This document shows, one piece after another, positions 1 to 64,000 of a DNA stretch of 64,000 nt. Within the stretch, counting starts at the first letter, position 1; each line of letters opens with the position of its first letter. The notes beneath the pieces were generated by a model. That model did not search any database, had not been told where the DNA came from, and worked only from the letters and a program-made list of their open reading frames with translations. Both the position numbers and the translations under genes were made by a program. Origin of the DNA: Candidatus Scalindua japonica (GTDB lineage: Bacteria > Planctomycetota > Brocadiia > Brocadiales > Scalinduaceae); NCBI RefSeq assembly GCF_002443295.1, contig NZ_BAOS01000028.1, forward strand, positions 248,001 to 312,000. The letters are read 5' to 3'.

Positions 1-1
1 T

Positions 2-463
2 AAAGCCTGGGTTACTCTTATAGAAGGAGATTATATCCAGGAGAGGGAAAGTAATTTTGATAGTACGCCTCGCGAAGAAATGGCGACCATACCTAAGTCC
101 AGAAGAGGTTCATTTGACCTGGTTGAGCTTGGCTTCATGGAATCGCAAGCCAGGTTAGAGGCTGATCGGTGCTTGAAGTGTGATCTGAGTATCAACGTTG
201 TGGCTGATGATTGCATACTTTGTGGCAGGTGCAGTAGTGTTTGTCCTGTTGATGCACTGGAACAGGTTGATGCAGATACGGGAGGTGATCATAAGCCACA
301 TGTTAGTAAAGACGGGGTTGTGATAAGGCATACAGATATGTGTATCAGATGTGGAAATTGCAAAGATTGTCCGGTGGATGCAATTAATATGAAGCGTGTA
401 TTCTGGGAGCCTAATGAAGAAATTAATAAATCGCATAAAGCACAAGTAGTGAGTAGTGATTAG
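2..463 (+). CDS. C-terminal part of ferredoxin-domain FAD/NAD(P) oxidoreductase (partial, 5' end outside window)
   Basis: The reading frame is open from the left edge of the window, so the ATG at position 80 is internal and the true start lies upstream. What is visible is the tail of a GltD-like (glutamate synthase small chain-like) flavin oxidoreductase carrying iron-sulfur motifs: a CLKCDL pair, then CILCGRCSSVCP and CIRCGNCKDCP. The last motif is CX2CX2CX2CP, one residue shorter than the usual CX2CX2CX3CP. Proteins of this type move electrons between NAD(P)H and ferredoxin or quinone systems. It sits 58 bp before the cytochrome b gene on the same strand, so it probably belongs to the same respiratory operon, as NAD(P)H-oxidoreductase-like subunits do in some anammox bc complexes. 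The flavin and nucleotide domains are not in view, so the exact subfamily is open. Confidence 0.8.
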   Translation, partial: KAWVTLIEGDYIQERESNFDSTPREEMATIPKSRRGSFDLVELGFMESQARLEADRCLKCDLSINVVADDCILCGRCSSVCPVDALEQVDADTGGDHKPHVSKDGVVIRHTDMCIRCGNCKDCPVDAINMKRVFWEPNEEINKSHKAQVVSSD

Positions 464-521
464 GGCGTTAGGATAGTGATGTGGGTTTGTTTATAAGTGA
501 TATTTAGAAGGGGACGCTTAA

Positions 522-1292
522 ATGAATTTAATCTTATTTTTGATCAGGAAGCTTACAGAAACTGAGGTATGGAAATCTGTATTTCGCCATGGTTATAAGG
601 ATACCCCCAGGAACAGGGCGCTTCAGACTATAAGTAATGTATGGTTGCATTTGCATCCTGTAAAGGTTCCAAAGCACGCTGTTAAGATTCGGTATACATG
701 GTGTCTTGGCGGGCTGACATTCTTTATTTTCCTTTATTTAACAGTGACGGGTGTCCTGTTAATGTTTTATTATGTTCCGGATGTTAATCGGGCATATGCA
801 GATATGATTGATCTGATGTATGTTGTCCCTCTGGGGAGGCTCTTGAGAACATCACATCGATGGGCAGGACATGCTATGGTCATAACAGTTTGCTTTCATA
901 TGTTGAGGGTGTTTCTTACAGGTTCTTATAAGGCCCCGCGACAATTTAACTGGGTATTAGGTGTACTGTTATTGGTTTTGACCTTTCTGCTTAGTTTTAC
1001 CGGATACCTGTTGCCATGGGATCAGCTTGGATACTGGGCAATAATGGTTGGAACAAATATGGGCGCTGCAACCCCGGTTATGGGTTATCAGGGTCCTTTT
1101 GCTGATCTATTAGGTGTGAAGATTAATAACGATGTTCGTTTTGCTCTCCTGGGTGGTACGCAAATTGATGCTCCGTCATTACTGCGGGCATACGTGTGGC
1201 ATTGCATAGGAATACCAATAATAGCGGGAGCGTTGATGATCCTACATTTTTGGCGTGTTAGAAAAGACGGTGGTATTTCAGGGCCTCTATAA
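522..1292 (+). CDS. Cytochrome b6-like subunit (N-terminal half of split cytochrome b)
   Basis: This is a 256-residue membrane protein matching cytochrome b6 of b6f-type complexes, which oxidise quinol and pass electrons to Rieske and c-type centres. The four b-haem ligands are readable as H112/H126 and H227/H242. The second pair is separated by 14 residues, the b6f spacing rather than the bc1 spacing of 13. C61 in the W-C-L-G-G motif aligns with the Cys that anchors the extra haem c(n) of b6f, so a third, covalently held haem is likely. The C-terminal ISGPL is also b6-like. The first 50 residues are a long N-terminal extension. A GAAGGGGA ribosome site precedes the ATG. The gene is 20 bp upstream of the subunit IV gene; the Rieske gene is presumably left of the window. 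Confidence 0.93.
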   Translation: MNLILFLIRKLTETEVWKSVFRHGYKDTPRNRALQTISNVWLHLHPVKVPKHAVKIRYTWCLGGLTFFIFLYLTVTGVLLMFYYVPDVNRAYADMIDLMYVVPLGRLLRTSHRWAGHAMVITVCFHMLRVFLTGSYKAPRQFNWVLGVLLLVLTFLLSFTGYLLPWDQLGYWAIMVGTNMGAATPVMGYQGPFADLLGVKINNDVRFALLGGTQIDAPSLLRAYVWHCIGIPIIAGALMILHFWRVRKDGGISGPL

Positions 1293-1312
1293 ATAGTTGG
1301 GAGAATTTATTT

Positions 1313-2035
1313 ATGTCAAATCATGCAGATGCACAAGCTGCAAGCAATAAAAAAACGGAGAAGGTATTTTCTTGGCCGGATCTGGTTGCAAAGGAATTTA
1401 TAGCAGCAATTTTGGTAACTGTTGTCTTGCTTGTTTATTCTTATTATGTTGATGCTCCATTAAGGGAGCTCGCCAATCCCGGGGAACCTGAGAATCCGGC
1501 AAAGGCGCCTTGGTATTTTCTGGGTTTACAGGAAATACTTGTCTATTTTGATCCCTGGATTGCGGGAGTTGTGGTCCCCAGCATTATAATTGTTGGGTTG
1601 ATGGTAATTCCATATGTAGACGTAAATCCAAAAGGGAATGGCGGATACTGCTTCAGGGATAGAAAATTTGCAGTAACTGTTTTTATGTTCGGGTTTATTT
1701 TCTGGTATGTGCTTATAATAGTTGGTACATACATGAGGGGGCCGTTCTGGTCGTTCTTCTGGCCCTGGGAAACTTGGAGTTTTGATTTTCCAACTCCTCC
1801 ACCGTTAATAAATCTGCCTAACTGGTTGGGTGTTTTTGCTCTTTTAGTATATTTCGGATTCGGAATGCTGATTCCGGCAGTTGCCTTCTGGAAGTTTGCA
1901 AAACAGCTCGGTTTTATCAGGTACAACATTACTATGAGTCTGTTTTTGCTTATGATGGGAGTAATTGTAAAGATTGCCTTGAGGCTTATGTTTAATATTA
2001 AGTATATATTACAAACACCCTGGTTTAACATTTAG
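1313..2035 (+). CDS. Cytochrome b subunit IV-like protein (C-terminal half of split cytochrome b), extended
   Basis: This 240-residue protein completes the split cytochrome b. The Qo-site motif is readable as K64-A-P-W-Y68, in place of the PEWY of plastoquinol enzymes; a KAPWY-type motif is common in low-potential, menaquinone-linked complexes. Hydrophobic stretches near residues 27-45, 80-100, 117-138, 168-195 and 205-228 suggest about five membrane spans, against three in typical subunit IV. The C-terminal third is therefore an extension rich in Phe, Trp and Pro whose role is unknown. A GGGAG ribosome site lies before the ATG. It is cotranscribed with the b6-like gene and followed by the multihaem cytochrome after 58 bp. 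Confidence 0.9.
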   Translation: MSNHADAQAASNKKTEKVFSWPDLVAKEFIAAILVTVVLLVYSYYVDAPLRELANPGEPENPAKAPWYFLGLQEILVYFDPWIAGVVVPSIIIVGLMVIPYVDVNPKGNGGYCFRDRKFAVTVFMFGFIFWYVLIIVGTYMRGPFWSFFWPWETWSFDFPTPPPLINLPNWLGVFALLVYFGFGMLIPAVAFWKFAKQLGFIRYNITMSLFLLMMGVIVKIALRLMFNIKYILQTPWFNI

Positions 2036-2093
2036 GGATTCCGAAGACGATGATTGATTTATTTTTTTCTATTTTTTCGAGAGAAGTAAACAA

Positions 2094-3200
2094 ATGAAAA
2101 AGAAATTATTTTTGTTGTCCAGTATATTGCTGCTGGTTAGCTCTTTTTTGTGGATACAGAAATTGCGAGAACCAGAGTGGAAGCAATATCAGGTAGAGTA
2201 CTATGAGCAGAAGCGAAATGAAGTAGAGAAAAAGCTGCAAAATGCAAAGAAAGAAGAAGAAATTGCGGAATTAGAAGAAAAGCTCGCTAAGCTGCGAAAG
2301 CCTAAATATCAAGTTAAACAGATACTTCTTAAAGGTGATTATGGTTGGGCTCAACAAACTAACGGACAAAAAACGGATAGATGTATGACCTGCCATATTG
2401 ATGAATCTAAATTGACAGCATCTCATGAAACGGTAGTTAAGGATTTTCCATTTGATATTTATGGTTGTACTGTATGTCATGGGGGAAATGGTCGTTCGCT
2501 TGAAGAAGAACATGCGCATCATGGTATTTTCAAACATAAGAGGGCGATGCGTCAAAGAGTGGAACATGCAGAAGTGCTTTTCGATATGTGGAATGAATTT
2601 GCTACCCTTTCCCTTGAAGATGATACGGAATGGAGTAGTTTTAAAGATCGTACAATCACAGGCGAAAAAGCGATTTATATGGGTAGCGGGAAATGCATGC
2701 GGTGTCACACAGGGCTTACCGCTCCGCATGTGGAAAGATGGAAGAGGGTAAAATTCGAAAGCTTTAATGTAATCAAAGAAGCTCCTGATTACATCAAAGG
2801 AGATGAGGAGTATAGGAAGAAATGTTATGAATGTCATACTACAGGCTACAACAAAGAGACGGGAACATATGAGGAGGAGGGTATAACCTGTGAAGCATGT
2901 CATGGTCCCGGTGAGGTATATGCGTTTTTTATGGATAGAGGCAAGGCAACTGAGGGTCAGAAAATAGCTAAAATCACTCCTGCCTATAACAAATGTGGCG
3001 GTACAGAAGGCTGCCATAGAAGTAGAAGGCATGAGATGAGGGTTAAATTCTTCAGAGATAGTAAGGAACATGATCCTTACGAGTGGTTTAATCCGAAGTA
3101 TAAACGTATCATGAGTGAAGTCTCAGAGAAAAAGAAAAGTGTTGCTGTCGAGGACAGTGGTTCAAAGCTTCCTAAGCATAATATAAAGTTCGTCAGGTAA
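2094..3200 (+). CDS. Membrane-anchored multihaem c-type cytochrome of the bc-type complex
   Basis: This 368-residue protein starts with a single hydrophobic anchor (about residues 4-20), followed by a charged, probably coiled-coil stretch (about 30-70) and then haem-binding motifs. Five canonical CXXCH sites begin at C97, C125, C201, C244 and C266. A sixth candidate is C301-X5-C307-H308, an expanded CX5CH spacing. It most likely accepts electrons from the Rieske/cytochrome b core on the positive side of the membrane, taking the place of cytochrome f or c1. It lies inside the operon between the split cytochrome b genes and the octahaem gene. I do not recognise a named family beyond multihaem cytochrome c. 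Confidence 0.85.
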   Translation: MKKKLFLLSSILLLVSSFLWIQKLREPEWKQYQVEYYEQKRNEVEKKLQNAKKEEEIAELEEKLAKLRKPKYQVKQILLKGDYGWAQQTNGQKTDRCMTCHIDESKLTASHETVVKDFPFDIYGCTVCHGGNGRSLEEEHAHHGIFKHKRAMRQRVEHAEVLFDMWNEFATLSLEDDTEWSSFKDRTITGEKAIYMGSGKCMRCHTGLTAPHVERWKRVKFESFNVIKEAPDYIKGDEEYRKKCYECHTTGYNKETGTYEEEGITCEACHGPGEVYAFFMDRGKATEGQKIAKITPAYNKCGGTEGCHRSRRHEMRVKFFRDSKEHDPYEWFNPKYKRIMSEVSEKKKSVAVEDSGSKLPKHNIKFVR

Positions 3201-3330
3201 AGTCATAAGAGTTTATTGTAAAAATAACAGTAAGCAGCCTTAAGAGATTAAATTTTTTGTTCTGATATATATTTATGGATGTTTTATGTTTCGTTGTAAT
3301 TTTTGATAAAAGAAAGGGAGGATTTTCATA

Positions 3331-5154
3331 ATGGATCTTCTGAAAACGTGTGCGGTTGTGGTTTTCTTTTCAGTTTGTTGCACATTGCACTTTGCAAATG
3401 CGTCAACTGAACCGGATTATATGGGCGAATTAGACTATGTGGGTGCTGAAGCTGGCAAAGGAGCCTCTGCAGATGGTGTTGGAGGTCCTGGTTTAGAGCC
3501 TATCACTAAGAAGCAGCATGAAAGGGCTAAAAACTTTTATAGTACAGTCTACCCATCTGCTGCGGCCAGGGCGCTGTATAGCGATAACGTAGGATTGGAA
3601 AAAGGTGCTGGGCCATGGCAGGATTTCTATAAGCCTAAGCCATTACATATGTACTGGTTCCCTTCAAGGCATTATGTAAAGCCGGAAGGAACTTATTATG
3701 ATCAACTTCTTGAAAAGTACAAGGCTGACCAGTGTATTGAGTGTCATGAAAAGGTCACACCTGGTATCGTTCATGACTGGAGGGCATCAACACATGCTGA
3801 TCCGAAAAAGAGCGATTATTTTGCTATAAGAACAAGGCAGATTGAAGAGCTTATTGAGAGAGATCTGGATAAAGTTGATTGCAGCGAGTGTCACGGTAAA
3901 GACCATAACGAGCTTCATATGCCTACACCGGATATCTGTGGTAATTGTCATCCTAAACAGGTGAATGAATATTTAGATGAAATGGAGTACGGACGTCCTA
4001 ACCATGTTGATACTTTTACCGCTAATGTTGTACCACCGTGGTATCCGGAATTAGCCAGGCAGGGTTATCTGACATCTATGTTTGGTTGTGACTACTGCCA
4101 CGGAACAACAGAGAAGTGCGATATTTGCCACACAAGACATAAGTTTACTGCGGAGGAGGGTAGAAGGCCTGAAGCATGCATGAGCTGTCATATGGGCTTT
4201 GACCATCCGGATGCTGAGTCTTATGGTGAATCGAAGATGGGAATGATTTATCATATGGAAGGCGAGGAGTGGGACTGGGGCAAACCGCTTGGTGAAATTA
4301 TACCAGGTAAGGACTATAGAGCACCTACCTGTCAATACTGCCATATGTATCAGTCAGAAGGGAAATTTACCCATACACTTGCTGCAAAGGGTATATGGCG
4401 AATGGGTACTGTTCCGCCGAAAAGTGTAGAATTTGAATCTTCTCTGAAGGCATATCCTTATGGGGTAAAGCTGCCGCCTCTTGATCACAAGCTTGATATA
4501 TATTCAGAAGCAAATAGAAAAAAGAGAGAACAATGGATAGAGATGTGTTCAAATTGTCATAGTCCACGATGGGGTAGACTCTATCTTGAGAATCTGGATG
4601 ATATGATGTTTGAGATGTGGAAAATGCAGGACAGGGCACATCTGATTATGGATGGTTTGGCCGCGGCCAATGCATTTGACCCTCCGGTATCAGAACGAGA
4701 CCCATTCCCGATGGGCGAAGTCCTTGCGGATGCACTGGGCCCTGGATTGCTGGGAGAAGGTATTTATAACGCATTTAAAACCACTGGAGGCAAGGTGCCG
4801 GTATATGGTCCAATACTTGGAGTATACACTGTCTTTATGGCGGGAAGAAATAATCCTTCTCACATTGAGAATATCTATACCAATCTTTGGTTTGGGGATA
4901 AGGCTCACGCTTATAAAGGTACCGCTCACGTTCAACAGGATATATCCTGGTGGTACGGTGCATCAAAAGTTTTCCAGAGAGTAAATGAAATGGAAAGTGA
5001 GGCACAGAAGCTTTATCGTGCTATGGAAACTGACAATTTGCTAGGTAAAAAAGAAAGGAAAAGATCTGCAGGATTGATTGGCGGTATTATTGTTTTTGCC
5101 GGACTTTTACTCGTAGGGATGGTTGTTGCCGTTAGAATGAGAAAAAAAGATTAA
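3331..5154 (+). CDS. Octahaem HAO-family protein with C-terminal membrane anchor
   Basis: A signal peptide (about residues 1-25) is followed by exactly eight CXXCH motifs beginning at C135, C184, C203, C253, C263, C283, C334 and C406. A C-terminal membrane helix (about 580-602) ends in a basic tail. The haem spacing, the closely packed fourth to sixth motifs and the M-G-F-D-H-P sequence after the sixth place it in the hydroxylamine oxidoreductase/octahaem nitrite reductase superfamily. Anammox genomes carry many such proteins, and one type is encoded with a bc complex. In the C-terminal segment where the HAO cross-link tyrosine would be expected, the sequence reads Q-D-I-S-W-W-Y-G (W540-G543), so a P460-type cofactor is uncertain. 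A strong GGGAGG ribosome site precedes the ATG. It is the last gene of the operon, with a terminator 50 bp downstream. Confidence 0.92.
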   Translation: MDLLKTCAVVVFFSVCCTLHFANASTEPDYMGELDYVGAEAGKGASADGVGGPGLEPITKKQHERAKNFYSTVYPSAAARALYSDNVGLEKGAGPWQDFYKPKPLHMYWFPSRHYVKPEGTYYDQLLEKYKADQCIECHEKVTPGIVHDWRASTHADPKKSDYFAIRTRQIEELIERDLDKVDCSECHGKDHNELHMPTPDICGNCHPKQVNEYLDEMEYGRPNHVDTFTANVVPPWYPELARQGYLTSMFGCDYCHGTTEKCDICHTRHKFTAEEGRRPEACMSCHMGFDHPDAESYGESKMGMIYHMEGEEWDWGKPLGEIIPGKDYRAPTCQYCHMYQSEGKFTHTLAAKGIWRMGTVPPKSVEFESSLKAYPYGVKLPPLDHKLDIYSEANRKKREQWIEMCSNCHSPRWGRLYLENLDDMMFEMWKMQDRAHLIMDGLAAANAFDPPVSERDPFPMGEVLADALGPGLLGEGIYNAFKTTGGKVPVYGPILGVYTVFMAGRNNPSHIENIYTNLWFGDKAHAYKGTAHVQQDISWWYGASKVFQRVNEMESEAQKLYRAMETDNLLGKKERKRSAGLIGGIIVFAGLLLVGMVVAVRMRKKD

Positions 5155-5195
5155 GAACATAGAGTAAATATGCAGTATTACTTGTTGTTTAGTAT

Positions 5196-5233
5196 AAAAA
5201 AAGAGGCGCTCGATATCGAGCGCCTTTTTTTTT
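5196..5233. terminator. Bidirectional intrinsic terminator after the octahaem gene
   Basis: An exact 22-bp palindrome (5204-5225, core GGCGCTCGATATCGAGCGCC) is flanked by an A-run upstream and a run of nine T downstream. It closes the respiratory operon and could also stop transcripts from the opposite strand. Confidence 0.93.
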
Positions 5234-5395
5234 GCAGTAAATTAAGATTATTAAAATAGTATTTATTACTAAACACATATAAAATTATTTAAGTATAAGC
5301 GTTTAGACAATAGCTTTATTAACCTTGATTTATAGAATAAATGCTAATAGAATCCAAATGAGAGGTTTTATAGGTTATTTAGAAACGGTCGGTAG

Positions 5396-6763
5396 ATGAA
5401 TGATAGTGATTTGTTACTTAAGAATGGTTCTATAATTGCGATAATAGGTGGCGGACCTGGGGGGAGTTTCTTTGCGCATTTTGCATCTCGGTATGCAAAA
5501 GATGCTGGCCTTAATGTATCTATAAAAATTTTTGATAGAAAAAGTTTCTGCCAGAGAGGTCCACGTGGCTGTAATATGTGTGCTGGGGTTATTTCTGAGA
5601 ATCTCTTTAATAACCTGGAAAAAGAGAACATACATATTACCGATTTATGCGTACAAAGAAAAATAGAAGGTTATTGTTTTCAAACACAGGATGAGAGTGT
5701 CGCGCTTCACCATCCTGTTCCTGGTCACTCTTCTAAGATTGTTACCGTGTTTCGAGGCAATGGGCCGCTGCAGTCAGTACACGAAGGCAATATCAGCTTT
5801 GATGACTATCTGTTAAATCATGTAAAGGAGCAGGGAGTAGAGATAATTTCTGATATGGTTAAGGATTTCAGGTTGCCGTCCAGGAAAGGAGAGCCGGTAA
5901 AAATAATATGTGGTGAGCGACACTCTAAAAAAGAATTTGCTGCTGATCTTGTAGTAGGAGCTTTTGGCGTAAACACCGGAATGATGGAAAAGGTTAGTAA
6001 TATGGGTTTTGGATACAAACCACCAAAGACTGTTCGAACGTGTCAATGTGAAATAATGCTAAGTCGTGAGCATATAGAAAAAACGTTTGGCAACAATGTT
6101 TTTGTTTTTGCTTTAGGTAAAAGGGAACTAAAATTTGCTTCTATCACACCAAAAGCAGATTATGTTACGGTTAATCTGGTAGGCAGAAAAGATTTAACAA
6201 GAAACAACCTGATTGACTTTCTTGACCACCCGACAGTAAGAAATTTGATGCCTGCAAAATGGAGAATTCCTAATAATTTTTGTATGTGTATTTCTAAGAT
6301 TCCCGTCACTTATGCAAAGCACCCTTTTGCAGACAGGATAGTCGTTCTAGGTGATGCAAGTATTTCAAGAACCTATAAAAGTGGAATAGAATCCGCGTTT
6401 AATATGGCGAAAATGTCTGCTCATACAGCATTTAAGAATGGAGTGTCGGCAAAGTCTTTCATGAATGGTTATTTTAAACCGGCTAAAAAACTTCTGGCCA
6501 GAGACAATTTTTATGGAATATTGATGCTCAAAATTAATGATTATATTTCTTCGAACAGGCGACTCGCAAACAGACAAGTACAGTTAGTAAAATGCGACAA
6601 TGATAAAAAAACAGCAAGTCAAATTAATGAAATACTCTGGAATATGCTTACAGGAAATGTGCCTTATAAAGAAATATTTTTTAAAGCAATGAGCTTACGT
6701 CTAATATCAAAAACGTTGCCGTTAAATCCTCTCTGCTGGAAAAGAAAAAAGAGAAATGTTTAA
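5396..6763 (+). CDS. Geranylgeranyl-reductase-like FAD-dependent oxidoreductase
   Basis: This 455-residue flavoprotein has an N-terminal dinucleotide-binding motif (I-I-G-G-G-P-G-G near residue 18) and a downstream V-V-G-A-F-G-V-N-T-G segment typical of the geranylgeranyl reductase (GGR)/digeranylgeranylglycerophospholipid reductase superfamily. A conserved R-G-C-N-M-C-x-G-V motif lies near residue 58. GGR-family enzymes reduce isoprenoid or other polyene chains, or hydroxylate aromatic substrates; the substrate here cannot be read from sequence. It is closely similar to the N-terminal half of the next gene, 30 bp downstream, so the pair arose by tandem duplication. No strong ribosome site is visible before the ATG. 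A role in unusual membrane lipid or quinone synthesis is inference only. Confidence 0.8.
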   Translation: MNDSDLLLKNGSIIAIIGGGPGGSFFAHFASRYAKDAGLNVSIKIFDRKSFCQRGPRGCNMCAGVISENLFNNLEKENIHITDLCVQRKIEGYCFQTQDESVALHHPVPGHSSKIVTVFRGNGPLQSVHEGNISFDDYLLNHVKEQGVEIISDMVKDFRLPSRKGEPVKIICGERHSKKEFAADLVVGAFGVNTGMMEKVSNMGFGYKPPKTVRTCQCEIMLSREHIEKTFGNNVFVFALGKRELKFASITPKADYVTVNLVGRKDLTRNNLIDFLDHPTVRNLMPAKWRIPNNFCMCISKIPVTYAKHPFADRIVVLGDASISRTYKSGIESAFNMAKMSAHTAFKNGVSAKSFMNGYFKPAKKLLARDNFYGILMLKINDYISSNRRLANRQVQLVKCDNDKKTASQINEILWNMLTGNVPYKEIFFKAMSLRLISKTLPLNPLCWKRKKRNV

Positions 6764-6793
6764 AGCAGCGATAAATAAGGGATTGATTGTTAT

Positions 6794-9526
6794 ATGAATG
6801 ATAATGACTATTTCATAAAAGATGGCTCAAAGATTGTTGTAGTTGGTGGTGGGCCAGCAGGAAGTTTTTTTGCATATTTTGCGTTAAAAATTGCTAAGCA
6901 AAAAGGCATAGCTGTGGACATTACTATTTTCGAAGGAAAGAACTTTTCTCAAAAAGGGCCACGTGGGTGCAATATGTGTCCGGGAGTTTTATCGGAAAAA
7001 CTTTATGGAGAACTGAAAAAAAATGATTTACTTCCGCCGGACAGATGTGTGCAGAAGGTGGTCAAAGGTTACTATTTCCATACTCATGATGGATGTGTAG
7101 AAGTTCAGAATCCAGCGCCATCCGTCGAAAAAAAAATATTAACGGTTTTCAGAGGCGATGGCCCCATGTTTTCACAACTATCTGAAAGTAAGAGTTTTGA
7201 CAACTTTCTTTTGCGGCGAGCAGAAAGTATGGGAGCTAACGTTAGTTCTGATATTGTAAGCAATATAATATTTCCATCAGATAAGAAAGAACAGGTAAAA
7301 GTATATTTTGGGAAGAAAAGTTCCTGGAGAATAATGAATGCTGATCTTGTAGTGGGTGCGTTCGGATTGAATACCGGTATGCTGGAAAAAGTGAAAGGAC
7401 TGGGGATTGGCTATATTCCGCCTAAAACTGTTAGAGCTTGCCAGGCCGAGATTTATGTTGGGAATAGAAATGATAGCAAAAACATTGATAGTAGAATCCG
7501 TATATTTTCATTAGGTATAAAACCAATTACGTATGCCTCTTTTACACCAAGAGGAGACTATATAACTGTTACGCTCGTTGGTAAAACTGATTTGAATAAA
7601 GAGCATTTGATAGAATTTCTTAATCACCCAGTTGTCCGCCGTACCTTCCCGGAAGAAGGCTGGAAGATGCCAAAAAACTATTGTATCTGTTTTCCCAAGA
7701 TAAATATTACACAAGCCAGGCATCCATTTTCCGATAGATTTGTTGCTATTGGCAGTGCGGGTATTTCAAGATATTATAAGCATGGTATTGAGTCTGCTTT
7801 TATTAGCTCCAGGATAGCGGCAAAAAGTGTGTTTGAATCCGGTGTCTCTGAGGGCGCTTTCAGAAAAGGTTATTATAAACCTGTAATAAAGGTTTTTGGA
7901 TCTGACAGTTTGTATGGAAGGTGGGTTTTTGGTCTTAATGATTATATCACTTCTAGAAAACGTATTTCTGCCGGTTATTTTTCATTCCTTAAGTCAGACA
8001 AAAAATTGCCTGTTTCCAAAATACAGATGCAGTTTTTGTGGAATATGTTTACGGGGAGCATTCCATTTAAGAAGTTGTTTATCAAGGTGTTCGATCCAAT
8101 GTTACAGCTCAGATTACTCCCTGTGACTGTGATAGTCTGGAATAAACAGGCGTTTGAGTCTCTTTTCAGCGGCGGGAAGTTAAGACATGAAAAGAGATTA
8201 AATATCCTTGCAAATAAGGGACTTGGCCCGCTTGAAGATGGTCAGACAGTGGTTGTCATTGGTGGAGGTCCCGGTGGGACGAGTTGTGCAATTACGCTTA
8301 GCAAATTGGCAAAGAGACGCAACATTAATTTAAATATAGTGTTGTATGAAGGTAAGGATTTTGAGAAGGATGAACAGTTTAATCCATGTGTAGGAGTGCT
8401 GTCTCCACCCATAGAAGAAATATTACAGAGTAAATTAGGAATTCCATTTCCACACGAACTTGTATTGGAAAAGATTCCCGCATATTATCTGCATTCTGAT
8501 GACGAAGATATAAAGTTAGAAAGCGATGGTGAAATGTCATGTGCGGTACATAGAATATTATTTGATAATTACCTTTTACACTGCGCGAAAGATGCTGGGG
8601 TAAAAATAATTCATGGTAGAGTGACAAATATTGACGTTGAGCCTAGTGGGACAATGGTCTACAGTGAAAGGGACAATAGACGGGCAGATGTAGTTGTTGG
8701 GGCGTTTGGTTTGGATGAAGGGGCGTGTAAGGTTTTTGAAACGGCTACACATTATCGAACAGGTCGTTATATGAGCACTATTTTAACCAAATTTTTTCCT
8801 GAAAAAGAAGAGATGGAGAAGTTTGGAAACTGTATACACGCTTTTATTCCCTTGCTGAGAGGTATAGAGTTTGGCGCCATAACTCCCAAGATTGACCATC
8901 TTGATATTAATATTGCCGGTTCAAAAGTCAACTGGCGTATGATGGATAATTTTCTTTTGATGCCTCAGGTTACCAGGGTTTTACCCTCTAATTTTGCCAT
9001 GCAGAGACACGAATTGTTTTATAGTCGATGGCAGTTTCCAACATCCCCTGCAAAAAATCTCTTTGGAGATAGATATGTTACTGTTGGAGATGCGGCAGGT
9101 ATTATTCGAGCATTTAAGGGGAAAGGTGTGAATACTGCTTGTCTGACTGGGATAAGGGCGGCAGAGGTGATGATGGACGTGGGTATATCAAAAGAAGCTT
9201 TTAAGGATTATTACAATAGTTTTTCTGATATAACCCACGATCTTCCTTATGGAAAAGTCATTAGAATGCTCGCGGGTTTCAGCGCACATTACGGGCTTTT
9301 TAGCCCAATGATTCGATTGGCAAAGGAAGATAAGAAATTCAGGACGGCCTTTTTCAATTCCGTTGCGGGGAGTAAAATGTTTAAAGATATAATATTTGAA
9401 ACTATTAGCTTGCAATTATCATGGAAAGTTGTGAGAATTCTTGTAGCATGGCTTCTGGGAAGGCTCTCTTTTATGTCATGGGTTATAAAACCTATAAGTA
9501 AGGTTTTAACTAATAAACGAACATGA
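6794..9526 (+). CDS. Fused double geranylgeranyl-reductase-like flavoprotein
   Basis: At 910 residues this is about twice the family length. Residues 1 to about 455 form one GGR-like module (V-V-G-G-G-P-A-G near residue 20, R-G-C-N-M-C-P-G-V, V-V-G-A-F-G-L-N-T-G) nearly parallel to the preceding gene. From about residue 485 a second complete module begins with its own I-G-G-G-P-G-G motif near residue 490 and a V-V-G-A-F-G-L-D-E-G segment. In the second module the Cys motif is reduced to F-N-P-C-V-G-V, so one of the two cysteines is missing. The two halves may act on successive steps or form an internal pseudo-dimer. There is no stop or frameshift between them, so the fusion is real in this sequence. 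The sensor kinase follows 9 bp downstream. Confidence 0.8.
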   Translation: MNDNDYFIKDGSKIVVVGGGPAGSFFAYFALKIAKQKGIAVDITIFEGKNFSQKGPRGCNMCPGVLSEKLYGELKKNDLLPPDRCVQKVVKGYYFHTHDGCVEVQNPAPSVEKKILTVFRGDGPMFSQLSESKSFDNFLLRRAESMGANVSSDIVSNIIFPSDKKEQVKVYFGKKSSWRIMNADLVVGAFGLNTGMLEKVKGLGIGYIPPKTVRACQAEIYVGNRNDSKNIDSRIRIFSLGIKPITYASFTPRGDYITVTLVGKTDLNKEHLIEFLNHPVVRRTFPEEGWKMPKNYCICFPKINITQARHPFSDRFVAIGSAGISRYYKHGIESAFISSRIAAKSVFESGVSEGAFRKGYYKPVIKVFGSDSLYGRWVFGLNDYITSRKRISAGYFSFLKSDKKLPVSKIQMQFLWNMFTGSIPFKKLFIKVFDPMLQLRLLPVTVIVWNKQAFESLFSGGKLRHEKRLNILANKGLGPLEDGQTVVVIGGGPGGTSCAITLSKLAKRRNINLNIVLYEGKDFEKDEQFNPCVGVLSPPIEEILQSKLGIPFPHELVLEKIPAYYLHSDDEDIKLESDGEMSCAVHRILFDNYLLHCAKDAGVKIIHGRVTNIDVEPSGTMVYSERDNRRADVVVGAFGLDEGACKVFETATHYRTGRYMSTILTKFFPEKEEMEKFGNCIHAFIPLLRGIEFGAITPKIDHLDINIAGSKVNWRMMDNFLLMPQVTRVLPSNFAMQRHELFYSRWQFPTSPAKNLFGDRYVTVGDAAGIIRAFKGKGVNTACLTGIRAAEVMMDVGISKEAFKDYYNSFSDITHDLPYGKVIRMLAGFSAHYGLFSPMIRLAKEDKKFRTAFFNSVAGSKMFKDIIFETISLQLSWKVVRILVAWLLGRLSFMSWVIKPISKVLTNKRT

Positions 9527-9535
9527 TGGTAAAAA

Positions 9536-12019
9536 ATGAAAAAAAAAGAAATTTACATTTTAGAGATCTTTAAGAAAAAAAAGCCTTTAACTATAATCCT
9601 TGAACACCTGAGTTCCTTGTTGAAGGCTATTGAAATCAAATCAATAAAAAAGAAAATGATTCTTGTGTTTTTAATCCTGGCCCTCATTCCTCTGTTGGCA
9701 ATGAGGCTGTGGGTTTATCCTAAAGCACAGGATGCGTTGCAAATGTCTTTAGTACAGAATCTGCAAAGTGTTGGGCATAAGCAGGCAGAACTTATCAAAG
9801 GTTGGATTGAAGAAAGAAAGGGTGATGTGAGGGTTATTGCTGAGAACCCTTTTACACTGCTTGCATCCAGGATAGAAACGAATGATAAGCGGTTCTGGCG
9901 TCTTTTGAGATATACTCACTACATAAGATACGAGTATGGTTATAAGGAGGTTCTTATAAGTGATACAGAGGGTATAGTCCATGTCTCCACACAAAAGGGA
10001 AGAATAGGTGCAGATGTATCTGGTCTGGAATATTTTAAAAAGGCGATGAACGGAGAGACATTCGCGTCACAGATATTCCCTTCAAAGGAACTCGTTGAAA
10101 ATAAATTCGGCAGGATGGAAACAGGTGTTCCGACTATGGTGGTTGCAACTCCGATTACTGATCAGAATAAAATAATGGGTGTTGCATGCCTCAGGGTTGA
10201 CGTGCAAAAAATAAGTGAATTAATGCAAAGTATAAAATTGGGTGAGAGTGGCGAAACATATCTTGTTAACAAGCAGGGATATATGATAACAGAATCTCGA
10301 TTCGCAACTGATTTAAGGAATAGGGGTTTGATAGAATATGGCACAACTCTTGAATCTAAACTAATTAACCCTGAAACAGGAAAATTGACAAAGTCTGTTG
10401 CGGAGTGTCTGAAAGGGCACACAGGTTCTGATGGAGAGGGCTATGTGGATTATCGTGGTGTGAAGGTTATAGGTTTCTGGCAATGGGTCCCGGAGTTGGA
10501 TTGGGGTGTAATTGCTGAGATTGATTACAAAGAAGGTTATATAGAGGTTAACAGGCTTCGCAAGAATGTTAATACGATTATGATTATAGTCTCTTTAGGA
10601 GTAGTGTTACTTGCTGTTTTTATGGGACAAAGAATGGTGGCCCCCATCCTTTATCTAACAGACGCGACAAGAAAAATGAATGCTGGTGATCTTACTCAAG
10701 AGGTAGATATTCATACCAGAGATGAAATTGGTGAGCTTGCAGTTTCTTTCAATATGATGACCAGGACCTTAAAAAACAGAAACGAGGAGCTTCAGTCATC
10801 TAATATTTTTATGGAATCAATGTTTGATGCCATAAGAGATCCCATGACAGTCCTGGATAAAGATGGGACTATTAAACAGGTTAATAAGGTCGCAATTGAT
10901 ACCTATGGTGAGGATATTATCGGGAAGAAATGCTTTTCTGTTTATAAAGGCCGGGAATCTATTTGTGGCCATTGTCCTACAATGAAGTCAATTGAAACAT
11001 TGGAGCCTGCTACGGCGGAGCACTATGTGGAAAGGGACAAAAAATACGTACTTATTTCTTCTTATCCTATCTTAAATAAAGATGGAAAACTAGAATCAAT
11101 AATAAAACTTGTTAGAGATATAACGGAACAGAAGAAGCTTGAAAAGGAACTCCAGGATTATACCGCGAATCTGGAGAAGACCGTTGAGGAAAGAACAAGA
11201 GATTTAAAATCTACAAATGAAGAGCTGAAGCAACGAAGTGTTGAGATCGAAAAAGCCAATGAGGAGTTGCGTAGCCTTGATAAGATGAAAGACGTAATGA
11301 TCCGAGATGTGACTCATGAATTAAAATCACCGGTAGCACAGGTTCAAATGGCCATAGATCTCTGGACTAATGAGGCAACTAAGGAAAAAGTAGATAAAGA
11401 GAAGGGGAAAAAGCTAAGTAAAATAATCTATGACAATATTCAGAGACTGAAGAAAACAATTCAAAGCATTTTGGATTTGTCAGTATTAGAGTCTGGTCGT
11501 GTCGCATATCAAAAGGAGGCTTTGGACCTGGAGGTGTTGGTACATCAAACAGCAGAAGGGTTAAAATTAATAGCCGAGAAGAAAAAGTTGATATTAACAA
11601 CGAGGATTCCTGACAAACTTCCGAACGTGTTTGGAGATAGAACAGAGATTACAAGGGTTGTCTCAAATTTAATAGATAATGCTATAAAATACTCTGAAAC
11701 TGGAGAAATAATAGTCTCTGCTGTGAGAAGGCCCAGGGAGGTAGAAATAGCAGTTAAAGATCAGGGGATTGGCTTGATTACGCCAAAGGGAAGTTTTGAT
11801 AAGCTATTTAGTAGATTCTACCAGGAAAGAGCAAGTGCTGACGGTTCAGGAGTGGGTCTTGCTATCTGTAAAAAGATTGTAAACGCTCATGGTGGGAAGA
11901 TCTGGGTTGAAAGTGAAGGCAAGGGAAAAGGTACAACATTCAAGTTTACATTGCCGGTAATTACAGATGAGAAAACAAAACGGGATACCTCAAGTTCAAA
12001 TCCTGAAGAAGTGTCGTGA
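9536..12019 (+). CDS. Membrane sensor histidine kinase (dCache-HAMP-PAS-HisKA-HATPase)
   Basis: This 827-residue kinase has a membrane helix near 41-60 and a large extracytoplasmic sensor region of dCache type (about 65-340). A second helix (about 345-365) leads into a HAMP linker, a PAS domain (about 420-535) carrying a C-G-H-C-P pair, a coiled coil, and the phosphoacceptor H-box D-V-T-H-E-L-K-S-P. The ATPase domain shows the N box (N-L-I-D-N-A), D-Q-G-I-G-L and G-S-G-V-G-L. It directly follows the flavoprotein genes and precedes a single-domain receiver gene by about 117 bp, which makes a cognate pair likely. The ligand is unknown; the CxxC in the PAS domain could bind metal or sense redox. 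Confidence 0.9.
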   Translation: MKKKEIYILEIFKKKKPLTIILEHLSSLLKAIEIKSIKKKMILVFLILALIPLLAMRLWVYPKAQDALQMSLVQNLQSVGHKQAELIKGWIEERKGDVRVIAENPFTLLASRIETNDKRFWRLLRYTHYIRYEYGYKEVLISDTEGIVHVSTQKGRIGADVSGLEYFKKAMNGETFASQIFPSKELVENKFGRMETGVPTMVVATPITDQNKIMGVACLRVDVQKISELMQSIKLGESGETYLVNKQGYMITESRFATDLRNRGLIEYGTTLESKLINPETGKLTKSVAECLKGHTGSDGEGYVDYRGVKVIGFWQWVPELDWGVIAEIDYKEGYIEVNRLRKNVNTIMIIVSLGVVLLAVFMGQRMVAPILYLTDATRKMNAGDLTQEVDIHTRDEIGELAVSFNMMTRTLKNRNEELQSSNIFMESMFDAIRDPMTVLDKDGTIKQVNKVAIDTYGEDIIGKKCFSVYKGRESICGHCPTMKSIETLEPATAEHYVERDKKYVLISSYPILNKDGKLESIIKLVRDITEQKKLEKELQDYTANLEKTVEERTRDLKSTNEELKQRSVEIEKANEELRSLDKMKDVMIRDVTHELKSPVAQVQMAIDLWTNEATKEKVDKEKGKKLSKIIYDNIQRLKKTIQSILDLSVLESGRVAYQKEALDLEVLVHQTAEGLKLIAEKKKLILTTRIPDKLPNVFGDRTEITRVVSNLIDNAIKYSETGEIIVSAVRRPREVEIAVKDQGIGLITPKGSFDKLFSRFYQERASADGSGVGLAICKKIVNAHGGKIWVESEGKGKGTTFKFTLPVITDEKTKRDTSSSNPEEVS

Positions 12020-12136
12020 TTTTAACTATGGAAATTTCCATTACGATTTGTATAGTATACCACTTGAGGGTAAGGTATTTGTCTCTTCAATAATTACGGT
12101 ACGTAAATACATAAATGAAAGAAAGGAGAACAGAGA

Positions 12137-12502
12137 ATGGGTAAGACAATAATGATAGTTGAGGATGAACAGGCATTTCATGATCTTTATTCCATGATGC
12201 TGGAAGACACGGGTTATGAGATAGTGCGTGCATACGACGGAGATGAGGCTTTGGCAAAACTGGAAGAGAAGAAACCCGATTTAATTATCCTCGATATACT
12301 TCTGGACCTGGTAACCGGAGATACATTCTTTCTTTATATAAAGGGTATGCCTGAATATTCTGATATTCCGGTTATTATATGCAGCAGTTTTTCACAAAAG
12401 GCATACAAAAATTTAAAGGATATGGATCCGAATCTTGTCTTTCTTGAAAAACCATTTACCAAAGAAAAAATGATTGAAGAAATTACGGCTAAGATAGGAT
12501 AA
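12137..12502 (+). CDS. Single-domain response regulator (CheY-like receiver)
   Basis: This 121-residue receiver domain has no output domain. The acidic pocket (E-D-E near residues 9-11), the phosphorylation site D53 in L-I-I-L-D-I-L, and the conserved lysine in L-E-K-P-F are all present. It is encoded directly after the sensor kinase on the same strand, with a good AAAGGAG ribosome site, so it is the probable phosphotransfer partner. With no DNA-binding domain it must act through protein contacts or as part of a phosphorelay. Confidence 0.92.
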   Translation: MGKTIMIVEDEQAFHDLYSMMLEDTGYEIVRAYDGDEALAKLEEKKPDLIILDILLDLVTGDTFFLYIKGMPEYSDIPVIICSSFSQKAYKNLKDMDPNLVFLEKPFTKEKMIEEITAKIG

Positions 12503-12526
12503 AGGAAATATGACGTGCCTGTAAAT

Positions 12527-12551
12527 AACGGTTTAAATCGTTTAAACCGTT
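12527..12551. terminator. Perfect palindrome downstream of the receiver gene
   Basis: An exact 11-bp inverted repeat (AACGGTTTAAA / TTTAAACCGTT) with a 3-nt loop lies 25 bp after the response regulator stop. There is no T-run, so it may be an RNA-stabilising hairpin or an operator rather than a classical intrinsic terminator. Confidence 0.5.
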
Positions 12552-12608
12552 CAATCAGTATTCGTTCCAGGGCTTCGGTACCTGATTGCGGTTTTGCTGT
12601 ATGTAGTA

Positions 12609-13127
12609 TTAGGCCATGTTTGAAAGTCGTTTGAGATAACTGATAAGCTTGAAGCAAAAGCTTGTCAGTTTTGTGTAATAATAACAACTCGGTTTTTCTA
12701 CTGTTATTTTGTCGCCAACACAGAGTTGTCCTCCCTTAATGACTCTGCAGCGTATTCCGCCCTTATCATTCATTGCGTCTCTGGCGCCGAGGCCAATCTT
12801 CTTTTCCATGTTATTGCATGGATTGCATTTTTCTTCTACGTAAACAAGTATTTGGCCTATACGTAAATTTTTAGTGATCAATTCGTTCAGTTTGATACCT
12901 TTAACCACAATCTGTCGCCTGCTCGCACCAGCAGGAACTTCATAGCCAAGTTCACGGGACATTTCATCTATAACTTCGGTTTCCACTAAAGTGATTTGTC
13001 CAATCTGAAATGTATCTGAACGGTAATCACCTACTATTCCAAAATTTGAACGAACAGCAACGTGATTACAGATTTCAGCGGCAGCATTTCGCTTTCGAAC
13101 AATATGAATTGAGATCACTTCAGCCAT
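12609..13127 (-). CDS. MOSC domain protein
   Basis: This 172-residue protein covers a complete MOSC domain, the C-terminal module of molybdenum-cofactor sulfurases, which is also found alone in bacteria and binds metal-sulfur or molybdenum-cofactor groups. Readable family features are G-I-V-G-D near residue 30, R-R-Q-I-V-V in the middle, and cysteines in K-C-N-P-C and G-I-R-C-R-V. A single MOSC domain of this size is typical of prokaryotes. The adjacent DUF2809 gene on the same strand overlaps its start by 13 bp, so the two are probably cotranslated. Its target is unknown; a molybdopterin oxidoreductase is encoded elsewhere in the window but not nearby. Confidence 0.82.
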   Translation of the reverse strand: MAEVISIHIVRKRNAAAEICNHVAVRSNFGIVGDYRSDTFQIGQITLVETEVIDEMSRELGYEVPAGASRRQIVVKGIKLNELITKNLRIGQILVYVEEKCNPCNNMEKKIGLGARDAMNDKGGIRCRVIKGGQLCVGDKITVEKPSCYYYTKLTSFCFKLISYLKRLSNMA

Positions 13128-13573
13128 ATTTGTTTTTCTGTTTTTTGGGTTTTCAATTTAATAATCAGCCAGCTTGCAAAGCAGCCGATAATATAGTGAG
13201 GGAAGTCCCACCATACAAAGGTTGTCCCGATTAAAGTACGGCCTGTAAATGTAGAGCGTATATATTCAAGAAATATAGGGTGCCATAATTGCAGACATTC
13301 AAGAAGGCAGGTGGCCCCAAAAACTGAGCATGTTACCCAAAATGCAGTAGCATAAGGAAAAAACAAAATTACAACAAAACACCAGAACATTTCGTAAAGG
13401 ATACCACCTGCATAATAATTAAACCACCACGAGCATGGTCCAGTATAAAATTTACTGGCAAGGCCTGACGGGGTTATTATGAGAAGTAATATGAAACTGT
13501 AAAAACGTGGTACCCTGGCGCTGTTAACATTACCCTTGCAAATCATTCTCATGCCCTTTGGAAAAATACACAA
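13115..13573 (-). CDS. DUF2809 family membrane protein
   Basis: This polytopic membrane protein of about 145-152 residues has roughly four hydrophobic segments. The W-H-P-x-F-L-x-x-I-R-S-T-F-x-G-R-T-L-I-G segment and the following W-W-D-F-P-H-Y match DUF2809, a family of unknown function. The start could be the first Met or one seven residues later. Its 3' end overlaps the MOSC gene start by 13 bp, suggesting translational coupling. Confidence 0.7.
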   Translation of the reverse strand: MCIFPKGMRMICKGNVNSARVPRFYSFILLLIITPSGLASKFYTGPCSWWFNYYAGGILYEMFWCFVVILFFPYATAFWVTCSVFGATCLLECLQLWHPIFLEYIRSTFTGRTLIGTTFVWWDFPHYIIGCFASWLIIKLKTQKTEKQIWLK

Positions 13574-13728
13574 TAGATTATTATATCGTGTAATACAAAA
13601 TTATGTAAAATTATTTTTTGATTATATTTGTCTGTCGTGAGGCAATAATTTTTCTTGTTGATTCGTAGGTACGGTTGATTTAGAATTAAGTGATATATAC
13701 CAGTTAAAATCTTTTTAATATAGATGTA

Positions 13729-13938
13729 ATGGGAAAAATTGAAATTAAGGAAGAGAGATGCAAGGGTTGTGAGCTTTGCATCGATGTTTGTCCTTATGGG
13801 CTTTTGAAGATGTCTGTTGAGGTTAATCATTATGGCTATCACACCGCACAATTTGTTAACGGTAATGGTCAAAAATGTACTGCGTGTAAATTTTGCGGTT
13901 TGATGTGTCCGGACTTTGCGATAGATGTTTACAAATAA
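13729..13938 (+). CDS. Small 2[4Fe-4S] ferredoxin (KorD/VorD-like)
   Basis: This 69-residue protein holds two ferredoxin motifs, C-K-G-C-E-L-C-I-D-V-C-P and C-T-A-C-K-F-C-G-L-M-C-P. Length and layout match the delta (ferredoxin) subunit of 2-oxoacid:ferredoxin oxidoreductases. Those subunits are normally encoded directly before the alpha subunit, but here the next plus-strand gene is hslV, so this copy stands alone. It probably serves as a soluble electron carrier. The ribosome site is weak. Confidence 0.85.
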   Translation: MGKIEIKEERCKGCELCIDVCPYGLLKMSVEVNHYGYHTAQFVNGNGQKCTACKFCGLMCPDFAIDVYK

Positions 13939-14134
13939 CTTTAATAACTTTGCTTTTGATAATTGTTCTAAAAACTGCCGTACCATTTCAACTAAGTAAA
14001 ACAGTTCATTGCTATTCTCACGCATGTTACTCTCGTAGAAATCGCCTTTTTAGGTAAAAGTTTCTTGCCTTGCTAATATTTACTGGTATGATTGCTTAAT
14101 GCATATTCTATTTAGTATTTCAAAGCTGATAACA

Positions 14135-14178
14135 CTTCGACTTCTCTCCGTGTGAAGTCATCCTGATCGGAGTCGAAG
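14135..14178. repeat. REP-like inverted repeat upstream of hslV
   Basis: CTTCGACT and AGTCGAAG (8 bp, exact) face each other across about 28 bp. The sequence resembles dispersed CTTCGAC-type REP hairpins found in many genomes. It ends about 33 bp before the hslV start. Confidence 0.5.
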
Positions 14179-14210
14179 GATAATCTCTTGTCACAAAGGA
14201 CTTAATTTAA

Positions 14211-14741
14211 ATGTTTAAATCTACAACCATATTATCGGTAAGACATAAAGACTCTATAGCTATAGGTGGTGACGGACAGGTTACTATGAGCTCCTTTATA
14301 GTTAAAAAAGAGGCCTGTAAGATCCGGAAATTATACCATGAAAAGGTTTTTGTCGGGTTTGCCGGGTCGGCGGCAGATGCATTTGCTCTGATGGAAAGGT
14401 TTGAATCTAAATTAGAGAAATATCAGGGTAATGTGCTTCGGAGTGCACATGAACTTGCTAAAGACTGGCGTACTGATAAGGTTTTAAGAAAGCTGGAGTC
14501 ACTGTTAATAGCTGTTGATAAAGATTGCTCTCTCCTTGTTTCCGGTAGTGGAGAGATAATTGAACCGGATGATGGGATTCTGGGTATAGGTTCCGGTGGA
14601 CAGTTTGCTACCGCTGCGGCAAGGGCGCTTGTAAAACATTCTGAACTTAGTGCAAAACAGATAGTAGAGGAGGCACTAAAGATAACAGCAGATATATGTG
14701 TATATACAAATGCAAATATACGTGTGGAGGAGATTAAGTGA
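14211..14741 (+). CDS. hslV: ATP-dependent protease subunit HslV
   Basis: HslV is the proteolytic chamber of the HslUV protease in the cytoplasm. The 176-residue sequence has the short leader M-F-K-S before T-T-I-L-S-V, so the catalytic N-terminal Thr after processing is Thr5. G-G-D-G-Q-V and the lysine equivalent to K33 (A-C-K-I-R-K-L) are present, as are G-F-A-G and I-G-S-G-G. The stop codon overlaps the GTG start of hslU in a GTGA, giving tight translational coupling. Confidence 0.96.
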
Positions 14742-16111
14742 GGGAGTTGACACCTAGGAAGATAGTTGAGGAATTAGATAAATATATAGTTGGTCAGAAG
14801 GAGGCAAAGAGAGCAGTTGCGATAGCAATAAGGAACCGGTGGAGGAGATTGCAGCTTTCTGATGAACTACGTGAGGAGGTTATGCCCAAAAATATTATAA
14901 TGATAGGTCCTACCGGTGTGGGAAAGACTGAGATTGCACGCAGAATAGCAAATTTAGTCAAAGCGCCTTTTCTGAAGGTGGAGGCTTCTAAATATACAGA
15001 GGTTGGTTATCACGGACGTGATGTAGAGTCGATGATAAGAGATATCGTAGAAATTGCTGTTAATATGGTGCGGACAGAACAGATGGAAAAAGTAAGCGTG
15101 AAGGCAGATATGAATACAGAGGAGAGATTGCTGGATCTGCTGCTCCCATTACCTGAAGCTAAAGAAGAGGTAGCTGTCGTTAGAGGGGAAGGTGAAGACC
15201 GGGATGTCGATAAGGGGGGTACGGTCGTCGAAAAGAGGGAAACAACTCGCGAAAAATTCAGGAATAAGTTGAGACAGGGTAAACTTGAAGATCGTATGGT
15301 GGAGATTAAAACACAGGAGAAACCTGTTGTTATGCAGGGGATTGTTGCAGGAATAGAGGAGATAGGAGTCGATTTTCAGAATGTAATTGAAAAGATGATT
15401 CCACCAAAGACACAGGTAAAAAAGACGCCGATAAGTGATGCCCGAAAAATTATTAAACAGGAAGAAGCCGAGAAACTGATAGATAAGGAAAAAGTTACAA
15501 AGGATGCGTTGCATCGTGCTGAAAATATGGGGATAGTATTCATAGACGAGTTGGACAAGGTCGCAAGTCGTGAATCAGGTCACGGCCCCGATATATCACG
15601 CGAGGGAGTACAGAGAGATATCTTGCCCATTGTAGAGGGTTCTACTGTTGTAACCAGATACGGCATGGTTAAGACTGACAGGATTCTGTTTATAGCTGCC
15701 GGTGCGTTTCATGTTTCAAAGCCCTCAGATCTGATTCCTGAGCTTCAAGGTAGATTTCCAATAAGAGTTGAGCTGAAAGATTTAGGAAAAGAGGAGTTTA
15801 TCAGGATTCTTACAGAGCCTAAAAACGCATTGATAAAACAATATACCGAACTTCTGAAAACGGAGAAAGTAAATCTCCAATTTAACAAAGATGCGATTGA
15901 AGAGATAACCGATGTGGCAGTTAAAATAAATAAGCGAAGTCAAAGTATCGGTGCCAGGAGACTGCATACGGTAATGGAAAAATTACTGGAAGACGCCTCT
16001 TTTGATGCTCCGGACCTGGATGATAAGAATATTGTTGTTGATGCAGAATACGTACAGGATAAGATGAAAGATATTGTAAAAGATGAAGACTTAACGAAAT
16101 ATATTCTGTAG
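14738..16111 (+). CDS. hslU: ATP-dependent protease ATPase subunit HslU
   Basis: HslU is the AAA+ unfoldase that feeds HslV. The 457-residue protein has Walker A (G-P-T-G-V-G-K-T), the N-terminal I-V-G-Q-K-E-A-K-R motif, a long charged intermediate domain (about residues 110-245), Walker B (V-F-I-D-E-L-D-K) and the C-terminal sensor-2 and I-L tail that inserts between HslV subunits. The start is GTG, inside the hslV stop (GTGA). Length and domain order are normal for the family. Confidence 0.96.
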
Positions 16112-16317
16112 TTGGCAGATTTTCGAATTAATGAAAAACTTGCCAGTTGTGAACTCTTCAAACAAGGCATATTCGGCTTATTTATTTGCCTCCTCAGTAG
16201 AATCTGGATGTCCTTCGGAGCTTTTGACAACTTTTAAATAAGGTTTCCAAAGATCACTGCAAATTGCCATTAATTGCTCAGATCGCTTCTTGCCAAAATC
16301 AATAAAGAATTGCAATT

Positions 16318-17238
16318 ATGTTAGGTAATAGTTTAATGACAGTCGAAACAAAGGGAAATTACAAATCCGGGTTTGTAACGATATGGGGACGGCCAAATGT
16401 AGGTAAGTCTACACTTCTTAATATGCTTATCGGGGAAAAGGTGGCTATTGTTACGCCGCGGCCGCAGACAACACGTAATAGAATTTCCGGGATATGTGAG
16501 ACGGAAGAGGGGCAGATTGTCTTCCTTGATACGCCGGGAATTTTGAAGCCAAAACAGAAGCTGGACGAATATCTGGTGAAGTCAGCGCGTTCCTGCCTTA
16601 GAGATGCTGATGTGGTCTTATTTGTTGTAGATGGCACCACAACCCCGCATAGTGATGATAAGCGCGCCGCAAAACTGATACGTAATATTGATAAAGACGT
16701 TCTGCTGGTTGTCAATAAGATAGATATTGCGGACATTCCAAACCTCGACGCTATTATAGCGGAGTATAAAAAACTCGGAAATTTTAAGGGAGGTGTTGCT
16801 GTTTCTGCTGTTACGCAGATCAATATTCCTATACTGATAAAAAAAATATTTGAATTAATGCCGGAGAACTCTGCCTACTATCCGGAAGGTACTGTCACAG
16901 ACCAGCAGGATAAACTTGCAATTGCCGAGCTTATCCGGGAACAGGTACTATTGTCCGTTAGACAGGAGATACCACATGGAGTGGCTGTAGTGGTAAAGGA
17001 GTTCGAGTCAAGAAATGATGAACTTGATTATATATCGGCGAATATATACGTCGAAAAGCAGGGCCATAAATTGATTGTTGTCGGTGGGAATGGGCGAATG
17101 CTTAAAGAGATAGGAAGGAAGTCTCGGGAAGGTATCGAGGGGCTTTTCGGTAAAAAAGTTTATCTGGATCTCTGGGTCAAGGTCAGCAAAAACTGGCGTA
17201 AAGATGAGGCGGCATTAACACGCTTTGGATACAAGTGA
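16318..17238 (+). CDS. era: GTPase Era
   Basis: Era binds the 3' end of 16S rRNA and assists 30S assembly. The 306-residue protein shows G1 (G-R-P-N-V-G-K-S-T), the Era effector stretch ending in T-T-R-N-R-I-S-G-I, G3 (D-T-P-G), G4 (N-K-I-D) and a C-terminal KH domain with V-V-G-G-N-G-R-M-L-K-E-I-G. An alternative Met lies six codons inside the annotated start. It is followed after 8 bp by a Cys-rich exported protein gene, which is an unusual partner. Confidence 0.95.
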   Translation: MLGNSLMTVETKGNYKSGFVTIWGRPNVGKSTLLNMLIGEKVAIVTPRPQTTRNRISGICETEEGQIVFLDTPGILKPKQKLDEYLVKSARSCLRDADVVLFVVDGTTTPHSDDKRAAKLIRNIDKDVLLVVNKIDIADIPNLDAIIAEYKKLGNFKGGVAVSAVTQINIPILIKKIFELMPENSAYYPEGTVTDQQDKLAIAELIREQVLLSVRQEIPHGVAVVVKEFESRNDELDYISANIYVEKQGHKLIVVGGNGRMLKEIGRKSREGIEGLFGKKVYLDLWVKVSKNWRKDEAALTRFGYK

Positions 17239-17246
17239 GGGATTAA

Positions 17247-17597
17247 ATGTGGAATAGAAGATTTTCTACAAGGATTACTGTTTCGATTGTTGCACTCAGC
17301 TTGGTGATCGGTTTGTTCTGTATATCTGACTCTTTTGCAAACCAGCCGTGCTTTAAGTGTTGTGGAAGTGGAATATGGCATGTAGACAACAACATGCCCT
17401 GCAGCGGCAAAAGTTGTAGTTATTGTGTAAAATGTGATGGCTGTCGCGGCTCGGGACAAATCTCAGATTCGGTAGAACGTTGTGAAGATTGTAAGGGACT
17501 GGGGCACGTTCATAAAAACAGTAAAAAGGTCTGTACATACGCAGGGTGCAAATATTGTTCTCCGTGTAAATCATGTAAAACAAAAGGTTGGAAGTAA
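17247..17597 (+). CDS. Exported Cys-rich DnaJ-zinc-finger-like small protein
   Basis: This 116-residue protein begins with a signal peptide (about residues 9-31, A-N-Q after a hydrophobic core). It then carries repeated CxxCxGxG-type motifs such as C-F-K-C-C-G-S-G, C-D-G-C-R-G-S-G and C-E-D-C-K-G-L-G. Such motifs resemble the zinc-binding central domain of DnaJ, but no J domain is present and the protein is predicted to be exported. It could bind metal or act in extracytoplasmic thiol chemistry. It lies 8 bp after era with a GAGG ribosome site. No specific family name is recognised. Confidence 0.7.
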   Translation: MWNRRFSTRITVSIVALSLVIGLFCISDSFANQPCFKCCGSGIWHVDNNMPCSGKSCSYCVKCDGCRGSGQISDSVERCEDCKGLGHVHKNSKKVCTYAGCKYCSPCKSCKTKGWK

Positions 17598-17747
17598 GAC
17601 AATGCTGTGAAAAAACATGATAACCGTTTATGGGAAAAACACCTGGCTATTTGTAGCGGTTTGATTTGTCAGACCCGTGTTTGTGAGGTACGATAAATCG
17701 TTCTGCTAAACCAAAAAACAAAAATTTCTATTTTATACAGTAAGGAG

Positions 17748-18308
17748 TTGAAAATGAGCTCTCGTATCAGAATTTTATTTCTTGTATGTTTAAACCTGTT
17801 TATTGTGTCTAGTGTATTTGCAGATAACATAAATAGATCATATATAAAACTGGTTAATTCACCACTTATTAATCTGCCAAATCGTCATGTACCGTTTGAT
17901 AGTGTTCTAACCGGAGGTCAACCGACTCTAGACCAATTAAAACAGGCTGCTGAAACAGGGTTTAAAACAGCTGTTAATCTGAGGACTGACAAGGAATTAC
18001 CTGACCCTGACCAGGAGAAGGCCTGGGTTGAAGGGGTCGGAATGAAATATATTCACATTCCCATTGCAGTAACAGAGGGATTTACTCCGCAGAATGCAAA
18101 GATATTTGCGGATGTACTATCAAAACCGGAAAACTATCCGTTAATTGTTCACTGCAAAAGTGGGGAACGTGTTGGAGCTATGTTTGCGCTAAAAGCATTT
18201 CACATTGATGAAAAGGAGGTAGAAGAAGCGCTCTTGATCGGAGAAAGAGCGGGGCTGATTAAACTTGCTTCTGTTGTCAGGCAGATATTAGAGCGCTATA
18301 AGAAATAG
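17748..18308 (+). CDS. Exported DUF442/dual-specificity-phosphatase-like protein
   Basis: This 186-residue protein has a signal peptide (about residues 1-25) and a phosphatase-like domain. The Cys-loop reads H-C-K-S-G-E-R-V-G (CX4R), as in the DUF442/Blh-like branch of protein tyrosine phosphatase folds, and the upstream L-T-G-G-Q-P-T and V-N-L-R-T-D-K-E motifs are characteristic of that branch. The catalytic Cys and Arg are present, so activity is plausible, in the periplasm or paryphoplasm. The substrate is unknown. An AAGGAG ribosome site precedes the ATG. Confidence 0.8.
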   Translation: MKMSSRIRILFLVCLNLFIVSSVFADNINRSYIKLVNSPLINLPNRHVPFDSVLTGGQPTLDQLKQAAETGFKTAVNLRTDKELPDPDQEKAWVEGVGMKYIHIPIAVTEGFTPQNAKIFADVLSKPENYPLIVHCKSGERVGAMFALKAFHIDEKEVEEALLIGERAGLIKLASVVRQILERYKK

Positions 18309-18693
18309 AAACACTCATTTCACAGATTTACACTGTCCTGATCTAATCTTGTTTCGATGTTGGTCAAGCTTCATTTCCTTCCAGAAGCATCCGGTTAGGC
18401 TTTTGCGTATACCGCTTTTGTCATACCCGCCCGCCTGTACCTATTCGGGCAGGAATTCCTTTATCGGGTATCTATGTGACTGGTTCAATCTGAATTCCCG
18501 CTTAAACTTGTCCTCGCATGGTTTAAGCGGGGAGCATGCCTGCCTGAATAGGTTCCCGTCCCTGCCAGAACAGCACCCGCCAGAATGACACTCGCCAGAC
18601 TGATATTGTCGGGCTGGCCGGGCAAGAAGAACGGATAGAAAAAATACGAAAAATAAAATTGTTAAAAATAAAACAAAAGATAATCATAGTCGC
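18309..18693. other. Intergenic stretch without a supported gene
   Basis: No convincing coding frame is visible in this stretch. It contains a stable hairpin at 18497-18531 (CCCGCTTAAAC / GTTTAAGCGGG, 13-nt loop) and GC-rich, repeat-like sequence full of CCCGCC and GCCAG words, quite unlike the AT-rich neighbours. It appears to be a patchwork of dispersed repeats. Confidence 0.5.
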
Positions 18694-18857
18694 TGTAGGG
18701 TGGGCACTGCCCACCAAAAACATTCTACATCCGGAAACAAAAATTGTAGGGTGCGTTTTACGCACCAGAAACATGCCAGCATAATCAAGTATTTGTTTAT
18801 TATATAACACCATTGCCGTATCCAACGTTGTTAGCGGTGCATGGAATGCACCCTACT
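18694..18857. repeat. Three REP-like hairpin repeats
   Basis: Two units in the same orientation (18694-18723 and 18745-18775) share TGTAGGGTG, a short perfect hairpin (GTGGGC/GCCCAC and GTGCGT/ACGCAC) and CACCAnAAACAT. A third unit (18834-18857) lies inverted, ending GCACCCTAC with hairpin GTGCAT/ATGCAC. Together they look like a cluster of REP-type elements. Confidence 0.7.
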
Positions 18858-18861
18858 TGTC

Positions 18862-19106
18862 TTACCTTGCAAACTTTAACGCCTTTTCCGGGCAGCTGCT
18901 GATACATCTACCACAGGCAAAACAGTCGGGACGTGTCCTTTTCTCGTCGAGTATAGATCTTACTGCAGGACAGTGGCTTTTTTTAATACAGATATTACAC
19001 CCTTTGCAATTGTGACTGTTAACCTTCACTTTTACCAGTGAGAAATGTTCAAGAATCCATGTAAAAAGGCCAACTGGGCAAACCAGATAACAAAATGGTC
19101 TAAAGA
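18862..19106 (-). pseudogene. 3' fragment of NosR/NapH-type polyferredoxin gene
   Basis: This reads from F-R-P-F-C-Y-L-V-C-P-V into two 4Fe-4S motifs, C-K-G-C-N-I-C-I-K-K-S-H-C-P and C-F-A-C-G-R-C-I-S-S-C-P. It is the missing C-terminal part of the membrane polyferredoxin whose N-terminal part lies at 21100-21826. An insert of about 2 kb separates the two parts. Read across the shared 36-bp repeat, the frame continues without a stop, so the intact protein would be about 320 residues. An in-frame ATG upstream (19116) comes from insert sequence. Confidence 0.85.
19071..19106. repeat. 36-bp direct repeat, left copy
   Basis: This segment is identical over 36 bp to 21100-21135, with mismatches immediately outside on both sides. 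On the minus strand it encodes F-R-P-F-C-Y-L-V-C-P-V of the polyferredoxin. It marks the left border of the transposase-bearing insert. Confidence 0.9.
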
Positions 19107-21099
19107 GCCTCCGCATAAACTCGCACGAAAAGCGCTTGATGCAAAAATTTTTTTCAATCGTACTTCAAAATTACGTTAAAAGAAGACAGTATAAAACTGC
19201 ACAGCACCAACAATGGAGATAATTTGCAAATTTGAAAACACCTCTCCTACGGTTTTTTGTTTTTTACTTTAAAAATCACCAATTTAATTCTGTAACAACA
19301 GATGAAAAGCAATCATCGTCTTGTCCAGGTATGCCTGAAACGCAAGATTCCCTCTCTTGCTTAAACGATCATCACCAATATCACACTTCAAGCGCTTTAT
19401 CATCCGCTCAACTGAAGGACGACGTGTCATTATTGCCTTGAATCTCTTTGCCATTGGAGGATCTTCCGTGTCTATGTGGGGTAATAACCCAAATGATATA
19501 TTAATCATCCTGCCAGTTAACGAATTGGGACAACACTCTACCTGATGCAAGCATGTTGAACACACCGGTTCACCATCTGTATCCGTTGGCGCATGGTAAA
19601 TGAATTTTTCTTTTTCATAACGCATTCCTTTGTAATCCATCTCATGGCCACCATTGCATATTACCACACCATACGGCGTTATCTTCTCCATGCCACGCGG
19701 CAAACCATCTGTTATTCCATTCTTGCGCCTTGGATTTAAAGATGCCTTTAATTCTAAGCCGAGTTTGTCCATAAACTTATCTTTCAAATCTCTGCTATCA
19801 CACGCGCTATCATACAACGCTCTTTTAACCGATTCTTCAATCACCGGATATGTATCAAATACCTTTTCTACATGTGGAAAATATGTCTCTCCATCATGTG
19901 TCGGTCCATCCAACACTGCTCTTGCATCCAGAGGCACGCCTTGACGTGGAAAACCTACAATACTTGCTTTGTGCCCCCAATACATCTTTGTTATGGATTT
20001 CACGATTGTCCCCGCTCCTTCATCTGCCAATACCCAGTCATGTTCACACTTGTCTCTGTCCTGACAGCGACACCTCTTAGTCAGCTTTGATTGCGACTTC
20101 TTCTGCTCCTTACCATCTTCGTCCTTATACTTTACTGTCTCAAACCCTGAATATGCATAATAGTGAGTTGTATCTCCTACTACTTCCTTTTCTATTTTAA
20201 TCGCACCTGTCTCTATGTTCTCAGTTACCAGCGCAATCTTCATCTTATCCCATAGCCCCCACTCACTCATGATCTGGTCAAATTGCTGCAGTTTACGCTC
20301 ACTTGGTATATGCCTGCTACAATACTCATCCCTTTCCCCCTTCGGTGCAAATCCACATACTCGCACAAAACTCGGATTACTCTTCAATAACATGGACACT
20401 TTTTCCGGCTCGCACGGAAATCCCATTAGAGCTGTACCCAAAAAACTTTTTAACAACGCACAAAAACATTTTGGCCTCTTACCTCCCAATCGAAATGGCA
20501 CTACCCCGGGAGATATACTCACGGGACTTACCATCCGCTGCTTTGATTCAGCCGCTACTTCATAAAGCACATCACCTCTCTTCTCCTTGTCAACTTGCAT
20601 TGTTGCTCTATTAAACAAAAGCTCCTGTCTTGCATCTTCTTTGCTCTGAGATAATACTACTTGCTTTTGGGGTTGATTTTTCAGCCTCTTTCTCTCTTCT
20701 CGTTTATTAAATTCATAAAGTGCATCGTAGTACTCAGCACCGAAATTACGGTGTTTCTCCCAGGGAAAATAATATAAAGCCCGAAACCATTCCGCATCTG
20801 GTGTATTAAGCAGTACTTTGTCATCTTCGTGAACAGTGTGAATTAGTAGCGGTTTTTGGTTGATTTGAATTTGTGATATTGGTAGCATTCTAGCGTGTCC
20901 TTTCTTGTATAGTAGTTTGTGTTATTGTGTGACTTCTATTATACAAGTTGGGCACCGTATTTTGTAATTCTACTATTGGATTTTGTAAATTATTTCACAA
21001 AACCCTTTAAAATACGGCTTACTGGCTCGTTGGCACATTATTCTTGTCGCTCCTTTTCCAAAATATTGCCTCTAACTCTTTTTATAACTCTTGTACGCT
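19107..21099. mobile_element. Transposase-bearing insert splitting the polyferredoxin gene
   Basis: The roughly 1,993-bp segment between the two 36-bp repeats carries one transposase gene on the minus strand, with about 180 bp and 210 bp of AT-rich non-coding flank. I could not find terminal inverted repeats at its edges. A 36-bp target duplication is much longer than insertion sequences normally make. The borders are therefore defined by the interrupted gene and not by recognisable IS ends, and the true IS may be a smaller unit inside. Confidence 0.7.
19284..20888 (-). CDS. DDE-type transposase
   Basis: This 534-residue protein resembles large IS4/IS1182-type DDE transposases. It has a plausible first Asp in W-V-L-A-D-E-G-A-G-T, a Cys-rich insertion (C-R-C-Q-D-R-D-K-C and C-S-T-C-L-H-Q-V-E-C-C), and a C-terminal R-R-P-S-V-E-R-M-I-K-R-L-K segment holding the expected Glu. 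The frame is intact, so it may still be active. The family assignment is from overall layout only. Confidence 0.75.
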   Translation of the reverse strand: MLPISQIQINQKPLLIHTVHEDDKVLLNTPDAEWFRALYYFPWEKHRNFGAEYYDALYEFNKREERKRLKNQPQKQVVLSQSKEDARQELLFNRATMQVDKEKRGDVLYEVAAESKQRMVSPVSISPGVVPFRLGGKRPKCFCALLKSFLGTALMGFPCEPEKVSMLLKSNPSFVRVCGFAPKGERDEYCSRHIPSERKLQQFDQIMSEWGLWDKMKIALVTENIETGAIKIEKEVVGDTTHYYAYSGFETVKYKDEDGKEQKKSQSKLTKRCRCQDRDKCEHDWVLADEGAGTIVKSITKMYWGHKASIVGFPRQGVPLDARAVLDGPTHDGETYFPHVEKVFDTYPVIEESVKRALYDSACDSRDLKDKFMDKLGLELKASLNPRRKNGITDGLPRGMEKITPYGVVICNGGHEMDYKGMRYEKEKFIYHAPTDTDGEPVCSTCLHQVECCPNSLTGRMINISFGLLPHIDTEDPPMAKRFKAIMTRRPSVERMIKRLKCDIGDDRLSKRGNLAFQAYLDKTMIAFHLLLQN

Positions 21100-21826
21100 C
21101 AACTGGGCAAACCAGATAACAAAATGGTCTAAAGATAAAAAGAGATGCAGTCACAACAAATAGCATAACCATAATTGCATACGGCTCAAATCCCCAGTGC
21201 AGGAAATGGAACGGATTAAAATAACCGTAAATACCTATGCCTGCAACAAAAACAAGGGTTAAAAATGCAAGGAATATTATTATCCGTACAGGATTGGTTA
21301 CCTTGAAAGGAAGTATGATCTTGGACTTCTTTGACAGAGGTATCCGGTTAAAGAGTTCCTGGATAGCTCCAATAGGGCAAGCCCAGCCACAGAAAAGCTT
21401 GTTTCCGATTATACTGAACACGGCAATAAATGCGAGGATTGTAATGAATATCACAGGCACTCCCCTTCCGGTACTCAGAAACAGAAATGGTTTGGTGATT
21501 GCACAAACCGGACTGGGATGGATGCCCATTCCCAGAGCAAATTCCCCCAGAGGTAATGCTGGAAGTATTCCAAACAGAAAGAACACTGCACCAAGTATTA
21601 CTGACCTCAGATTACGATGCACCCACGAATTTATCATCAGTCCCATTCCTGTCAGGCAAAAGATAGCACCTACCCATACACGTGGTAAAAGTATAACATC
21701 CAGAAATCCCATTCCTCTTCTACCACCACCTGAAGCCCAGATGACAGACGTAGCGTACAACAATATGAGAATCGTATAAGCTGATAATATCATTGTTTTG
21801 CTAATATAGTGTAAAGTATATTTCAT
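21038..21826 (-). pseudogene. 5' fragment of NosR/NapH-type membrane polyferredoxin
   Basis: The first about 242 residues are genuine polyferredoxin: several membrane helices, then F-C-G-W-A-C-P-I-G and F-C-Y-L-V-C-P-V, the CxxxCP pairs typical of NosR/NapH/CcoG-like membrane electron carriers. After 21100 the frame enters the insert and ends about 20 residues later, losing both 4Fe-4S ferredoxin motifs, which remain at 18862-19106. Without these clusters it is unlikely to work as a carrier. The gene follows a small exported protein gene on the same strand. Confidence 0.85.
21100..21135. repeat. 36-bp direct repeat, right copy
   Basis: Exact copy of 19071-19106 marking the right border of the insert. 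Downstream on the minus strand the polyferredoxin frame runs into foreign sequence, adding E-R-T-R-V-I-K-R and about 12 further residues before a stop at 21038. Confidence 0.9.
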
Positions 21827-21985
21827 GACATTTCACCGCCTTTCGAAGGACATCGATTTGATCGCTGTCCTTACTTACTTTTTCCTTTTTGATGCTCATG
21901 TCTTTTGTTAATATTTGTCGAATAATACCGTCTCAAGAACACCTGATGTATTATAAAGCTCGGTGTTCCTGGAGGCGTAAATCAA

Positions 21986-22444
21986 CTAGCGAACCCTTCG
22001 ACCCATTCGATCTCTCCAGAATGGAAGCCCGTTTTTATCTCTGAGTTTGAGGATCTTATCACCTTTTGTTATCTCTGCGGCAATAATGGCCTCTTCTTCA
22101 TCAAAGGCGACTTTTGAACCGGTAATTTCCACTTTATCCCCCGGTTCGAACATGACACCCTGACCTTGAAGGTACCATCCAGGACCCAGATGCACGGATA
22201 TAGTCTCTTCACCGGTTTTTACTATTAGATGTACTCCATAGAACATCCCTTTTTCCGGTGATACTTTCTCAACTCTGATAACTTCACCACCTATAGTTTC
22301 TACAGTATCCGGTATATAAGACAGACAATATTGATTTTCAAGTCCCCAGACTTCAGAGCCTCTTCCCATGCCTCTCTGTGCAAAGGATTCATTTGCTGAA
22401 ACAAATACCGTAATCATTAACATTATTAATATCAGAATCTTCAT
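21986..22444 (-). CDS. Small exported protein with OB-fold-like domain
   Basis: The 152-residue reading starts at M-K-I-L-I-L-I-M and has a clear signal peptide ending near S-F-A-Q. The AAGGAGG ribosome site decides this start over an in-frame Met nine codons upstream. The mature part (G-G-E-V-I-R-V-E-K-V, L-G-P-G-W-Y-L, P-G-D-K-V-E-I-T-G-S) looks like a beta-rich OB-fold-type periplasmic protein. I know of no assigned function. It lies directly upstream of the broken polyferredoxin gene on the same strand, so the two probably formed an operon for extracytoplasmic redox metabolism. Confidence 0.65.
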   Translation of the reverse strand: MKILILIMLMITVFVSANESFAQRGMGRGSEVWGLENQYCLSYIPDTVETIGGEVIRVEKVSPEKGMFYGVHLIVKTGEETISVHLGPGWYLQGQGVMFEPGDKVEITGSKVAFDEEEAIIAAEITKGDKILKLRDKNGLPFWRDRMGRRVR

Positions 22445-22811
22445 TTTCTTTCCTCCTTCCTGAAATAACATTGTTAAATTGAAAATCTCTTAAAGAAGAA
22501 GTTCATTCTCCTCCTCCAACTATAATTATACTCGCATGAGAGGAACAAAGATATTGATCAAAAGTGGTATTTTGCTAAGTCTTTGGATTCTTTTTGGGCG
22601 CAACTTTAGTTGCATTTGAGGTAAGAGGAAGAAGGTAATCAGTGATCAATAAATTATTGTCTTCCCTGGTTATTTCTCCGGGATTTGTACTGACGGTAAT
22701 GATACTCTCATCTCCGATATTACACTCTTCCTGTAATACTTTCTTCAGGTCTTTTCCGAACAGATGGTTACAACAGTCTGATAGTTGTTCTTAGTGGTTT
22801 TCTTATATTGT
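22445..22811. other. Gap between clpC and the exported-protein gene
   Basis: No complete gene is supported here. A minus-strand stretch (about 22576-22790) reads as plausible protein in parts, but without a start codon and with the frame broken, so it may be a decayed gene. Confidence 0.35.
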
Positions 22812-25268
22812 TCATATAGAAATCTTTTCAAAAACTATCTCTTTATCTTTTATTATTGCTTTGACTTTGTCTCCGGATTTAAATTCCCGGTTTACTAAAC
22901 ATAATGATAATTTGTTTTCTATTTCTCGTTCAATCGCCCTCTTCAACGGACGGGCGCCATACTGTGGTTCAAAGCCATCTGTTACCAGTTTTTCCTTAGT
23001 TTTTGAATCTACTTCAAGGAATATTTCTTCATCCTCCAGCCTCTTTATAAGCTTATTCAGGAGAATGTCCAAAATACGTGACATATGCTTTTTCGTTAAA
23101 GAGTGAAAAACAATCATATCATCTAATCTATTCAGAAACTCAGGTTTAAAATATTTTTTTACTTCTGACAGGACCATATCCTTTGCTTCATCGTGGCTGA
23201 TTATACCAGAACCGGACTTAAATCCTATTTCATGTCTTTCTGCAAGCTTTTCGCTTCCTATGTTTGAGGTCCCTATGATTATAGTATTCCGGAAGCTAAT
23301 GATGTGGCCCTGTGCATCAGTAAGCCTTCCTTCGTCAAGTACCTGGAGGAGCATATTAAATACATCCGGATGGGCCTTTTCTACTTCATCAAGCAATACT
23401 ACCGAATAAGGCATACGTTTGATTTTTTCAGTAAGCTGTCCTCCCTCTCCATAACCTACATAACCTGGTGGTGCGCCAATAAGTTTCGCGACTTCATGAC
23501 GTTCCATATACTCTGACATGTCCAGTCTGATAATACGGGTTTCGTCATCAAAAAGAAACTCTGCTAGTGTTTTTGCCAGTTCTGTTTTTCCCACTCCCGT
23601 TGGGCCTAGAAACAGGAAGGTGCCTATTGGTTTTGAAGATTCTCTCATCCCCGCTCTGTTCCTCCTTATCGCATCGGCAATTGCTCCTACGGCGGCTTCC
23701 TGGGCGACTATGCGTTCATGTATTTTTTCTTCCATGTGTGATAACTTGTCTGCCTCGCTTTCCAGCATTCTTGAAACCGGAATACCAGTCCAATTTGAGA
23801 CGACACCGGCTATATCTTCAGAAGTTACAGAGGAGTCCTTCTCGCTTAGTTCTCTTTGCCACTTTTCCTTTTCAGCGATAAGCCGCTTTTCTATGTCTTG
23901 CAATTCTGCATGATGTTTTGTCGCCTCCTCAAAGTCCTGTCTTTCAAAAGCTTCCATTTTAATGGCTTCTTGCGTTCTTTTTTCATTTTCCAGTTTCTTT
24001 ATATCAGGTGGTGTGTAATGCATTTCAAGATGTTTCTTTGACCCTGCTTCATCCAGGAGGTCTATTGCCTTGTCAGGTTGTGCCCTGTCTGCAATGTAGC
24101 GTTCGGAAAGGCGTGCCGCAGCATCCAATGATTCCGGAGTATAATCTATATTATGGTGTTTTTCGTAGTAGGGCTTAAGTCCATTAAGGATTTTTTTTGT
24201 ATCATCGATTCCGGGAGCATTCACCTGTACTGTCTGAAATCGTCTCGCAAGCGCTCTGTCCGATTCTATATGTTTTCGATAGTCATCATACGTAGTTGCG
24301 CCAATCAACTGTAGTTGTCCTCTTGCCAATGCCGGCTTTAATATGTCCGGAGCGCCCAATCCTCCGCCGGCTCCTCCGCCTACACCTACTACAGTATGTA
24401 ATTCATCGATGAAAAGTATAATGCGTCCTCCGGCATCTATTATTGAGTCCCTGATAGATTTAAGCCTGCCTTCAAATTCGCCTCTGACACCGGCTCCCGC
24501 AATAAGGGCGGCCATGTCAAGTGAAAGAATTTTCTTCGACAGTAACGATTGTGGCACCTCCGCGGCAACAATCTGCTGGGCAAGGCCTTCAACAATAACC
24601 GTTTTACCTACCCCTGCTTCTCCTATTAAGACGGGATTATTTTTTTTGCGTCTCGATAGAATCTGGATCACCCTCTCTATCTCCTTTTCTCTACCTATTA
24701 CCGGATCCAGTTCGCCCTGTCTTGCAAGTTCTAACAGATCCAGTGTATATTCTTTTAATACATCGAGCTTGCTTTCATCGTCCTGATTTACAACCTTTCT
24801 CCCCCCTCTGATCTCTTGAATAGCCGTTCTGACATTTTCCTGTCCCAGGCCGACTTTTTTGAGAATTTCAGAGGTCTTTCCTGACTGTGGATTAAAGAGC
24901 GCAAGAAATAACGCTTCTGTACTGATAAGCTTGTCTTCCATCTTTTTTGCTTCCTGCAAAGCAATCTCAAACACTTTTTCAACTTCACCTGATATTAATA
25001 ATTGAACATCACCAGTAGTTACTATATTAGCCGTTTGACTATCTAAAGATGCAAATATGTCATCCATAAGACGTTTTCTTATTCCTTCTGTATCCAGTTT
25101 AAGGTGTTCCATAATTGCAAAGATAGATGAATCATTCTGGACCAGTAATCCTAAAAGCACAAATTCTGATGTAAAAACAGTATGCCTCATGTTTACCAGT
25201 TCCATAGTTCCGATGTTTATGGCATCTAATACCTTTTTTGTGCAGTATCTAATATATTTTTGCAGCAT
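22812..25268 (-). CDS. clpC: ClpC-type AAA+ unfoldase
   Basis: This 818-residue two-ring Hsp100 protein has an N-terminal Clp-N repeat domain (about 1-150), a first AAA module with Walker A (G-E-A-G-V-G-K-T) and Walker B (I-L-F-I-D-E-L-H), and a short UVR-like middle domain. The second module has [10 protein letters not shown] and V-V-L-L-D-E-V-E-K-A-H. The I-G-F tripeptide in H-E-I-G-F-K-S-G-S matches the ClpP-docking loop, which ClpB lacks, so it is assigned as a ClpP partner; clpP is not in the window. An AAGGAGG ribosome site precedes the ATG. Confidence 0.92.
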   Translation of the reverse strand: MLQKYIRYCTKKVLDAINIGTMELVNMRHTVFTSEFVLLGLLVQNDSSIFAIMEHLKLDTEGIRKRLMDDIFASLDSQTANIVTTGDVQLLISGEVEKVFEIALQEAKKMEDKLISTEALFLALFNPQSGKTSEILKKVGLGQENVRTAIQEIRGGRKVVNQDDESKLDVLKEYTLDLLELARQGELDPVIGREKEIERVIQILSRRKKNNPVLIGEAGVGKTVIVEGLAQQIVAAEVPQSLLSKKILSLDMAALIAGAGVRGEFEGRLKSIRDSIIDAGGRIILFIDELHTVVGVGGGAGGGLGAPDILKPALARGQLQLIGATTYDDYRKHIESDRALARRFQTVQVNAPGIDDTKKILNGLKPYYEKHHNIDYTPESLDAAARLSERYIADRAQPDKAIDLLDEAGSKKHLEMHYTPPDIKKLENEKRTQEAIKMEAFERQDFEEATKHHAELQDIEKRLIAEKEKWQRELSEKDSSVTSEDIAGVVSNWTGIPVSRMLESEADKLSHMEEKIHERIVAQEAAVGAIADAIRRNRAGMRESSKPIGTFLFLGPTGVGKTELAKTLAEFLFDDETRIIRLDMSEYMERHEVAKLIGAPPGYVGYGEGGQLTEKIKRMPYSVVLLDEVEKAHPDVFNMLLQVLDEGRLTDAQGHIISFRNTIIIGTSNIGSEKLAERHEIGFKSGSGIISHDEAKDMVLSEVKKYFKPEFLNRLDDMIVFHSLTKKHMSRILDILLNKLIKRLEDEEIFLEVDSKTKEKLVTDGFEPQYGARPLKRAIEREIENKLSLCLVNREFKSGDKVKAIIKDKEIVFEKISI

Positions 25269-25452
25269 TTAATACCTCCTTATTGAATTGTATTAAATAT
25301 GTAGGATTTATTTCCGAGACGAACCTTTTCTTATACAAAATGATTGAAAGGAATGTAAGTGAAAAATATAATTTAAAGGCTCTGGATTATAATGTACAGG
25401 TATGTAGATTATCCGTATCTGTTATTGATTAGAGCAAATGCAACATGCTAAA

Positions 25453-26202
25453 TCAACGCATCGTCTTGCCGCCGTCAACTGTTAAACAGTTGCCTGTTAT
25501 AAAGTCAGAAAAATCAGTAGTGTAGAAGAGGACAGCTTTGGCAATATCTATTGGCACTGCAAGTCGTTTAAGCGGTGTCTGCTCCGCCATTACCTTCTGT
25601 ATTCGAGGTGGTACATGAGGTGTCTTTTCCGCTAGAGTAAACCCCGCATTTATCAGGTTAACGGTTATACCAAAATGACCCAGCTCAAGTGCAAGGATCC
25701 TCGTCAATCCAACCAGTGCTGACTGGGCTGTTGTATGGCTGGTATACCCTTTTACGGGATCATTAACTATATTGTCCATTATATTAATGATCCTTCCCCA
25801 TTGTTTCTTCTGCATCCCACTAATTACCGCCTGGCAACAATTGTGTGCCCCTTTTATTGTGCCGTTCAGGTTTTCAATGAACTCTTTCCATTTAGTTTCT
25901 TTAAAGTTTCTTCGTTGTATGGTACCATGAGCATTGTTTACAAGGATGTCTATACTGCCAAATTTTTTAATGGTGTCTGTAACCATTTTGTTAACACTTG
26001 CCTTGACAGTTACGTCTGCCTGTATCACCATTGCCTTACCCCCACAACTTTCTATCCTCTTCAAAGCGGATTCTGCTCTCTTCCTGTTTTTAAGGTAATT
26101 AATAGTAACAGCTGCACCTTCAGACGCCAGGAGTTCGGCGATAGCACTCCCTCTGTCACTGCTTGCTGCTGTAACTATCGCGACTTTACCTTGCAGTTTC
26201 AA
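25453..26202 (-). CDS. SDR-family protein with degenerate catalytic residues
   Basis: This 249-residue FabG-like short-chain dehydrogenase fold has the expected length, the N-N-A-H-G segment and the C-terminal D-G-G motif. The cofactor motif TGxxxGxG reads T-A-A-S-S-D-R-G. The catalytic YxxxK position reads H-T-T-A-Q (HxxxQ), and the catalytic Ser region reads I-N-I-M-D-N. All three catalytic residues therefore appear replaced, although the rest of the protein is well kept with no stop or frameshift. It could be a binding or regulatory pseudoenzyme, or an enzyme with altered chemistry. It lies convergent to nothing and 123 bp downstream of the metallo-hydrolase on the same strand. Confidence 0.85.
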   Translation of the reverse strand: MKLQGKVAIVTAASSDRGSAIAELLASEGAAVTINYLKNRKRAESALKRIESCGGKAMVIQADVTVKASVNKMVTDTIKKFGSIDILVNNAHGTIQRRNFKETKWKEFIENLNGTIKGAHNCCQAVISGMQKKQWGRIINIMDNIVNDPVKGYTSHTTAQSALVGLTRILALELGHFGITVNLINAGFTLAEKTPHVPPRIQKVMAEQTPLKRLAVPIDIAKAVLFYTTDFSDFITGNCLTVDGGKTMR

Positions 26203-26325
26203 AGTAACCTCTTTTGTTTAGGGAAAATATAGATATGAATTTCACAAATTTACACTAATTAAATTAACTTTGGTTGTAAGCATTTCACGCCTCTCTTTCA
26301 AGAGGCCGGGTTTTAATAAAAAACA

Positions 26326-27168
26326 CTATAAAGATATTGTTTCTTTTATAGTATATCCTTTTTTTGATTTTTCCACTTTGACAGCTTCTGTAACAGGGTC
26401 GTGTACAAAGAACAGAGTCCAGTCACCGTTACTGGCCCTTGACAATAATTTTTCCTTATCTTCACTTGACGTTATCGGGTTGATATCGTAACTCGCTATA
26501 TAAGGTATCCTGATGTGAGATGTGAAAGGTATTACATCTCCACAGCAGACAAGTGTATTTATTCCGTCTGATATTTTTATAACTTGTTGACCTGTAGTAT
26601 GGCCATCGTAGATTATGACATCTATGTTTGGTAATATCATTGCGTATCCATCTACAAGTCGTAGTTTGCCTTCTCCTTCTATTGTCTTGAAATCTTCCGT
26701 GATAAAACTGCCTTTGTCCTTTTCACTCGGTTTTGATGCCCATTCGTGATGTGTTTTTTGAACATAATGTGACGCATTTGGAAACGTAAGCTTATGTTTG
26801 TTCCCATTTAAATAAGTAGCTCCGCCAACATGGTCCAGATGTAGATGGGTCAGGACTACGTCAGTTATATCCTTAGTCTCCAGATCGTATTTTTCCAGGG
26901 ATGCTTCAAGGTTGTATTCTGTCTGGTCTAATTTATAGATTTCCTTATCATTTTCTGATAACTTAGTACCGATACCGGTATCAACGAGAATTTTCCGTTT
27001 ATCATCTATAATAAGTAGCGATCTGAGGGCCATTTCTACCCTGTTTTGATCATCTGGAGGGTGTAGCTTGCTCCATATTACCTTTGGAACTATCCCAAAC
27101 ATTGCACCGCCGTCAAGGGCAAACCTTCCGGTCTCTAACGAATGCAGTTCATAATTTCCTATTTTCAT
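26326..27168 (-). CDS. Metallo-beta-lactamase-fold hydrolase
   Basis: This 280-residue protein carries the metal-binding motif T-H-L-H-L-D-H-V-G-G (HxHxDH) and further ligands in H-Y-V-Q-K-T-H-H-E-W, D-G-H-T-T-G-Q and C-G-D-V-I-P. The layout resembles the AHL-lactonase/quorum-quenching branch of the superfamily, but substrate cannot be fixed from sequence. It has no signal peptide and is probably cytoplasmic. Its start faces the aconitase gene across 109 bp, so the two share a divergent promoter region. Confidence 0.88.
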   Translation of the reverse strand: MKIGNYELHSLETGRFALDGGAMFGIVPKVIWSKLHPPDDQNRVEMALRSLLIIDDKRKILVDTGIGTKLSENDKEIYKLDQTEYNLEASLEKYDLETKDITDVVLTHLHLDHVGGATYLNGNKHKLTFPNASHYVQKTHHEWASKPSEKDKGSFITEDFKTIEGEGKLRLVDGYAMILPNIDVIIYDGHTTGQQVIKISDGINTLVCCGDVIPFTSHIRIPYIASYDINPITSSEDKEKLLSRASNGDWTLFFVHDPVTEAVKVEKSKKGYTIKETISL

Positions 27169-27277
27169 AAATCCGTTCCTTTCGTCTGTCAGGCTTGCAC
27201 TTATGCCATATTATGGTATCATTATCATTTGCTGCTATAATATATAGATAAGAAATGCGCATTACAAGGGGGAAAAT

Positions 27278-29539
27278 ATGACAATTGAAATATGCAGAAA
27301 ATTATATAAGGATATAGGAGAAAAACATCAGAGAGCACGAGACGTTCTGAGGAGGGGCTTGACCCTCACGGAGAAAACCCTTTATTCGCATATGAAACTG
27401 GAGGAGATAAAGCCATATACCAGAAAGGAATCTAATGTAGATCTATATCCGGACAGGATTGCTATGCAGGACGCGACTGCACAGATGGCGATATTACAAT
27501 TTATATCGTCAGGAGTGCCGTCTGTGCACGTACCGACTACCGTCCATTGTGATCACCTGATATTGGCGCATCATGGTGTCTCAGACGATCTGCCTGCCGC
27601 AAAGATGACAAATAAGGAGGTTTATGACTTTCTTGCTTCAGCCGCTAAAAAATATGGTATGGGGTTTTGGGATCCGGGGGCAGGGATCATTCATCAGGTA
27701 GTTTTAGAGAATTATGCTTTTCCCGGCGCTCTGCTTATTGGTACCGACTCACACACTCCAAATGGAGGTGGCCTGGGTATGCTGGCAATCGGTGTGGGTG
27801 GGGCGGATGCTGTAGATGTTATGGTAGGGTTGCCATTTGGTATAAAGTGGCCAGGTGTTATAGGAATTAAATTAACCGGTAAATTGTCAGGATGGTCATC
27901 TCCCAAGGACGTTATTTTGAGAGTAATGAAAGAGCTTACTGTTAAAGGAGGGACCGGTTCTGTCGTAGAATATTTCGGAGATGGCGCATCTTCGATTTCA
28001 TGTACGGGTAAGGCCACTATATGTAATATGGGAGCGGAGCACGGCGCCACAACATCTACGTTTCCTCTGGATTCAAAGATGTTGGAGTATCTGAGAGCAA
28101 CTGACAGATCTGACATAGCTATTTTAGCAGAAGAATATTCAGAGTATTTCAGAGCAGATGAAGAGGTATACGCGGATCCTGCAAAATATTATGATAAGAT
28201 TGTAGAAATAAACTTAACAGAGCTTGAGCCATTGGTCTGCGGCCCTCATACACCTGATAAGGTGCGTTCTGTATCAGAGTTCAGAGATGAAATAGTAAAG
28301 GAAGATTATCCGGATAATGTTAAATACGCACTTATCGGTTCATGTACAAACTCCTCTTATGAGGACATGGGGCGCGCGGCTGCCGTGGCAAAGGATGCTG
28401 TTGTCAAAGGACTGAAGTTGTCTGCTCCGCTATTAGTGACACCGGGATCAAACCTGATTGAAGATACTATTAAACGTGATGGGCAGATGAAAGCCCTGAC
28501 TGATGCCGGTGCAACCGAACTGGCCAATGCCTGTGGTCCGTGTATAGGTCAGTGGAAACGGACGGATATTGGAGAAGGTGAGAGAAACACCATTGTTAAC
28601 TCTTATAATAGAAATTTTCGCGCCCGTAATGATGGAAATAAGGAGACACTCTCATTTATCTGCTCTCCTGAACTCGTAACTGCATATGCCTTCTCAGGTT
28701 CTCTCTCTTTCAATCCATTAAAAGATAAGCTGAAAACAGTATCCGGGCAGGAAGTAATGTTGGAAGAACCATCTGCAGAAGAGTTGCCGTCTGCCGGATT
28801 TACCGGCTGCGGCAAAGGATATGTTCCGCCTGAGGATGATGGGTCAAAAGTGGAAATTGTTATAAATCCGGAGTCAGAACGTCTTCAGGTATTGGCTCCT
28901 TTTTTGCCATGGGATGGTAATGATTTTGTCGATGTTCCTTTATTATTAAAAGCTTCAGGGAAATGTACAACCGATCATATTTCTCCAGCTGGGCCATGGT
29001 TAAAGTTCAGAGGACATCTGGATCGTATCTCTGACAATGCATTTTCTGGCACTGTGAACGCGTTTGATGGTTCGGTTGGTACAGGTAAGAATCAGTTCAC
29101 AGGAAAACGCGGTATAAGGTTCTCAGATATTGCTCGTGATTACAAGGAGCGTGGAGTTTCATGGGTTGTTGCAGGTGATGAAAACTATGGAGAGGGCTCT
29201 TCACGTGAGCATGCTGCCATGTCTCCAAGGTTCCTTGGCGCTGCCGCGGTAATCGTCCGCTCATTCGCCCGGATCCACGAAACTAATTTAAAGAAGCAGG
29301 GCGTCCTTCCCCTGACATTTGTTAACCCGGCGGACTATGAAAAGTTCTGTGAGGATGACAAGGTGTCAATCACAGGTCTGGAGGGCCTGGCTCCAGGCAA
29401 AAATGTTTCCGTTAAAATCAAACACAGTGACGGAACAGAAGATAGTATAGAAACTAAACATACCATGTCAGATCAGCAGATAGAATGGTTCCGTACAGGT
29501 TCCGCATTAAATAAAATTGCTAGAGATCTAGAGGGGTAA
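27278..29539 (+). CDS. acn: Aconitate hydratase (mitochondrial-type)
   Basis: Aconitase isomerises citrate and isocitrate in the TCA cycle. The 753-residue protein shows the cluster ligands in G-S-C-T-N-S-S and A-C-G-P-C-I-G, D-S-H-T-P-N-G near the N-terminus, and the swivel-domain G-E-G-S-S-R-E-H. Length and the starting segment resemble mitochondrial-type aconitase rather than the larger AcnA/IRP type or AcnB. An AAGGGGG ribosome site precedes the ATG. With sucCD elsewhere in the window it supports a (possibly reductive or incomplete) TCA pathway. Confidence 0.95.
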   Translation: MTIEICRKLYKDIGEKHQRARDVLRRGLTLTEKTLYSHMKLEEIKPYTRKESNVDLYPDRIAMQDATAQMAILQFISSGVPSVHVPTTVHCDHLILAHHGVSDDLPAAKMTNKEVYDFLASAAKKYGMGFWDPGAGIIHQVVLENYAFPGALLIGTDSHTPNGGGLGMLAIGVGGADAVDVMVGLPFGIKWPGVIGIKLTGKLSGWSSPKDVILRVMKELTVKGGTGSVVEYFGDGASSISCTGKATICNMGAEHGATTSTFPLDSKMLEYLRATDRSDIAILAEEYSEYFRADEEVYADPAKYYDKIVEINLTELEPLVCGPHTPDKVRSVSEFRDEIVKEDYPDNVKYALIGSCTNSSYEDMGRAAAVAKDAVVKGLKLSAPLLVTPGSNLIEDTIKRDGQMKALTDAGATELANACGPCIGQWKRTDIGEGERNTIVNSYNRNFRARNDGNKETLSFICSPELVTAYAFSGSLSFNPLKDKLKTVSGQEVMLEEPSAEELPSAGFTGCGKGYVPPEDDGSKVEIVINPESERLQVLAPFLPWDGNDFVDVPLLLKASGKCTTDHISPAGPWLKFRGHLDRISDNAFSGTVNAFDGSVGTGKNQFTGKRGIRFSDIARDYKERGVSWVVAGDENYGEGSSREHAAMSPRFLGAAAVIVRSFARIHETNLKKQGVLPLTFVNPADYEKFCEDDKVSITGLEGLAPGKNVSVKIKHSDGTEDSIETKHTMSDQQIEWFRTGSALNKIARDLEG

Positions 29540-29667
29540 TGTTACAGGGGAAATCCTTGACTTATGATCCGGATTATAGTAGTTTTTGATCGAACAGATC
29601 GTAAATAACATCAACTGCATGAATCATTTTTTGATACAAAATCTAATTTCATAATTTCCCATCCTTA

Positions 29668-30696
29668 ATGAAAGATAGTGCAAACACATTTAGAAACAAG
29701 CTGATTCTGACCCTGGTCCTTTTTATTATTGTTTTATCGTCTGGTACTGCGGGTTACTATTTTATTGAGGGATGGCGAGTTTTTGACTCGCTGTACATGA
29801 CAGTTATTACTCTTTCAACGGTAGGGTTTCATGAAATAGAACCACTTTCAAAAGCTGGAAAGGCCTTTACTATCGGCTTGATATTTTTTAGCCTCGGAGT
29901 TGTCGCATTTGCAGTAAATTATGGATTAAAGGCTATATTTGAAGGTGAATTTCGGGATGTATTCGGGAGGAGAAAATTGAAGAAGGCATTAGGGTCGTTG
30001 GAAAACCACTACATTATCTGCGGTTACGGCCGCATGGGGAAGGTAATCAGCAAGGAATTTGAGATAAAGGGGATTCCATTTGTTGTTGTAGAAAAAGAAG
30101 GACAAGGGCTAGATATAGATGGAGATGTTATCGTTGTCTATGGAGATGCGACAAGAGACGAGTTACTTAAAGATGTTGGTATAGAGAGAGCAAAGGGTCT
30201 CATATCAGTTCTTGATTCAGATCCCCAGAACCTTTACGTTGTGCTCAGTGCAAGGGGTCTTAATAAAGACCTGTTTATAGTTGCAAGGGCAAATGATGAG
30301 GGTGCGGATTATAAGCTGACAAGGGCTGGTGCGGATAAGGTCGTTTCTCCATATCATATTGGAGGCCTCAGAATGGCCCATACCATACTTAAACCAACGG
30401 TGGTAGACTTCCTGGAGTTAACGGCAAAGACCGGTAATATGGAAATTCAAATAGAAGAGGTGGTAGTGGAAGATGCGTCGGCATTGGCGGGTAAAACCAT
30501 CAAGGAAGCGGATATCAGGGCAAAAAACTGGGTCGTAATCGTGGCGCTGAGAAAAAATAATGGAAAAATGTTCTTTAACCCTCGTGCTCATACACTGATA
30601 GAGGTAGGTGACAAGGTAGCGGTGATAGGAGAACCGGACCACTTTACTCAGTTTGAAGATATGGCCAGGGGGAAGAGAGGCACAAATTCACACTGA
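29668..30696 (+). CDS. Potassium channel with RCK (TrkA-N/TrkA-C) domains
   Basis: This 342-residue channel protein has two membrane helices flanking a pore loop. The selectivity filter reads T-L-S-T-V-G-F-H-E, a variant of TVGYGD. It is followed by a cytoplasmic TrkA-N Rossmann domain (C-G-Y-G-R-M-G-K, about residue 115 on) and a TrkA-C domain (about 255-335). The layout is that of MthK-type RCK-gated K+ channels. No strong ribosome site is seen. Confidence 0.9.
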   Translation: MKDSANTFRNKLILTLVLFIIVLSSGTAGYYFIEGWRVFDSLYMTVITLSTVGFHEIEPLSKAGKAFTIGLIFFSLGVVAFAVNYGLKAIFEGEFRDVFGRRKLKKALGSLENHYIICGYGRMGKVISKEFEIKGIPFVVVEKEGQGLDIDGDVIVVYGDATRDELLKDVGIERAKGLISVLDSDPQNLYVVLSARGLNKDLFIVARANDEGADYKLTRAGADKVVSPYHIGGLRMAHTILKPTVVDFLELTAKTGNMEIQIEEVVVEDASALAGKTIKEADIRAKNWVVIVALRKNNGKMFFNPRAHTLIEVGDKVAVIGEPDHFTQFEDMARGKRGTNSH

Positions 30697-30722
30697 TTCG
30701 TTTCTGTACGGAAACGAATCAG
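30693..30722. terminator. Hairpin between convergent genes
   Basis: A perfect 12-bp stem (CTGATTCGTTTC / GAAACGAATCAG) with a 6-nt loop overlaps the channel stop region and lies 17 bp from the end of the convergent oxidoreductase gene. It probably acts as a shared terminator, although the T-rich tract is interrupted. Confidence 0.75.
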
Positions 30723-30738
30723 CCCCTTTCCTGTTCTT

Positions 30739-32700
30739 TCACAACTTTTCTATTTCAACGTAAGTAGAATTATATGTTGCATTGCCTCCAAAATCCTGAA
30801 CAACATCCGGGGTCAGAGTATTAGCGCCTTTACCTTCGCATAGCTTAGACCACAGACCACCATATGCTAAGGTAACTCCCCTTTTTATATCCTTTGTCAG
30901 ACGTGCTTTCATGTTCAAAGTATCCTGGTCGTTCTTTAATATCACCCAATCTCCTTCCTTTATATCTTTGTCTCTCGCGTCTTTATCATTAATCAGGACA
31001 ATGGGTTCTATCTCTTTTTTCCAGATATTATGAAATTGAGAACGTGTGATACGCTTATGGTTTACCGTCAGGAATTGGAAAGGGAATGGACTCTTGTTCT
31101 CTTTGTAATAACCGGGTAAAGGTGGAAGTTTGGCTTTTTCGGCAAGTTGAGAGTACATCTCGATTTTGCCTGATGGAGTGAGATATTCATCCTGAGGTCT
31201 GGGTTGCATCTTACAGAAACCATCCTGTTCAAGATCCTTCAGAGTAAAATCAACACCCTTACTTCTGCACAGGAACTCTTCGGCCACTTCACGTTCTGGA
31301 GGGAACAATTCTTTTGTATTCATGCCGAGAGCTTCAGAGAGTTCCTTAAAGACCTGGTAGTTTGGTTTTGACTCGCCAAGTGGTTCAATTGCCTTCTGGT
31401 TTACGGAGAGATAGTTATGATAATAACACACATGGATATCAAATGATTCCAGGAAACTAGGGGCAGGCAGGACAATGTCAGCGTAGCTGCAGGTATCATT
31501 TAAAAAGATGTCGTGTACAACCGTAAAGAGGTCTTCACTCTCCATACCCTTCCTTACCAGCGCCTGGTTTGGTAGATTTACCAGGGGGTTGGTATTGAAG
31601 ACAAAAAGAAATTTTAACTCCTCGGCATCAAGTAATTTTCCCAATTGTGCCATGTTACGCATTTTCTGGGTTTTAGCTCCTTCCGGTCTGATAAGGTGTT
31701 TTCCCTGGAGAAAGGCAAGGTCTATTTCTCTGTCAGTATTGCTATAATGAACTCTGTATCCTCCAACCAGGGGTGGAAGCAGGGCGATAGTCCTTGCAGC
31801 CTCACCGCCGTAAAGATGTTTTTGAATACCGAATCCCAGGTGAATAAAGTTTGGCCTTATTCGATATAGATCGTCTGCCAATTCTCTTATGTCATCTACC
31901 GCTAAGTCCGTTATTTTTGACACCCTTTCAAGGTTAAAATCTTTTGCCACATCTTTGAACTGTTCAAAACCATGTGTATATTTCTCTACATGCTCTTTGT
32001 CGTACATGTTTTTAGTTATCAGATAATTTGCGATTCCAAGTGCAAGTGCACCATCGGTGTTTGGCTTAATGGCAAGGTGTTTGCCGAGCTTGCCTGTTTT
32101 CAATGGGTCGATTACATAGAACTTCGCACCGTTACGAACAGCTTCCTTTACCATGTTATATCCGTGCAGATTGCTCCATGGCCCGTTCAGCCCCCAGAAG
32201 ATAATTAGTTTAGATGAATTTATCTCTTCCGGATCAAGGCCCCAAAACCCTCCGTATACATACTGCATGGCTGTTCTTCCCGCGTTTGAACATACTGTAG
32301 GTGAGCAATTGCTGGTGCCAAGTGTAGTGAAAATCCGCTGGGGAAGTTGCTTATTAAGCAGTCCCATATGGCCATAATAGTGGAACGGCAATATCGCTTC
32401 GGCCCCGTGTCTGGTCAGGGTGTTCTCCATCTGATACGCAATCTCTTTGTAAGCTTCTTCCCATGTAATTTCCCTGAAATTATCTGATCCTTTTTTGCCC
32501 ACTCTTTTAAGAGGTCGTTTCAGCCGTTCGGGTGAATATACAAATTTTAAACCGTTCTGTATCTTCCAGCAGAGAAACCCCTGTGTTACAGGGTGTTTAG
32601 GATTGCCTTGAAGCTTGACCGCTTTGTCACCTTCTACTGTGGTAATCATGGCACAGGTATCGTAACAGTCCCTTGGGCATGTATTGAAATATGTTTTCAT
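30739..32700 (-). CDS. Cytoplasmic molybdopterin oxidoreductase (DMSO reductase family)
   Basis: This protein of about 653 residues begins M-K-T-Y-F-N-T-C-P-R-D-C; the N-terminal 4Fe-4S motif C-P-R-D-C-Y-D-T-C plus G-F-L-C-W is complete. A V-C-S-N-A-G-R segment lies where the Mo-ligand residue is expected, and a C-terminal molydop-binding domain follows. There is no Tat signal, so it is cytoplasmic. The subfamily (formate dehydrogenase-like, assimilatory, or other) cannot be decided. An in-frame Met 12 codons upstream is less likely as the start. It is encoded alone, without recognisable iron-sulfur or membrane partners next to it. Confidence 0.87.
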   Translation of the reverse strand: MKTYFNTCPRDCYDTCAMITTVEGDKAVKLQGNPKHPVTQGFLCWKIQNGLKFVYSPERLKRPLKRVGKKGSDNFREITWEEAYKEIAYQMENTLTRHGAEAILPFHYYGHMGLLNKQLPQRIFTTLGTSNCSPTVCSNAGRTAMQYVYGGFWGLDPEEINSSKLIIFWGLNGPWSNLHGYNMVKEAVRNGAKFYVIDPLKTGKLGKHLAIKPNTDGALALGIANYLITKNMYDKEHVEKYTHGFEQFKDVAKDFNLERVSKITDLAVDDIRELADDLYRIRPNFIHLGFGIQKHLYGGEAARTIALLPPLVGGYRVHYSNTDREIDLAFLQGKHLIRPEGAKTQKMRNMAQLGKLLDAEELKFLFVFNTNPLVNLPNQALVRKGMESEDLFTVVHDIFLNDTCSYADIVLPAPSFLESFDIHVCYYHNYLSVNQKAIEPLGESKPNYQVFKELSEALGMNTKELFPPEREVAEEFLCRSKGVDFTLKDLEQDGFCKMQPRPQDEYLTPSGKIEMYSQLAEKAKLPPLPGYYKENKSPFPFQFLTVNHKRITRSQFHNIWKKEIEPIVLINDKDARDKDIKEGDWVILKNDQDTLNMKARLTKDIKRGVTLAYGGLWSKLCEGKGANTLTPDVVQDFGGNATYNSTYVEIEKL

Positions 32701-32838
32701 GGTCTTATTTATTTTATTAAATTTATGTAGAGGCAATTCATGAATTGCCCCTGTTTCATTGATATAATAGGTAGCATTCTATCATATTCTGAGGGGTATA
32801 AGAAAAATATTTTAAAAGGATAACGGAATGATATGGGG

Positions 32839-33005
32839 CATGTGACCAATCCCGTAGGTCCCCTTTCCCCGCCTGCTTGTCCGACGGGCCTTTTGGCGGA
32901 AATGACAAGTCGATCAGGCCAAAGGACTTTGCTGGAATTCCTATTAATGGTATGGCCTTTGTCAAAAGGCCCGTGTAGGGAAACCGGCACTTTAAGATTG
33001 GCATG
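32839..33005. repeat. MITE-like imperfect palindrome
   Basis: The two ends mirror each other. Left arm 32839-32895 and right arm 32963-33005 share CATG..CCAATC at the outside, TTTCCC in the middle and an exact 12-bp ACGGGCCTTTTG / CAAAAGGCCCGT at the inside. No gene is supported between 32737 and 33160, and the ORFs there are translations of the palindrome. Confidence 0.65.
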
Positions 33006-33160
33006 TCCGCTCATTATGATTGGACTTGGATCGTTAACAATCTGGAATAAATTTTTTTTAGTACTATTTATAACTGTTTTTTTCTATACTGAGACGGTAT
33101 GCGGATAAGTACTTATCAAGTTGGTCCTCATAAATATTGCAGGTTTTCCGGGAGAAGATA

Positions 33161-33721
33161 ATGTCTATTGCAGTAGTAGTTAAGAAAGACAATAAAGTTG
33201 TTATTGGTGCGGATACATTACAGTGCTTCGATGCTAATATGGCGGATATTGATAATCTATATGAGTCTAAACTGAGGCAGATAGGATCTGCGATACTTGC
33301 CGGTGCCGGTTGGGGACTGTATGACAACATCCTGGATGACTATCTGAAAGGTAAAAAAACAGTCAGGTTAGCAACAAAACAGCAGGTTTTTCTTTTTTTT
33401 AAAAATTTCTGGCCTGTCTTACATCAGAAATACTCATTTGTTAATAACCAATGTGATGATGCTGACTCTCCATTTGGTGAACTCGATTCATCATTCCTGA
33501 TAGCCACAAAAAAAAGAATATTTTTTGTTTCTTCAAATATGTGTGTAACAGAGTTTCAGAAATTTTATGCTATCGGTGCCGGTCGTGATTACGCAATTGG
33601 AGCAATGCACGTACTGTATGATCAGGAAAAGAGTTCTGAGGAGATAGCCAGGTTGGCTATAGAGGCCGCTATTGCAAACAACGTATACTGCGGTGGAAAT
33701 ATTGAAACAATGAAACCGTGA
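33161..33721 (+). CDS. HslV-like proteasome-fold protein with N-terminal Ser
   Basis: The start at 33161 is set by a GGGAG ribosome site and gives 186 residues beginning M-S-I-A-V-V-V-K-K-D. The sequence aligns with HslV/proteasome beta folds: I-G-A-D near residue 16, a lysine (K37 in E-S-K-L-R-Q-I-G) matching catalytic K33, L-A-G-A-G and I-G-A-G-R-D. The N-terminal nucleophile position, Thr in HslV, is occupied by Ser (or displaced by one residue), which would be unusual for this family. It is distinct from the hslV at 14211 and has no ATPase partner next door. It could be an Ntn hydrolase of a different kind or an inactive ring protein. Confidence 0.75.
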   Translation: MSIAVVVKKDNKVVIGADTLQCFDANMADIDNLYESKLRQIGSAILAGAGWGLYDNILDDYLKGKKTVRLATKQQVFLFFKNFWPVLHQKYSFVNNQCDDADSPFGELDSSFLIATKKRIFFVSSNMCVTEFQKFYAIGAGRDYAIGAMHVLYDQEKSSEEIARLAIEAAIANNVYCGGNIETMKP

Positions 33722-33739
33722 AAACAAAGCTATGAAGTG

Positions 33740-33766
33740 CAGTAATCGTGTTACTGTATTTTTTAT
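33740..33766 (+). terminator. Intrinsic terminator after the HslV-like gene
   Basis: A short stem CAGTAA / TTACTG with a 5-nt loop is followed by TATTTTTTAT. It begins 18 bp after the stop codon. Confidence 0.75.
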
Positions 33767-34235
33767 AGCATCGACACCCGCTCAACAGACTGGAGGACAA
33801 GCGGTAGATGTACTCAGGAAGGAAAATCAAAAATGACCAGCCAAATATGATATCAGTCGCAGGTCAAATCATGTTGATTGGATCTGAATGTTTAGATCCA
33901 GGCTACCCTCCAGAAAGACATTTCGAACTGACAAGCCTGGACTAGCCGATAATAAATTTGTGCAAATTAATATAATTCGTGTCTGCGATTTTAGAATTTC
34001 TAATCCGACCGACTTCGGCGGTAAGTAAAAAATAAAAACAAAGGGTAAAAGGGCTATAGCTTAAAGTGTATGTATAACCTTATCTCCACCTATGCTTCCT
34101 CCGTCATTAAGTAGGTTATTGAAGGAAACGACAGAGATTGAGTATTCATTCAGGTCACAAGTCCTGTTTTTAAAGCTTCAATATCGTAGGGCCCGTTTCC
34201 CTGAACGGCCCCTATGTGTTATTTGCGTAGACAAA
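33767..34235. other. Intergenic stretch without a supported gene
   Basis: No gene is visible. A GC-rich hairpin at about 34186-34212 (TAGGGCCCGTT / AACGGCCCCTA, imperfect) resembles the REP-like elements seen elsewhere in the window. Confidence 0.4.
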
Positions 34236-34673
34236 TTACTCTATTGTATTTTTAAGCGCGGTTTCCAAAGTTTTAAGGAGTATCGGGTTCTGGCTGATTT
34301 GTGTTATACCGTGCAGCCATATCTCTCTTTCGGGTGACTGGAGTTCAGATTTGCCGATTGCCTGTTCGAAGTTTTTGAGAAAAACCATTGTGATACTGGT
34401 TTGTGCACTGCCTTCCCTGGCAGTGGTGTTTTTATCGGAAGGCATGGCAGCTTCCATCTGACGGACGCCTTTTGGCGTTATCCACGCACTGTATGAATCA
34501 CCGTCAACAAGTCCTGCTGTAATGAGTGTTTTCATAGGCTTTCTGATATTTGTCTCTTTAAACTCGTACTCTTCTATCAATGCTTCAAAGGTTTTTACTT
34601 TGCTGGTGCCGTACTCTTTCCAGAGGTTGTAAAGGCTTATCAGTATGAATTTTTCAAAGGGGGTTATTTTCAT
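34236..34673 (-). CDS. Small winged-helix-like protein of unknown function
   Basis: The 145-residue reading starts at M-K-I-T-P-F-E-K-F. The upstream in-frame extension (to 34724) translates a dispersed CGCAAAG-type repeat and is unlikely to be coding. Residues 1-70 (F-I-L-I-S-L-Y-N-L-W through L-V-D-G-D-S-Y-S-A-W-I-T-P-K-G) look like a winged helix, with I-R-K-P-M-K-T-L as a possible recognition segment. The C-terminus is helical and unrecognised. It could be a transcription regulator of the neighbouring stress genes; this is inference. Confidence 0.55.
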   Translation of the reverse strand: MKITPFEKFILISLYNLWKEYGTSKVKTFEALIEEYEFKETNIRKPMKTLITAGLVDGDSYSAWITPKGVRQMEAAMPSDKNTTAREGSAQTSITMVFLKNFEQAIGKSELQSPEREIWLHGITQISQNPILLKTLETALKNTIE

Positions 34674-34840
34674 AGGTTTATCCAGTATAAAAAATGATTC
34701 ACCGCAAAGTCGCAGAGAACGCAAAGAAAATCAAATAAAATAAAAATTTAGAAGCAATCAACAGTACATGTACAACTACAAGCAGTCTCATCTCTTACTG
34801 CTCAGTTGGACCAGGGGGAAAGAATGGGCATTTGGTATTA

Positions 34841-34867
34841 CTGGTTCAATCCTTTAGATTGAACCAG
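34841..34867. terminator. Perfect hairpin downstream of the universal stress gene
   Basis: CTGGTTCAAT / ATTGAACCAG (10 bp, exact) with a 7-nt loop lies 38 bp past the uspA stop on the minus strand. No T-run follows, so it may protect the transcript end rather than terminate. Confidence 0.5.
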
Positions 34868-34904
34868 GGCCAGTCTTTACTTTTCGCGACTTTTCGGTGA
34901 ATAA

Positions 34905-35345
34905 TTATTTCCTGTTATGCGTTGGTATTACAAGGACGGGGCAGGAAGTACTTCGCAGCACTCCTTCACTGACGCTGCCAAAAATCATGTGATGGACGCC
35001 CCCATGTCCGTGTGTACCAATAATAATAATGTCAGTGTTCAACTGTTTTGATTTCTGAAGAATAACATCGACAACAGTACCTTGCGCGAGGAGCCCTTTT
35101 GTGTCTGCTCCTGATTTCCTGAGTTTCTCAACCTCTTGTTGTAGTCCATTATGTTCCTGAGGAAACTTCTGTTGGCCCTGGTTATTTGTGTCTTGAGGGT
35201 TGAGTTCCTCGTCCAGGAAATCGGGGTCCTCTTCAACAACGTGGAGTAAGCATACTTTGGCAGGCAAGGCCAATGCCAGAGTTTTTGCTTTATCTAATAT
35301 TTTTTCAGAGGCACTGGACAAGTCGATTGCAACCAAAATGTTCAT
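34905..35345 (-). CDS. Universal stress protein (UspA family)
   Basis: This 146-residue cytoplasmic protein has I-L-V-A-I-D-L-S at the N-terminus and the ATP-binding signature G-T-H-G-H-G-G-x8-G-S-V near the C-terminus, so it is the ATP-binding type. A Gln/Asn-rich loop (about residues 45-70) is an insertion relative to short UspA proteins. It is followed on the minus strand by a small winged-helix gene and preceded by a small secreted DUF4177-like gene. Confidence 0.9.
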   Translation of the reverse strand: MNILVAIDLSSASEKILDKAKTLALALPAKVCLLHVVEEDPDFLDEELNPQDTNNQGQQKFPQEHNGLQQEVEKLRKSGADTKGLLAQGTVVDVILQKSKQLNTDIIIIGTHGHGGVHHMIFGSVSEGVLRSTSCPVLVIPTHNRK

Positions 35346-35391
35346 CTTATAATCCTTTCATCAGCATTAAAAAGGGAGACGATAAATTTTT

Positions 35392-35655
35392 TTATTTTTT
35401 CCTGATTTTTCTTTTAAAATAATAATTGCTATATTGTACAGTAACAAGCTCCCATCCTTTCCTGCCAAGTTCATTAAGAGCCGGCAGGTCTTGTTTGACT
35501 TGTTGTTTCATAGATCCTTTATCTTTTGCGTATACAATTTTATATTCCCATTGTGTTTCGGTATTATCCGTCTGTGCGTGTACGAATGCACTGGAAATCA
35601 TAAAACTAACCACAAATACCATTACTACCATCAACCACCAATAATTCTTTTTCAT
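35392..35655 (-). CDS. Small exported DUF4177-like protein
   Basis: This 87-residue protein has an N-terminal membrane/signal segment (about residues 6-27). The mature region W-E-Y-K-I-V-Y-A and L-N-E-L-G-R-K-G-W-E-L-V-T-V matches the short DUF4177 domain, whose function is unknown. An AAAGGAGG ribosome site precedes the ATG. It lies 47 bp upstream of the universal stress gene on the same strand. Confidence 0.75.
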   Translation of the reverse strand: MKKNYWWLMVVMVFVVSFMISSAFVHAQTDNTETQWEYKIVYAKDKGSMKQQVKQDLPALNELGRKGWELVTVQYSNYYFKRKIRKK

Positions 35656-35785
35656 TTTTATCCTCCTTTAAATTACGGGTCAGGTATACCGTGTTGGCAT
35701 AATTGGTTTCTCTAATTCAAAAGTAATTATAACTATTTGCCAAAAATTATGTTGGGCAGAACCATATAATTATAATAGAAAACTA

Positions 35786-35850
35786 ATGTGCTGTGCACAT
35801 AAATTCATACGTATGAATTTTGCTAGACATCTGACCTTCAATATGTCTAG
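35786..35850. promoter_or_regulatory. Cluster of three adjacent palindromes
   Basis: ATGTGC-TGT-GCACAT (35786-35800) directly abuts a perfect 20-bp palindrome, AAATTCATACGTATGAATTT (35801-35820). Then follows CTAGACAT-12 nt-ATGTCTAG (35823-35850). Three exact inverted repeats in 65 bp suggest stacked protein-binding sites or a folded RNA leader in the gap between the DUF4177-like gene and cspA. Confidence 0.6.
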
Positions 35851-35987
35851 ATGAGAGGGTGTTCTTGAATAATGTAGATATACTGAGGTTAATAATAGTG
35901 TGGTTGTTTAATAAAATCAACAGGAAAAATATCTGTCAGTCATGAGTGTCAAAAAGTAATTATCAATTTATCAAACCATCTGTCGCT

Positions 35988-36114
35988 GTAATATATATTA
36001 TTTTCTCTTGATTTTATAATTAATGTTTTTTATAATTAATGTTTGATACTTTTACATCCGCGAAAGTTGGTTGTACTGTAGCGTCAGATTATATGTAATG
36101 TAATATATATTATT
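35988..36114. repeat. Paired direct repeats in the cspA upstream region
   Basis: GTAATATATATTATT occurs exactly at 35988-36002 and 36100-36114. Between the copies a 16-bp unit, TTTTATAATTAATGTT, is tandemly duplicated (36012-36027 and 36028-36043). The second copy of the first repeat touches the terminator stem. Confidence 0.75.
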
Positions 36115-36115
36115 A

Positions 36116-36151
36116 GGCGGTAAGGTTTTCCAATCTTACCGCCTTTTTTTT
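36116..36151 (+). terminator. Intrinsic terminator just upstream of cspA
   Basis: GGCGGTAAG-10 nt-CTTACCGCC (9-bp exact stem) is followed by TTTTTTTT. No plus-strand gene is visible in the preceding 2.4 kb, so it must end a leader RNA of cspA (attenuator) or an unannotated small RNA. Confidence 0.9.
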
Positions 36152-36191
36152 ATTTTAATTTTTTCTATTTTTGAAGGGAGTGGTTTTCAAT

Positions 36192-36392
36192 ATGGCGACC
36201 GGAACAGTAAAGTGGTTTAACGATTCTAAGGGTTATGGTTTTATTACGCCAGAGGAAGGCGATGACGTCTTTGTACACCATACCGCAATCCAGGCTGAGG
36301 GCTTTAAGAGCCTTTCAGAAGGAGACAAAGTAGAGTTCGACATTGAACAAGACGAAAAGGGTAGTAAGGCATCAAACGTTGTCAAATTATAA
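36192..36392 (+). CDS. Cold-shock protein CspA family
   Basis: This 66-residue single cold-shock domain starts [10 protein letters not shown], with RNP1 (K-G-Y-G-F-I) and RNP2 (D-V-F-V-H-H) intact. It binds single-stranded nucleic acid. The start is chosen over an upstream in-frame TTG because GAAGGGAG lies 11 nt before this ATG. A strong terminator-like hairpin sits 40 bp upstream, which points to leader-level control. Confidence 0.95.
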
Positions 36393-36697
36393 GGCTATAG
36401 TATAATCGTTATAATAAAGAACTCAATTTCCATAAAGGGGTATCGGGGGTTTTTTTATGCGTGCTTAATGAATTGAGAATGTTTTGTCGATACTGAGAAA
36501 GAATGATCAGGTCTGAATGCTAACCTGCTCGTACCGTACAATACATACGAGCAGGTTAGCTGGTTCAGTTGGATATAACCCGCAAACTGTTCTTTGTGAT
36601 AAAGGGTGTCCGGGTCTGCCTCATGTGGAATCTATTTTGTTAATGCAAAATTGTATTCAAAAAAACAGGTTTGTTGCTAATGTTTGTAAACCCGATT
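36393..36697. other. Intergenic gap between convergent genes, with a large hairpin
   Basis: No gene is supported in this gap. It contains the strong hairpin at 36513-36568, listed separately, and a weaker CTCAATT/AATTGAG pairing around a T-run near 36420-36477 that may terminate cspA. Confidence 0.45.
36513..36568. repeat. Long stable hairpin (15-bp perfect stem)
   Basis: The two stem arms (36519-36533 and 36546-36560) are an exact inverted match around a 12-nt loop. They are extended by CTGAA/TTCAG (36513-36517 and 36564-36568) with a small bulge. No T-run follows. It could be a bidirectional transcript end or a mobile hairpin element. Confidence 0.75.
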
Positions 36698-37135
36698 TTA
36701 CTGCTTATCTGTTCCACTTAATACTTCCCTTATATTCTTTTCAAGTGCGGTTCTCTGTGCTTTGTTTTCCATTGAAGATTTATATTCTTCAAGCATGGCG
36801 TTCACCAGGAGATCCGCGACTTTATCCATTTTAGCTCCCATTTTTTTCTCCAGATTTGCTTTGATCTTCTCTTTTAATAGTTCCTTTTTCGCGCAACGGG
36901 TGAGGTCCATCATTTTATCAATATTGCAGCCTCCTTCCTTGTTACATTTAGTTTTTTTATTGCAGTCGATGTTGCTGGAACACCTTCCGGGTTTGTCTAA
37001 AGGGCACTCTTTTGACTTGGCAGTTGTAGCATCCTGCGCATACGCCTGTGAGCTAATCCCTGTAATATTCAGTACCATACCTGAAACACCTACTACCGTA
37101 ACAAACATAAGCAATAACTTAAGCTTACTCACCAT
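36698..37135 (-). CDS. Small secreted Cys-rich protein
   Basis: This 145-residue protein has a signal peptide cleaved near A-Y-A-Q. A Cys-rich segment follows (C-P-L-D, C-S-S-N-I-D-C-N-K-K-T-K-C, G-G-C-N-I-D), and then a Lys-rich helical C-terminus. Seven cysteines outside the leader suggest metal binding or disulfides. I do not recognise a family. Confidence 0.6.
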   Translation of the reverse strand: MVSKLKLLLMFVTVVGVSGMVLNITGISSQAYAQDATTAKSKECPLDKPGRCSSNIDCNKKTKCNKEGGCNIDKMMDLTRCAKKELLKEKIKANLEKKMGAKMDKVADLLVNAMLEEYKSSMENKAQRTALEKNIREVLSGTDKQ

Positions 37136-37323
37136 TTATTTTCTCCCTGTTAAATTAATAAAAAAATATTGAATTATAGTATATAACAAAGATTTCTGTA
37201 AAAAGGTTCATATCTAATTAAAAAATTTCTAATAGTAAATAAACGAGGACTGAGTTGTGAAAGCAGGAAGTTGCCTGGTTCGCTTCACATAAAGTAAATC
37301 TGCCTCTGGTTGTACTCATTACT

Positions 37324-40125
37324 CTATGTATCCATAATAACAGGTCTTTTAAAATCATTTATCTCTTTCCTGCACAGTTCTACAGTGTTGGGGTGGCAGG
37401 TGAACATTACGATCTGGTTCTCTTTTGATACCTCGTTCAATAACCGGATAGTTGTTTTTGCCCTCTGAGGGTCGAAGTTTACAAGGATATCATCAACTAT
37501 CAGAGGCAGAGTCCCCACTCTACCGGCGTACTCCTTTATAAAGGCCAATCTCATTGAAAGGTAAAGCTGTTCCGCCGTTCCTCTGCTGAGTGCAGATACG
37601 TTTTTTTGCAGACCTTCCGGTGTTTCGACTACCAGGTTGTTGCCGTCAGCTTTCCTGATTATGCGAATATATCGTCTCCTCGTAATCTTATTTAGATAGC
37701 GTCCCGCGTGCTTAAGGACAAATGGCTGCCGTTCTCTTTCATAAATAGTCATTGCCCTTTTTAATAATGTATGACACAGTGCATTTACAGACCATTCTGA
37801 AAGGGCTTCCCTTAGCCTTGCCTTGAGGTTCTCTTCTTCCAGCCTCAGCTCTCCCAGTCTTTCATTTTTTTCCAGTTCAGAAATTTGATTTGTCTTTGCT
37901 CCCATCTCCTGCATGATGTCAGAAAATTCCAGTTCCTGTTGGGTTATCTCTTTCTGCAGTCTGTCTATAGATTGGTCAGTTATTACAGGATCAGATTCAG
38001 AGGCAACTTCTTTCTTAAATTTTTCAACTTCAGGTGTGCTGCCAATCAATCTTGCGAGTTGTATTTCAAGGATGTTCTTTCGCTCCCGTAATTTCTCTCT
38101 TTTGTGCACAATATTTGAGTGTTTCCTGAATTCTCCTACATTTCCAGCGCAGCCTTCGAGTATCAGATTTTCAATCTTCTTTTCTATTTCAGTAATGATA
38201 TCACGGGTTGTCTTTTCCCGGACTTTAAGTCCCTCTGTGTGTTCTTCAAGCTGCCCCTTCTTTTCCTTAAGTCTCTTCTGTTCTTTTAATGTATTGTTTA
38301 ATAAGTGGACTGATTGAGTAATGTTGTCGGGCGATGCGGTTTTCAGGTTACACTGTTTTAAGATTGTATTGATACGGTCAAGGTATTTGTGGGCCCTCTT
38401 GTTGACCTGTTGCAGCTCGTTTTCCGCCTCTTCTTTTTTTCTTATCAGTTCCTTGATCCTCCTGACAGATTCAATAAGCGCGAAGATTCCGTTCCTGTCC
38501 AGTTCGATGCTAAATCCACGGTTTCTAAGCCAATCCTGCCATTTAGCAACTGTTTGCTGATATTCATCCTTTGCTCCAGAAAGAGCTATCTCTGCTTTCT
38601 CGATAGATTGTTTCTTCGACTCCATAATATTCGACAGTTGCTCTTTTGATTCTTCTAGTGTGACTGCTGCTGATTTATAGTAAACATAATAGAGGGCGGC
38701 AATGGCTGTGATTCCCAAAACCGCAGCCATGATCCCGGAAATTGGTTTAAAGGTTATCCAGCAGAATGCTCCCAGTCCTAATGCTATTGGAATTCCAAAG
38801 ATCAGTATAAACTTGAATTGTGTTGCCGGTCTGACCCTCTCCAGTTGACGAGAGAATGTTTCAAATTCTCTAGTGGATTCGTCTCTGTTTTTTTTCTCCT
38901 GGACAAGGTTGTTTGCCGATTTCTCAACACTCATTTGGCTATTTGAAATTCCTTCAGACAAAACCCTTATGTTCTGAAGAGTTTCGTTACCTACATCTAT
39001 TGCTGTCACCCTATCTTCATTCCAATCTGTGCCTATGTCAGTGATTGCGTTTTCTACTTCCGTTTTAAGTGAGTTTGTGTTTGATATGATTCGATCTTTT
39101 CTTTTTATGTTTTCTGCTTCGGCTGAGTAATCTTCGACCAGAGAGCTAATCATGGATTCAGACTCTAAAATTTTATTGTCTATATGTATTGAATCTGCCT
39201 GAGTACTGAGCTTTTTAATCTCATTGTTCTGTTGCTGTAGTTCTTCTCTTCTTTCTGTTAATTTGTCTTCCAGCTTCTCCAGCCTTTCGGCTCCATCCAG
39301 AGGGAATTTTTCGACTACAAACGGTAAAGTGGCAGTCTGTTTTTCTATCTCTTTGAGTTCCTTGACATTGTCTCTGCCAGTCTTCAGTCTTGACGCTTTC
39401 TCTTTTTCTCTTCTTTTGTTATCAATAATATTGGATAGATTTGTCTGTTCTTTTCTCAGTTTCTCAATTTTCGAGATTGTCGTTTTATATCTTTCCAGAT
39501 CTTTTTTAATATCTGATATTTCAGCCCGGACTCTTTCAAGTTCTTTTGTAATTCTGGGTACTATTTGAGCGGCTCCGCCATGCTTGTATATCTTGTTTTT
39601 CTGTGCATTAACACTCTTTAGTATATCCGGCAGGGTAACATCTCCGATTCCTGTGCCTGCTGAATAAATATGCGCGTTTATCTCTTCATTTTCTAATGAA
39701 TCTAATTGCTGCAGTTCCGTCAGGCTGAAGGCAAATACATTCTTGTATATACTCTCGCTGACACCATGCAGAGCTGCTTGTAAACTCTTCCTTGCGCTTT
39801 CACCTGACAATTCAGTACCGTCTCCATTGAGGATATTTATTTCACCGGCAAGTGTCCTGCCGGGTTTTATAGATACAGAGAACCTCTTTTTATCTGTTGT
39901 CTCCAGTTCCAGTCTTCCTCCATGGGTTCCGCCTGCCAGAGGTTCGTAGCGGTCAGAGGCATTCTTCTTTCCAGGAAACCCAAAGAACACTGTCCTTAGA
40001 AATGACATCATCGTTGTCTTTCCTGCCTCATTGGGACCAAATATGAGGTTAAATCCCGGTGCAAAAGAAAAGTCCAGGTTATGAAACTTTCCGTATCCGT
40101 CAATGTATACTCTTATGAATTTCAT
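37324..40125 (-). CDS. yhaN: YhaN-like AAA ATPase (SbcC/Rad50-related)
   Basis: This 933-residue SMC-like protein has Walker A G-P-N-E-A-G-K-T-T near residue 31, long coiled coils, a central hydrophobic stretch (about residues 435-485), and a C-terminal ABC signature L-S-R-G-T-A-E-Q with Walker B L-I-V-D-D-I-L. The central hydrophobic region and overall length match Bacillus YhaN rather than SbcC. Its start codon overlaps the stop of the nuclease gene by one base (TAATG). Together the two genes should form a Mre11-Rad50-like complex that processes DNA ends. Confidence 0.88.
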   Translation of the reverse strand: MKFIRVYIDGYGKFHNLDFSFAPGFNLIFGPNEAGKTTMMSFLRTVFFGFPGKKNASDRYEPLAGGTHGGRLELETTDKKRFSVSIKPGRTLAGEINILNGDGTELSGESARKSLQAALHGVSESIYKNVFAFSLTELQQLDSLENEEINAHIYSAGTGIGDVTLPDILKSVNAQKNKIYKHGGAAQIVPRITKELERVRAEISDIKKDLERYKTTISKIEKLRKEQTNLSNIIDNKRREKEKASRLKTGRDNVKELKEIEKQTATLPFVVEKFPLDGAERLEKLEDKLTERREELQQQNNEIKKLSTQADSIHIDNKILESESMISSLVEDYSAEAENIKRKDRIISNTNSLKTEVENAITDIGTDWNEDRVTAIDVGNETLQNIRVLSEGISNSQMSVEKSANNLVQEKKNRDESTREFETFSRQLERVRPATQFKFILIFGIPIALGLGAFCWITFKPISGIMAAVLGITAIAALYYVYYKSAAVTLEESKEQLSNIMESKKQSIEKAEIALSGAKDEYQQTVAKWQDWLRNRGFSIELDRNGIFALIESVRRIKELIRKKEEAENELQQVNKRAHKYLDRINTILKQCNLKTASPDNITQSVHLLNNTLKEQKRLKEKKGQLEEHTEGLKVREKTTRDIITEIEKKIENLILEGCAGNVGEFRKHSNIVHKREKLRERKNILEIQLARLIGSTPEVEKFKKEVASESDPVITDQSIDRLQKEITQQELEFSDIMQEMGAKTNQISELEKNERLGELRLEEENLKARLREALSEWSVNALCHTLLKRAMTIYERERQPFVLKHAGRYLNKITRRRYIRIIRKADGNNLVVETPEGLQKNVSALSRGTAEQLYLSMRLAFIKEYAGRVGTLPLIVDDILVNFDPQRAKTTIRLLNEVSKENQIVMFTCHPNTVELCRKEINDFKRPVIMDT

Positions 40126-41393
40126 TAGCTCGACTTATCTCCCGATAACAGATCAATGCCCAGATTTACCGAATCTTCCAGGATAGTTAACAGCTCATTT
40201 TCATCAATCTCTTCAAGATATTTTCTTATAGTCCTGTTTGATAATGGCTGATTAAGTATCTTAAGTAACTCGTTCTTCATTTGATCATCATTTTCTACTT
40301 TCCCGGCAAGTCTCAGGAAATCACCAATAAAATTTTCCTGATTAATATAATCCTTCTTTTGCCTCTCAGGCCTGATTTTTAATCGTATTGATTCTGGAAA
40401 GATAAAGGGGGCCTGGTTAAAAAAACGTGCAACCAGTATCTCTTTTGTCTCTTCTATCTTATCTGTCATGGTTAATTCGTGATAAAGTGGTGATGGCCCG
40501 GTAAGTCTCCATCTCACAACAATCCCTTTTTCATCATTATTAAGTTTTGAAAGTTCTTCCTCACATTTGTCCAACAATAGCTCTGTCAACTCAACTGTTG
40601 TCATAATATCCTTTATATTCATCTCTTCCTGTTTCCACAGAATATTGTGAACAGGTTTGAATTCATATGATATTTTACGGTTTGAATCTATCTTTATAAT
40701 ATAACAACCTCTTGGTCCATCTTCGTTTATGTGTCTGCCCTGAATATTTCCGGGATAGAGTATAAGAGGGTCTTTGCAAAGGACCTCAGTTGTGTGGATG
40801 TGGCCGAGTAACCATATGTCCATGTTGTTTTCCTTCAGATCATTTAATGAACAGGGAGCATAAGGGGCATGGCCTTTTCTTGAACCAACGTTTGCATGGA
40901 GCAGACCAATAGAAACAGTATCTTTTTCCTTGGCTTGAAGTTTCAGTGAGAGGTTTTCTGTCACTTCACTTACCTTGTAACTGGTCCCATATATTCTAGT
41001 AATCACCTTACCATTCTTTTCGATTGGGATACTTTCAACTTTATCGCCACCAAGGAGGTGTACGTTGTTCGGGTATTTTATTTCTGTCAACCAGTCTGGC
41101 ATGGGGTCGTGATTACCTGCTACGATGATAACGGGAATGTCAGCTTTATACAGTCTCTCAAACTGATCTCTCAGAAGGATTTGCGCGCTCAGACTCCTGT
41201 CCGCTCCGTCAAAAGTATCACCGCCAATAGTAAGGAAATCAACTTTCTCTGCCAGGCACAGGTCTATAATTTTAACGAACGCTTCATTAGTGGAATGTTT
41301 GAACCTGTCTGCCAGAGAGGGTTCTTTTGTGGTCAGTCCCTGAAAAGGGCTGTCCAGGTGCAGGTCGGCACAGTGTATGAGTTTAATTTTCAT
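40125..41393 (-). CDS. yhaO: YhaO-like metallophosphoesterase nuclease (SbcD/Mre11-related)
   Basis: The 422-residue reading starts M-K-I-K-L-I-H-C-A-D-L-H-L-D. The metallophosphatase motifs are all present: D-L-H, G-G-D-T-F-D-G, A-G-N-H-D-P, L-L-H-A-N and G-H-I-H-T. It pairs with the downstream ATPase through a TAATG overlap. A longer in-frame start at 41474 adds 27 unlike residues and is less likely. Confidence 0.9.
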   Translation of the reverse strand: MKIKLIHCADLHLDSPFQGLTTKEPSLADRFKHSTNEAFVKIIDLCLAEKVDFLTIGGDTFDGADRSLSAQILLRDQFERLYKADIPVIIVAGNHDPMPDWLTEIKYPNNVHLLGGDKVESIPIEKNGKVITRIYGTSYKVSEVTENLSLKLQAKEKDTVSIGLLHANVGSRKGHAPYAPCSLNDLKENNMDIWLLGHIHTTEVLCKDPLILYPGNIQGRHINEDGPRGCYIIKIDSNRKISYEFKPVHNILWKQEEMNIKDIMTTVELTELLLDKCEEELSKLNNDEKGIVVRWRLTGPSPLYHELTMTDKIEETKEILVARFFNQAPFIFPESIRLKIRPERQKKDYINQENFIGDFLRLAGKVENDDQMKNELLKILNQPLSNRTIRKYLEEIDENELLTILEDSVNLGIDLLSGDKSS

Positions 41394-41587
41394 TATTAGA
41401 CAGGATGACGGATGGTCGGAAATAAAGAAATATATCTTTCTGTAACAACATTGTCTTTTTTGTTTAACGAACAAACTATATCAGAAAGAAATATGCTTGT
41501 CTAGTTTAGCTATTAAGAAAGCAGTTTGAACATAATGGATAAGTTGTTAGTTATAGACGCTATTTAAATACTCGCAGATTTTTTCTA

Positions 41588-41616
41588 TTGACAGTTGGTA
41601 GATTTAGTGATACAAA
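41588..41616 (+). promoter_or_regulatory. Sigma70-type promoter of the HigBA operon
   Basis: TTGACA (41588-41593), a 17-bp spacer, then TACAAA (41611-41616) form a near-consensus promoter reading into the toxin gene that starts at 41672. Confidence 0.75.
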
Positions 41617-41643
41617 TATTCCCATAAAGGGAACATTTGTATC
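41609..41643. promoter_or_regulatory. Palindromic operator overlapping the -10 element
   Basis: GATACAAATATTCCC and GGGAACATTTGTATC face each other across 5 bp, matching at 14 of 15 pairs. It covers the -10 element, the usual place for a HigA-type antitoxin to repress its own operon. Confidence 0.75.
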
Positions 41644-41671
41644 AACATGATTATGGTCAATAAAAAAATAA

Positions 41672-41754
41672 ATGAATGTCATTGGGAAAAAAATTCTTAC
41701 AGGGTTTAGTGCTCATCATGCAGATGTTAGGGGACAATTAAGTTCTTGGCTTAA
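41672..41754 (+). pseudogene. higB: 5' fragment of HigB-type toxin gene
   Basis: The frame from ATG 41672 encodes M-N-V-I-G-K-K-I-L-T-G-F-S-A-H-H-A-D and continues to W-L, where the insertion sequence enters. Joined at the CTTAA duplication to 43866 onward, it gives an uninterrupted 94-residue HigB-like mRNA interferase. No clear ribosome site is visible. Confidence 0.85.
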
Positions 41755-41786
41755 CACAGATTTTCATACAGATTTAATACCCTAAT
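41755..41786. repeat. Left 32-bp terminal inverted repeat
   Basis: Begins CACAGATTTTC and ends CCTAAT. It is the exact reverse complement of 43834-43865. Confidence 0.95.
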
Positions 41787-41812
41787 TTTATGATGTTGTC
41801 CATAGACGGTAT

Positions 41813-43534
41813 TTAATTTTTCTTTTTTCCAGCCAAGGGATTTTTATATTTCTTGATAGCTTCCATTAAAATTTGAAGATGCCTTTTCTTTTTCATCTCC
41901 ACTATTATGGAATCGTTCTCAATTTTGAATTGACCTCCATTGTCAAAAAACTTACTGCTTAAACTTCCTGATGTTTCATTCTCAAACCCAGCAAGATCCA
42001 TAGCAATTACGCGGTAGAAATTATGTGCCGCTATAGTCATCGTTAAATCAAAATCCACCTTTACCACTATGGACGATGAGAGTTTGTTAAGGTGAAAAAA
42101 CTCTATTTGCTCTGAAATTCCTTTTTCTACATTCCAACGTTTTCCATATTGTCTGATTATTTGTGAGGCAGTACGCTTTCTATCATTGGTTAAGATAAAT
42201 GCCTCTTTTTCATGACCATTGCCTGACACGGCAATTTGCCTGAAATATCTTGTTGTTTTGTTGAGCAGTATTTCTGATTCATGAATCTTTAATCTCATAT
42301 GCTTACGGCTTGGACCTTCGACTTTGGTACTACTCCACTCCTCATCCGGTATTTTATGTAATTCTGCCAAAAGCTTTTTGCTTCTTCTGCGAAGGGTAAT
42401 AAATTTTATCTTATCCTTATCAAGTTTTTCTAAATTTTCGTAGGTTGTAAATTTAGAATCAAAAATCAAACAAGACGGTTTCCTGCCTCCGTCTTTCCAA
42501 AAATCAACAAACTCCAACACGCACTCTGCTTCATTACGATGCCTTATCTCCGCATTAGAGTAACAAAAGATGCCGGTATCCGGATCTTGGCAAAGTACGG
42601 ATAAAACGCTCTTTAGTCTTTTGCCATATTTTCCTGACCAATTATTTTCCAGAACACTGGCGTCACCCCAATGAGGAATAGCAGTAAAGTCCATGTTCAC
42701 TTGACTGCTTAACAGCCTCAATTTTTTTAGTTGTTCAAACATAGCTTTTAAAAATCTTCGGTTCATGTGACGATCCGTTCGATACGAATAGCTGGATAAT
42801 GTTCCATCTTTAGGTAACACATTAAGACCGCTGAAAAGCCCAAATCCTCTGTCCATAGCCCACAGGTCGTCTTGGCTATAACGATTATGACCAGCAAGCT
42901 TCAGGGCAATAAAAGACAACACGTTTTGAACACTGGAGAGTTCAGAAGTTCCAGGATACTCCGCAAACTCAATCCACTGATCAACACATAGTCGTGCTAA
43001 AAGCGGAAGAAAGGGAAGAATACCTATTCCTCTTTCAGAATGAAATAACTGACCTTTATCAATGTTCCAGTCAATAGAATGGCTTCGCGGAGCTTTAATT
43101 ATTTTGGAGAATTGGAGTTTTCTCTCAATTTGTGTCCGCTTGGGTAAACGAGCAAATCCTTCTGCTGAGAGTACGCGATCAATATAATCATGGGAAACTC
43201 TGTTTCCTTCTGCCTGAAGAGCACTTTTTATATCAAGTATGGAATAATTTTGTTTACGCAATCGAATTATTTTAACCTTCAATTGTGCTTTATCTGCATC
43301 CGGATTTCGTCCGGGATTTTTTGTTACAAAGAAATGCCTGGAATCAATTTGGTTATTTTTTATAGCATTTACAAAATCCCGTTTCATCGCATTGATACTA
43401 AAAGGCGAATAGCCGAATCTTTTTGCAACATCCTTTGCCTTGATCTTTTCAACACACAAAGCTCTCATTGCTTCGTATTTCCTGTGAGTTATATGAGTAG
43501 AATTTAAAAAGAACTCCTTTATGTCCTTATTCAT
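41813..43534 (-). CDS. IS transposase
   Basis: The product is about 573 residues, starting M-N-K-D-I-K-E-F; an upstream in-frame start at 43582 adds 16 residues. The N-terminal region has a helix-turn-helix of resolvase/homeodomain type (V-A-K-R-F-G-Y-S-P-F-S-I-N-A-M-K). The central and C-terminal parts carry candidate DDE residues in V-N-M-D-F-T-A-I-P and C-L-I-F-D-S-K-F, and an R-Q-Y-G-K-R-W-N-V-E-K segment like the IS4-superfamily Y-(2)-R-(3)-E signature. The frame is intact, so the element may be mobile. Confidence 0.85.
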   Translation of the reverse strand: MNKDIKEFFLNSTHITHRKYEAMRALCVEKIKAKDVAKRFGYSPFSINAMKRDFVNAIKNNQIDSRHFFVTKNPGRNPDADKAQLKVKIIRLRKQNYSILDIKSALQAEGNRVSHDYIDRVLSAEGFARLPKRTQIERKLQFSKIIKAPRSHSIDWNIDKGQLFHSERGIGILPFLPLLARLCVDQWIEFAEYPGTSELSSVQNVLSFIALKLAGHNRYSQDDLWAMDRGFGLFSGLNVLPKDGTLSSYSYRTDRHMNRRFLKAMFEQLKKLRLLSSQVNMDFTAIPHWGDASVLENNWSGKYGKRLKSVLSVLCQDPDTGIFCYSNAEIRHRNEAECVLEFVDFWKDGGRKPSCLIFDSKFTTYENLEKLDKDKIKFITLRRRSKKLLAELHKIPDEEWSSTKVEGPSRKHMRLKIHESEILLNKTTRYFRQIAVSGNGHEKEAFILTNDRKRTASQIIRQYGKRWNVEKGISEQIEFFHLNKLSSSIVVKVDFDLTMTIAAHNFYRVIAMDLAGFENETSGSLSSKFFDNGGQFKIENDSIIVEMKKKRHLQILMEAIKKYKNPLAGKKKN

Positions 43535-43833
43535 ATAATTAGTATACATTGTATGAATAATAAGTAAATATAATAAAGTCATTCTTGCATATTTTCAATG
43601 ACTGCCGGTATGCTACTTCTTGACTTAGCGGTATTTATAGCGCTTCAACCGTATTTTCAAATACGTCATGACAAATTACTTCCTGCTTTAAGTTCAGTAA
43701 TTGCAACCTACTATTCAGGCATTAATACCTAATTTGAATTATATTTAAAATTCAACCTACTTGTGTGTCTTGTGGATTTGATAGGCTTATAAGGCATTTT
43801 AGCTTTCTGCATGAACCAGAATTGAGTTATAAT

Positions 43834-43865
43834 ATTAGGGTATTAAATCTGTATGAAAATCTGTG
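43834..43865. repeat. Right 32-bp terminal inverted repeat
   Basis: Exact reverse complement of 41755-41786. Immediately followed by CTTAA, the right copy of the target duplication. Confidence 0.95.
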
Positions 43866-44072
43866 CTTAATGAAGCAGAAGAAGCAGATTGGAAGTGTTC
43901 TCAAGATATAAAACAAAGGTATGCAAGTGCCAGTTTTTTAGCCGACAATATTGTTGTGTTTAACATTAAAGGTAATGACTACCGGATTGTTGCAAAAATT
44001 AATTATCCAAGCAAGAGTGTCCTAATTAAAAGGATAGGTACACATTCCGAATATTCGAAATGGAGATTATAA
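43866..44072 (+). pseudogene. higB: 3' fragment of HigB-type toxin gene
   Basis: This encodes L-N-E-A-E-E-A-D-W-K through V-V-F-N-I-K-G-N-D-Y-R and G-T-H-S-E-Y, the hallmark core and tail of HigB toxins. A GTG inside the IS end (43863) opens the same frame, so a truncated 69-residue product lacking the first helix could still be made. It ends 12 bp before higA. Confidence 0.9.
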
Positions 44073-44084
44073 GGAGAAAACTCC

Positions 44085-45290
44085 ATGATTAAAATAATAA
44101 AATCACAAAAAGACTATAATGAGGCATTAAAAAATGTCGAATTTTTAATGGATCGTAACCCAAAGGTGGGGTCATCCGATGCAAATAAACTTGAATTGCT
44201 AATATTACTTATTAAGGATTATGAAGACAAGCGTTTTCCTATGCAAGCACCTGATCCAATAGAAGCAATATTATTTAGAATGGAACAGGAGGGATTACAG
44301 CCTAGAGATTTAATTCCTTATATAGGCAGTCGTAGTAAAGTCTCGGAAATTTTGTCAAAAAAACGCCCACTTACTCTTACAATGATTAGGGCATTGCATG
44401 AAAGTCTGGGAATACCTATAAAGTCTTTAATAAAAGAAGATAAACCCAAATTATTCAAGTCAGACGAAATTGATTGGAACTGCTTTCCTGTTAGAGAAAT
44501 TATTAACCGTGGGTGGGTAAAGTCAAGGTTTAGTGATATTAAGGCACATTCTAAAGATATAATTTTAGAATTTTTACAACCTTTAGATTCAGAAAATCTG
44601 GTACCTGCTCTTTACAGAATGACAGAAAATGTTCGTTCCGCAAGAAAGATAGATAGAGGTTCTTTAATGATGTGGAATGCACGAGTGATAATACTTGCTA
44701 ATGAGTATAGAAATTCGAAAAAATATAAGAAAGGTAGCGTTTCTAAGGAGTTTATAAAAAATGTAATACAATTAAGTAAATATGATGATGGCCCACAGAA
44801 AGCAAGGGCGTTTCTTATGGAAAATGCTATTCCGTTAGTAATTGAACCTCACTTGCCTAGAACTCATTTAGATGGAGCGGCAATTATGACTGAACAGGGG
44901 CCTGTAATTGGTCTAACCATTAGATACGATAGATTAGATAATTTTTGGTTTAACCTTGCTCATGAATTATCACATATTTCTTTGCATCTGGATAAATATA
45001 ATATGGGATTTTACGATTATAATTTGGAAACTGATTCAGATGATCCTATGGAGAAAGAAGCAGATGGATTTGCTTCTGAATGTCTAATTCCTGAAGTAAA
45101 GTGGGAAAATAGTCCTGCTTCAAATTTGAAAACACCAGGTGCTGCAATCCATTTAGCAAAAGAATTAAATATTCATCCGGCAATTGTTGCAGGAAAAATG
45201 AGACATTATTTTAGAAATTATCGAATTCTAAATCAATTAATAGGCAATAAACAAGCAAGGATTTGTTTTTCAGAAATTAATTGGAGTTAA
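44085..45290 (+). CDS. higA: HigA antitoxin fused to ImmA/IrrE-type zinc peptidase
   Basis: This 401-residue protein is much longer than HigA alone (about 100-140). Residues 1-120 match HigA: D-P-I-E-A-I-L-F-R-M-E-Q-E-G-L and an XRE-type helix-turn-helix I-G-S-R-S-K-V-S-E-I-L-S. The C-terminal part carries the zinc motif H293-E-L-S-H297 and a downstream E-K-E-A-D-G-F-A-S-E, the layout of ImmA/IrrE peptidases that cleave repressors. An AAGGAG ribosome site precedes the ATG. The fusion suggests an antitoxin whose repression can be switched by proteolysis. It is still intact although its toxin gene is broken. Confidence 0.9.
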   Translation: MIKIIKSQKDYNEALKNVEFLMDRNPKVGSSDANKLELLILLIKDYEDKRFPMQAPDPIEAILFRMEQEGLQPRDLIPYIGSRSKVSEILSKKRPLTLTMIRALHESLGIPIKSLIKEDKPKLFKSDEIDWNCFPVREIINRGWVKSRFSDIKAHSKDIILEFLQPLDSENLVPALYRMTENVRSARKIDRGSLMMWNARVIILANEYRNSKKYKKGSVSKEFIKNVIQLSKYDDGPQKARAFLMENAIPLVIEPHLPRTHLDGAAIMTEQGPVIGLTIRYDRLDNFWFNLAHELSHISLHLDKYNMGFYDYNLETDSDDPMEKEADGFASECLIPEVKWENSPASNLKTPGAAIHLAKELNIHPAIVAGKMRHYFRNYRILNQLIGNKQARICFSEINWS

Positions 45291-45292
45291 AT

Positions 45293-46360
45293 ATGTTTGA
45301 TTATAAACATTATGTTCCGGTATTACGTTGGAAACAATCAGAGTGGCTTGCATTAAGAGAGTTAACTGATGTGCAGAGAAAAGAAATTACACCATTAATT
45401 GAAATAGTTCCAGTTAAATTTGTGGATAAGGAAACTAAAGAAATTAAGAAGGAGAATTGCATTAAAGAAGAGTTAAATAAAATAGTAAATGGAATAAGAA
45501 AGAATTGGGGGGAGGCTAGAGCTTTTATAGATGTTCATCTTCTAGATGTAACAATAAGAACCTTTGTTATGAAGGAAATCATTGTAGCTGGAAATAATTT
45601 GAACTTGCATCTTATTCCAGTGATTCATTTAAATTACTCAAAAGAGTACCTAGATATGGTTTCAAATTTACCAAATAAGAATCAAGGTGGGGCATGTCTA
45701 AGGTTGAATATAGAAGAAGTGTCAGATGTTAGCTTGATTGATAAAGTGGAAATATTAATTGATATTGTAGGGATAAAGCACCACAATATAGATTTGATTG
45801 TGGATTATAAGTTAATAAATGAAAGCCAACCAAAATTTAATTATTTAATTCAAATCATTCCTAGTTTAAGAGAGTGGAGGACTCTAACGGTGATCAGAGG
45901 GGCATTTCCTAAAGATCTTTCTGGTTTTGAACTAGGAGAACATCTTCATCCAAGGCAAGATTGGCAATGTTGGTTAAAAGAAGTAGCGTCTAGTTCTCTT
46001 TTAGATCGACTTCCGGCTTTTGGGGATTATACAATCCAATATCCTATTTATTCAGAACCACCAGAAAGGGCGAATGTCAGTGCCAGTATTAGGTATGCTT
46101 CTGATAGTGCTTGGGTAATTATGCGGGGAGAGGGGCTGTTTCATGATAATAGTCCTGGTCACGCTCAGTATCCTGCAAATGCATTATTACTATCCGTTAG
46201 AGACGAGTTTTGTGGGGAGAAATTTAGTTTTGGAGATAAATATATTTATGAAATGGGACAGCAAAATAAAAAATATGGCAATCCAATGTCTTGGTTAAAG
46301 GCGGGTATTAATCATCATATCACTCTCGTTATTTACCAACTCTCCAATCTGTCCGATTGA
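45293..46360 (+). CDS. Beta-family (sce7725-like) protein
   Basis: This 355-residue protein starts M-F-D-Y-K-H-Y-V-P-V-L-R-W-K-Q-S-E-W, the typical opening of the phage T4 Beta-protein family. Internal segments such as P-L-I-E-I-V-P-V and the W-x-A-Y-P-A-N-A-like H-A-Q-Y-P-A-N-A support this. The biochemical function is unknown. The ATG lies 2 bp after the higA stop, with GGAG in the higA end, so it is in the same operon. Its last 32 bp overlap the end of the convergent sce7726-like gene. Confidence 0.8.
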   Translation: MFDYKHYVPVLRWKQSEWLALRELTDVQRKEITPLIEIVPVKFVDKETKEIKKENCIKEELNKIVNGIRKNWGEARAFIDVHLLDVTIRTFVMKEIIVAGNNLNLHLIPVIHLNYSKEYLDMVSNLPNKNQGGACLRLNIEEVSDVSLIDKVEILIDIVGIKHHNIDLIVDYKLINESQPKFNYLIQIIPSLREWRTLTVIRGAFPKDLSGFELGEHLHPRQDWQCWLKEVASSSLLDRLPAFGDYTIQYPIYSEPPERANVSASIRYASDSAWVIMRGEGLFHDNSPGHAQYPANALLLSVRDEFCGEKFSFGDKYIYEMGQQNKKYGNPMSWLKAGINHHITLVIYQLSNLSD

Positions 46361-46901
46361 TAAGTCTCTCTCTTACTCTGTTTTGTATTGTTTCAATGTC
46401 TGCGACGTCAATTAGCATATTGTAAATTGAATTCCTAGTTTTAGATCGGAGCCCTTTTTTTAATCCAAATTCTTCGAGAAGGACTATGGCTTCTTCTTTC
46501 CAAAGCAATTTAGCCAAAAGCAGTTTGTCTTGTGAAAGATTTTTCTTTTCACGACGAACAGTAAGAAATCTGACTTCATCATTTGTTTTCTTTTCCGCAA
46601 TTTTAACTCCCCACCATTCTGGAACAGTTTTTATAGCCTTAAAAGCATGACGATATCCAACAATTAGAGTAATCTTATCAAAAACCTTACTATAAGTGTC
46701 TGCTTGATGTGGAAGTCTTTTTAAGTTGTCTTTATCACTTTTAAACTCAAAACCATGTAAGCAGCCATTGACAACGGCAAGATCAATCCTTGTGGAACCA
46801 TGTCCCAAACCTAATTCCTCAATGATCACTGTATTTTTTGATTTTGAGAATTTTTTCAATAAAATGTTCCTTAGAGTCTTTCTGATATGTATATCATTCA
46901 T
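46329..46901 (-). CDS. sce7726-like PD-(D/E)XK nuclease-fold protein
   Basis: The product is about 190 residues (199 from the upstream start at 46928). The PD-(D/E)XK signature is readable as D49 in S-T-R-I-D-L-A-V-V and E61-F-K63 in G-F-E-F-K-S-D, counted from the upstream start, followed by Q-A-D-T-Y as a helper motif. Relatives of this family are often encoded next to Beta-family proteins in accessory regions. Here the pair is tail to tail, with the two genes overlapping by 32 bp. Nuclease activity is likely but not shown. Confidence 0.8.
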   Translation of the reverse strand: MNDIHIRKTLRNILLKKFSKSKNTVIIEELGLGHGSTRIDLAVVNGCLHGFEFKSDKDNLKRLPHQADTYSKVFDKITLIVGYRHAFKAIKTVPEWWGVKIAEKKTNDEVRFLTVRREKKNLSQDKLLLAKLLWKEEAIVLLEEFGLKKGLRSKTRNSIYNMLIDVADIETIQNRVRERLINRTDWRVGK

Positions 46902-47032
46902 AATTTTTATTTTTAAGTTGGTAGGCATTGATTTAAATAGCTAGTCAGTGTGGAGAATAAAACAAAACACCATAAAATATCAACTATTTTTTTCAAATTT
47001 TATTCCAATTGCTTTCCACAAAAGATGAAGGA

Positions 47033-48601
47033 TTATGCTTTATCTGGGCTTATCAAATTATTACTAGTCATTTCTACGGGTTTTTCTATGTCTAGCAGGT
47101 ATAGGATCGTAGGAGCTATATCTGAGAGAGTGCCTTTTTCAATTAGTTTTATATTTTGGTGGTCTTCGGCAACGTAGATGAATTCTACAGGGTTTGTAGT
47201 GTGTGATGTCTTTGGTATGCCAGTTTTGTAGTCTATCATCTCTTCCGCGTTTCCGTGGTCTGCTGTTATCAGGGCTATTTTGTTCTTTGATAAAATAGTT
47301 TCAACGAGTTTTCCTACACATTCGTCTACCACCTCTACTGCTTTCGTTGCTGCGTCATAGTTGCCGGTATGACCCACCATATCACAGTTTGCCAGGTTAA
47401 TGATCATAAGGCTGAATTCGTTTGAATTTATTCTCTTAACAGCCTCATTTGTGACTTCATAGGCATTCATTTCAGGGTGATCGGCGAATGTGGCAGGGTC
47501 GAAAGTTCCTTTGATCTCTATCTGTTCTTCTCCTGGAAATGGTTTAGTACGTTTACCGTTAACAAAAGATGTTACATGGCTGTATTTCTGGGTCTCAGAA
47601 ATGCGTATCTGCTTCAATCCTTTTTGGCTAAGAATTTGACTGAGCAGATTGTCCATCTCTCCGCTGTCATCCATCGGTTCCAGAATATTATAGGGGAATG
47701 TGTCGTAATACCTTGTGAGACCACAGTAGACAATGTCGAATTTTTTCCACCTTTCGCCTGGATAATCATCTTCTACAAATGCTTTTGTTAATTGGGTAGC
47801 CCTGTCCTGTCTGTAGTTGAAGTGTATGATAGAGTCTCCATCTTTTACCCCTTTATAATCTCCAATTATCAGAGGCGGAATATATTCATCAAACATGTCC
47901 TTGCCATTTGGAGTTTTTGTTTTGTAAATTTCCTGTATCGTATCTTCCAGATTTTCCACACTCTCTACTTTTTCTCCCTGTCCTTTTGTGATTGCATCGT
48001 ATGCGGTTGTTGTGAGTCTCCACTCTCTGCCTCGGTCCATAGCGTAGTATCTTCCCATAAATGTGGAGATTTTGCCGATACCGTACTCTTTTATCTTTTC
48101 TTTCAGGGTGCGGATATAGCCTATGGTGCTTTTTGGGGGGGTATCTCTTCCGTCCGCGAAGAAATGGATGTATAGCCTTATAATGCCTTGCTGCTTCGCG
48201 TATTTCATAATTGCGAAGAGATGGTCCTGGTGCGCATGTACACCTTCATCCTGTACGAGGCCCATCAGGTGGAGTGACGAATTATTCTCAAGAACGTTCT
48301 TGATGGCCTTCCGCAAGATAGCACTTTTAAAGAAAGAGCCGTCCTTAATATTGTTTGTTATCTTGGTAATTTCCTGTTCAACAACTCTTCCTGCGCCAAT
48401 ATTAAGGTGTCCTACTTCGGAAGAACCCTGATAGCCTTCCGGAAGACCCACTGCGGTGCCTGACGCATCAAGTATAGTATTTGGATATTTTTGCAGAAGA
48501 GAGTCTGTATTTGGTGTATGCGCATTTGCTACAGCGTTATGGTCATGGTCCGGGTTTATGCCCCAGCCATCTCTGATTATCAGTACAATTGATTTATTCA
48601 T
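47033..48601 (-). CDS. gpmI: 2,3-bisphosphoglycerate-independent phosphoglycerate mutase
   Basis: GpmI interconverts 3- and 2-phosphoglycerate in glycolysis and gluconeogenesis using two Mn ions. The 522-residue reading starts M-N-K-S-I-V-L-I-I-R-D-G-W-G. The catalytic serine sits in G-S-S-E-V-G-H-L-N-I-G-A-G, and D-G-R-D-T-P-P, H-F-N-Y-R-Q-D-R and T-A-D-H-G-N-A-E-E are intact. Length is normal. A longer start at 48622 is less likely. Confidence 0.95.
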   Translation of the reverse strand: MNKSIVLIIRDGWGINPDHDHNAVANAHTPNTDSLLQKYPNTILDASGTAVGLPEGYQGSSEVGHLNIGAGRVVEQEITKITNNIKDGSFFKSAILRKAIKNVLENNSSLHLMGLVQDEGVHAHQDHLFAIMKYAKQQGIIRLYIHFFADGRDTPPKSTIGYIRTLKEKIKEYGIGKISTFMGRYYAMDRGREWRLTTTAYDAITKGQGEKVESVENLEDTIQEIYKTKTPNGKDMFDEYIPPLIIGDYKGVKDGDSIIHFNYRQDRATQLTKAFVEDDYPGERWKKFDIVYCGLTRYYDTFPYNILEPMDDSGEMDNLLSQILSQKGLKQIRISETQKYSHVTSFVNGKRTKPFPGEEQIEIKGTFDPATFADHPEMNAYEVTNEAVKRINSNEFSLMIINLANCDMVGHTGNYDAATKAVEVVDECVGKLVETILSKNKIALITADHGNAEEMIDYKTGIPKTSHTTNPVEFIYVAEDHQNIKLIEKGTLSDIAPTILYLLDIEKPVEMTSNNLISPDKA

Positions 48602-48662
48602 AATTTTATTTAATATGGACAATGTTTATTAAATGATGCGAAGCGTGCTATGGCTGATGTAA

Positions 48663-49532
48663 TCAACTTGATACTCTTTCAACCGCTTCTCCTATATCTG
48701 CGGGGCTATCTACTACAGTTACACCGGCCCTTCGTAAGCAGGATACTTTTTCAGCAACAGTACCTTTGCCTCCGGCAATAATTGCTCCGGCATGACCCAT
48801 CCTTCTACCTTTCGGAGCTGTTAATCCCGCAATAAAGCTTATTACAGGTTTAGTTACTTCCTGTGTAATAAATTCAGCAGCTTTTTCCTCGGCATTACCT
48901 CCAATTTCGCCAATCAAAACTATTGCTTCTGTGTTGCTATCTTCCTGGAACAGTTTCAGAATATCTATGAATGTTGTTCCAATGACGGGATCGCCGCCTA
49001 TTCCAATACAGGTTGACTGTCCGATACCCCTTTGTGTTAACTGCCAGACAGCTTCGTAAGTCAGCGTGCCGCTTCTCGAAACGACACCAATCCTACCCGG
49101 TTTATGAATGTAACCCGGCATGATTCCAATCTTTGATTCTCCCGGAGTGATAATTCCCGGGCAGTTAGGTCCTATTAATCGAGCTGTTTTAGTATTAAGA
49201 TACGCTTTGATTTTCAACATGTCAATAGTTGGAATTCCTTCCGTTATACAGATGATTAATTTAATGTCTGCTTCTATTGCTTCAAAGATAGCATCTGCGG
49301 CCGAGGGTGGCGGTACATAAATTATGGAAGTGTCACATTCTGTTTTCTTAACAGCCTCTATCATAGAATTATAGACCGGTATACCACAAACCTGAGAGCC
49401 TCCTTTTCCAGGCGTGACACCCGCCATGATTTTTGTACCGTATTCCAGCATATGTTCGGTATGGAATTTTCCGGAATGTCCGGTAATTCCCTGGCAGATT
49501 ATTTTAGTGTCTTTATCTATTAAGATGCTCAT
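48663..49532 (-). CDS. sucD: Succinyl-CoA synthetase alpha subunit
   Basis: SucD carries the phosphorylated histidine of succinyl-CoA ligase. The 289-residue protein shows C-Q-G-I-T-G near the N-terminus, G-P-N-C-P-G-I, and the active-site histidine in R-M-G-H-A-G-A-I. It follows sucC by 86 bp on the minus strand. The enzyme joins TCA flux with substrate-level ATP or GTP formation. Confidence 0.96.
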
Positions 49533-49618
49533 TTTAGTAACTTTTTAATTATCTAAATGATAATCTTTAAAGCACGGACAAACAGGTTTGTCCATGCCAC
49601 TCTGATAACTTTTGCTGC

Positions 49619-50788
49619 TCATTTATTCTTATTTACTGCTTTAATTATTTTTTCAGATGCGTCTTTCATGCTATCGGCAAAGATAATATTCAGCTTGGAA
49701 TCATCCAGGATTTGTCTTGCTGTTTTAACATTTGTGCCTTCCAATCTGACTACCAGCGGTACTTTAATGTCAACTTTCTTAATGGCATGAATAATTCCTC
49801 TGGCGACAATATCACACTTCATGATACCGCCGAAAATATTTACCAGTACTCCCGCGACATGGGGGTCTGTAAAGATTATTTCAAAGCCGGTTGTAACTCT
49901 TTCAACCGTGGCATCGCCGCCCACATCGAGAAAATTTGCGGGTGAACCGCCATACAATTTGATAATATCCATCGTGGCCATTGCCATACCTGCCCCATTG
50001 ACTAAACATCCTATATTGCCATTAAGTCCAATGTAACTAAGTCCTGCTTCGGTGGCCTTACTTTCGGCGTTGCTAAACTCTGAGTCGTCCTTTTTTTTCA
50101 GAAGCTCTTTTTGGCGGTAGAGGGCATTGTCGTCAATTTCCATTTTTGTGTCCAGAACAACTATCTCACCATCCGGTGTCAGGACCAGCGGGTTTATTTC
50201 AAGAAGAGAGCAATCATATTCAATGAATATCTTGAACAGTATTTTAACCAGATTGGATGCTTTTGTTAGCAGTGCGCCGGTCAAGTGCAGGTTAATTGCA
50301 ATCTGTCGTGCCTGGAAATCGTGTATACCCAATAAAGGGTTTATTTGAGTTTTGAATATTTTATGAGGTGTTTTTTTAGAAACCTCCTCTATTTCAGTCC
50401 CGCCATCTGTACTCTGTATTATTGTGATTTTGGAGGTGCTCCTGTCTATAGAGACAGCCAGGTATAGTTCTTTCTTTATGTCAATCGCTTCTGAAATGAG
50501 GACTTTGTTTACCAGCACTCCTTTCTCTCCTGTCTGCGCAGTCACCAGGTAAGAGCCAATGATTTGAGAAGTATACTCCTTTGCTTTTTCTAATGTATCT
50601 ACTATCCTTACCCCGCCGCCTTTTCCTCTGCCACCGGCAAGGACTTGTGCTTTTATAACACACCTTTCAGCTCCCAATTGATTGTATATCGTTATTGCAT
50701 CCGTAACATTGGAAGCCGCTCTACCTTCAGGAATATTTACATTATATTTATGAAGGATTTCTTTTGCCTGGTATTCGTAGAGTTTCAA
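49619..50788 (-). CDS. sucC: Succinyl-CoA synthetase beta subunit
   Basis: The 389-residue subunit has an N-terminal ATP-grasp domain (M-K-L-Y-E-Y-Q-A-K-E-I-L, Q-V-L-A-G-G-R-G-K-G-G-G, E-I-N-P-L-V) and a C-terminal ligase domain (F-L-D-V-G-G-D, N-I-F-G-G-I-M-K-C-D). It is cotranscribed with sucD. Length is as usual for the family. Confidence 0.96.
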   Translation of the reverse strand: MKLYEYQAKEILHKYNVNIPEGRAASNVTDAITIYNQLGAERCVIKAQVLAGGRGKGGGVRIVDTLEKAKEYTSQIIGSYLVTAQTGEKGVLVNKVLISEAIDIKKELYLAVSIDRSTSKITIIQSTDGGTEIEEVSKKTPHKIFKTQINPLLGIHDFQARQIAINLHLTGALLTKASNLVKILFKIFIEYDCSLLEINPLVLTPDGEIVVLDTKMEIDDNALYRQKELLKKKDDSEFSNAESKATEAGLSYIGLNGNIGCLVNGAGMAMATMDIIKLYGGSPANFLDVGGDATVERVTTGFEIIFTDPHVAGVLVNIFGGIMKCDIVARGIIHAIKKVDIKVPLVVRLEGTNVKTARQILDDSKLNIIFADSMKDASEKIIKAVNKNK

Positions 50789-50955
50789 GAGTAGTCCTGG
50801 TATTTTGAGTTATAAAAGGTTTGGAAAAAAAGACTGAGTAAATTCTACTTTTCATATAGAAGTAAGTCAAGGTGAAAGGCAGGATAAGGACTCGCTGTTT
50901 ATTAGTATGTTTTTTTGCCTTGACTATAGAGTAGATAAGGATAGTATCATTTATC

Positions 50956-51462
50956 ATGTCCAGAGAACCAGGAAGCTCATGCAAAAAATTAGAAGAATAC
51001 CGTAGAACGCTGGAGCAAAAAGTAGAGGAGATGGCCTTAGAATTAAGAGAAGCAAATAAAAAACTCCTGGAAGCGGACAGAACAAAACTTGATTTTTTGT
51101 CAGTAGTCTCACACGAATTAAAAACACCACTTGCCGCAATATTAGGTTATGCGAAGATTTTAAACAAAAGGCTTAATGAAGTTATCTTTCCGAATGTCAA
51201 ATCTCAGAATAGTAAGGTCGATGTGTCAACCGGAAAAGTAAAAAATGGTCTTAAGACGATAATATCAGAGGGCCAGAGGTTAACCGAACTAATAAATGAT
51301 CTCATTGCCATTACAACATTGTGTCGAAGGATAACTTTTTGTGATAGTGGCTTGGTTTATTCATATTGCAGAGATTTAAATAATAATAACTGTCGAAAAC
51401 AAGTTTTTAAAATGATGCTTGACAATATATCAATTTGCAATAGACTAAAGCTAGTCTGTTAA
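50956..51462 (+). CDS. Truncated histidine kinase (coiled coil + HisKA only)
   Basis: This 168-residue product has a coiled coil, then a phosphoacceptor box V-V-S-H-E-L-K-T-P-L-A. The sequence after L-I-N-D-L-I-A-I-T no longer resembles a kinase, and no ATPase domain follows before the next gene. It is probably a decayed kinase, or a phosphotransfer domain served by another ATPase. Confidence 0.65.
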   Translation: MSREPGSSCKKLEEYRRTLEQKVEEMALELREANKKLLEADRTKLDFLSVVSHELKTPLAAILGYAKILNKRLNEVIFPNVKSQNSKVDVSTGKVKNGLKTIISEGQRLTELINDLIAITTLCRRITFCDSGLVYSYCRDLNNNNCRKQVFKMMLDNISICNRLKLVC

Positions 51463-51501
51463 TGCGTAACAGGTAAAAAGAGGTAAATCCCTATTTTCAA
51501 A

Positions 51502-51927
51502 ATGAGATCAGAAATTCCAGAATACAGGTTTGAATTAAAAACACCAGAATTTCAAAAGACCGATGATGAGTTTGACATCTGGTTTCTTGAAGGTGTTCTT
51601 CAAAAATATCCGGCCTATGTCGAATGCCTGATGTACCTTGGCAATGCGTATACCGCTACCGGGATGTATGAGAAAGGATTAAAGGTTGATTTGAAACTTG
51701 CGAGGCTTAGGCCCAAAGATCCCCTTGTACACTACAATCTCGCCTGTAGTTTTTCATTGTTGGGAAGGCTTGATGAATCGTTAGAATCTTTAGAGAGAGC
51801 GGTTGGTCTGGGTTATGACGATTTGATGCATCTGGTCAATGACGGCGATCTGGACAGCTTGAGAGATGAGGAGGGCTATAAAGCATTAATTGATAAGATG
51901 AAAAAATCATCGAAAAAATTTGTTTAG
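51502..51927 (+). CDS. Small TPR protein
   Basis: This 141-residue cytoplasmic protein has about three tetratricopeptide helices pairs (Y-V-E-C-L-M-Y-L-G-N-A-Y, D-P-L-V-H-Y-N-L-A-C-S-F-S-L-L-G). It ends with a D-D-L-M-H-L-V-N-D-G-D-L-D-S-L-R-D segment common in such small TPR proteins. It is convergent with coaX and ends 8 bp from it. The partner is unknown. Confidence 0.8.
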   Translation: MRSEIPEYRFELKTPEFQKTDDEFDIWFLEGVLQKYPAYVECLMYLGNAYTATGMYEKGLKVDLKLARLRPKDPLVHYNLACSFSLLGRLDESLESLERAVGLGYDDLMHLVNDGDLDSLRDEEGYKALIDKMKKSSKKFV

Positions 51928-51934
51928 TGTAACC

Positions 51935-52696
51935 CTATGAATTAAGATTTTTAAGATTTTCTTCAAAAGCTAATTTTATCCCCTCCAATGTTAAATAGGG
52001 AATAAATTTGTCAATTTCCGGAATATCTTTTTTAAACGTCTTTGCATCTCCACCTGTTGCAATAGTATATTCCAAATATCCGTAACTTCTATTTAACTCT
52101 TTTACTATGTGGATTATGGAGCCTACAGTACCAAAATAGATTCCCCCCTTGATCGCATCCTCCACATTTTTCCCAATTATTTTTGCAGGTCTTTTTATGT
52201 TTACTTCTGGTAAAAGTGCAGTTTGTTTATTCAGAGCATAAGCGCTTGTCCTTATTCCGGGAAGTATCAAACCACCCATAAATTCACCTTTTTGTGATAC
52301 TACGTCAATGGTTATTGCAGTGCCAAAATCAATAACTATTGTAGATGTTCCAGTGTTTCTATATGCAGCAAGTGCATTTAACACCCTGTCGATACCAACT
52401 GTTTGAGGATTTTCAACAAGTATCGGTATCTTAAGTTCTATTTCCCTGCCTATCTTTAGTATTTTCTTTATATGTATTTCTGCCAGAGATTTGTAGAAAA
52501 CTGATTCTATATCAGGGTTTACTGAGGCTATTATTATGTTTTTGCTTTCATTCAGTAAGGATGGTTTGATAGGGAGTGTAGTAGCTTTTTGATTAATCAA
52601 AACTTTATTGTCTATGCGAAAATGTGAAATAAGCTTTTTGTCTGAAAAGCTGCCTACACTAATATTTGTGTTGCCAATATCAACTGCCAGAATCAT
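51935..52696 (-). CDS. coaX: Type III pantothenate kinase
   Basis: CoaX performs the first step of coenzyme A synthesis. The 253-residue protein has the ASKHA-fold motifs D-I-G-N-T-N-I-S-V-G at the start, G-I-D-R-V-L-N-A-L-A-A, D-F-G-T-A-I-T-I-D and the glycine-rich G-G-L-I-L-P-G-I. Length is as expected. It follows obg by 31 bp on the same strand. Confidence 0.94.
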   Translation of the reverse strand: MILAVDIGNTNISVGSFSDKKLISHFRIDNKVLINQKATTLPIKPSLLNESKNIIIASVNPDIESVFYKSLAEIHIKKILKIGREIELKIPILVENPQTVGIDRVLNALAAYRNTGTSTIVIDFGTAITIDVVSQKGEFMGGLILPGIRTSAYALNKQTALLPEVNIKRPAKIIGKNVEDAIKGGIYFGTVGSIIHIVKELNRSYGYLEYTIATGGDAKTFKKDIPEIDKFIPYLTLEGIKLAFEENLKNLNS

Positions 52697-52727
52697 AAGG
52701 ATTTAGAATTTTGATGAGATAAGAGTA

Positions 52728-53789
52728 TTAAAATGTTAATCCCTTGTTGGAGATTGCGTCGTAATCATCAGGTAATGAAAGGCGTAAAAGATCCTCTTCG
52801 CTTTCCTTATTAATTAAATCTGCTGCAGCCTTAATCAGGTCTTTAACATTATTGCCTGATACTGCCGAAACAAGGTGTACGGGTTTGGATATTTTCTTAC
52901 TCAGCTCTTCCGCAATTATTTGACTTGTCTCAGTATCTAATATGTCCGATTTGTTTATAGCTACTATTTCTGATTTTTTGCTCAATTTTGAGCTGAAAAG
53001 AGCCAGTTCATTCCTGACCAGATTGTATGTCTCCAGAAGATCTGCTGCGGAGATATCGATTAGGTGAACAACGACTCTGGTTCGTTCTATATGCTTTAAA
53101 AATGTGTTGCCCAGGCCCGAACCGCTATGTGCTCCTTCTATAAGCCCGGGAATATCCGCAAACACTAATCTTTTGTAATTTTCCAGATCCACGATTCCTA
53201 ATTGTGGTTGTAAAGTAGTGAACGGATAATCCGCAATTTTAGGCCTTGCAGATGAGATTCTGGAAAGGAATGTAGACTTTCCGGCATTTGGTAAGCCAAT
53301 TATTCCAACATCTGCAATAAGTTTTAGTTCAAGGCTGAGCCATCGGTCCCGCCCGTTTCTACCTTCTTCTGCAAAACGAGGCGTCTGGTTGGTTGGAGAT
53401 TTAAAATAGGCATTCCCCCTGCCTCTTCTCCCTCCTCTTGCAATTATTATAGCCTCATCATTTTCTTTTAAATCCTTGATAATCCGTCCTGATTTCAGGT
53501 CCTTTATAAGTGTCCCTTTAGGTACGTTAATAACCAGATCTCTTCCGTTCTTGCCATTTTTGTTGCGGTTTTGTCCTTTACCGCCATCTTCAGCAATGAA
53601 CTTAACTTTTGATGTTATGTCCAATAATGTATCGATTTTTTTATTGGCACGTATGATAACGTCACCACCATTGCCGCCATCGCCGCCATTCGGCCCACCA
53701 CGAGGAATAAACCTTTCACGACGAAAGCTAACGCAACCATCACCGCCATCACCGCCTTTTACATAAATCTTTACTTCATCTATAAACAT
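52728..53789 (-). CDS. obg: GTPase Obg (CgtA)
   Basis: Obg is a ribosome-assembly GTPase. The 353-residue protein has the glycine-rich N-terminal Obg domain (G-G-D-G-G-D-G-C-V-S-F, G-G-P-N-G-G-D-G-G) and the G domain (G-L-P-N-A-G-K-S-T, D-I-P-G-L-I-E-G-A, N-K-S-D). It lies downstream of rpmA and rplU, the usual rplU-rpmA-obg order, but separated from rpmA by about 440 bp without a gene. Confidence 0.96.
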   Translation of the reverse strand: MFIDEVKIYVKGGDGGDGCVSFRRERFIPRGGPNGGDGGNGGDVIIRANKKIDTLLDITSKVKFIAEDGGKGQNRNKNGKNGRDLVINVPKGTLIKDLKSGRIIKDLKENDEAIIIARGGRRGRGNAYFKSPTNQTPRFAEEGRNGRDRWLSLELKLIADVGIIGLPNAGKSTFLSRISSARPKIADYPFTTLQPQLGIVDLENYKRLVFADIPGLIEGAHSGSGLGNTFLKHIERTRVVVHLIDISAADLLETYNLVRNELALFSSKLSKKSEIVAINKSDILDTETSQIIAEELSKKISKPVHLVSAVSGNNVKDLIKAAADLINKESEEDLLRLSLPDDYDAISNKGLTF

Positions 53790-54230
53790 AACTTGTTAGA
53801 TTATATAGTTCTCTTCATTGAGAGTTTTCAGTAAAATACAATGTGCCTCTCTGCCCTTTGTGTTCAACATGAAAATGATGTGGATTATGTTCTTTGTGAA
53901 ACAACCTGATTATTATTCCAAAAAACATTGAGACATATGGCATGGTTGCTTCCTGTGGGGCTTAGTAACCGTTGTACAGAGGCATGCTGTCAGGAATTAA
54001 TTTCCAAGACCAGTTCGGCAATAAAAAGTGTATTAACTCCGCTTTTCAAGACAAAAGCTTCTCTACCCTGATTCCACACAACACTCTGGTTTGTATGAAA
54101 CAATCTATTTTAGTTTCAATAGATAGGCGCAAAGGTATAGCTTCGTATTCTATTCTTCGAGAGAGCCAAAGAGCAGTAATTACCAATAAAATTATTGGAA
54201 TAAAAAAGTGGACCACTGCTATTCTTTTTA
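53790..54230. other. In-operon gap between rpmA and obg
   Basis: No supported gene is visible on either strand. A 107-codon plus-strand frame here has no family resemblance and no ribosome site. This gap is unusually long for the rplU-rpmA-obg cluster. Confidence 0.5.
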
Positions 54231-54473
54231 TTATACAGGATGTACGCTTACTCTACGGCCAGCTTCAAATGCAACTTTTCCATCTACCTTGGTAAATAAC
54301 GTATAGTCCTTACCACATCCAACATTTGTACCCGGTTTGAATTTTGTTCCGCATTGTCTAACCAGAATTGAACCTGATCTGACCAATTCGCCACCGTAAT
54401 GTTTAATGCCTCTGTGTTGCGGGTTACTATCTCTTCCATTTCTAGTCGAACTTTGCCCTTTTTTATGAGCCAT
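54231..54473 (-). CDS. rpmA: 50S ribosomal protein L27
   Basis: This 80-residue protein starts [16 protein letters not shown] and is complete for the bL27 family; the N-terminal tail reaches the peptidyl-transferase centre. [12 protein letters not shown] and G-C-G-K-D-Y-T-L-F are characteristic. There is no cleavable Firmicute-type leader. Confidence 0.97.
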
Positions 54474-54567
54474 CTTTTACTCCTTGATATAATAAAGATT
54501 TTTAAAGTATTACTTATGTGTAATAATTTTCATTGATAAGTGTCTATGTCTAAAAAATATAGAAACT

Positions 54568-54678
54568 TGTCATTCTGAGTGAACGAAGATCTCACTTGTT
54601 AGCAAAATAAATAATCATTGCGAGGTTAATGAGACTCTCATGAAGAGATTCGTCAGTCGTTCCTCAGTCAGAATGACA
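54568..54678. repeat. Palindromic repeat element between rplU and rpmA
   Basis: TGTCATTCTGA (54568-54578) and TCAGAATGACA (54668-54678) are exact mirror images bounding 111 bp. The sequence resembles the dispersed GTCATTCTGAG-type repeats of many genomes. Confidence 0.7.
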
Positions 54679-54719
54679 TGCTTGCGTGCTAAGTCAGCCC
54701 TTAGGCACTAATTTAATTT

Positions 54720-55034
54720 TCAGGTAACAATTTCCTTTATTTTGATTTTTGTATATTTCTGTCTATGTCCGCGTTTTGTTCTGGAATCCTTACGGCGACG
54801 AAATTTCATTACCGTCAGTTTTTTTCCTTTAGTGTGTCCCTGGACTTCAGATATGACTTTTGCATTTTCAACAGTGGGTGCTCCTATTTGTGTTTCTCCA
54901 TCATTCGATACCATTAATACATCTGTGTGTTCAAGAGTGTCACCTTTTTTTGCGTCTTCCTTAAGATCGATTTCGATACTTTCACCGGGTTCAACCTTGT
55001 ATTGCTTTCCGCGTTCTTTTATAACGGCATACAT
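54720..55034 (-). CDS. rplU: 50S ribosomal protein L21
   Basis: This 104-residue protein starts M-Y-A-V-I-K-E-R-G-K-Q-Y-K-V. It ends with the basic K-F-R-R-R-K-D-S-R-T-K-R-G-H-R-Q segment that binds 23S rRNA and characterises bL21. It has an AAGGAG ribosome site. It is encoded 246 bp upstream of rpmA, separated by a repeat element. Confidence 0.96.
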   Translation of the reverse strand: MYAVIKERGKQYKVEPGESIEIDLKEDAKKGDTLEHTDVLMVSNDGETQIGAPTVENAKVISEVQGHTKGKKLTVMKFRRRKDSRTKRGHRQKYTKIKIKEIVT

Positions 55035-55142
55035 TACTCATTTCTCCTTTCAACATTTTCTTAATTTAGTGAGTATTTAAGTTATTTTCTACCATTCTAT
55101 AATACTATTCAGGTGAATAGTTGAGAACGGCTTTGAAAAAAG

Positions 55143-56690
55143 TTATCTGGTTGCAATGCGTTTTCCTTCTCCATCTGTACAATAAATTGTTGCATCGCCT
55201 GTTTTATGTCCGATTATACCAGTTATGACAATATTCTTTGAGAATTTTTCTTCAAGTTCCGTCAGTTTTTTTCTTTTCTTGTTTAGTAAATATCCTGCAA
55301 CTATATCGCTTGTAGTAATTTCTATTTTTTGTATTTGAGAATTATTTACCAGTGATTTTATCTGCCGCATCAGGCTCAGGCAGGTACTTTCGAGCGTTTC
55401 AGTTTCCCCTGTACCGCCACAATTTTTACAACTTTCATAAATTACCGACTTGAGACTTGGTCTGATACGCTGACGAGTCATTTCGATGATACCAAATCTG
55501 GATATTTTTAACATCTTTTTTCTGGCGCGGTCTCTTTTTAGAGATGCTTCTAATGTTTTTTCAACCGCCCGCATATTTTTTTCTTCTTTCATATCTATGA
55601 AGTCAACTATTATGACTCCACCGATATCTCTCAACCTGACTTGCCGCGCAATCTCCTTGGCCGCTTTCAGGTTTGTTTTAAGCGCTGTTTTTTCCGGATC
55701 ACTTTCCTCTCTGTATTTACCACTATTTACATCTATAGCGACTAATGCTTCGGTTTGTTCAATTACAATGGAGCCACCTCTTGAGAGACGGACTTCCCTT
55801 TTGTTTATTTTTTCTATTTCGCGCTCAATATTATACTTATGAAACAGTGGTTCATGGTCATTGTATAGTTTCAGTTTCTTTACACAACTGGGCATTATTA
55901 AACGCAGGAAATATCTTATCTTTTTAAAGACCGCTTCAGAATCAATGATTATTTCATTAATATCAGTCGAAAATATATCACGAATCGTGCGAATTACCAA
56001 ATCGCTTTCCTGGTAGATTGTAGATGGTATTTCAGCCTTCTTATCTTTGTTCTCAATAACCTTCCACAGCCTGCGGAGATAATTAAAATCTCTTAGAAGT
56101 TCCCGCTTTGTTTGATGTTCTCCTGCTGTTCTTACGATAAGACCCAGATTTGGGGGTGGTTTTAATTCTTCGATAATCTGCTTTAATCTTGCTCTTTCGT
56201 TTTCATCAATAATTTTTCGCGAAACACCAATACGGGTTGATTCCGGTGTAAGTACCAGAAACCTTCCGGGAATGCTGATATTTGTTGTTAAACTTGGTCC
56301 TTTGTTACCGATGCCCTCTTTGATTATCTGTACAAGTATTTCCTGGTCCGGGCTTATTAGAGACTTGATCCTGGATCTGCTCTCTTTTGTTTTTGTTTCA
56401 GTCTTCTCGGTATTTTCTGATTGTTCTTCGCTATTTCCGTTATTGTTACGACTGTTCTTCACGTCTGATACGTGGAGGAACCCGTTCCTGGAAATACCGA
56501 TATTTACAAATGCAGCCTCTATACTTGGTTCTATGTTGACAATACGACCTTTATATATATTTCCCGCGACTTGCTCGCGAGAGAAACGTTCAATATATAA
56601 TTCTTCTAGAACCCCGTCTTCCAGGATTGCTATTCTGCTTTCCTCGGGCTCTACAACATTTATTAACATTCTCTTCTTCATTACATGCAT
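55143..56690 (-). CDS. rng: Ribonuclease E/G
   Basis: This 515-residue endoribonuclease of RNase G length lacks the long RNase E scaffold. It has an N-terminal S1-type domain (G-N-I-Y-K-G-R-I-V-N-I-E-P-S-I-E-A-A-F-V), the catalytic Mg site around A-I-D-V-N-S-G-K and V-D-F-I-D-M, and the zinc-link C-K-N-C-G-G-T-G. A short acidic and Asn-rich insertion lies near residues 80-110. A Met three codons in is an alternative start. It sits between the TIGR03936-like gene and rplU, the common order. Confidence 0.93.
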   Translation of the reverse strand: MHVMKKRMLINVVEPEESRIAILEDGVLEELYIERFSREQVAGNIYKGRIVNIEPSIEAAFVNIGISRNGFLHVSDVKNSRNNNGNSEEQSENTEKTETKTKESRSRIKSLISPDQEILVQIIKEGIGNKGPSLTTNISIPGRFLVLTPESTRIGVSRKIIDENERARLKQIIEELKPPPNLGLIVRTAGEHQTKRELLRDFNYLRRLWKVIENKDKKAEIPSTIYQESDLVIRTIRDIFSTDINEIIIDSEAVFKKIRYFLRLIMPSCVKKLKLYNDHEPLFHKYNIEREIEKINKREVRLSRGGSIVIEQTEALVAIDVNSGKYREESDPEKTALKTNLKAAKEIARQVRLRDIGGVIIVDFIDMKEEKNMRAVEKTLEASLKRDRARKKMLKISRFGIIEMTRQRIRPSLKSVIYESCKNCGGTGETETLESTCLSLMRQIKSLVNNSQIQKIEITTSDIVAGYLLNKKRKKLTELEEKFSKNIVITGIIGHKTGDATIYCTDGEGKRIATR

Positions 56691-56715
56691 TCCTTTGCTT
56701 GTGCCAACGGTCGCT

Positions 56716-57348
56716 TCAGGAGAAGAGATTTACTCTTTTTCTAACTATTTCTGAAATTTCGTAGTCTATGCCAGCTTTAAGTCCTAAATGTAGTAATACT
56801 TCGTCAGGTCGAGCCATTCCTTCAGGTGTCATCTTAAGGTCCAAATCAATAGATTGTGAATTAGTTGTAATTCTGTTTATTGACGGGCGGATGTTAAAGG
56901 CCTGTTTCTTTCCTTTTCTTAGTGTATTTAGTACATTTTTGGATAAAAGTTCGTCTGTTTTCCCTGCTTCAGGCATTTTTCCATTTTTTGGTTTTACCAC
57001 GTAAGTTACGTCTTTAACCGTAGATTTTACATGACTTGGAACCGGTTCGACCGAAGTAACTTGTATATTTTCTGGAAGTTGCTTTTTCAGCCTTGTTTCT
57101 ATATCAGAAACTTCCATCTCCTCACAGAGTTCCATTTCCAGTTTCTCGTCGATACCTTTGATTCCAACCGGCAGAGCTAAAGGGTAGGCAATTTTAGGTC
57201 TTGGATTAAACCCTTCAGACATTTTGACAGAAATACTTGCTCTACGAATTGCCCTTTCGAAAAGCTTCATTAAGTTATGATGAGAGATAAATCTCAAACT
57301 TCCCTGTTTCAAAAATTTAACTTGAATTCTCAAGATATTGCCAAACAA
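56716..57348 (-). CDS. TIGR03936/DUF2344 family protein
   Basis: This 210-residue protein matches DUF2344, typically fused to or next to radical-SAM proteins and found directly before RNase G. The F-L-K-Q-G-S-L-R-F-I-S-H-H-N-L-M start and the G-F-N-P-R-P-K-I-A-Y-P-L-A-L-P-V-G motif are diagnostic. The radical-SAM partner is not adjacent here. Function is unknown, possibly in RNA or ribosome modification. Confidence 0.9.
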   Translation of the reverse strand: MFGNILRIQVKFLKQGSLRFISHHNLMKLFERAIRRASISVKMSEGFNPRPKIAYPLALPVGIKGIDEKLEMELCEEMEVSDIETRLKKQLPENIQVTSVEPVPSHVKSTVKDVTYVVKPKNGKMPEAGKTDELLSKNVLNTLRKGKKQAFNIRPSINRITTNSQSIDLDLKMTPEGMARPDEVLLHLGLKAGIDYEISEIVRKRVNLFS

Positions 57349-57495
57349 TTTATTTAGAAAATATTTATCAACCTATTTATTTTATTAGACTTAGAAAGAT
57401 TCTAGTATCAATTATGTGATATGTCAACAGTATTTTCAAATTTGGTGAACTTACAAAATTATGAAAAAAAAGCTGGCAGAAATCGAACATTGATC

Positions 57496-59514
57496 TTAAT
57501 AGACTAACTCCGGAATAATTTCTCGAACAATATTTTTAAGGTACTCTAACGTTTGTGCAGGATCGTTGAAGGAGCAAACAGTTTCTGCAGCTTCCTTTGC
57601 TCTTTCATAAGTAACTGACCTGATAATTTTCTTTACTTCCGGTATTATCATTGCCGGAGCAACGCTAAATTCTCTTAGTCCGAGCCCTAACAATAGTATA
57701 GTGTATTCAATTTCTCCGCCCATTTCTCCGCAAATGCCAATTTTTATATTATTTTTCTCAGCAGCATCTATGGTAATCTTCAGTAATTTTAAAATTGCCG
57801 GGTGTGCCGGGGAATAGAGGTGGGCAACTTTTTCGTTGCTTCTGTCTACGGCCATAGTGTATTGAATAAGATCATTTGTTCCTATGCTGAAGAAATCAAC
57901 TTCTTTTGCCAGGTCATCTGCCACCATAGCGGCAGAGGGTACTTCGATCATAACTCCAATTTCTATTTTTTCATTAAATTCTATTCCTTCTTGATCCAGC
58001 TCTTCCATCACCTCTTTCACAATATCCTTTGCCTTTCGCAACTCCTGTAAAGAAGAAATTAATGGGAACATTATTTTTGCGTTGCCTAATGCGGAGGCCT
58101 TTAAGATTGCCCTGAGTTGTGACTTAAAAACGTTTGGATGTTCCAGGCAGTAACGAATAGATCTACAACCCAAGAATGGATTAAGTTCGGTATTGCTATT
58201 TGAGGGGAAGAATTTGTCTCCGCCCAGATCAACGGTCCTGATAATTAACGGTTTGTCTCCCAACTCTTTTATTGATTGTGAATACGCTTCAAAATGTTCT
58301 TCTTCAGTTGGTGTTTGATTGCTGCCGAGAAACAAAAATTCTGTTCTATACAAACCTATGCCGGTAGCGCCCTGGTTTAAACTTGGGCCAATATCGCGAG
58401 GGAATTCGATATTACCTAAAATCATGATCTCTCTACCATCTAATGTAACGGCAGGCAAGTCTTTAAGCTCGGAGGTGATTCTTTTTTCGAAAACATGGAA
58501 GTCTTTTTCTATTAGTTGGTATTCTTTGGTGGTTTCTTCGTCCGGTCGTACAATTACATTTCCCCTATTGCCATCTATAATGACACGGTCTCCGCCAAAA
58601 ATATCAACCGTCGCTGTTTCCAGGCCAACTACAGCGGGAATTCCCAAAGCCCTGGCAACTATTGCGGCATGAGAGTTTCTGCTGCCAACGTCGGTTACAA
58701 ATCCACGTACTTTTGTGGTGTCTAAAGATGCTATTTGAGAAGGACTGAGGTCATGTGCGACAACGACAACTTCTTCTGTAAGGTTTTTAAGCTCTTCCTT
58801 TTTCTCTCCTAAAAGATTCCTTAAGAGTCTTTTTTCTATATCATATATATCCGCTACTCTTGCTGAGAGATAAGGATCATCAATGCTTTCAAACTTTTTT
58901 ATGTATACACGTAAGACTAATGTCACAGCATATTCTGCGCTGAATTTATGTTGTTCTACTTTTTCACTAAACTCCCGCAGCAATAGTTTGTCTTGAAGCA
59001 TTAATTTATGGGTAGCAAAGATAGAACCAATTTGCGAACCTAAATTTTTGGAAACACTGTTTTCCAGTGCTTCAATTTCTTTCCATGCATCTGTGGTTGC
59101 TTCTTCCAGTCGGGATATTTCTTTAGCGATTTCGTCTTCTTTGATCAGGTGGCGTGGAATTCGATAGCCTTCACTTTCCAGAACGAACGCATCTTTTATT
59201 ACTACACCCGGAGAAACGGCAATGCCTTTTCGCGTCTCCATATTGTCTTCGTTAAATCTGTCGTTTACAAGGCCTTCTAATGCGTCTAAAGCGATTTCCT
59301 TATCTTCCCCGTCCGCAGTTATTAATAATTCGGTTCCCCTCTTTGCGCCCAGCGTTAGAAGGTCAATAATACTTTTTCCGTTTACTTCTTCTTTATTTTT
59401 TGTTTTTACAAAAATCTCTGAGTTAAATTTACTAGCCATTTCTGCAAAACGTGTAGCAGGTCTTGCATGTAGTCCATTTGTATTTATTATCTTTGTTCTG
59501 CGTTTTATAAGCAT
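57496..59514 (-). CDS. ptsI: HPr-enzyme I fusion of the phosphotransferase system
   Basis: This 672-residue protein is about 100 longer than enzyme I. Residues 1-88 are an HPr domain with the phospho-histidine H16 in N-G-L-H-A-R-P-A and a serine (S48 in N-G-K-S-I-I-D) at the HPr-kinase site. The rest is enzyme I, with its active histidine H282 in S-R-N-S-H-A-A-I and a complete PEP-binding domain (E-I-G-V-M-I-E-V-P-S). No sugar permease is encoded nearby; ptsN lies 30 bp upstream. This points to a regulatory, not sugar-importing, PTS. HPr at the N-terminus of EI is uncommon. Confidence 0.95.
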   Translation of the reverse strand: MLIKRRTKIINTNGLHARPATRFAEMASKFNSEIFVKTKNKEEVNGKSIIDLLTLGAKRGTELLITADGEDKEIALDALEGLVNDRFNEDNMETRKGIAVSPGVVIKDAFVLESEGYRIPRHLIKEDEIAKEISRLEEATTDAWKEIEALENSVSKNLGSQIGSIFATHKLMLQDKLLLREFSEKVEQHKFSAEYAVTLVLRVYIKKFESIDDPYLSARVADIYDIEKRLLRNLLGEKKEELKNLTEEVVVVAHDLSPSQIASLDTTKVRGFVTDVGSRNSHAAIVARALGIPAVVGLETATVDIFGGDRVIIDGNRGNVIVRPDEETTKEYQLIEKDFHVFEKRITSELKDLPAVTLDGREIMILGNIEFPRDIGPSLNQGATGIGLYRTEFLFLGSNQTPTEEEHFEAYSQSIKELGDKPLIIRTVDLGGDKFFPSNSNTELNPFLGCRSIRYCLEHPNVFKSQLRAILKASALGNAKIMFPLISSLQELRKAKDIVKEVMEELDQEGIEFNEKIEIGVMIEVPSAAMVADDLAKEVDFFSIGTNDLIQYTMAVDRSNEKVAHLYSPAHPAILKLLKITIDAAEKNNIKIGICGEMGGEIEYTILLLGLGLREFSVAPAMIIPEVKKIIRSVTYERAKEAAETVCSFNDPAQTLEYLKNIVREIIPELVY

Positions 59515-59543
59515 TGGTTTGTCTGGTTAAAAGATGGATTGCT

Positions 59544-60017
59544 TTATTCAGAGTTTGCCTCATCAACTTCCTTTAAAATATCAACCATTTCCGGTTTATC
59601 AGATGCATTTTTTACGAAATTGCGAAAATCAGAGTTTCTAATTACAGATGAGATTTTTTCGAGAGCGGCGAGATGTACATCTGTTGAATCATTTGGTGAT
59701 AGTAACAGAAAGAACAGGTACACAGGTTCGCCGTCAAGTGCATCAAAATCAACACCTTTCAACGAACGGGCAAACGCGCCTGTTATTTTTGAAATACTTT
59801 TATGTTTAGTATGAGGCACCGCCACTCCCTTGCCTATTCCAGTGCTTCCCACTTTTTCTCTCTTTATGAGTGCACTCATTATATCATCTAGTTCATCTTC
59901 GTTAATCTTGTTCAGATCTTTTAATATGTTGACCATTTCCCGTATGACAGATTCTTTATCGGTGGATTGCAAATCGTCTATTACCGCTTCTTCCTCTATA
60001 AAATCGATTATTTTCAT
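59544..60017 (-). CDS. ptsN: PTS EIIA(Ntr)-type regulatory protein
   Basis: This 157-residue EIIA domain of the nitrogen/fructose type has its phosphorylated histidine at H69 in G-V-A-V-P-H-T-K-H. It is encoded between hpf and the HPr-EI fusion, so it is the likely acceptor of phosphate from it. In related systems EIIA(Ntr) controls potassium transport and stress responses. rpoN is not visible here, though hpf and ptsN are often next to it. Confidence 0.93.
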   Translation of the reverse strand: MKIIDFIEEEAVIDDLQSTDKESVIREMVNILKDLNKINEDELDDIMSALIKREKVGSTGIGKGVAVPHTKHKSISKITGAFARSLKGVDFDALDGEPVYLFFLLLSPNDSTDVHLAALEKISSVIRNSDFRNFVKNASDKPEMVDILKEVDEANSE

Positions 60018-60128
60018 TTGCGCTCTTTGTAAAAAAATTAATTGAAAAAATAAAACCTGGATGCAAAAAAAAGCATTAAAAAGAAATGTAATTACTTCAA
60101 CAGGCTGCTTAATAGTTGGTAAAACTAC

Positions 60129-60467
60129 TCACCCCTCATCTTCTTCTTCCTCAATTGGAGCTTCTCCTTTTCTGCTTCTTCTGGGTTGTTTCAGTTTTTC
60201 TTTTTGCTTGATAATTTGTTTTTCCAGTTTGTCCATTACAAGGTCTATTGCAGCATACATATCAGCATCTATCGCCTCTGCAACAAGCGTAGCCCTTGCG
60301 GCAGAACATATTGCTTCCACTATGTTGTTATTCCCTTCTATTTTCAGGGTATATTGTATCTTGTTAATTTTGCTTGAATATTTAGTGAGTTTTGAAGCTT
60401 TCTTGTTTATGTAGTTTTTGATTGCTTCTGTAGCGTCCAGATGCCTTGAGTGTATGATAATCTCCAA
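60129..60467 (-). CDS. hpf: Ribosome hibernation promoting factor (short form)
   Basis: This 112-residue protein is of the short HPF/YfiA type. It starts M-E-I-I-I-H-S-R-H-L-D-A-T and has the beta-alpha-beta-beta-beta-alpha pattern with D-M-Y-A-A-I-D-L-V-M-D-K-L-E-K-Q. The tail is acidic (E-E-E-E-D-E). It binds the 30S channel and stops translation in resting cells. It is followed by ptsN on the same strand. Confidence 0.94.
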   Translation of the reverse strand: MEIIIHSRHLDATEAIKNYINKKASKLTKYSSKINKIQYTLKIEGNNNIVEAICSAARATLVAEAIDADMYAAIDLVMDKLEKQIIKQKEKLKQPRRSRKGEAPIEEEEDEG

Positions 60468-60661
60468 ATCCTGTTTCCTTTCTTATCTAGAGAATATAGA
60501 CTGATAATTAGTTGTTCTGCTTAAGCAAAAAGCCAAGTTGCAATGATACTTTCTTTGTTTAATGTAGTCAAGCGATTAATGCTATTTTGTTAAGGCTTAT
60601 GTTAATAATGTCTTATATAGATATGCAGGACCAATTGTATGTTTGTGCTAACAGTCGTTTA

Positions 60662-61432
60662 TTACATGTTTGATCTAGCAAGCGCTATTAGAAATACTTT
60701 GCTTGTTCCCGTATTTTTCAGGCTTTTTGCACATTCTGAGGCGGTTATTCCCGTTGTTAAAACATCGTCTACCAGAAGAACATTTTTTTTAATAAATATC
60801 TCAGGGTTTTTAATTTTAAATGCATCTTTAACATTTTTCTGTCGCTGTGAACGTGAGAGTTGGGTTTGAGATAAAGTGTTTTTGACGCGATGCAGGTTGT
60901 TTATAGAGATTGGTATAGACAATTTTTTGCTTATTTCTTTCGCCATTAACTCAGACTGGTTAAAGCCCCTTTCCTGCTTCTTTTTCCAGTGAAGTGGTAC
61001 CGGTACAATAAGGTCGATTTCTCCAATAACTTCTTGATGTAAGAGGTTTACCAGTAACGATGCTAAAGGAGTTGCCAGGTACATATGTTTCTTGTATTTG
61101 AACTGATGTATAAGGGGTCTGACAGGCTCTGTGTTGTCTGATACAAAAAAACTCTTTTCTAGCCTTAAATCGGTGTTTTTACACTCATTGCACCCTTTAC
61201 TGGAAAAAGTCATACCTGGTCCTGATTTTGAACCACATTTACCACAGCGTTTTACTTCTGTTTTCTTTATTGTTTCCAGGCAGTGGTTACATATATAGGT
61301 ATTTTGTTCTCCATAAAGACTCTTGTCACAGGCAAAACAGTGTCGTGGGTACAAAATATCCAAAAGCCCGGACAGTATATCTCGTATTGCCGATATCAAA
61401 AACAGTTTATTTTCTTGATGCAATTCTGGCAT
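60662..61432 (-). CDS. comF: ComF family phosphoribosyltransferase-like protein
   Basis: This 256-residue protein has an N-terminal zinc-binding region (C-F-A-C-D-K-S-L, C-N-H-C-L, C-G-K-C-G) and a C-terminal PRTase fold with the PRPP loop V-L-L-V-D-D-V-L-T-T-G-I-T. ComF proteins take part in DNA uptake in competent bacteria, but are widely conserved outside them. No other competence gene is seen nearby. Confidence 0.92.
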   Translation of the reverse strand: MPELHQENKLFLISAIRDILSGLLDILYPRHCFACDKSLYGEQNTYICNHCLETIKKTEVKRCGKCGSKSGPGMTFSSKGCNECKNTDLRLEKSFFVSDNTEPVRPLIHQFKYKKHMYLATPLASLLVNLLHQEVIGEIDLIVPVPLHWKKKQERGFNQSELMAKEISKKLSIPISINNLHRVKNTLSQTQLSRSQRQKNVKDAFKIKNPEIFIKKNVLLVDDVLTTGITASECAKSLKNTGTSKVFLIALARSNM

Positions 61433-61500
61433 GGTTTTATAATACTTCAGGATTTAATTTTTGAAACAAAATTTTGTTACAGATCTCTTTAATTTTAAAT

Positions 61501-62379
61501 ATGTGGATTATTAAAAATTATTTAAAAAGAATCATTGTTTTTATGGTGGTTTTTTGTCTGTTACTCGGCTGTGCACGCAGGGATGATGAGCACTACAACA
61601 GATTGGGGGTTAACTACCTTAAAAATGGACAGCATAATTATGCAATTGATGCTTTTAAAAAGGCGATTAAGCTTAGCCCATCCAGTGTAGAGGCCCATTT
61701 TAATCTGGGACGGGCATTAAAAAGGAAGGGTATGGATATACAGGCCCAGTCCGAATTTTCTATTTCTCGCAGGCTCAATCCGAACAAATTTAATGAGTAT
61801 GTAAAGTTATACAGAGAAAAAATAGATCAGGACCTTACCGATACACAAAAATACAGCGAGTTGGGAAGCGCTTATGCTGAGAAAGGGATGATCGACGATG
61901 CGATTAATGCCTACAAAAAGTCAATTGAGATGGAACCGGACAATGCACAAGCGCATTACTGCCTTGGAACATTGTATGCAATGAAAGGAAAGTATAGCGA
62001 TGCTGCGGATGAGTACTGGATGGCAGTGGAAATTGACCCCAAGATGTCAGAGGCCCACTATAATCTTGGTTTGTCCTATTTCAGACAGGGTATGTTCGAT
62101 AAGGCTATTAAGGAATACCAGACAACGTTAAATCTTCTTCCCGAGAGGCATAAGAAAAAGAGGGCCGGTGTCCATTACAAACTTGGAATGGCTTATGAAG
62201 GTAATAAGGTGTTTGATGATGCGATGCGCGAATTAAGAAAAGCGATTAAACTAATGCCTAAAGACGCCAGAATCCACTATCAGCTAAGCGTAGTATACAA
62301 AAAAGCCGGTTTATTCGAAAAGGCGGAGAAGGAAGAAAAAATATATGATAAGTTGAGGAAAGGTAAGACGCACCACTGA
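61501..62379 (+). CDS. TPR-repeat lipoprotein
   Basis: The 292-residue reading starts M-W-I-I-K-N-Y. It has a lipoprotein signal ending L-L-L-G-C, followed by about seven tetratricopeptide repeats (for example Y-A-I-D-A-F-K-K-A-I-K-L-S-P and D-A-I-N-A-Y-K-K-S-I-E). It is presumably tethered to the outside face of the cytoplasmic or outer membrane as a protein-interaction scaffold. An upstream in-frame start adds nine residues. Confidence 0.85.
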   Translation: MWIIKNYLKRIIVFMVVFCLLLGCARRDDEHYNRLGVNYLKNGQHNYAIDAFKKAIKLSPSSVEAHFNLGRALKRKGMDIQAQSEFSISRRLNPNKFNEYVKLYREKIDQDLTDTQKYSELGSAYAEKGMIDDAINAYKKSIEMEPDNAQAHYCLGTLYAMKGKYSDAADEYWMAVEIDPKMSEAHYNLGLSYFRQGMFDKAIKEYQTTLNLLPERHKKKRAGVHYKLGMAYEGNKVFDDAMRELRKAIKLMPKDARIHYQLSVVYKKAGLFEKAEKEEKIYDKLRKGKTHH

Positions 62380-62763
62380 TATCCAGGTAAAGACAATGTA
62401 GTAGGTATTATTTGGTACGGTAGATTTAAAAATTTGGTGGAGCAATATATAAAACTTAAATAGCGAATACTCCAAATGACACGAAGGTAAAAAATTTAAA
62501 AGTCGTACTATTTTTTGTTGCATTGTAACTGGCTTTTTATAGAATTCAAACAATATTAACTATTTCGACATATGTATCTTGAGTTTTAAATAATTCTGAA
62601 AAAGGATTTTGTTTTTTTCAGATTCTCATAACGTTTTTGCTATTTCTTCCTTTTCTTGGCTGTGGCTAGTTGTTGTAAGGTAATAATTATATTACGATTT
62701 GAATGGTAATTAATTGCTGACATTTTTGTTGGGTACAAACTATCATAATCTCGGTCTTAAAAA
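62380..62763. other. Intergenic stretch before the acyltransferase gene
   Basis: No gene is supported in this gap. A CTGAAAAA / TTTTTCAG hairpin (62596-62621) may terminate the TPR gene's transcript. Confidence 0.45.
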
Positions 62764-62810
62764 ATGATTTTAAAGGGTTTTTTAAAAGAGTTAAATTTTC
62801 TGTAGTCGGA

Positions 62811-63425
62811 TTGCTCGGTTCTAATCTGGCCAGGATCTTATTTAGTACGGTTACGATTGATGAAAAACCAAGAGGATATCCTGAACAACTTAAACGTGAG
62901 GGCAAAAATGTAATATACGCTTTTTGGCACTCCTTTATGCTTATTCCTGGATATGTTGTCAGAGGTTTGGGGGTTAAGGTATTGATAAGCCGCCACACAG
63001 ATGGAGAATACATTGCACATATTTCCCAACAGTTGGGTTTTGAAATAGTAAGAGGTTCTACAACAAGGGGGGGGGTGGAGGCGCTGTTGAAAATGATTAA
63101 AGAAGTGAAGGATACATCATTCATTATTACTCCGGATGGCCCAAAAGGTCCGAGGTTTGTAGTTAAACCAGGAGTGATTTTTTTGGGGCAGAAAACAGGC
63201 TTGCCAATTGTCCCTGTTTCTCTGGGGTTATCAAGCTACTGGGAATTGCCGAGCTGGGACAAATTTCGAATTCCAAAACCGTTTTCAAAAGCTACGATCA
63301 TATATGGTAAACCAATACATATACCATTAAAGCTTAACAGGTCTGAGATTGAAGAATGCCGAGTACAATTAGAAAAAAAGTTGAATGAAATAACTGCTGA
63401 ATCAAGACAACTTGTCAAAAATTAA
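62811..63425 (+). CDS. DUF374 lysophospholipid acyltransferase-like protein
   Basis: This protein of about 204 residues belongs to the LPLAT/DUF374 group, whose members acylate phospholipids or lipid A precursors. The acyltransferase motifs are F-W-H-S-F-M, S-R-H-T-D-G-E-Y-I-A, R-G-S-T-T-R-G-G and T-P-D-G-P-K-G-P. The reading starts at a TTG without a ribosome site. In-frame sequence upstream still encodes family-like residues (F-K-R-V-K-F-S-V-V-G) but has no ATG, while ATG 62764 lies in another frame beginning M-I-L-K-G-F-L-K. A frameshift in the T/A-rich run near 62780 or an unusual start is possible. Confidence 0.85.
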   Translation: MLGSNLARILFSTVTIDEKPRGYPEQLKREGKNVIYAFWHSFMLIPGYVVRGLGVKVLISRHTDGEYIAHISQQLGFEIVRGSTTRGGVEALLKMIKEVKDTSFIITPDGPKGPRFVVKPGVIFLGQKTGLPIVPVSLGLSSYWELPSWDKFRIPKPFSKATIIYGKPIHIPLKLNRSEIEECRVQLEKKLNEITAESRQLVKN

Positions 63426-63486
63426 ATTTCCATATAATACTATTCTTTGTAAAATTAGGGCATTGCCAGGAAATTAAAATTTTCAT

Positions 63487-64000
63487 TTAGACAATCACAA
63501 AGTCAACTTCTCTTTTCAACAGGTCAATTTTTGTGATCTTTACGTTAACAACATCTCCGAAGCTATAAACTTTACCTCTCCTTGTGCCTATCAGTGAGAG
63601 TTTTTTTTTGTCAAGTTCGTAAAAATCATCTGTGAGTGTACGGATATGTACAAGACCGTCCAGTTGGAACTCGTCTATTTGTACAAAGAGGCCGTATTCC
63701 TGGATGCCGGTAATAACACCCTCCATTACCTTATCAGCATGTTCTTCCATGTGCCTGAGCAGTTTTAGTTTTATTATTTCACGTTCGGCATCTTCGGCTC
63801 TTTTTTCAGTGGTTGAACAATGCTTTGCCCAACCGGTAATTTTTTCGTCCCATGCAGCTTTTACTCTCCCGGATTTCAGTTCTCCTTTAAAGAACAAGTC
63901 TAAAAGCCTGTGTAAGATCAGATCAGGATAACGGCGTATGGGGGATGTAAAGTGTGCATAGTGTTCCAGCCCGAGTGCAAAGTGAGATGACTGGGTGGTA
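63487..64000 (-). CDS. rnr: Ribonuclease R, C-terminal part (partial, 5' end outside window)
   Basis: The frame is open to the right edge. It shows the RNB-domain end H-F-A-L-G-L-E-H-Y-A-H-F-T-S-P-I-R-R-Y-P and D-L-I-L-H-R, then an S1 domain (V-M-E-G-V-I-T-G-I-Q-E-Y-G-L-F-V). It is a 3'-5' exoribonuclease that degrades structured RNA. The protein ends soon after the S1 domain, without the basic tail of the E. coli enzyme. Confidence 0.93.
   Translation of the reverse strand, partial: TTQSSHFALGLEHYAHFTSPIRRYPDLILHRLLDLFFKGELKSGRVKAAWDEKITGWAKHCSTTEKRAEDAEREIIKLKLLRHMEEHADKVMEGVITGIQEYGLFVQIDEFQLDGLVHIRTLTDDFYELDKKKLSLIGTRRGKVYSFGDVVNVKITKIDLLKREVDFVIV

Follow-up and report, generated by a model that had tools for sequence, protein, structure and literature searches.

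Do the accessory genes that interrupt a run of core genes in Candidatus Scalindua japonica form a single anti-phage system, and if so, is that system new? The genes lie in a 64,000-nucleotide stretch of contig NZ_BAOS01000028.1 (the window), from which an earlier note, made from the sequence alone, proposed a defense-type cassette of HigB, a HigA-ImmA/IrrE fusion, a Beta-family protein and an sce7726-like nuclease between core genes. The four accessory genes and their core neighbors were borne out: an island composed of an IS and the four genes is flanked by sbcD (40125-41474, - strand) and gpmI/iPGM (47033-48622, - strand). Two known systems are relevant to their annotation. PD-lambda-2 was found by functional selection in E. 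coli and provides anti-phage activity by abortive infection (Vassallo 2022, PMC9519451), and gop-beta-cII of satellite phage P4 confers protection against lambda and P1 (Rousset 2022, PMC9122126). The features of the island are:

41672-41754, + strand: 5' piece of higB, 27 codons (41672-41752), corresponding to PADLOC PD-Lambda-2_A model positions 1-27 and ended by the IS
41755-43865, no strand assigned: IS with 37-nt inverted repeats, a 5-bp duplication and a DDE transposase (41813-43582, - strand)
43863-44072, + strand: 3' piece of higB, PD-lambda-2 component A (Pfam HigB_toxin, PADLOC PD-Lambda-2_A)
44085-45290, + strand: HigA-ImmA/IrrE fusion, 401 aa, PD-lambda-2 component B (PADLOC, Pfam, HigA structures)
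45293-46360, + strand, ATG at 45293: Beta protein, PD-lambda-2 component C / P4 beta family (Pfam, PADLOC, structure model)
46329-46928, - strand: sce7726-family PD-(D/E)XK protein, 199 aa, P4 CII relative (NCBIfam, PADLOC, structure model)

The Beta ATG lies 2 bp beyond the stop codon of the fusion gene, and the 3' ends of the convergent Beta and sce7726 genes overlap by 32 bp. This gap and overlap, the gene coordinates, the HELSH motif at residues 293-297 of the fusion and D49, E61 and K63 of the sce7726 protein had all been reported in the earlier note and were correct when we reread the sequence.

The toxin gene required a different description. Its assignment to the HigB family was correct; however, the gene lies upstream of position 44085, at which the cassette had been thought to start, and is split by the IS rather than merely degraded. 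Searched separately, the two pieces corresponded to positions 1-27 and 28-93 of one PADLOC HigB model, ruling out a short or degraded open reading frame. The right piece matched Pfam HigB_toxin (1.4e-25) and PADLOC PD-Lambda-2_A (PDLC03981, 1.3e-29, model positions 28-93). The inverted repeats of the IS span 41755-41791 and 43829-43865, and a 5-bp target duplication, cttaa, can be read from the sequence on both sides of the element (41750-41754 and 43866-43870). A ~99% identical copy is present on contig C1 of the same genome and a partial copy on C21. The near-identical copies, together with three downstream genes that are still open, suggest that the insertion was recent. Because the IS splits higB and separates the remaining genes from the upstream region, the toxin arm is probably inactive in this genome, either silenced or uncoupled. 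Promoter-like sites in the IS end were not more common than in shuffled sequences.

The cassette sits in a conserved gpmI-sbcD junction. In six same-genus genomes (G001, G002, G004, G006, G009 and G010), the two core genes are adjacent with a spacing of about 75-270 bp, which represents the empty site and indicates that the ~5.5 kb at this junction is an insertion. We found no repeats longer than 9-11 nt flanking the ends of the island and no tRNA at the island, and Rfam returned no match.

The proteins downstream of higB all had clear profile matches. The fusion protein matched PADLOC PD-Lambda-2_B (PDLC03982) at 3.1e-142 over residues 2-397, compared to weak matches to the RmrA and CapP models (1.9e-8 and 7.9e-10). 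Its HigA half matched the E. coli HigA structures 5ycl and 5ifg in profile comparisons (E ~1e-9), and its C-terminal part is an M78 zinc peptidase (Pfam Peptidase_M78, 2.6e-9). The peptidase motif, H293-E-L-S-H297 (HEXXH), is intact, and all 89 of the dereplicated relatives retain both HEXXH and E323. In a separate observation, the N-terminal 109 residues of the fusion (44085-44411) showed 68% identity to a short HigA-like ORF that stands alone at locus L108 (G021:C30:40500-40826), in a genome of the same order. Among the full-length fusions found, none exceeded 49%, and a domain exchange with an ordinary HigBA is a possible origin of the N-terminus.

The Beta protein matched Pfam Beta_protein (1.9e-57), PADLOC PD-Lambda-2_C (PDLC03983, 6.2e-43, residues 6-354) and the P4 beta model (8.1e-7). 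Its predicted structure (pLDDT 90, pTM 0.91) is a TIM barrel: structural alignment returned TIM barrels at Z 11.5-13.5, including a de novo TIM barrel at Z 13.5 and many enzymes near Z 12. All 53 of the sequences compared share P9, E17, D80, D171, D245 and H342, and 52 have R221. Judging from the list of predicted strands, D80 and D245 would end strands and R221 would directly follow one, as expected of a barrel active site. The top Foldseek row was UV-damage-endonuclease-like (E 4.8e-4); we dropped this assignment because many unrelated TIM barrels lead the second structural alignment, in whose lists the absence of a family does not amount to its exclusion.

The convergent gene encodes a protein that matched NCBIfam sce7726 (2.5e-49) and the PADLOC 'cll' model for P4 cII (3.8e-29). 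Among 45 dereplicated relatives, D49 is conserved in 43 of 43 aligned sequences, E61 in 44 of 44 and K63 in 45 of 45, while E38 and S64 are present in all aligned members. The structural model (pLDDT 90) aligned with restriction-endonuclease-like folds (3dnx, Z 10.1; PaqCI, Z 8.3; Can2, Z 8.0). Foldseek gave no match below 0.001 with this model, and support for the fold therefore comes from the second structural aligner and the motif. The protein displays the E...D...ExK signature of the PD-(D/E)XK superfamily on a restriction-endonuclease-like core.

Matches to all three PD-Lambda-2 models and to the P4 cII model support the proposal of an accessory defense-type cassette. An ordinary addiction or stabilization toxin-antitoxin locus, lacking anti-phage function and now decaying, would be consistent with a higB broken by an IS, with flanking genes that, as far as we examined them, form no recognizable defense island or prophage, and with the absence of the four-gene set from the gpmI-sbcD site in same-genus genomes. 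However, relatives of both halves of the cassette have validated anti-phage activity (PMC9519451, PMC9122126), addiction would require neither a dedicated nuclease nor a TIM-barrel protein whose polar residues are invariant, and viral contigs carry the Beta/sce7726 pair, as described below. We judge an addiction locus to be highly improbable.

If the four genes belong together, the combination should be found in other genomes, and the earlier note had staked its proposal on such recurrence. We scanned an alignment of fusion proteins against one genome per species and analyzed the 80 best loci. HigB was present at 77 of these loci in other genomes, and a Beta gene lay directly downstream of HigA-ImmA at 16. 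A convergent, overlapping sce7726 gene was found at 10 of the 16 Beta-bearing loci compared to none of the 64 Beta-less loci (Fisher 5e-9, relatedness ignored). The ten loci are labeled as Acidobacteriota, Bacteroidota, Omnitrophota, one unclassified bacterium and several candidate-phyla-radiation groups (Komeilibacteria, WWE3, Falkowbacteria, Levybacteria, Parcubacteria and Patescibacteria), and since most of them are metagenome bins, individual taxon labels may be wrong. At one of the ten (L036), which is located at a contig edge, no higB was detected. In addition, the complete and intact set, higB included, occurs at a different locus (L201:3647-6812) in a same-genus genome (G003), and L026 and L028 also have naturally intact cassettes. 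The association of the fusion with the Beta/sce7726 pair thus recurs at 10 of 80 independent loci and in a same-genus genome, ruling out a four-gene combination private to this genome.

At loci with HigB-HigA-ImmA but without Beta, other defense-type genes often occupied the third position (L049, L064, L073 and L082, directly downstream of HigA-ImmA; also L078, L079, L030, L057 and L088). They included genes for type I restriction R-like proteins of ~1005 aa, which start 4-13 bp downstream at L049, L064 and L073, as well as HsdM, GmrSD, AbiEi, RadC and an AAA ATPase. The HigB-HigA-ImmA pair may be a general guard module.

The distribution of sce7726 bears on whether the cassette is simply PD-lambda-2, with HigB, HigA-ImmA and Beta doing all of the work and sce7726 as a separately acting neighbor. 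In support of this explanation, the three-gene E. coli system is sufficient as published (PMC9519451), neither PD-lambda-2 loci of E. coli nor their close relatives (L074, L083 and L100-L103) carry sce7726, and the gene is on the opposite strand. By contrast, sce7726 is present at 12 of 15 loci in the window's HigA-ImmA lineage, the remainder being broken or without it, and the convergent overlap has been retained. The gene is otherwise rare, scoring over the cut-off in 5 of 294 genomes of the window's phylum, and Beta adjoins it in all five. Furthermore, Beta and sce7726 are paired in phages that have no HigA-ImmA. Taken with these data, it is quite doubtful that the cassette is PD-lambda-2 and nothing else.

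Phylogenetic analysis separated the cassettes into two groups. In a tree of Beta proteins, the window sequence joined the Betas from other HigBA-ImmA cassettes (13 rows, 100/99 support), and those of E. coli-type PD-lambda-2 formed a separate group (5 rows, 100/100). A quick tree of the fusion proteins recovered the same two lineages with support of 99 each, and sce7726 is found in one of them only. By these sequence comparisons, the sce7726-bearing and E. coli-type lineages are subtypes. In an AU test, one common clade for all Beta-bearing fusions was not rejected (p 0.70), and constraining them to it gave a better likelihood. Accordingly, we do not claim a double origin of the Beta association.

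Beta and sce7726 are a near-obligate convergent pair. Scanning an sce7726 alignment against viral contigs yielded 80 loci, and Beta was present at 77 of them, always convergent. Over all loci we found 101 convergent pairs, many near-copies among them, of which 98 have a 3' overlap. In phages, the majority of pairs show neither a conserved gene upstream of Beta nor an adjoining toxin module, and so the two halves of the cassette may act separately. On plasmids, comparison of positions indicated that an HTH-ImmA gene precedes 13 of 20 Beta genes in the same record (three with an insertion between). DUF6932 occupies the toxin position at the one rhizobial plasmid locus that was read in detail.

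These findings raise the prospect of two independent modules at one locus with no common mechanism, HigBA-ImmA serving as toxin-antitoxin and Beta/CII as nuclease. HigB-HigA-ImmA without Beta at 64 of the 80 loci and Beta/sce7726 alone at most phage loci would fit this arrangement, as would the occurrence of the pair with other toxin modules (gop in P4 and DUF6932-HTH/ImmA in rhizobia). However, Beta lies tight behind the fusion gene, with a 2-bp gap here and overlapping genes in relatives, and E. coli Beta (component C) is required for defense against lambda-vir by the HigBA-ImmA-Beta set (PMC9519451). Moreover, the grouping of the window Beta with Betas of other HigBA-ImmA cassettes (100/99) argues that the union has been inherited together. 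Two modules without a shared mechanism therefore seem unlikely to us.

Three further observations concern the Beta/sce7726 pair. Among the 101 loci, the 3'-3' overlap ranges from 11 to 159 nt and is almost always 2 modulo 3, corresponding to one relative reading phase; convergent overlaps have a known phase bias, which may explain part of this pattern. A stand-alone ImmA/CapP-like peptidase adjoins the phage pair at L187 and L131 and a CI-like S24 repressor at L130, a hint that the pair may also be regulated in other ways. Finally, Acinetobacter plasmids (L015, NZ_CP014478.1; H66/H76 at 78714-80145) carry a DUF6932-like/HTH-ImmA/Beta/sce7726 cassette with an interrupted Beta. In the L015 record, the 5' fragment of Beta adjoins an IS30-family element and an NDM-1 resistance segment, and the remaining Beta and sce7726 are ~10 kb further.

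Weighing the evidence, we consider it probable that the island was acquired horizontally and is an anti-phage cassette in which a PD-lambda-2 core and Beta are joined to a convergent CII-type nuclease gene. In our model for this cassette, HigB and HigA-ImmA would constitute a guarded pair, and phage infection would disturb the guard. Beta, an enzyme-like TIM barrel, would sense or produce the trigger, and the metallopeptidase would alter the state of the HigA part and so reset or release the guard, resulting in growth arrest or death. The sce7726/CII nuclease and Beta would act as the DNA-cutting effector. We know of no phage-resistance assay of any four-gene cassette. In PD-lambda-2, component B (HigA-peptidase) is toxic when overexpressed and is rescued by component A (HigB-like) (PMC9519451). 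By analogy, the toxin and antitoxin roles of HigB and the HigA-peptidase may be reversed relative to the earlier note, in which the peptidase domain was suggested as a possible sensor of damage or phage that releases the toxin and the nuclease pair.

A broader idea, which we consider somewhat less likely than not, is that Beta, a TIM-barrel protein whose invariant residues include acidic ones and a histidine, and the PD-(D/E)XK nuclease sce7726/CII are one conserved two-protein effector that is found alone in phages and is plugged into interchangeable guards (HigB/HigA-ImmA, DUF6932/HTH-ImmA or Gop). If this is true, PD-lambda-2 and gop-beta-cII would be one modular defense family. As it stands, these two systems, found by different groups, have a module in common, and an intermediate form that combines the PD-lambda-2 toxin-antitoxin with beta/cII from P4 occurs widely among bacterial phyla. 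The function of Beta, so far labeled an antitoxin although it resembles a TIM-barrel enzyme, thereby becomes testable, as does the role of the CII nuclease as effector. These data also suggest that defense-system catalogs that count just three PD-lambda-2 components miss a subtype.

How does the cassette compare with systems already described? The earlier note knew of none that combines these genes. In fact, PD-lambda-2 accounts for three of the four genes (PMC9519451) and beta-cII for the Beta/sce7726 pair (PMC9122126); what stands is their union, since we found no description of the full four-gene set in the literature searched. Literature searches for sce7725/sce7726 in connection with defense gave nothing relevant. 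RosmerTA, in which an RmrA antitoxin is paired with an RmrT toxin, and the CapP/CapH-type regulators resemble the cassette in combining an HTH with an M78 peptidase (ImmA/IrrE) in the antitoxin or regulator, but matches of the RmrA models to the fusion are partial, weak and far below PD-Lambda-2_B. The rhizobial plasmid loci (L017) have the same fourfold layout, DUF6932 - HTH/ImmA - Beta - sce7726, with Beta and sce7726 convergent and overlapping. They differ in having DUF6932 (PF22014, 1e-28) instead of HigB in the toxin position, and we found no description of this set in the literature.

The resemblance to PD-lambda-2 extends to gene order and orientation: both have HigB, then a HigA-like HTH that carries a peptidase at its C-terminus, then a protein resembling P4 beta, and PADLOC models for components A, B and C all match the cassette, A as two pieces. 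Unlike PD-lambda-2, the cassette has a fourth, convergent and overlapping sce7726/CII gene. Four E. coli loci are without sce7726, indicating that some PD-lambda-2 types can do without the nuclease. In addition, the cassette Beta is only ~19-20% identical to the Beta of the PD-lambda-2-like loci L074 and L083, and higB is broken in this genome.

The second half of the cassette resembles gop-beta-cII. The PADLOC 'beta' and 'cll' models matched phage P4 at 8e-188 (P4 beta) and 3e-113 (P4 cII), and the P4 reference record names CII an sce7726 family protein. As in the cassette, P4 has its toxin gene upstream of beta on the same strand, and a convergent cII lies after beta. The toxin module here is HigB and HigA-ImmA instead, and the window locus (L105) yielded no match to gop; P4 beta and cII are separated by a short gap with a terminator rather than overlapping by 32 bp; and P4 CII has 264 aa compared to 199 here. 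The four-gene set is a real, recurring subtype that links two known defense systems. Collectively, the matches to PD-lambda-2 components A, B and C and to cII, together with the P4 layout, argue that the cassette unites the toxin-antitoxin core of PD-lambda-2 with the beta/cII pairing of P4.
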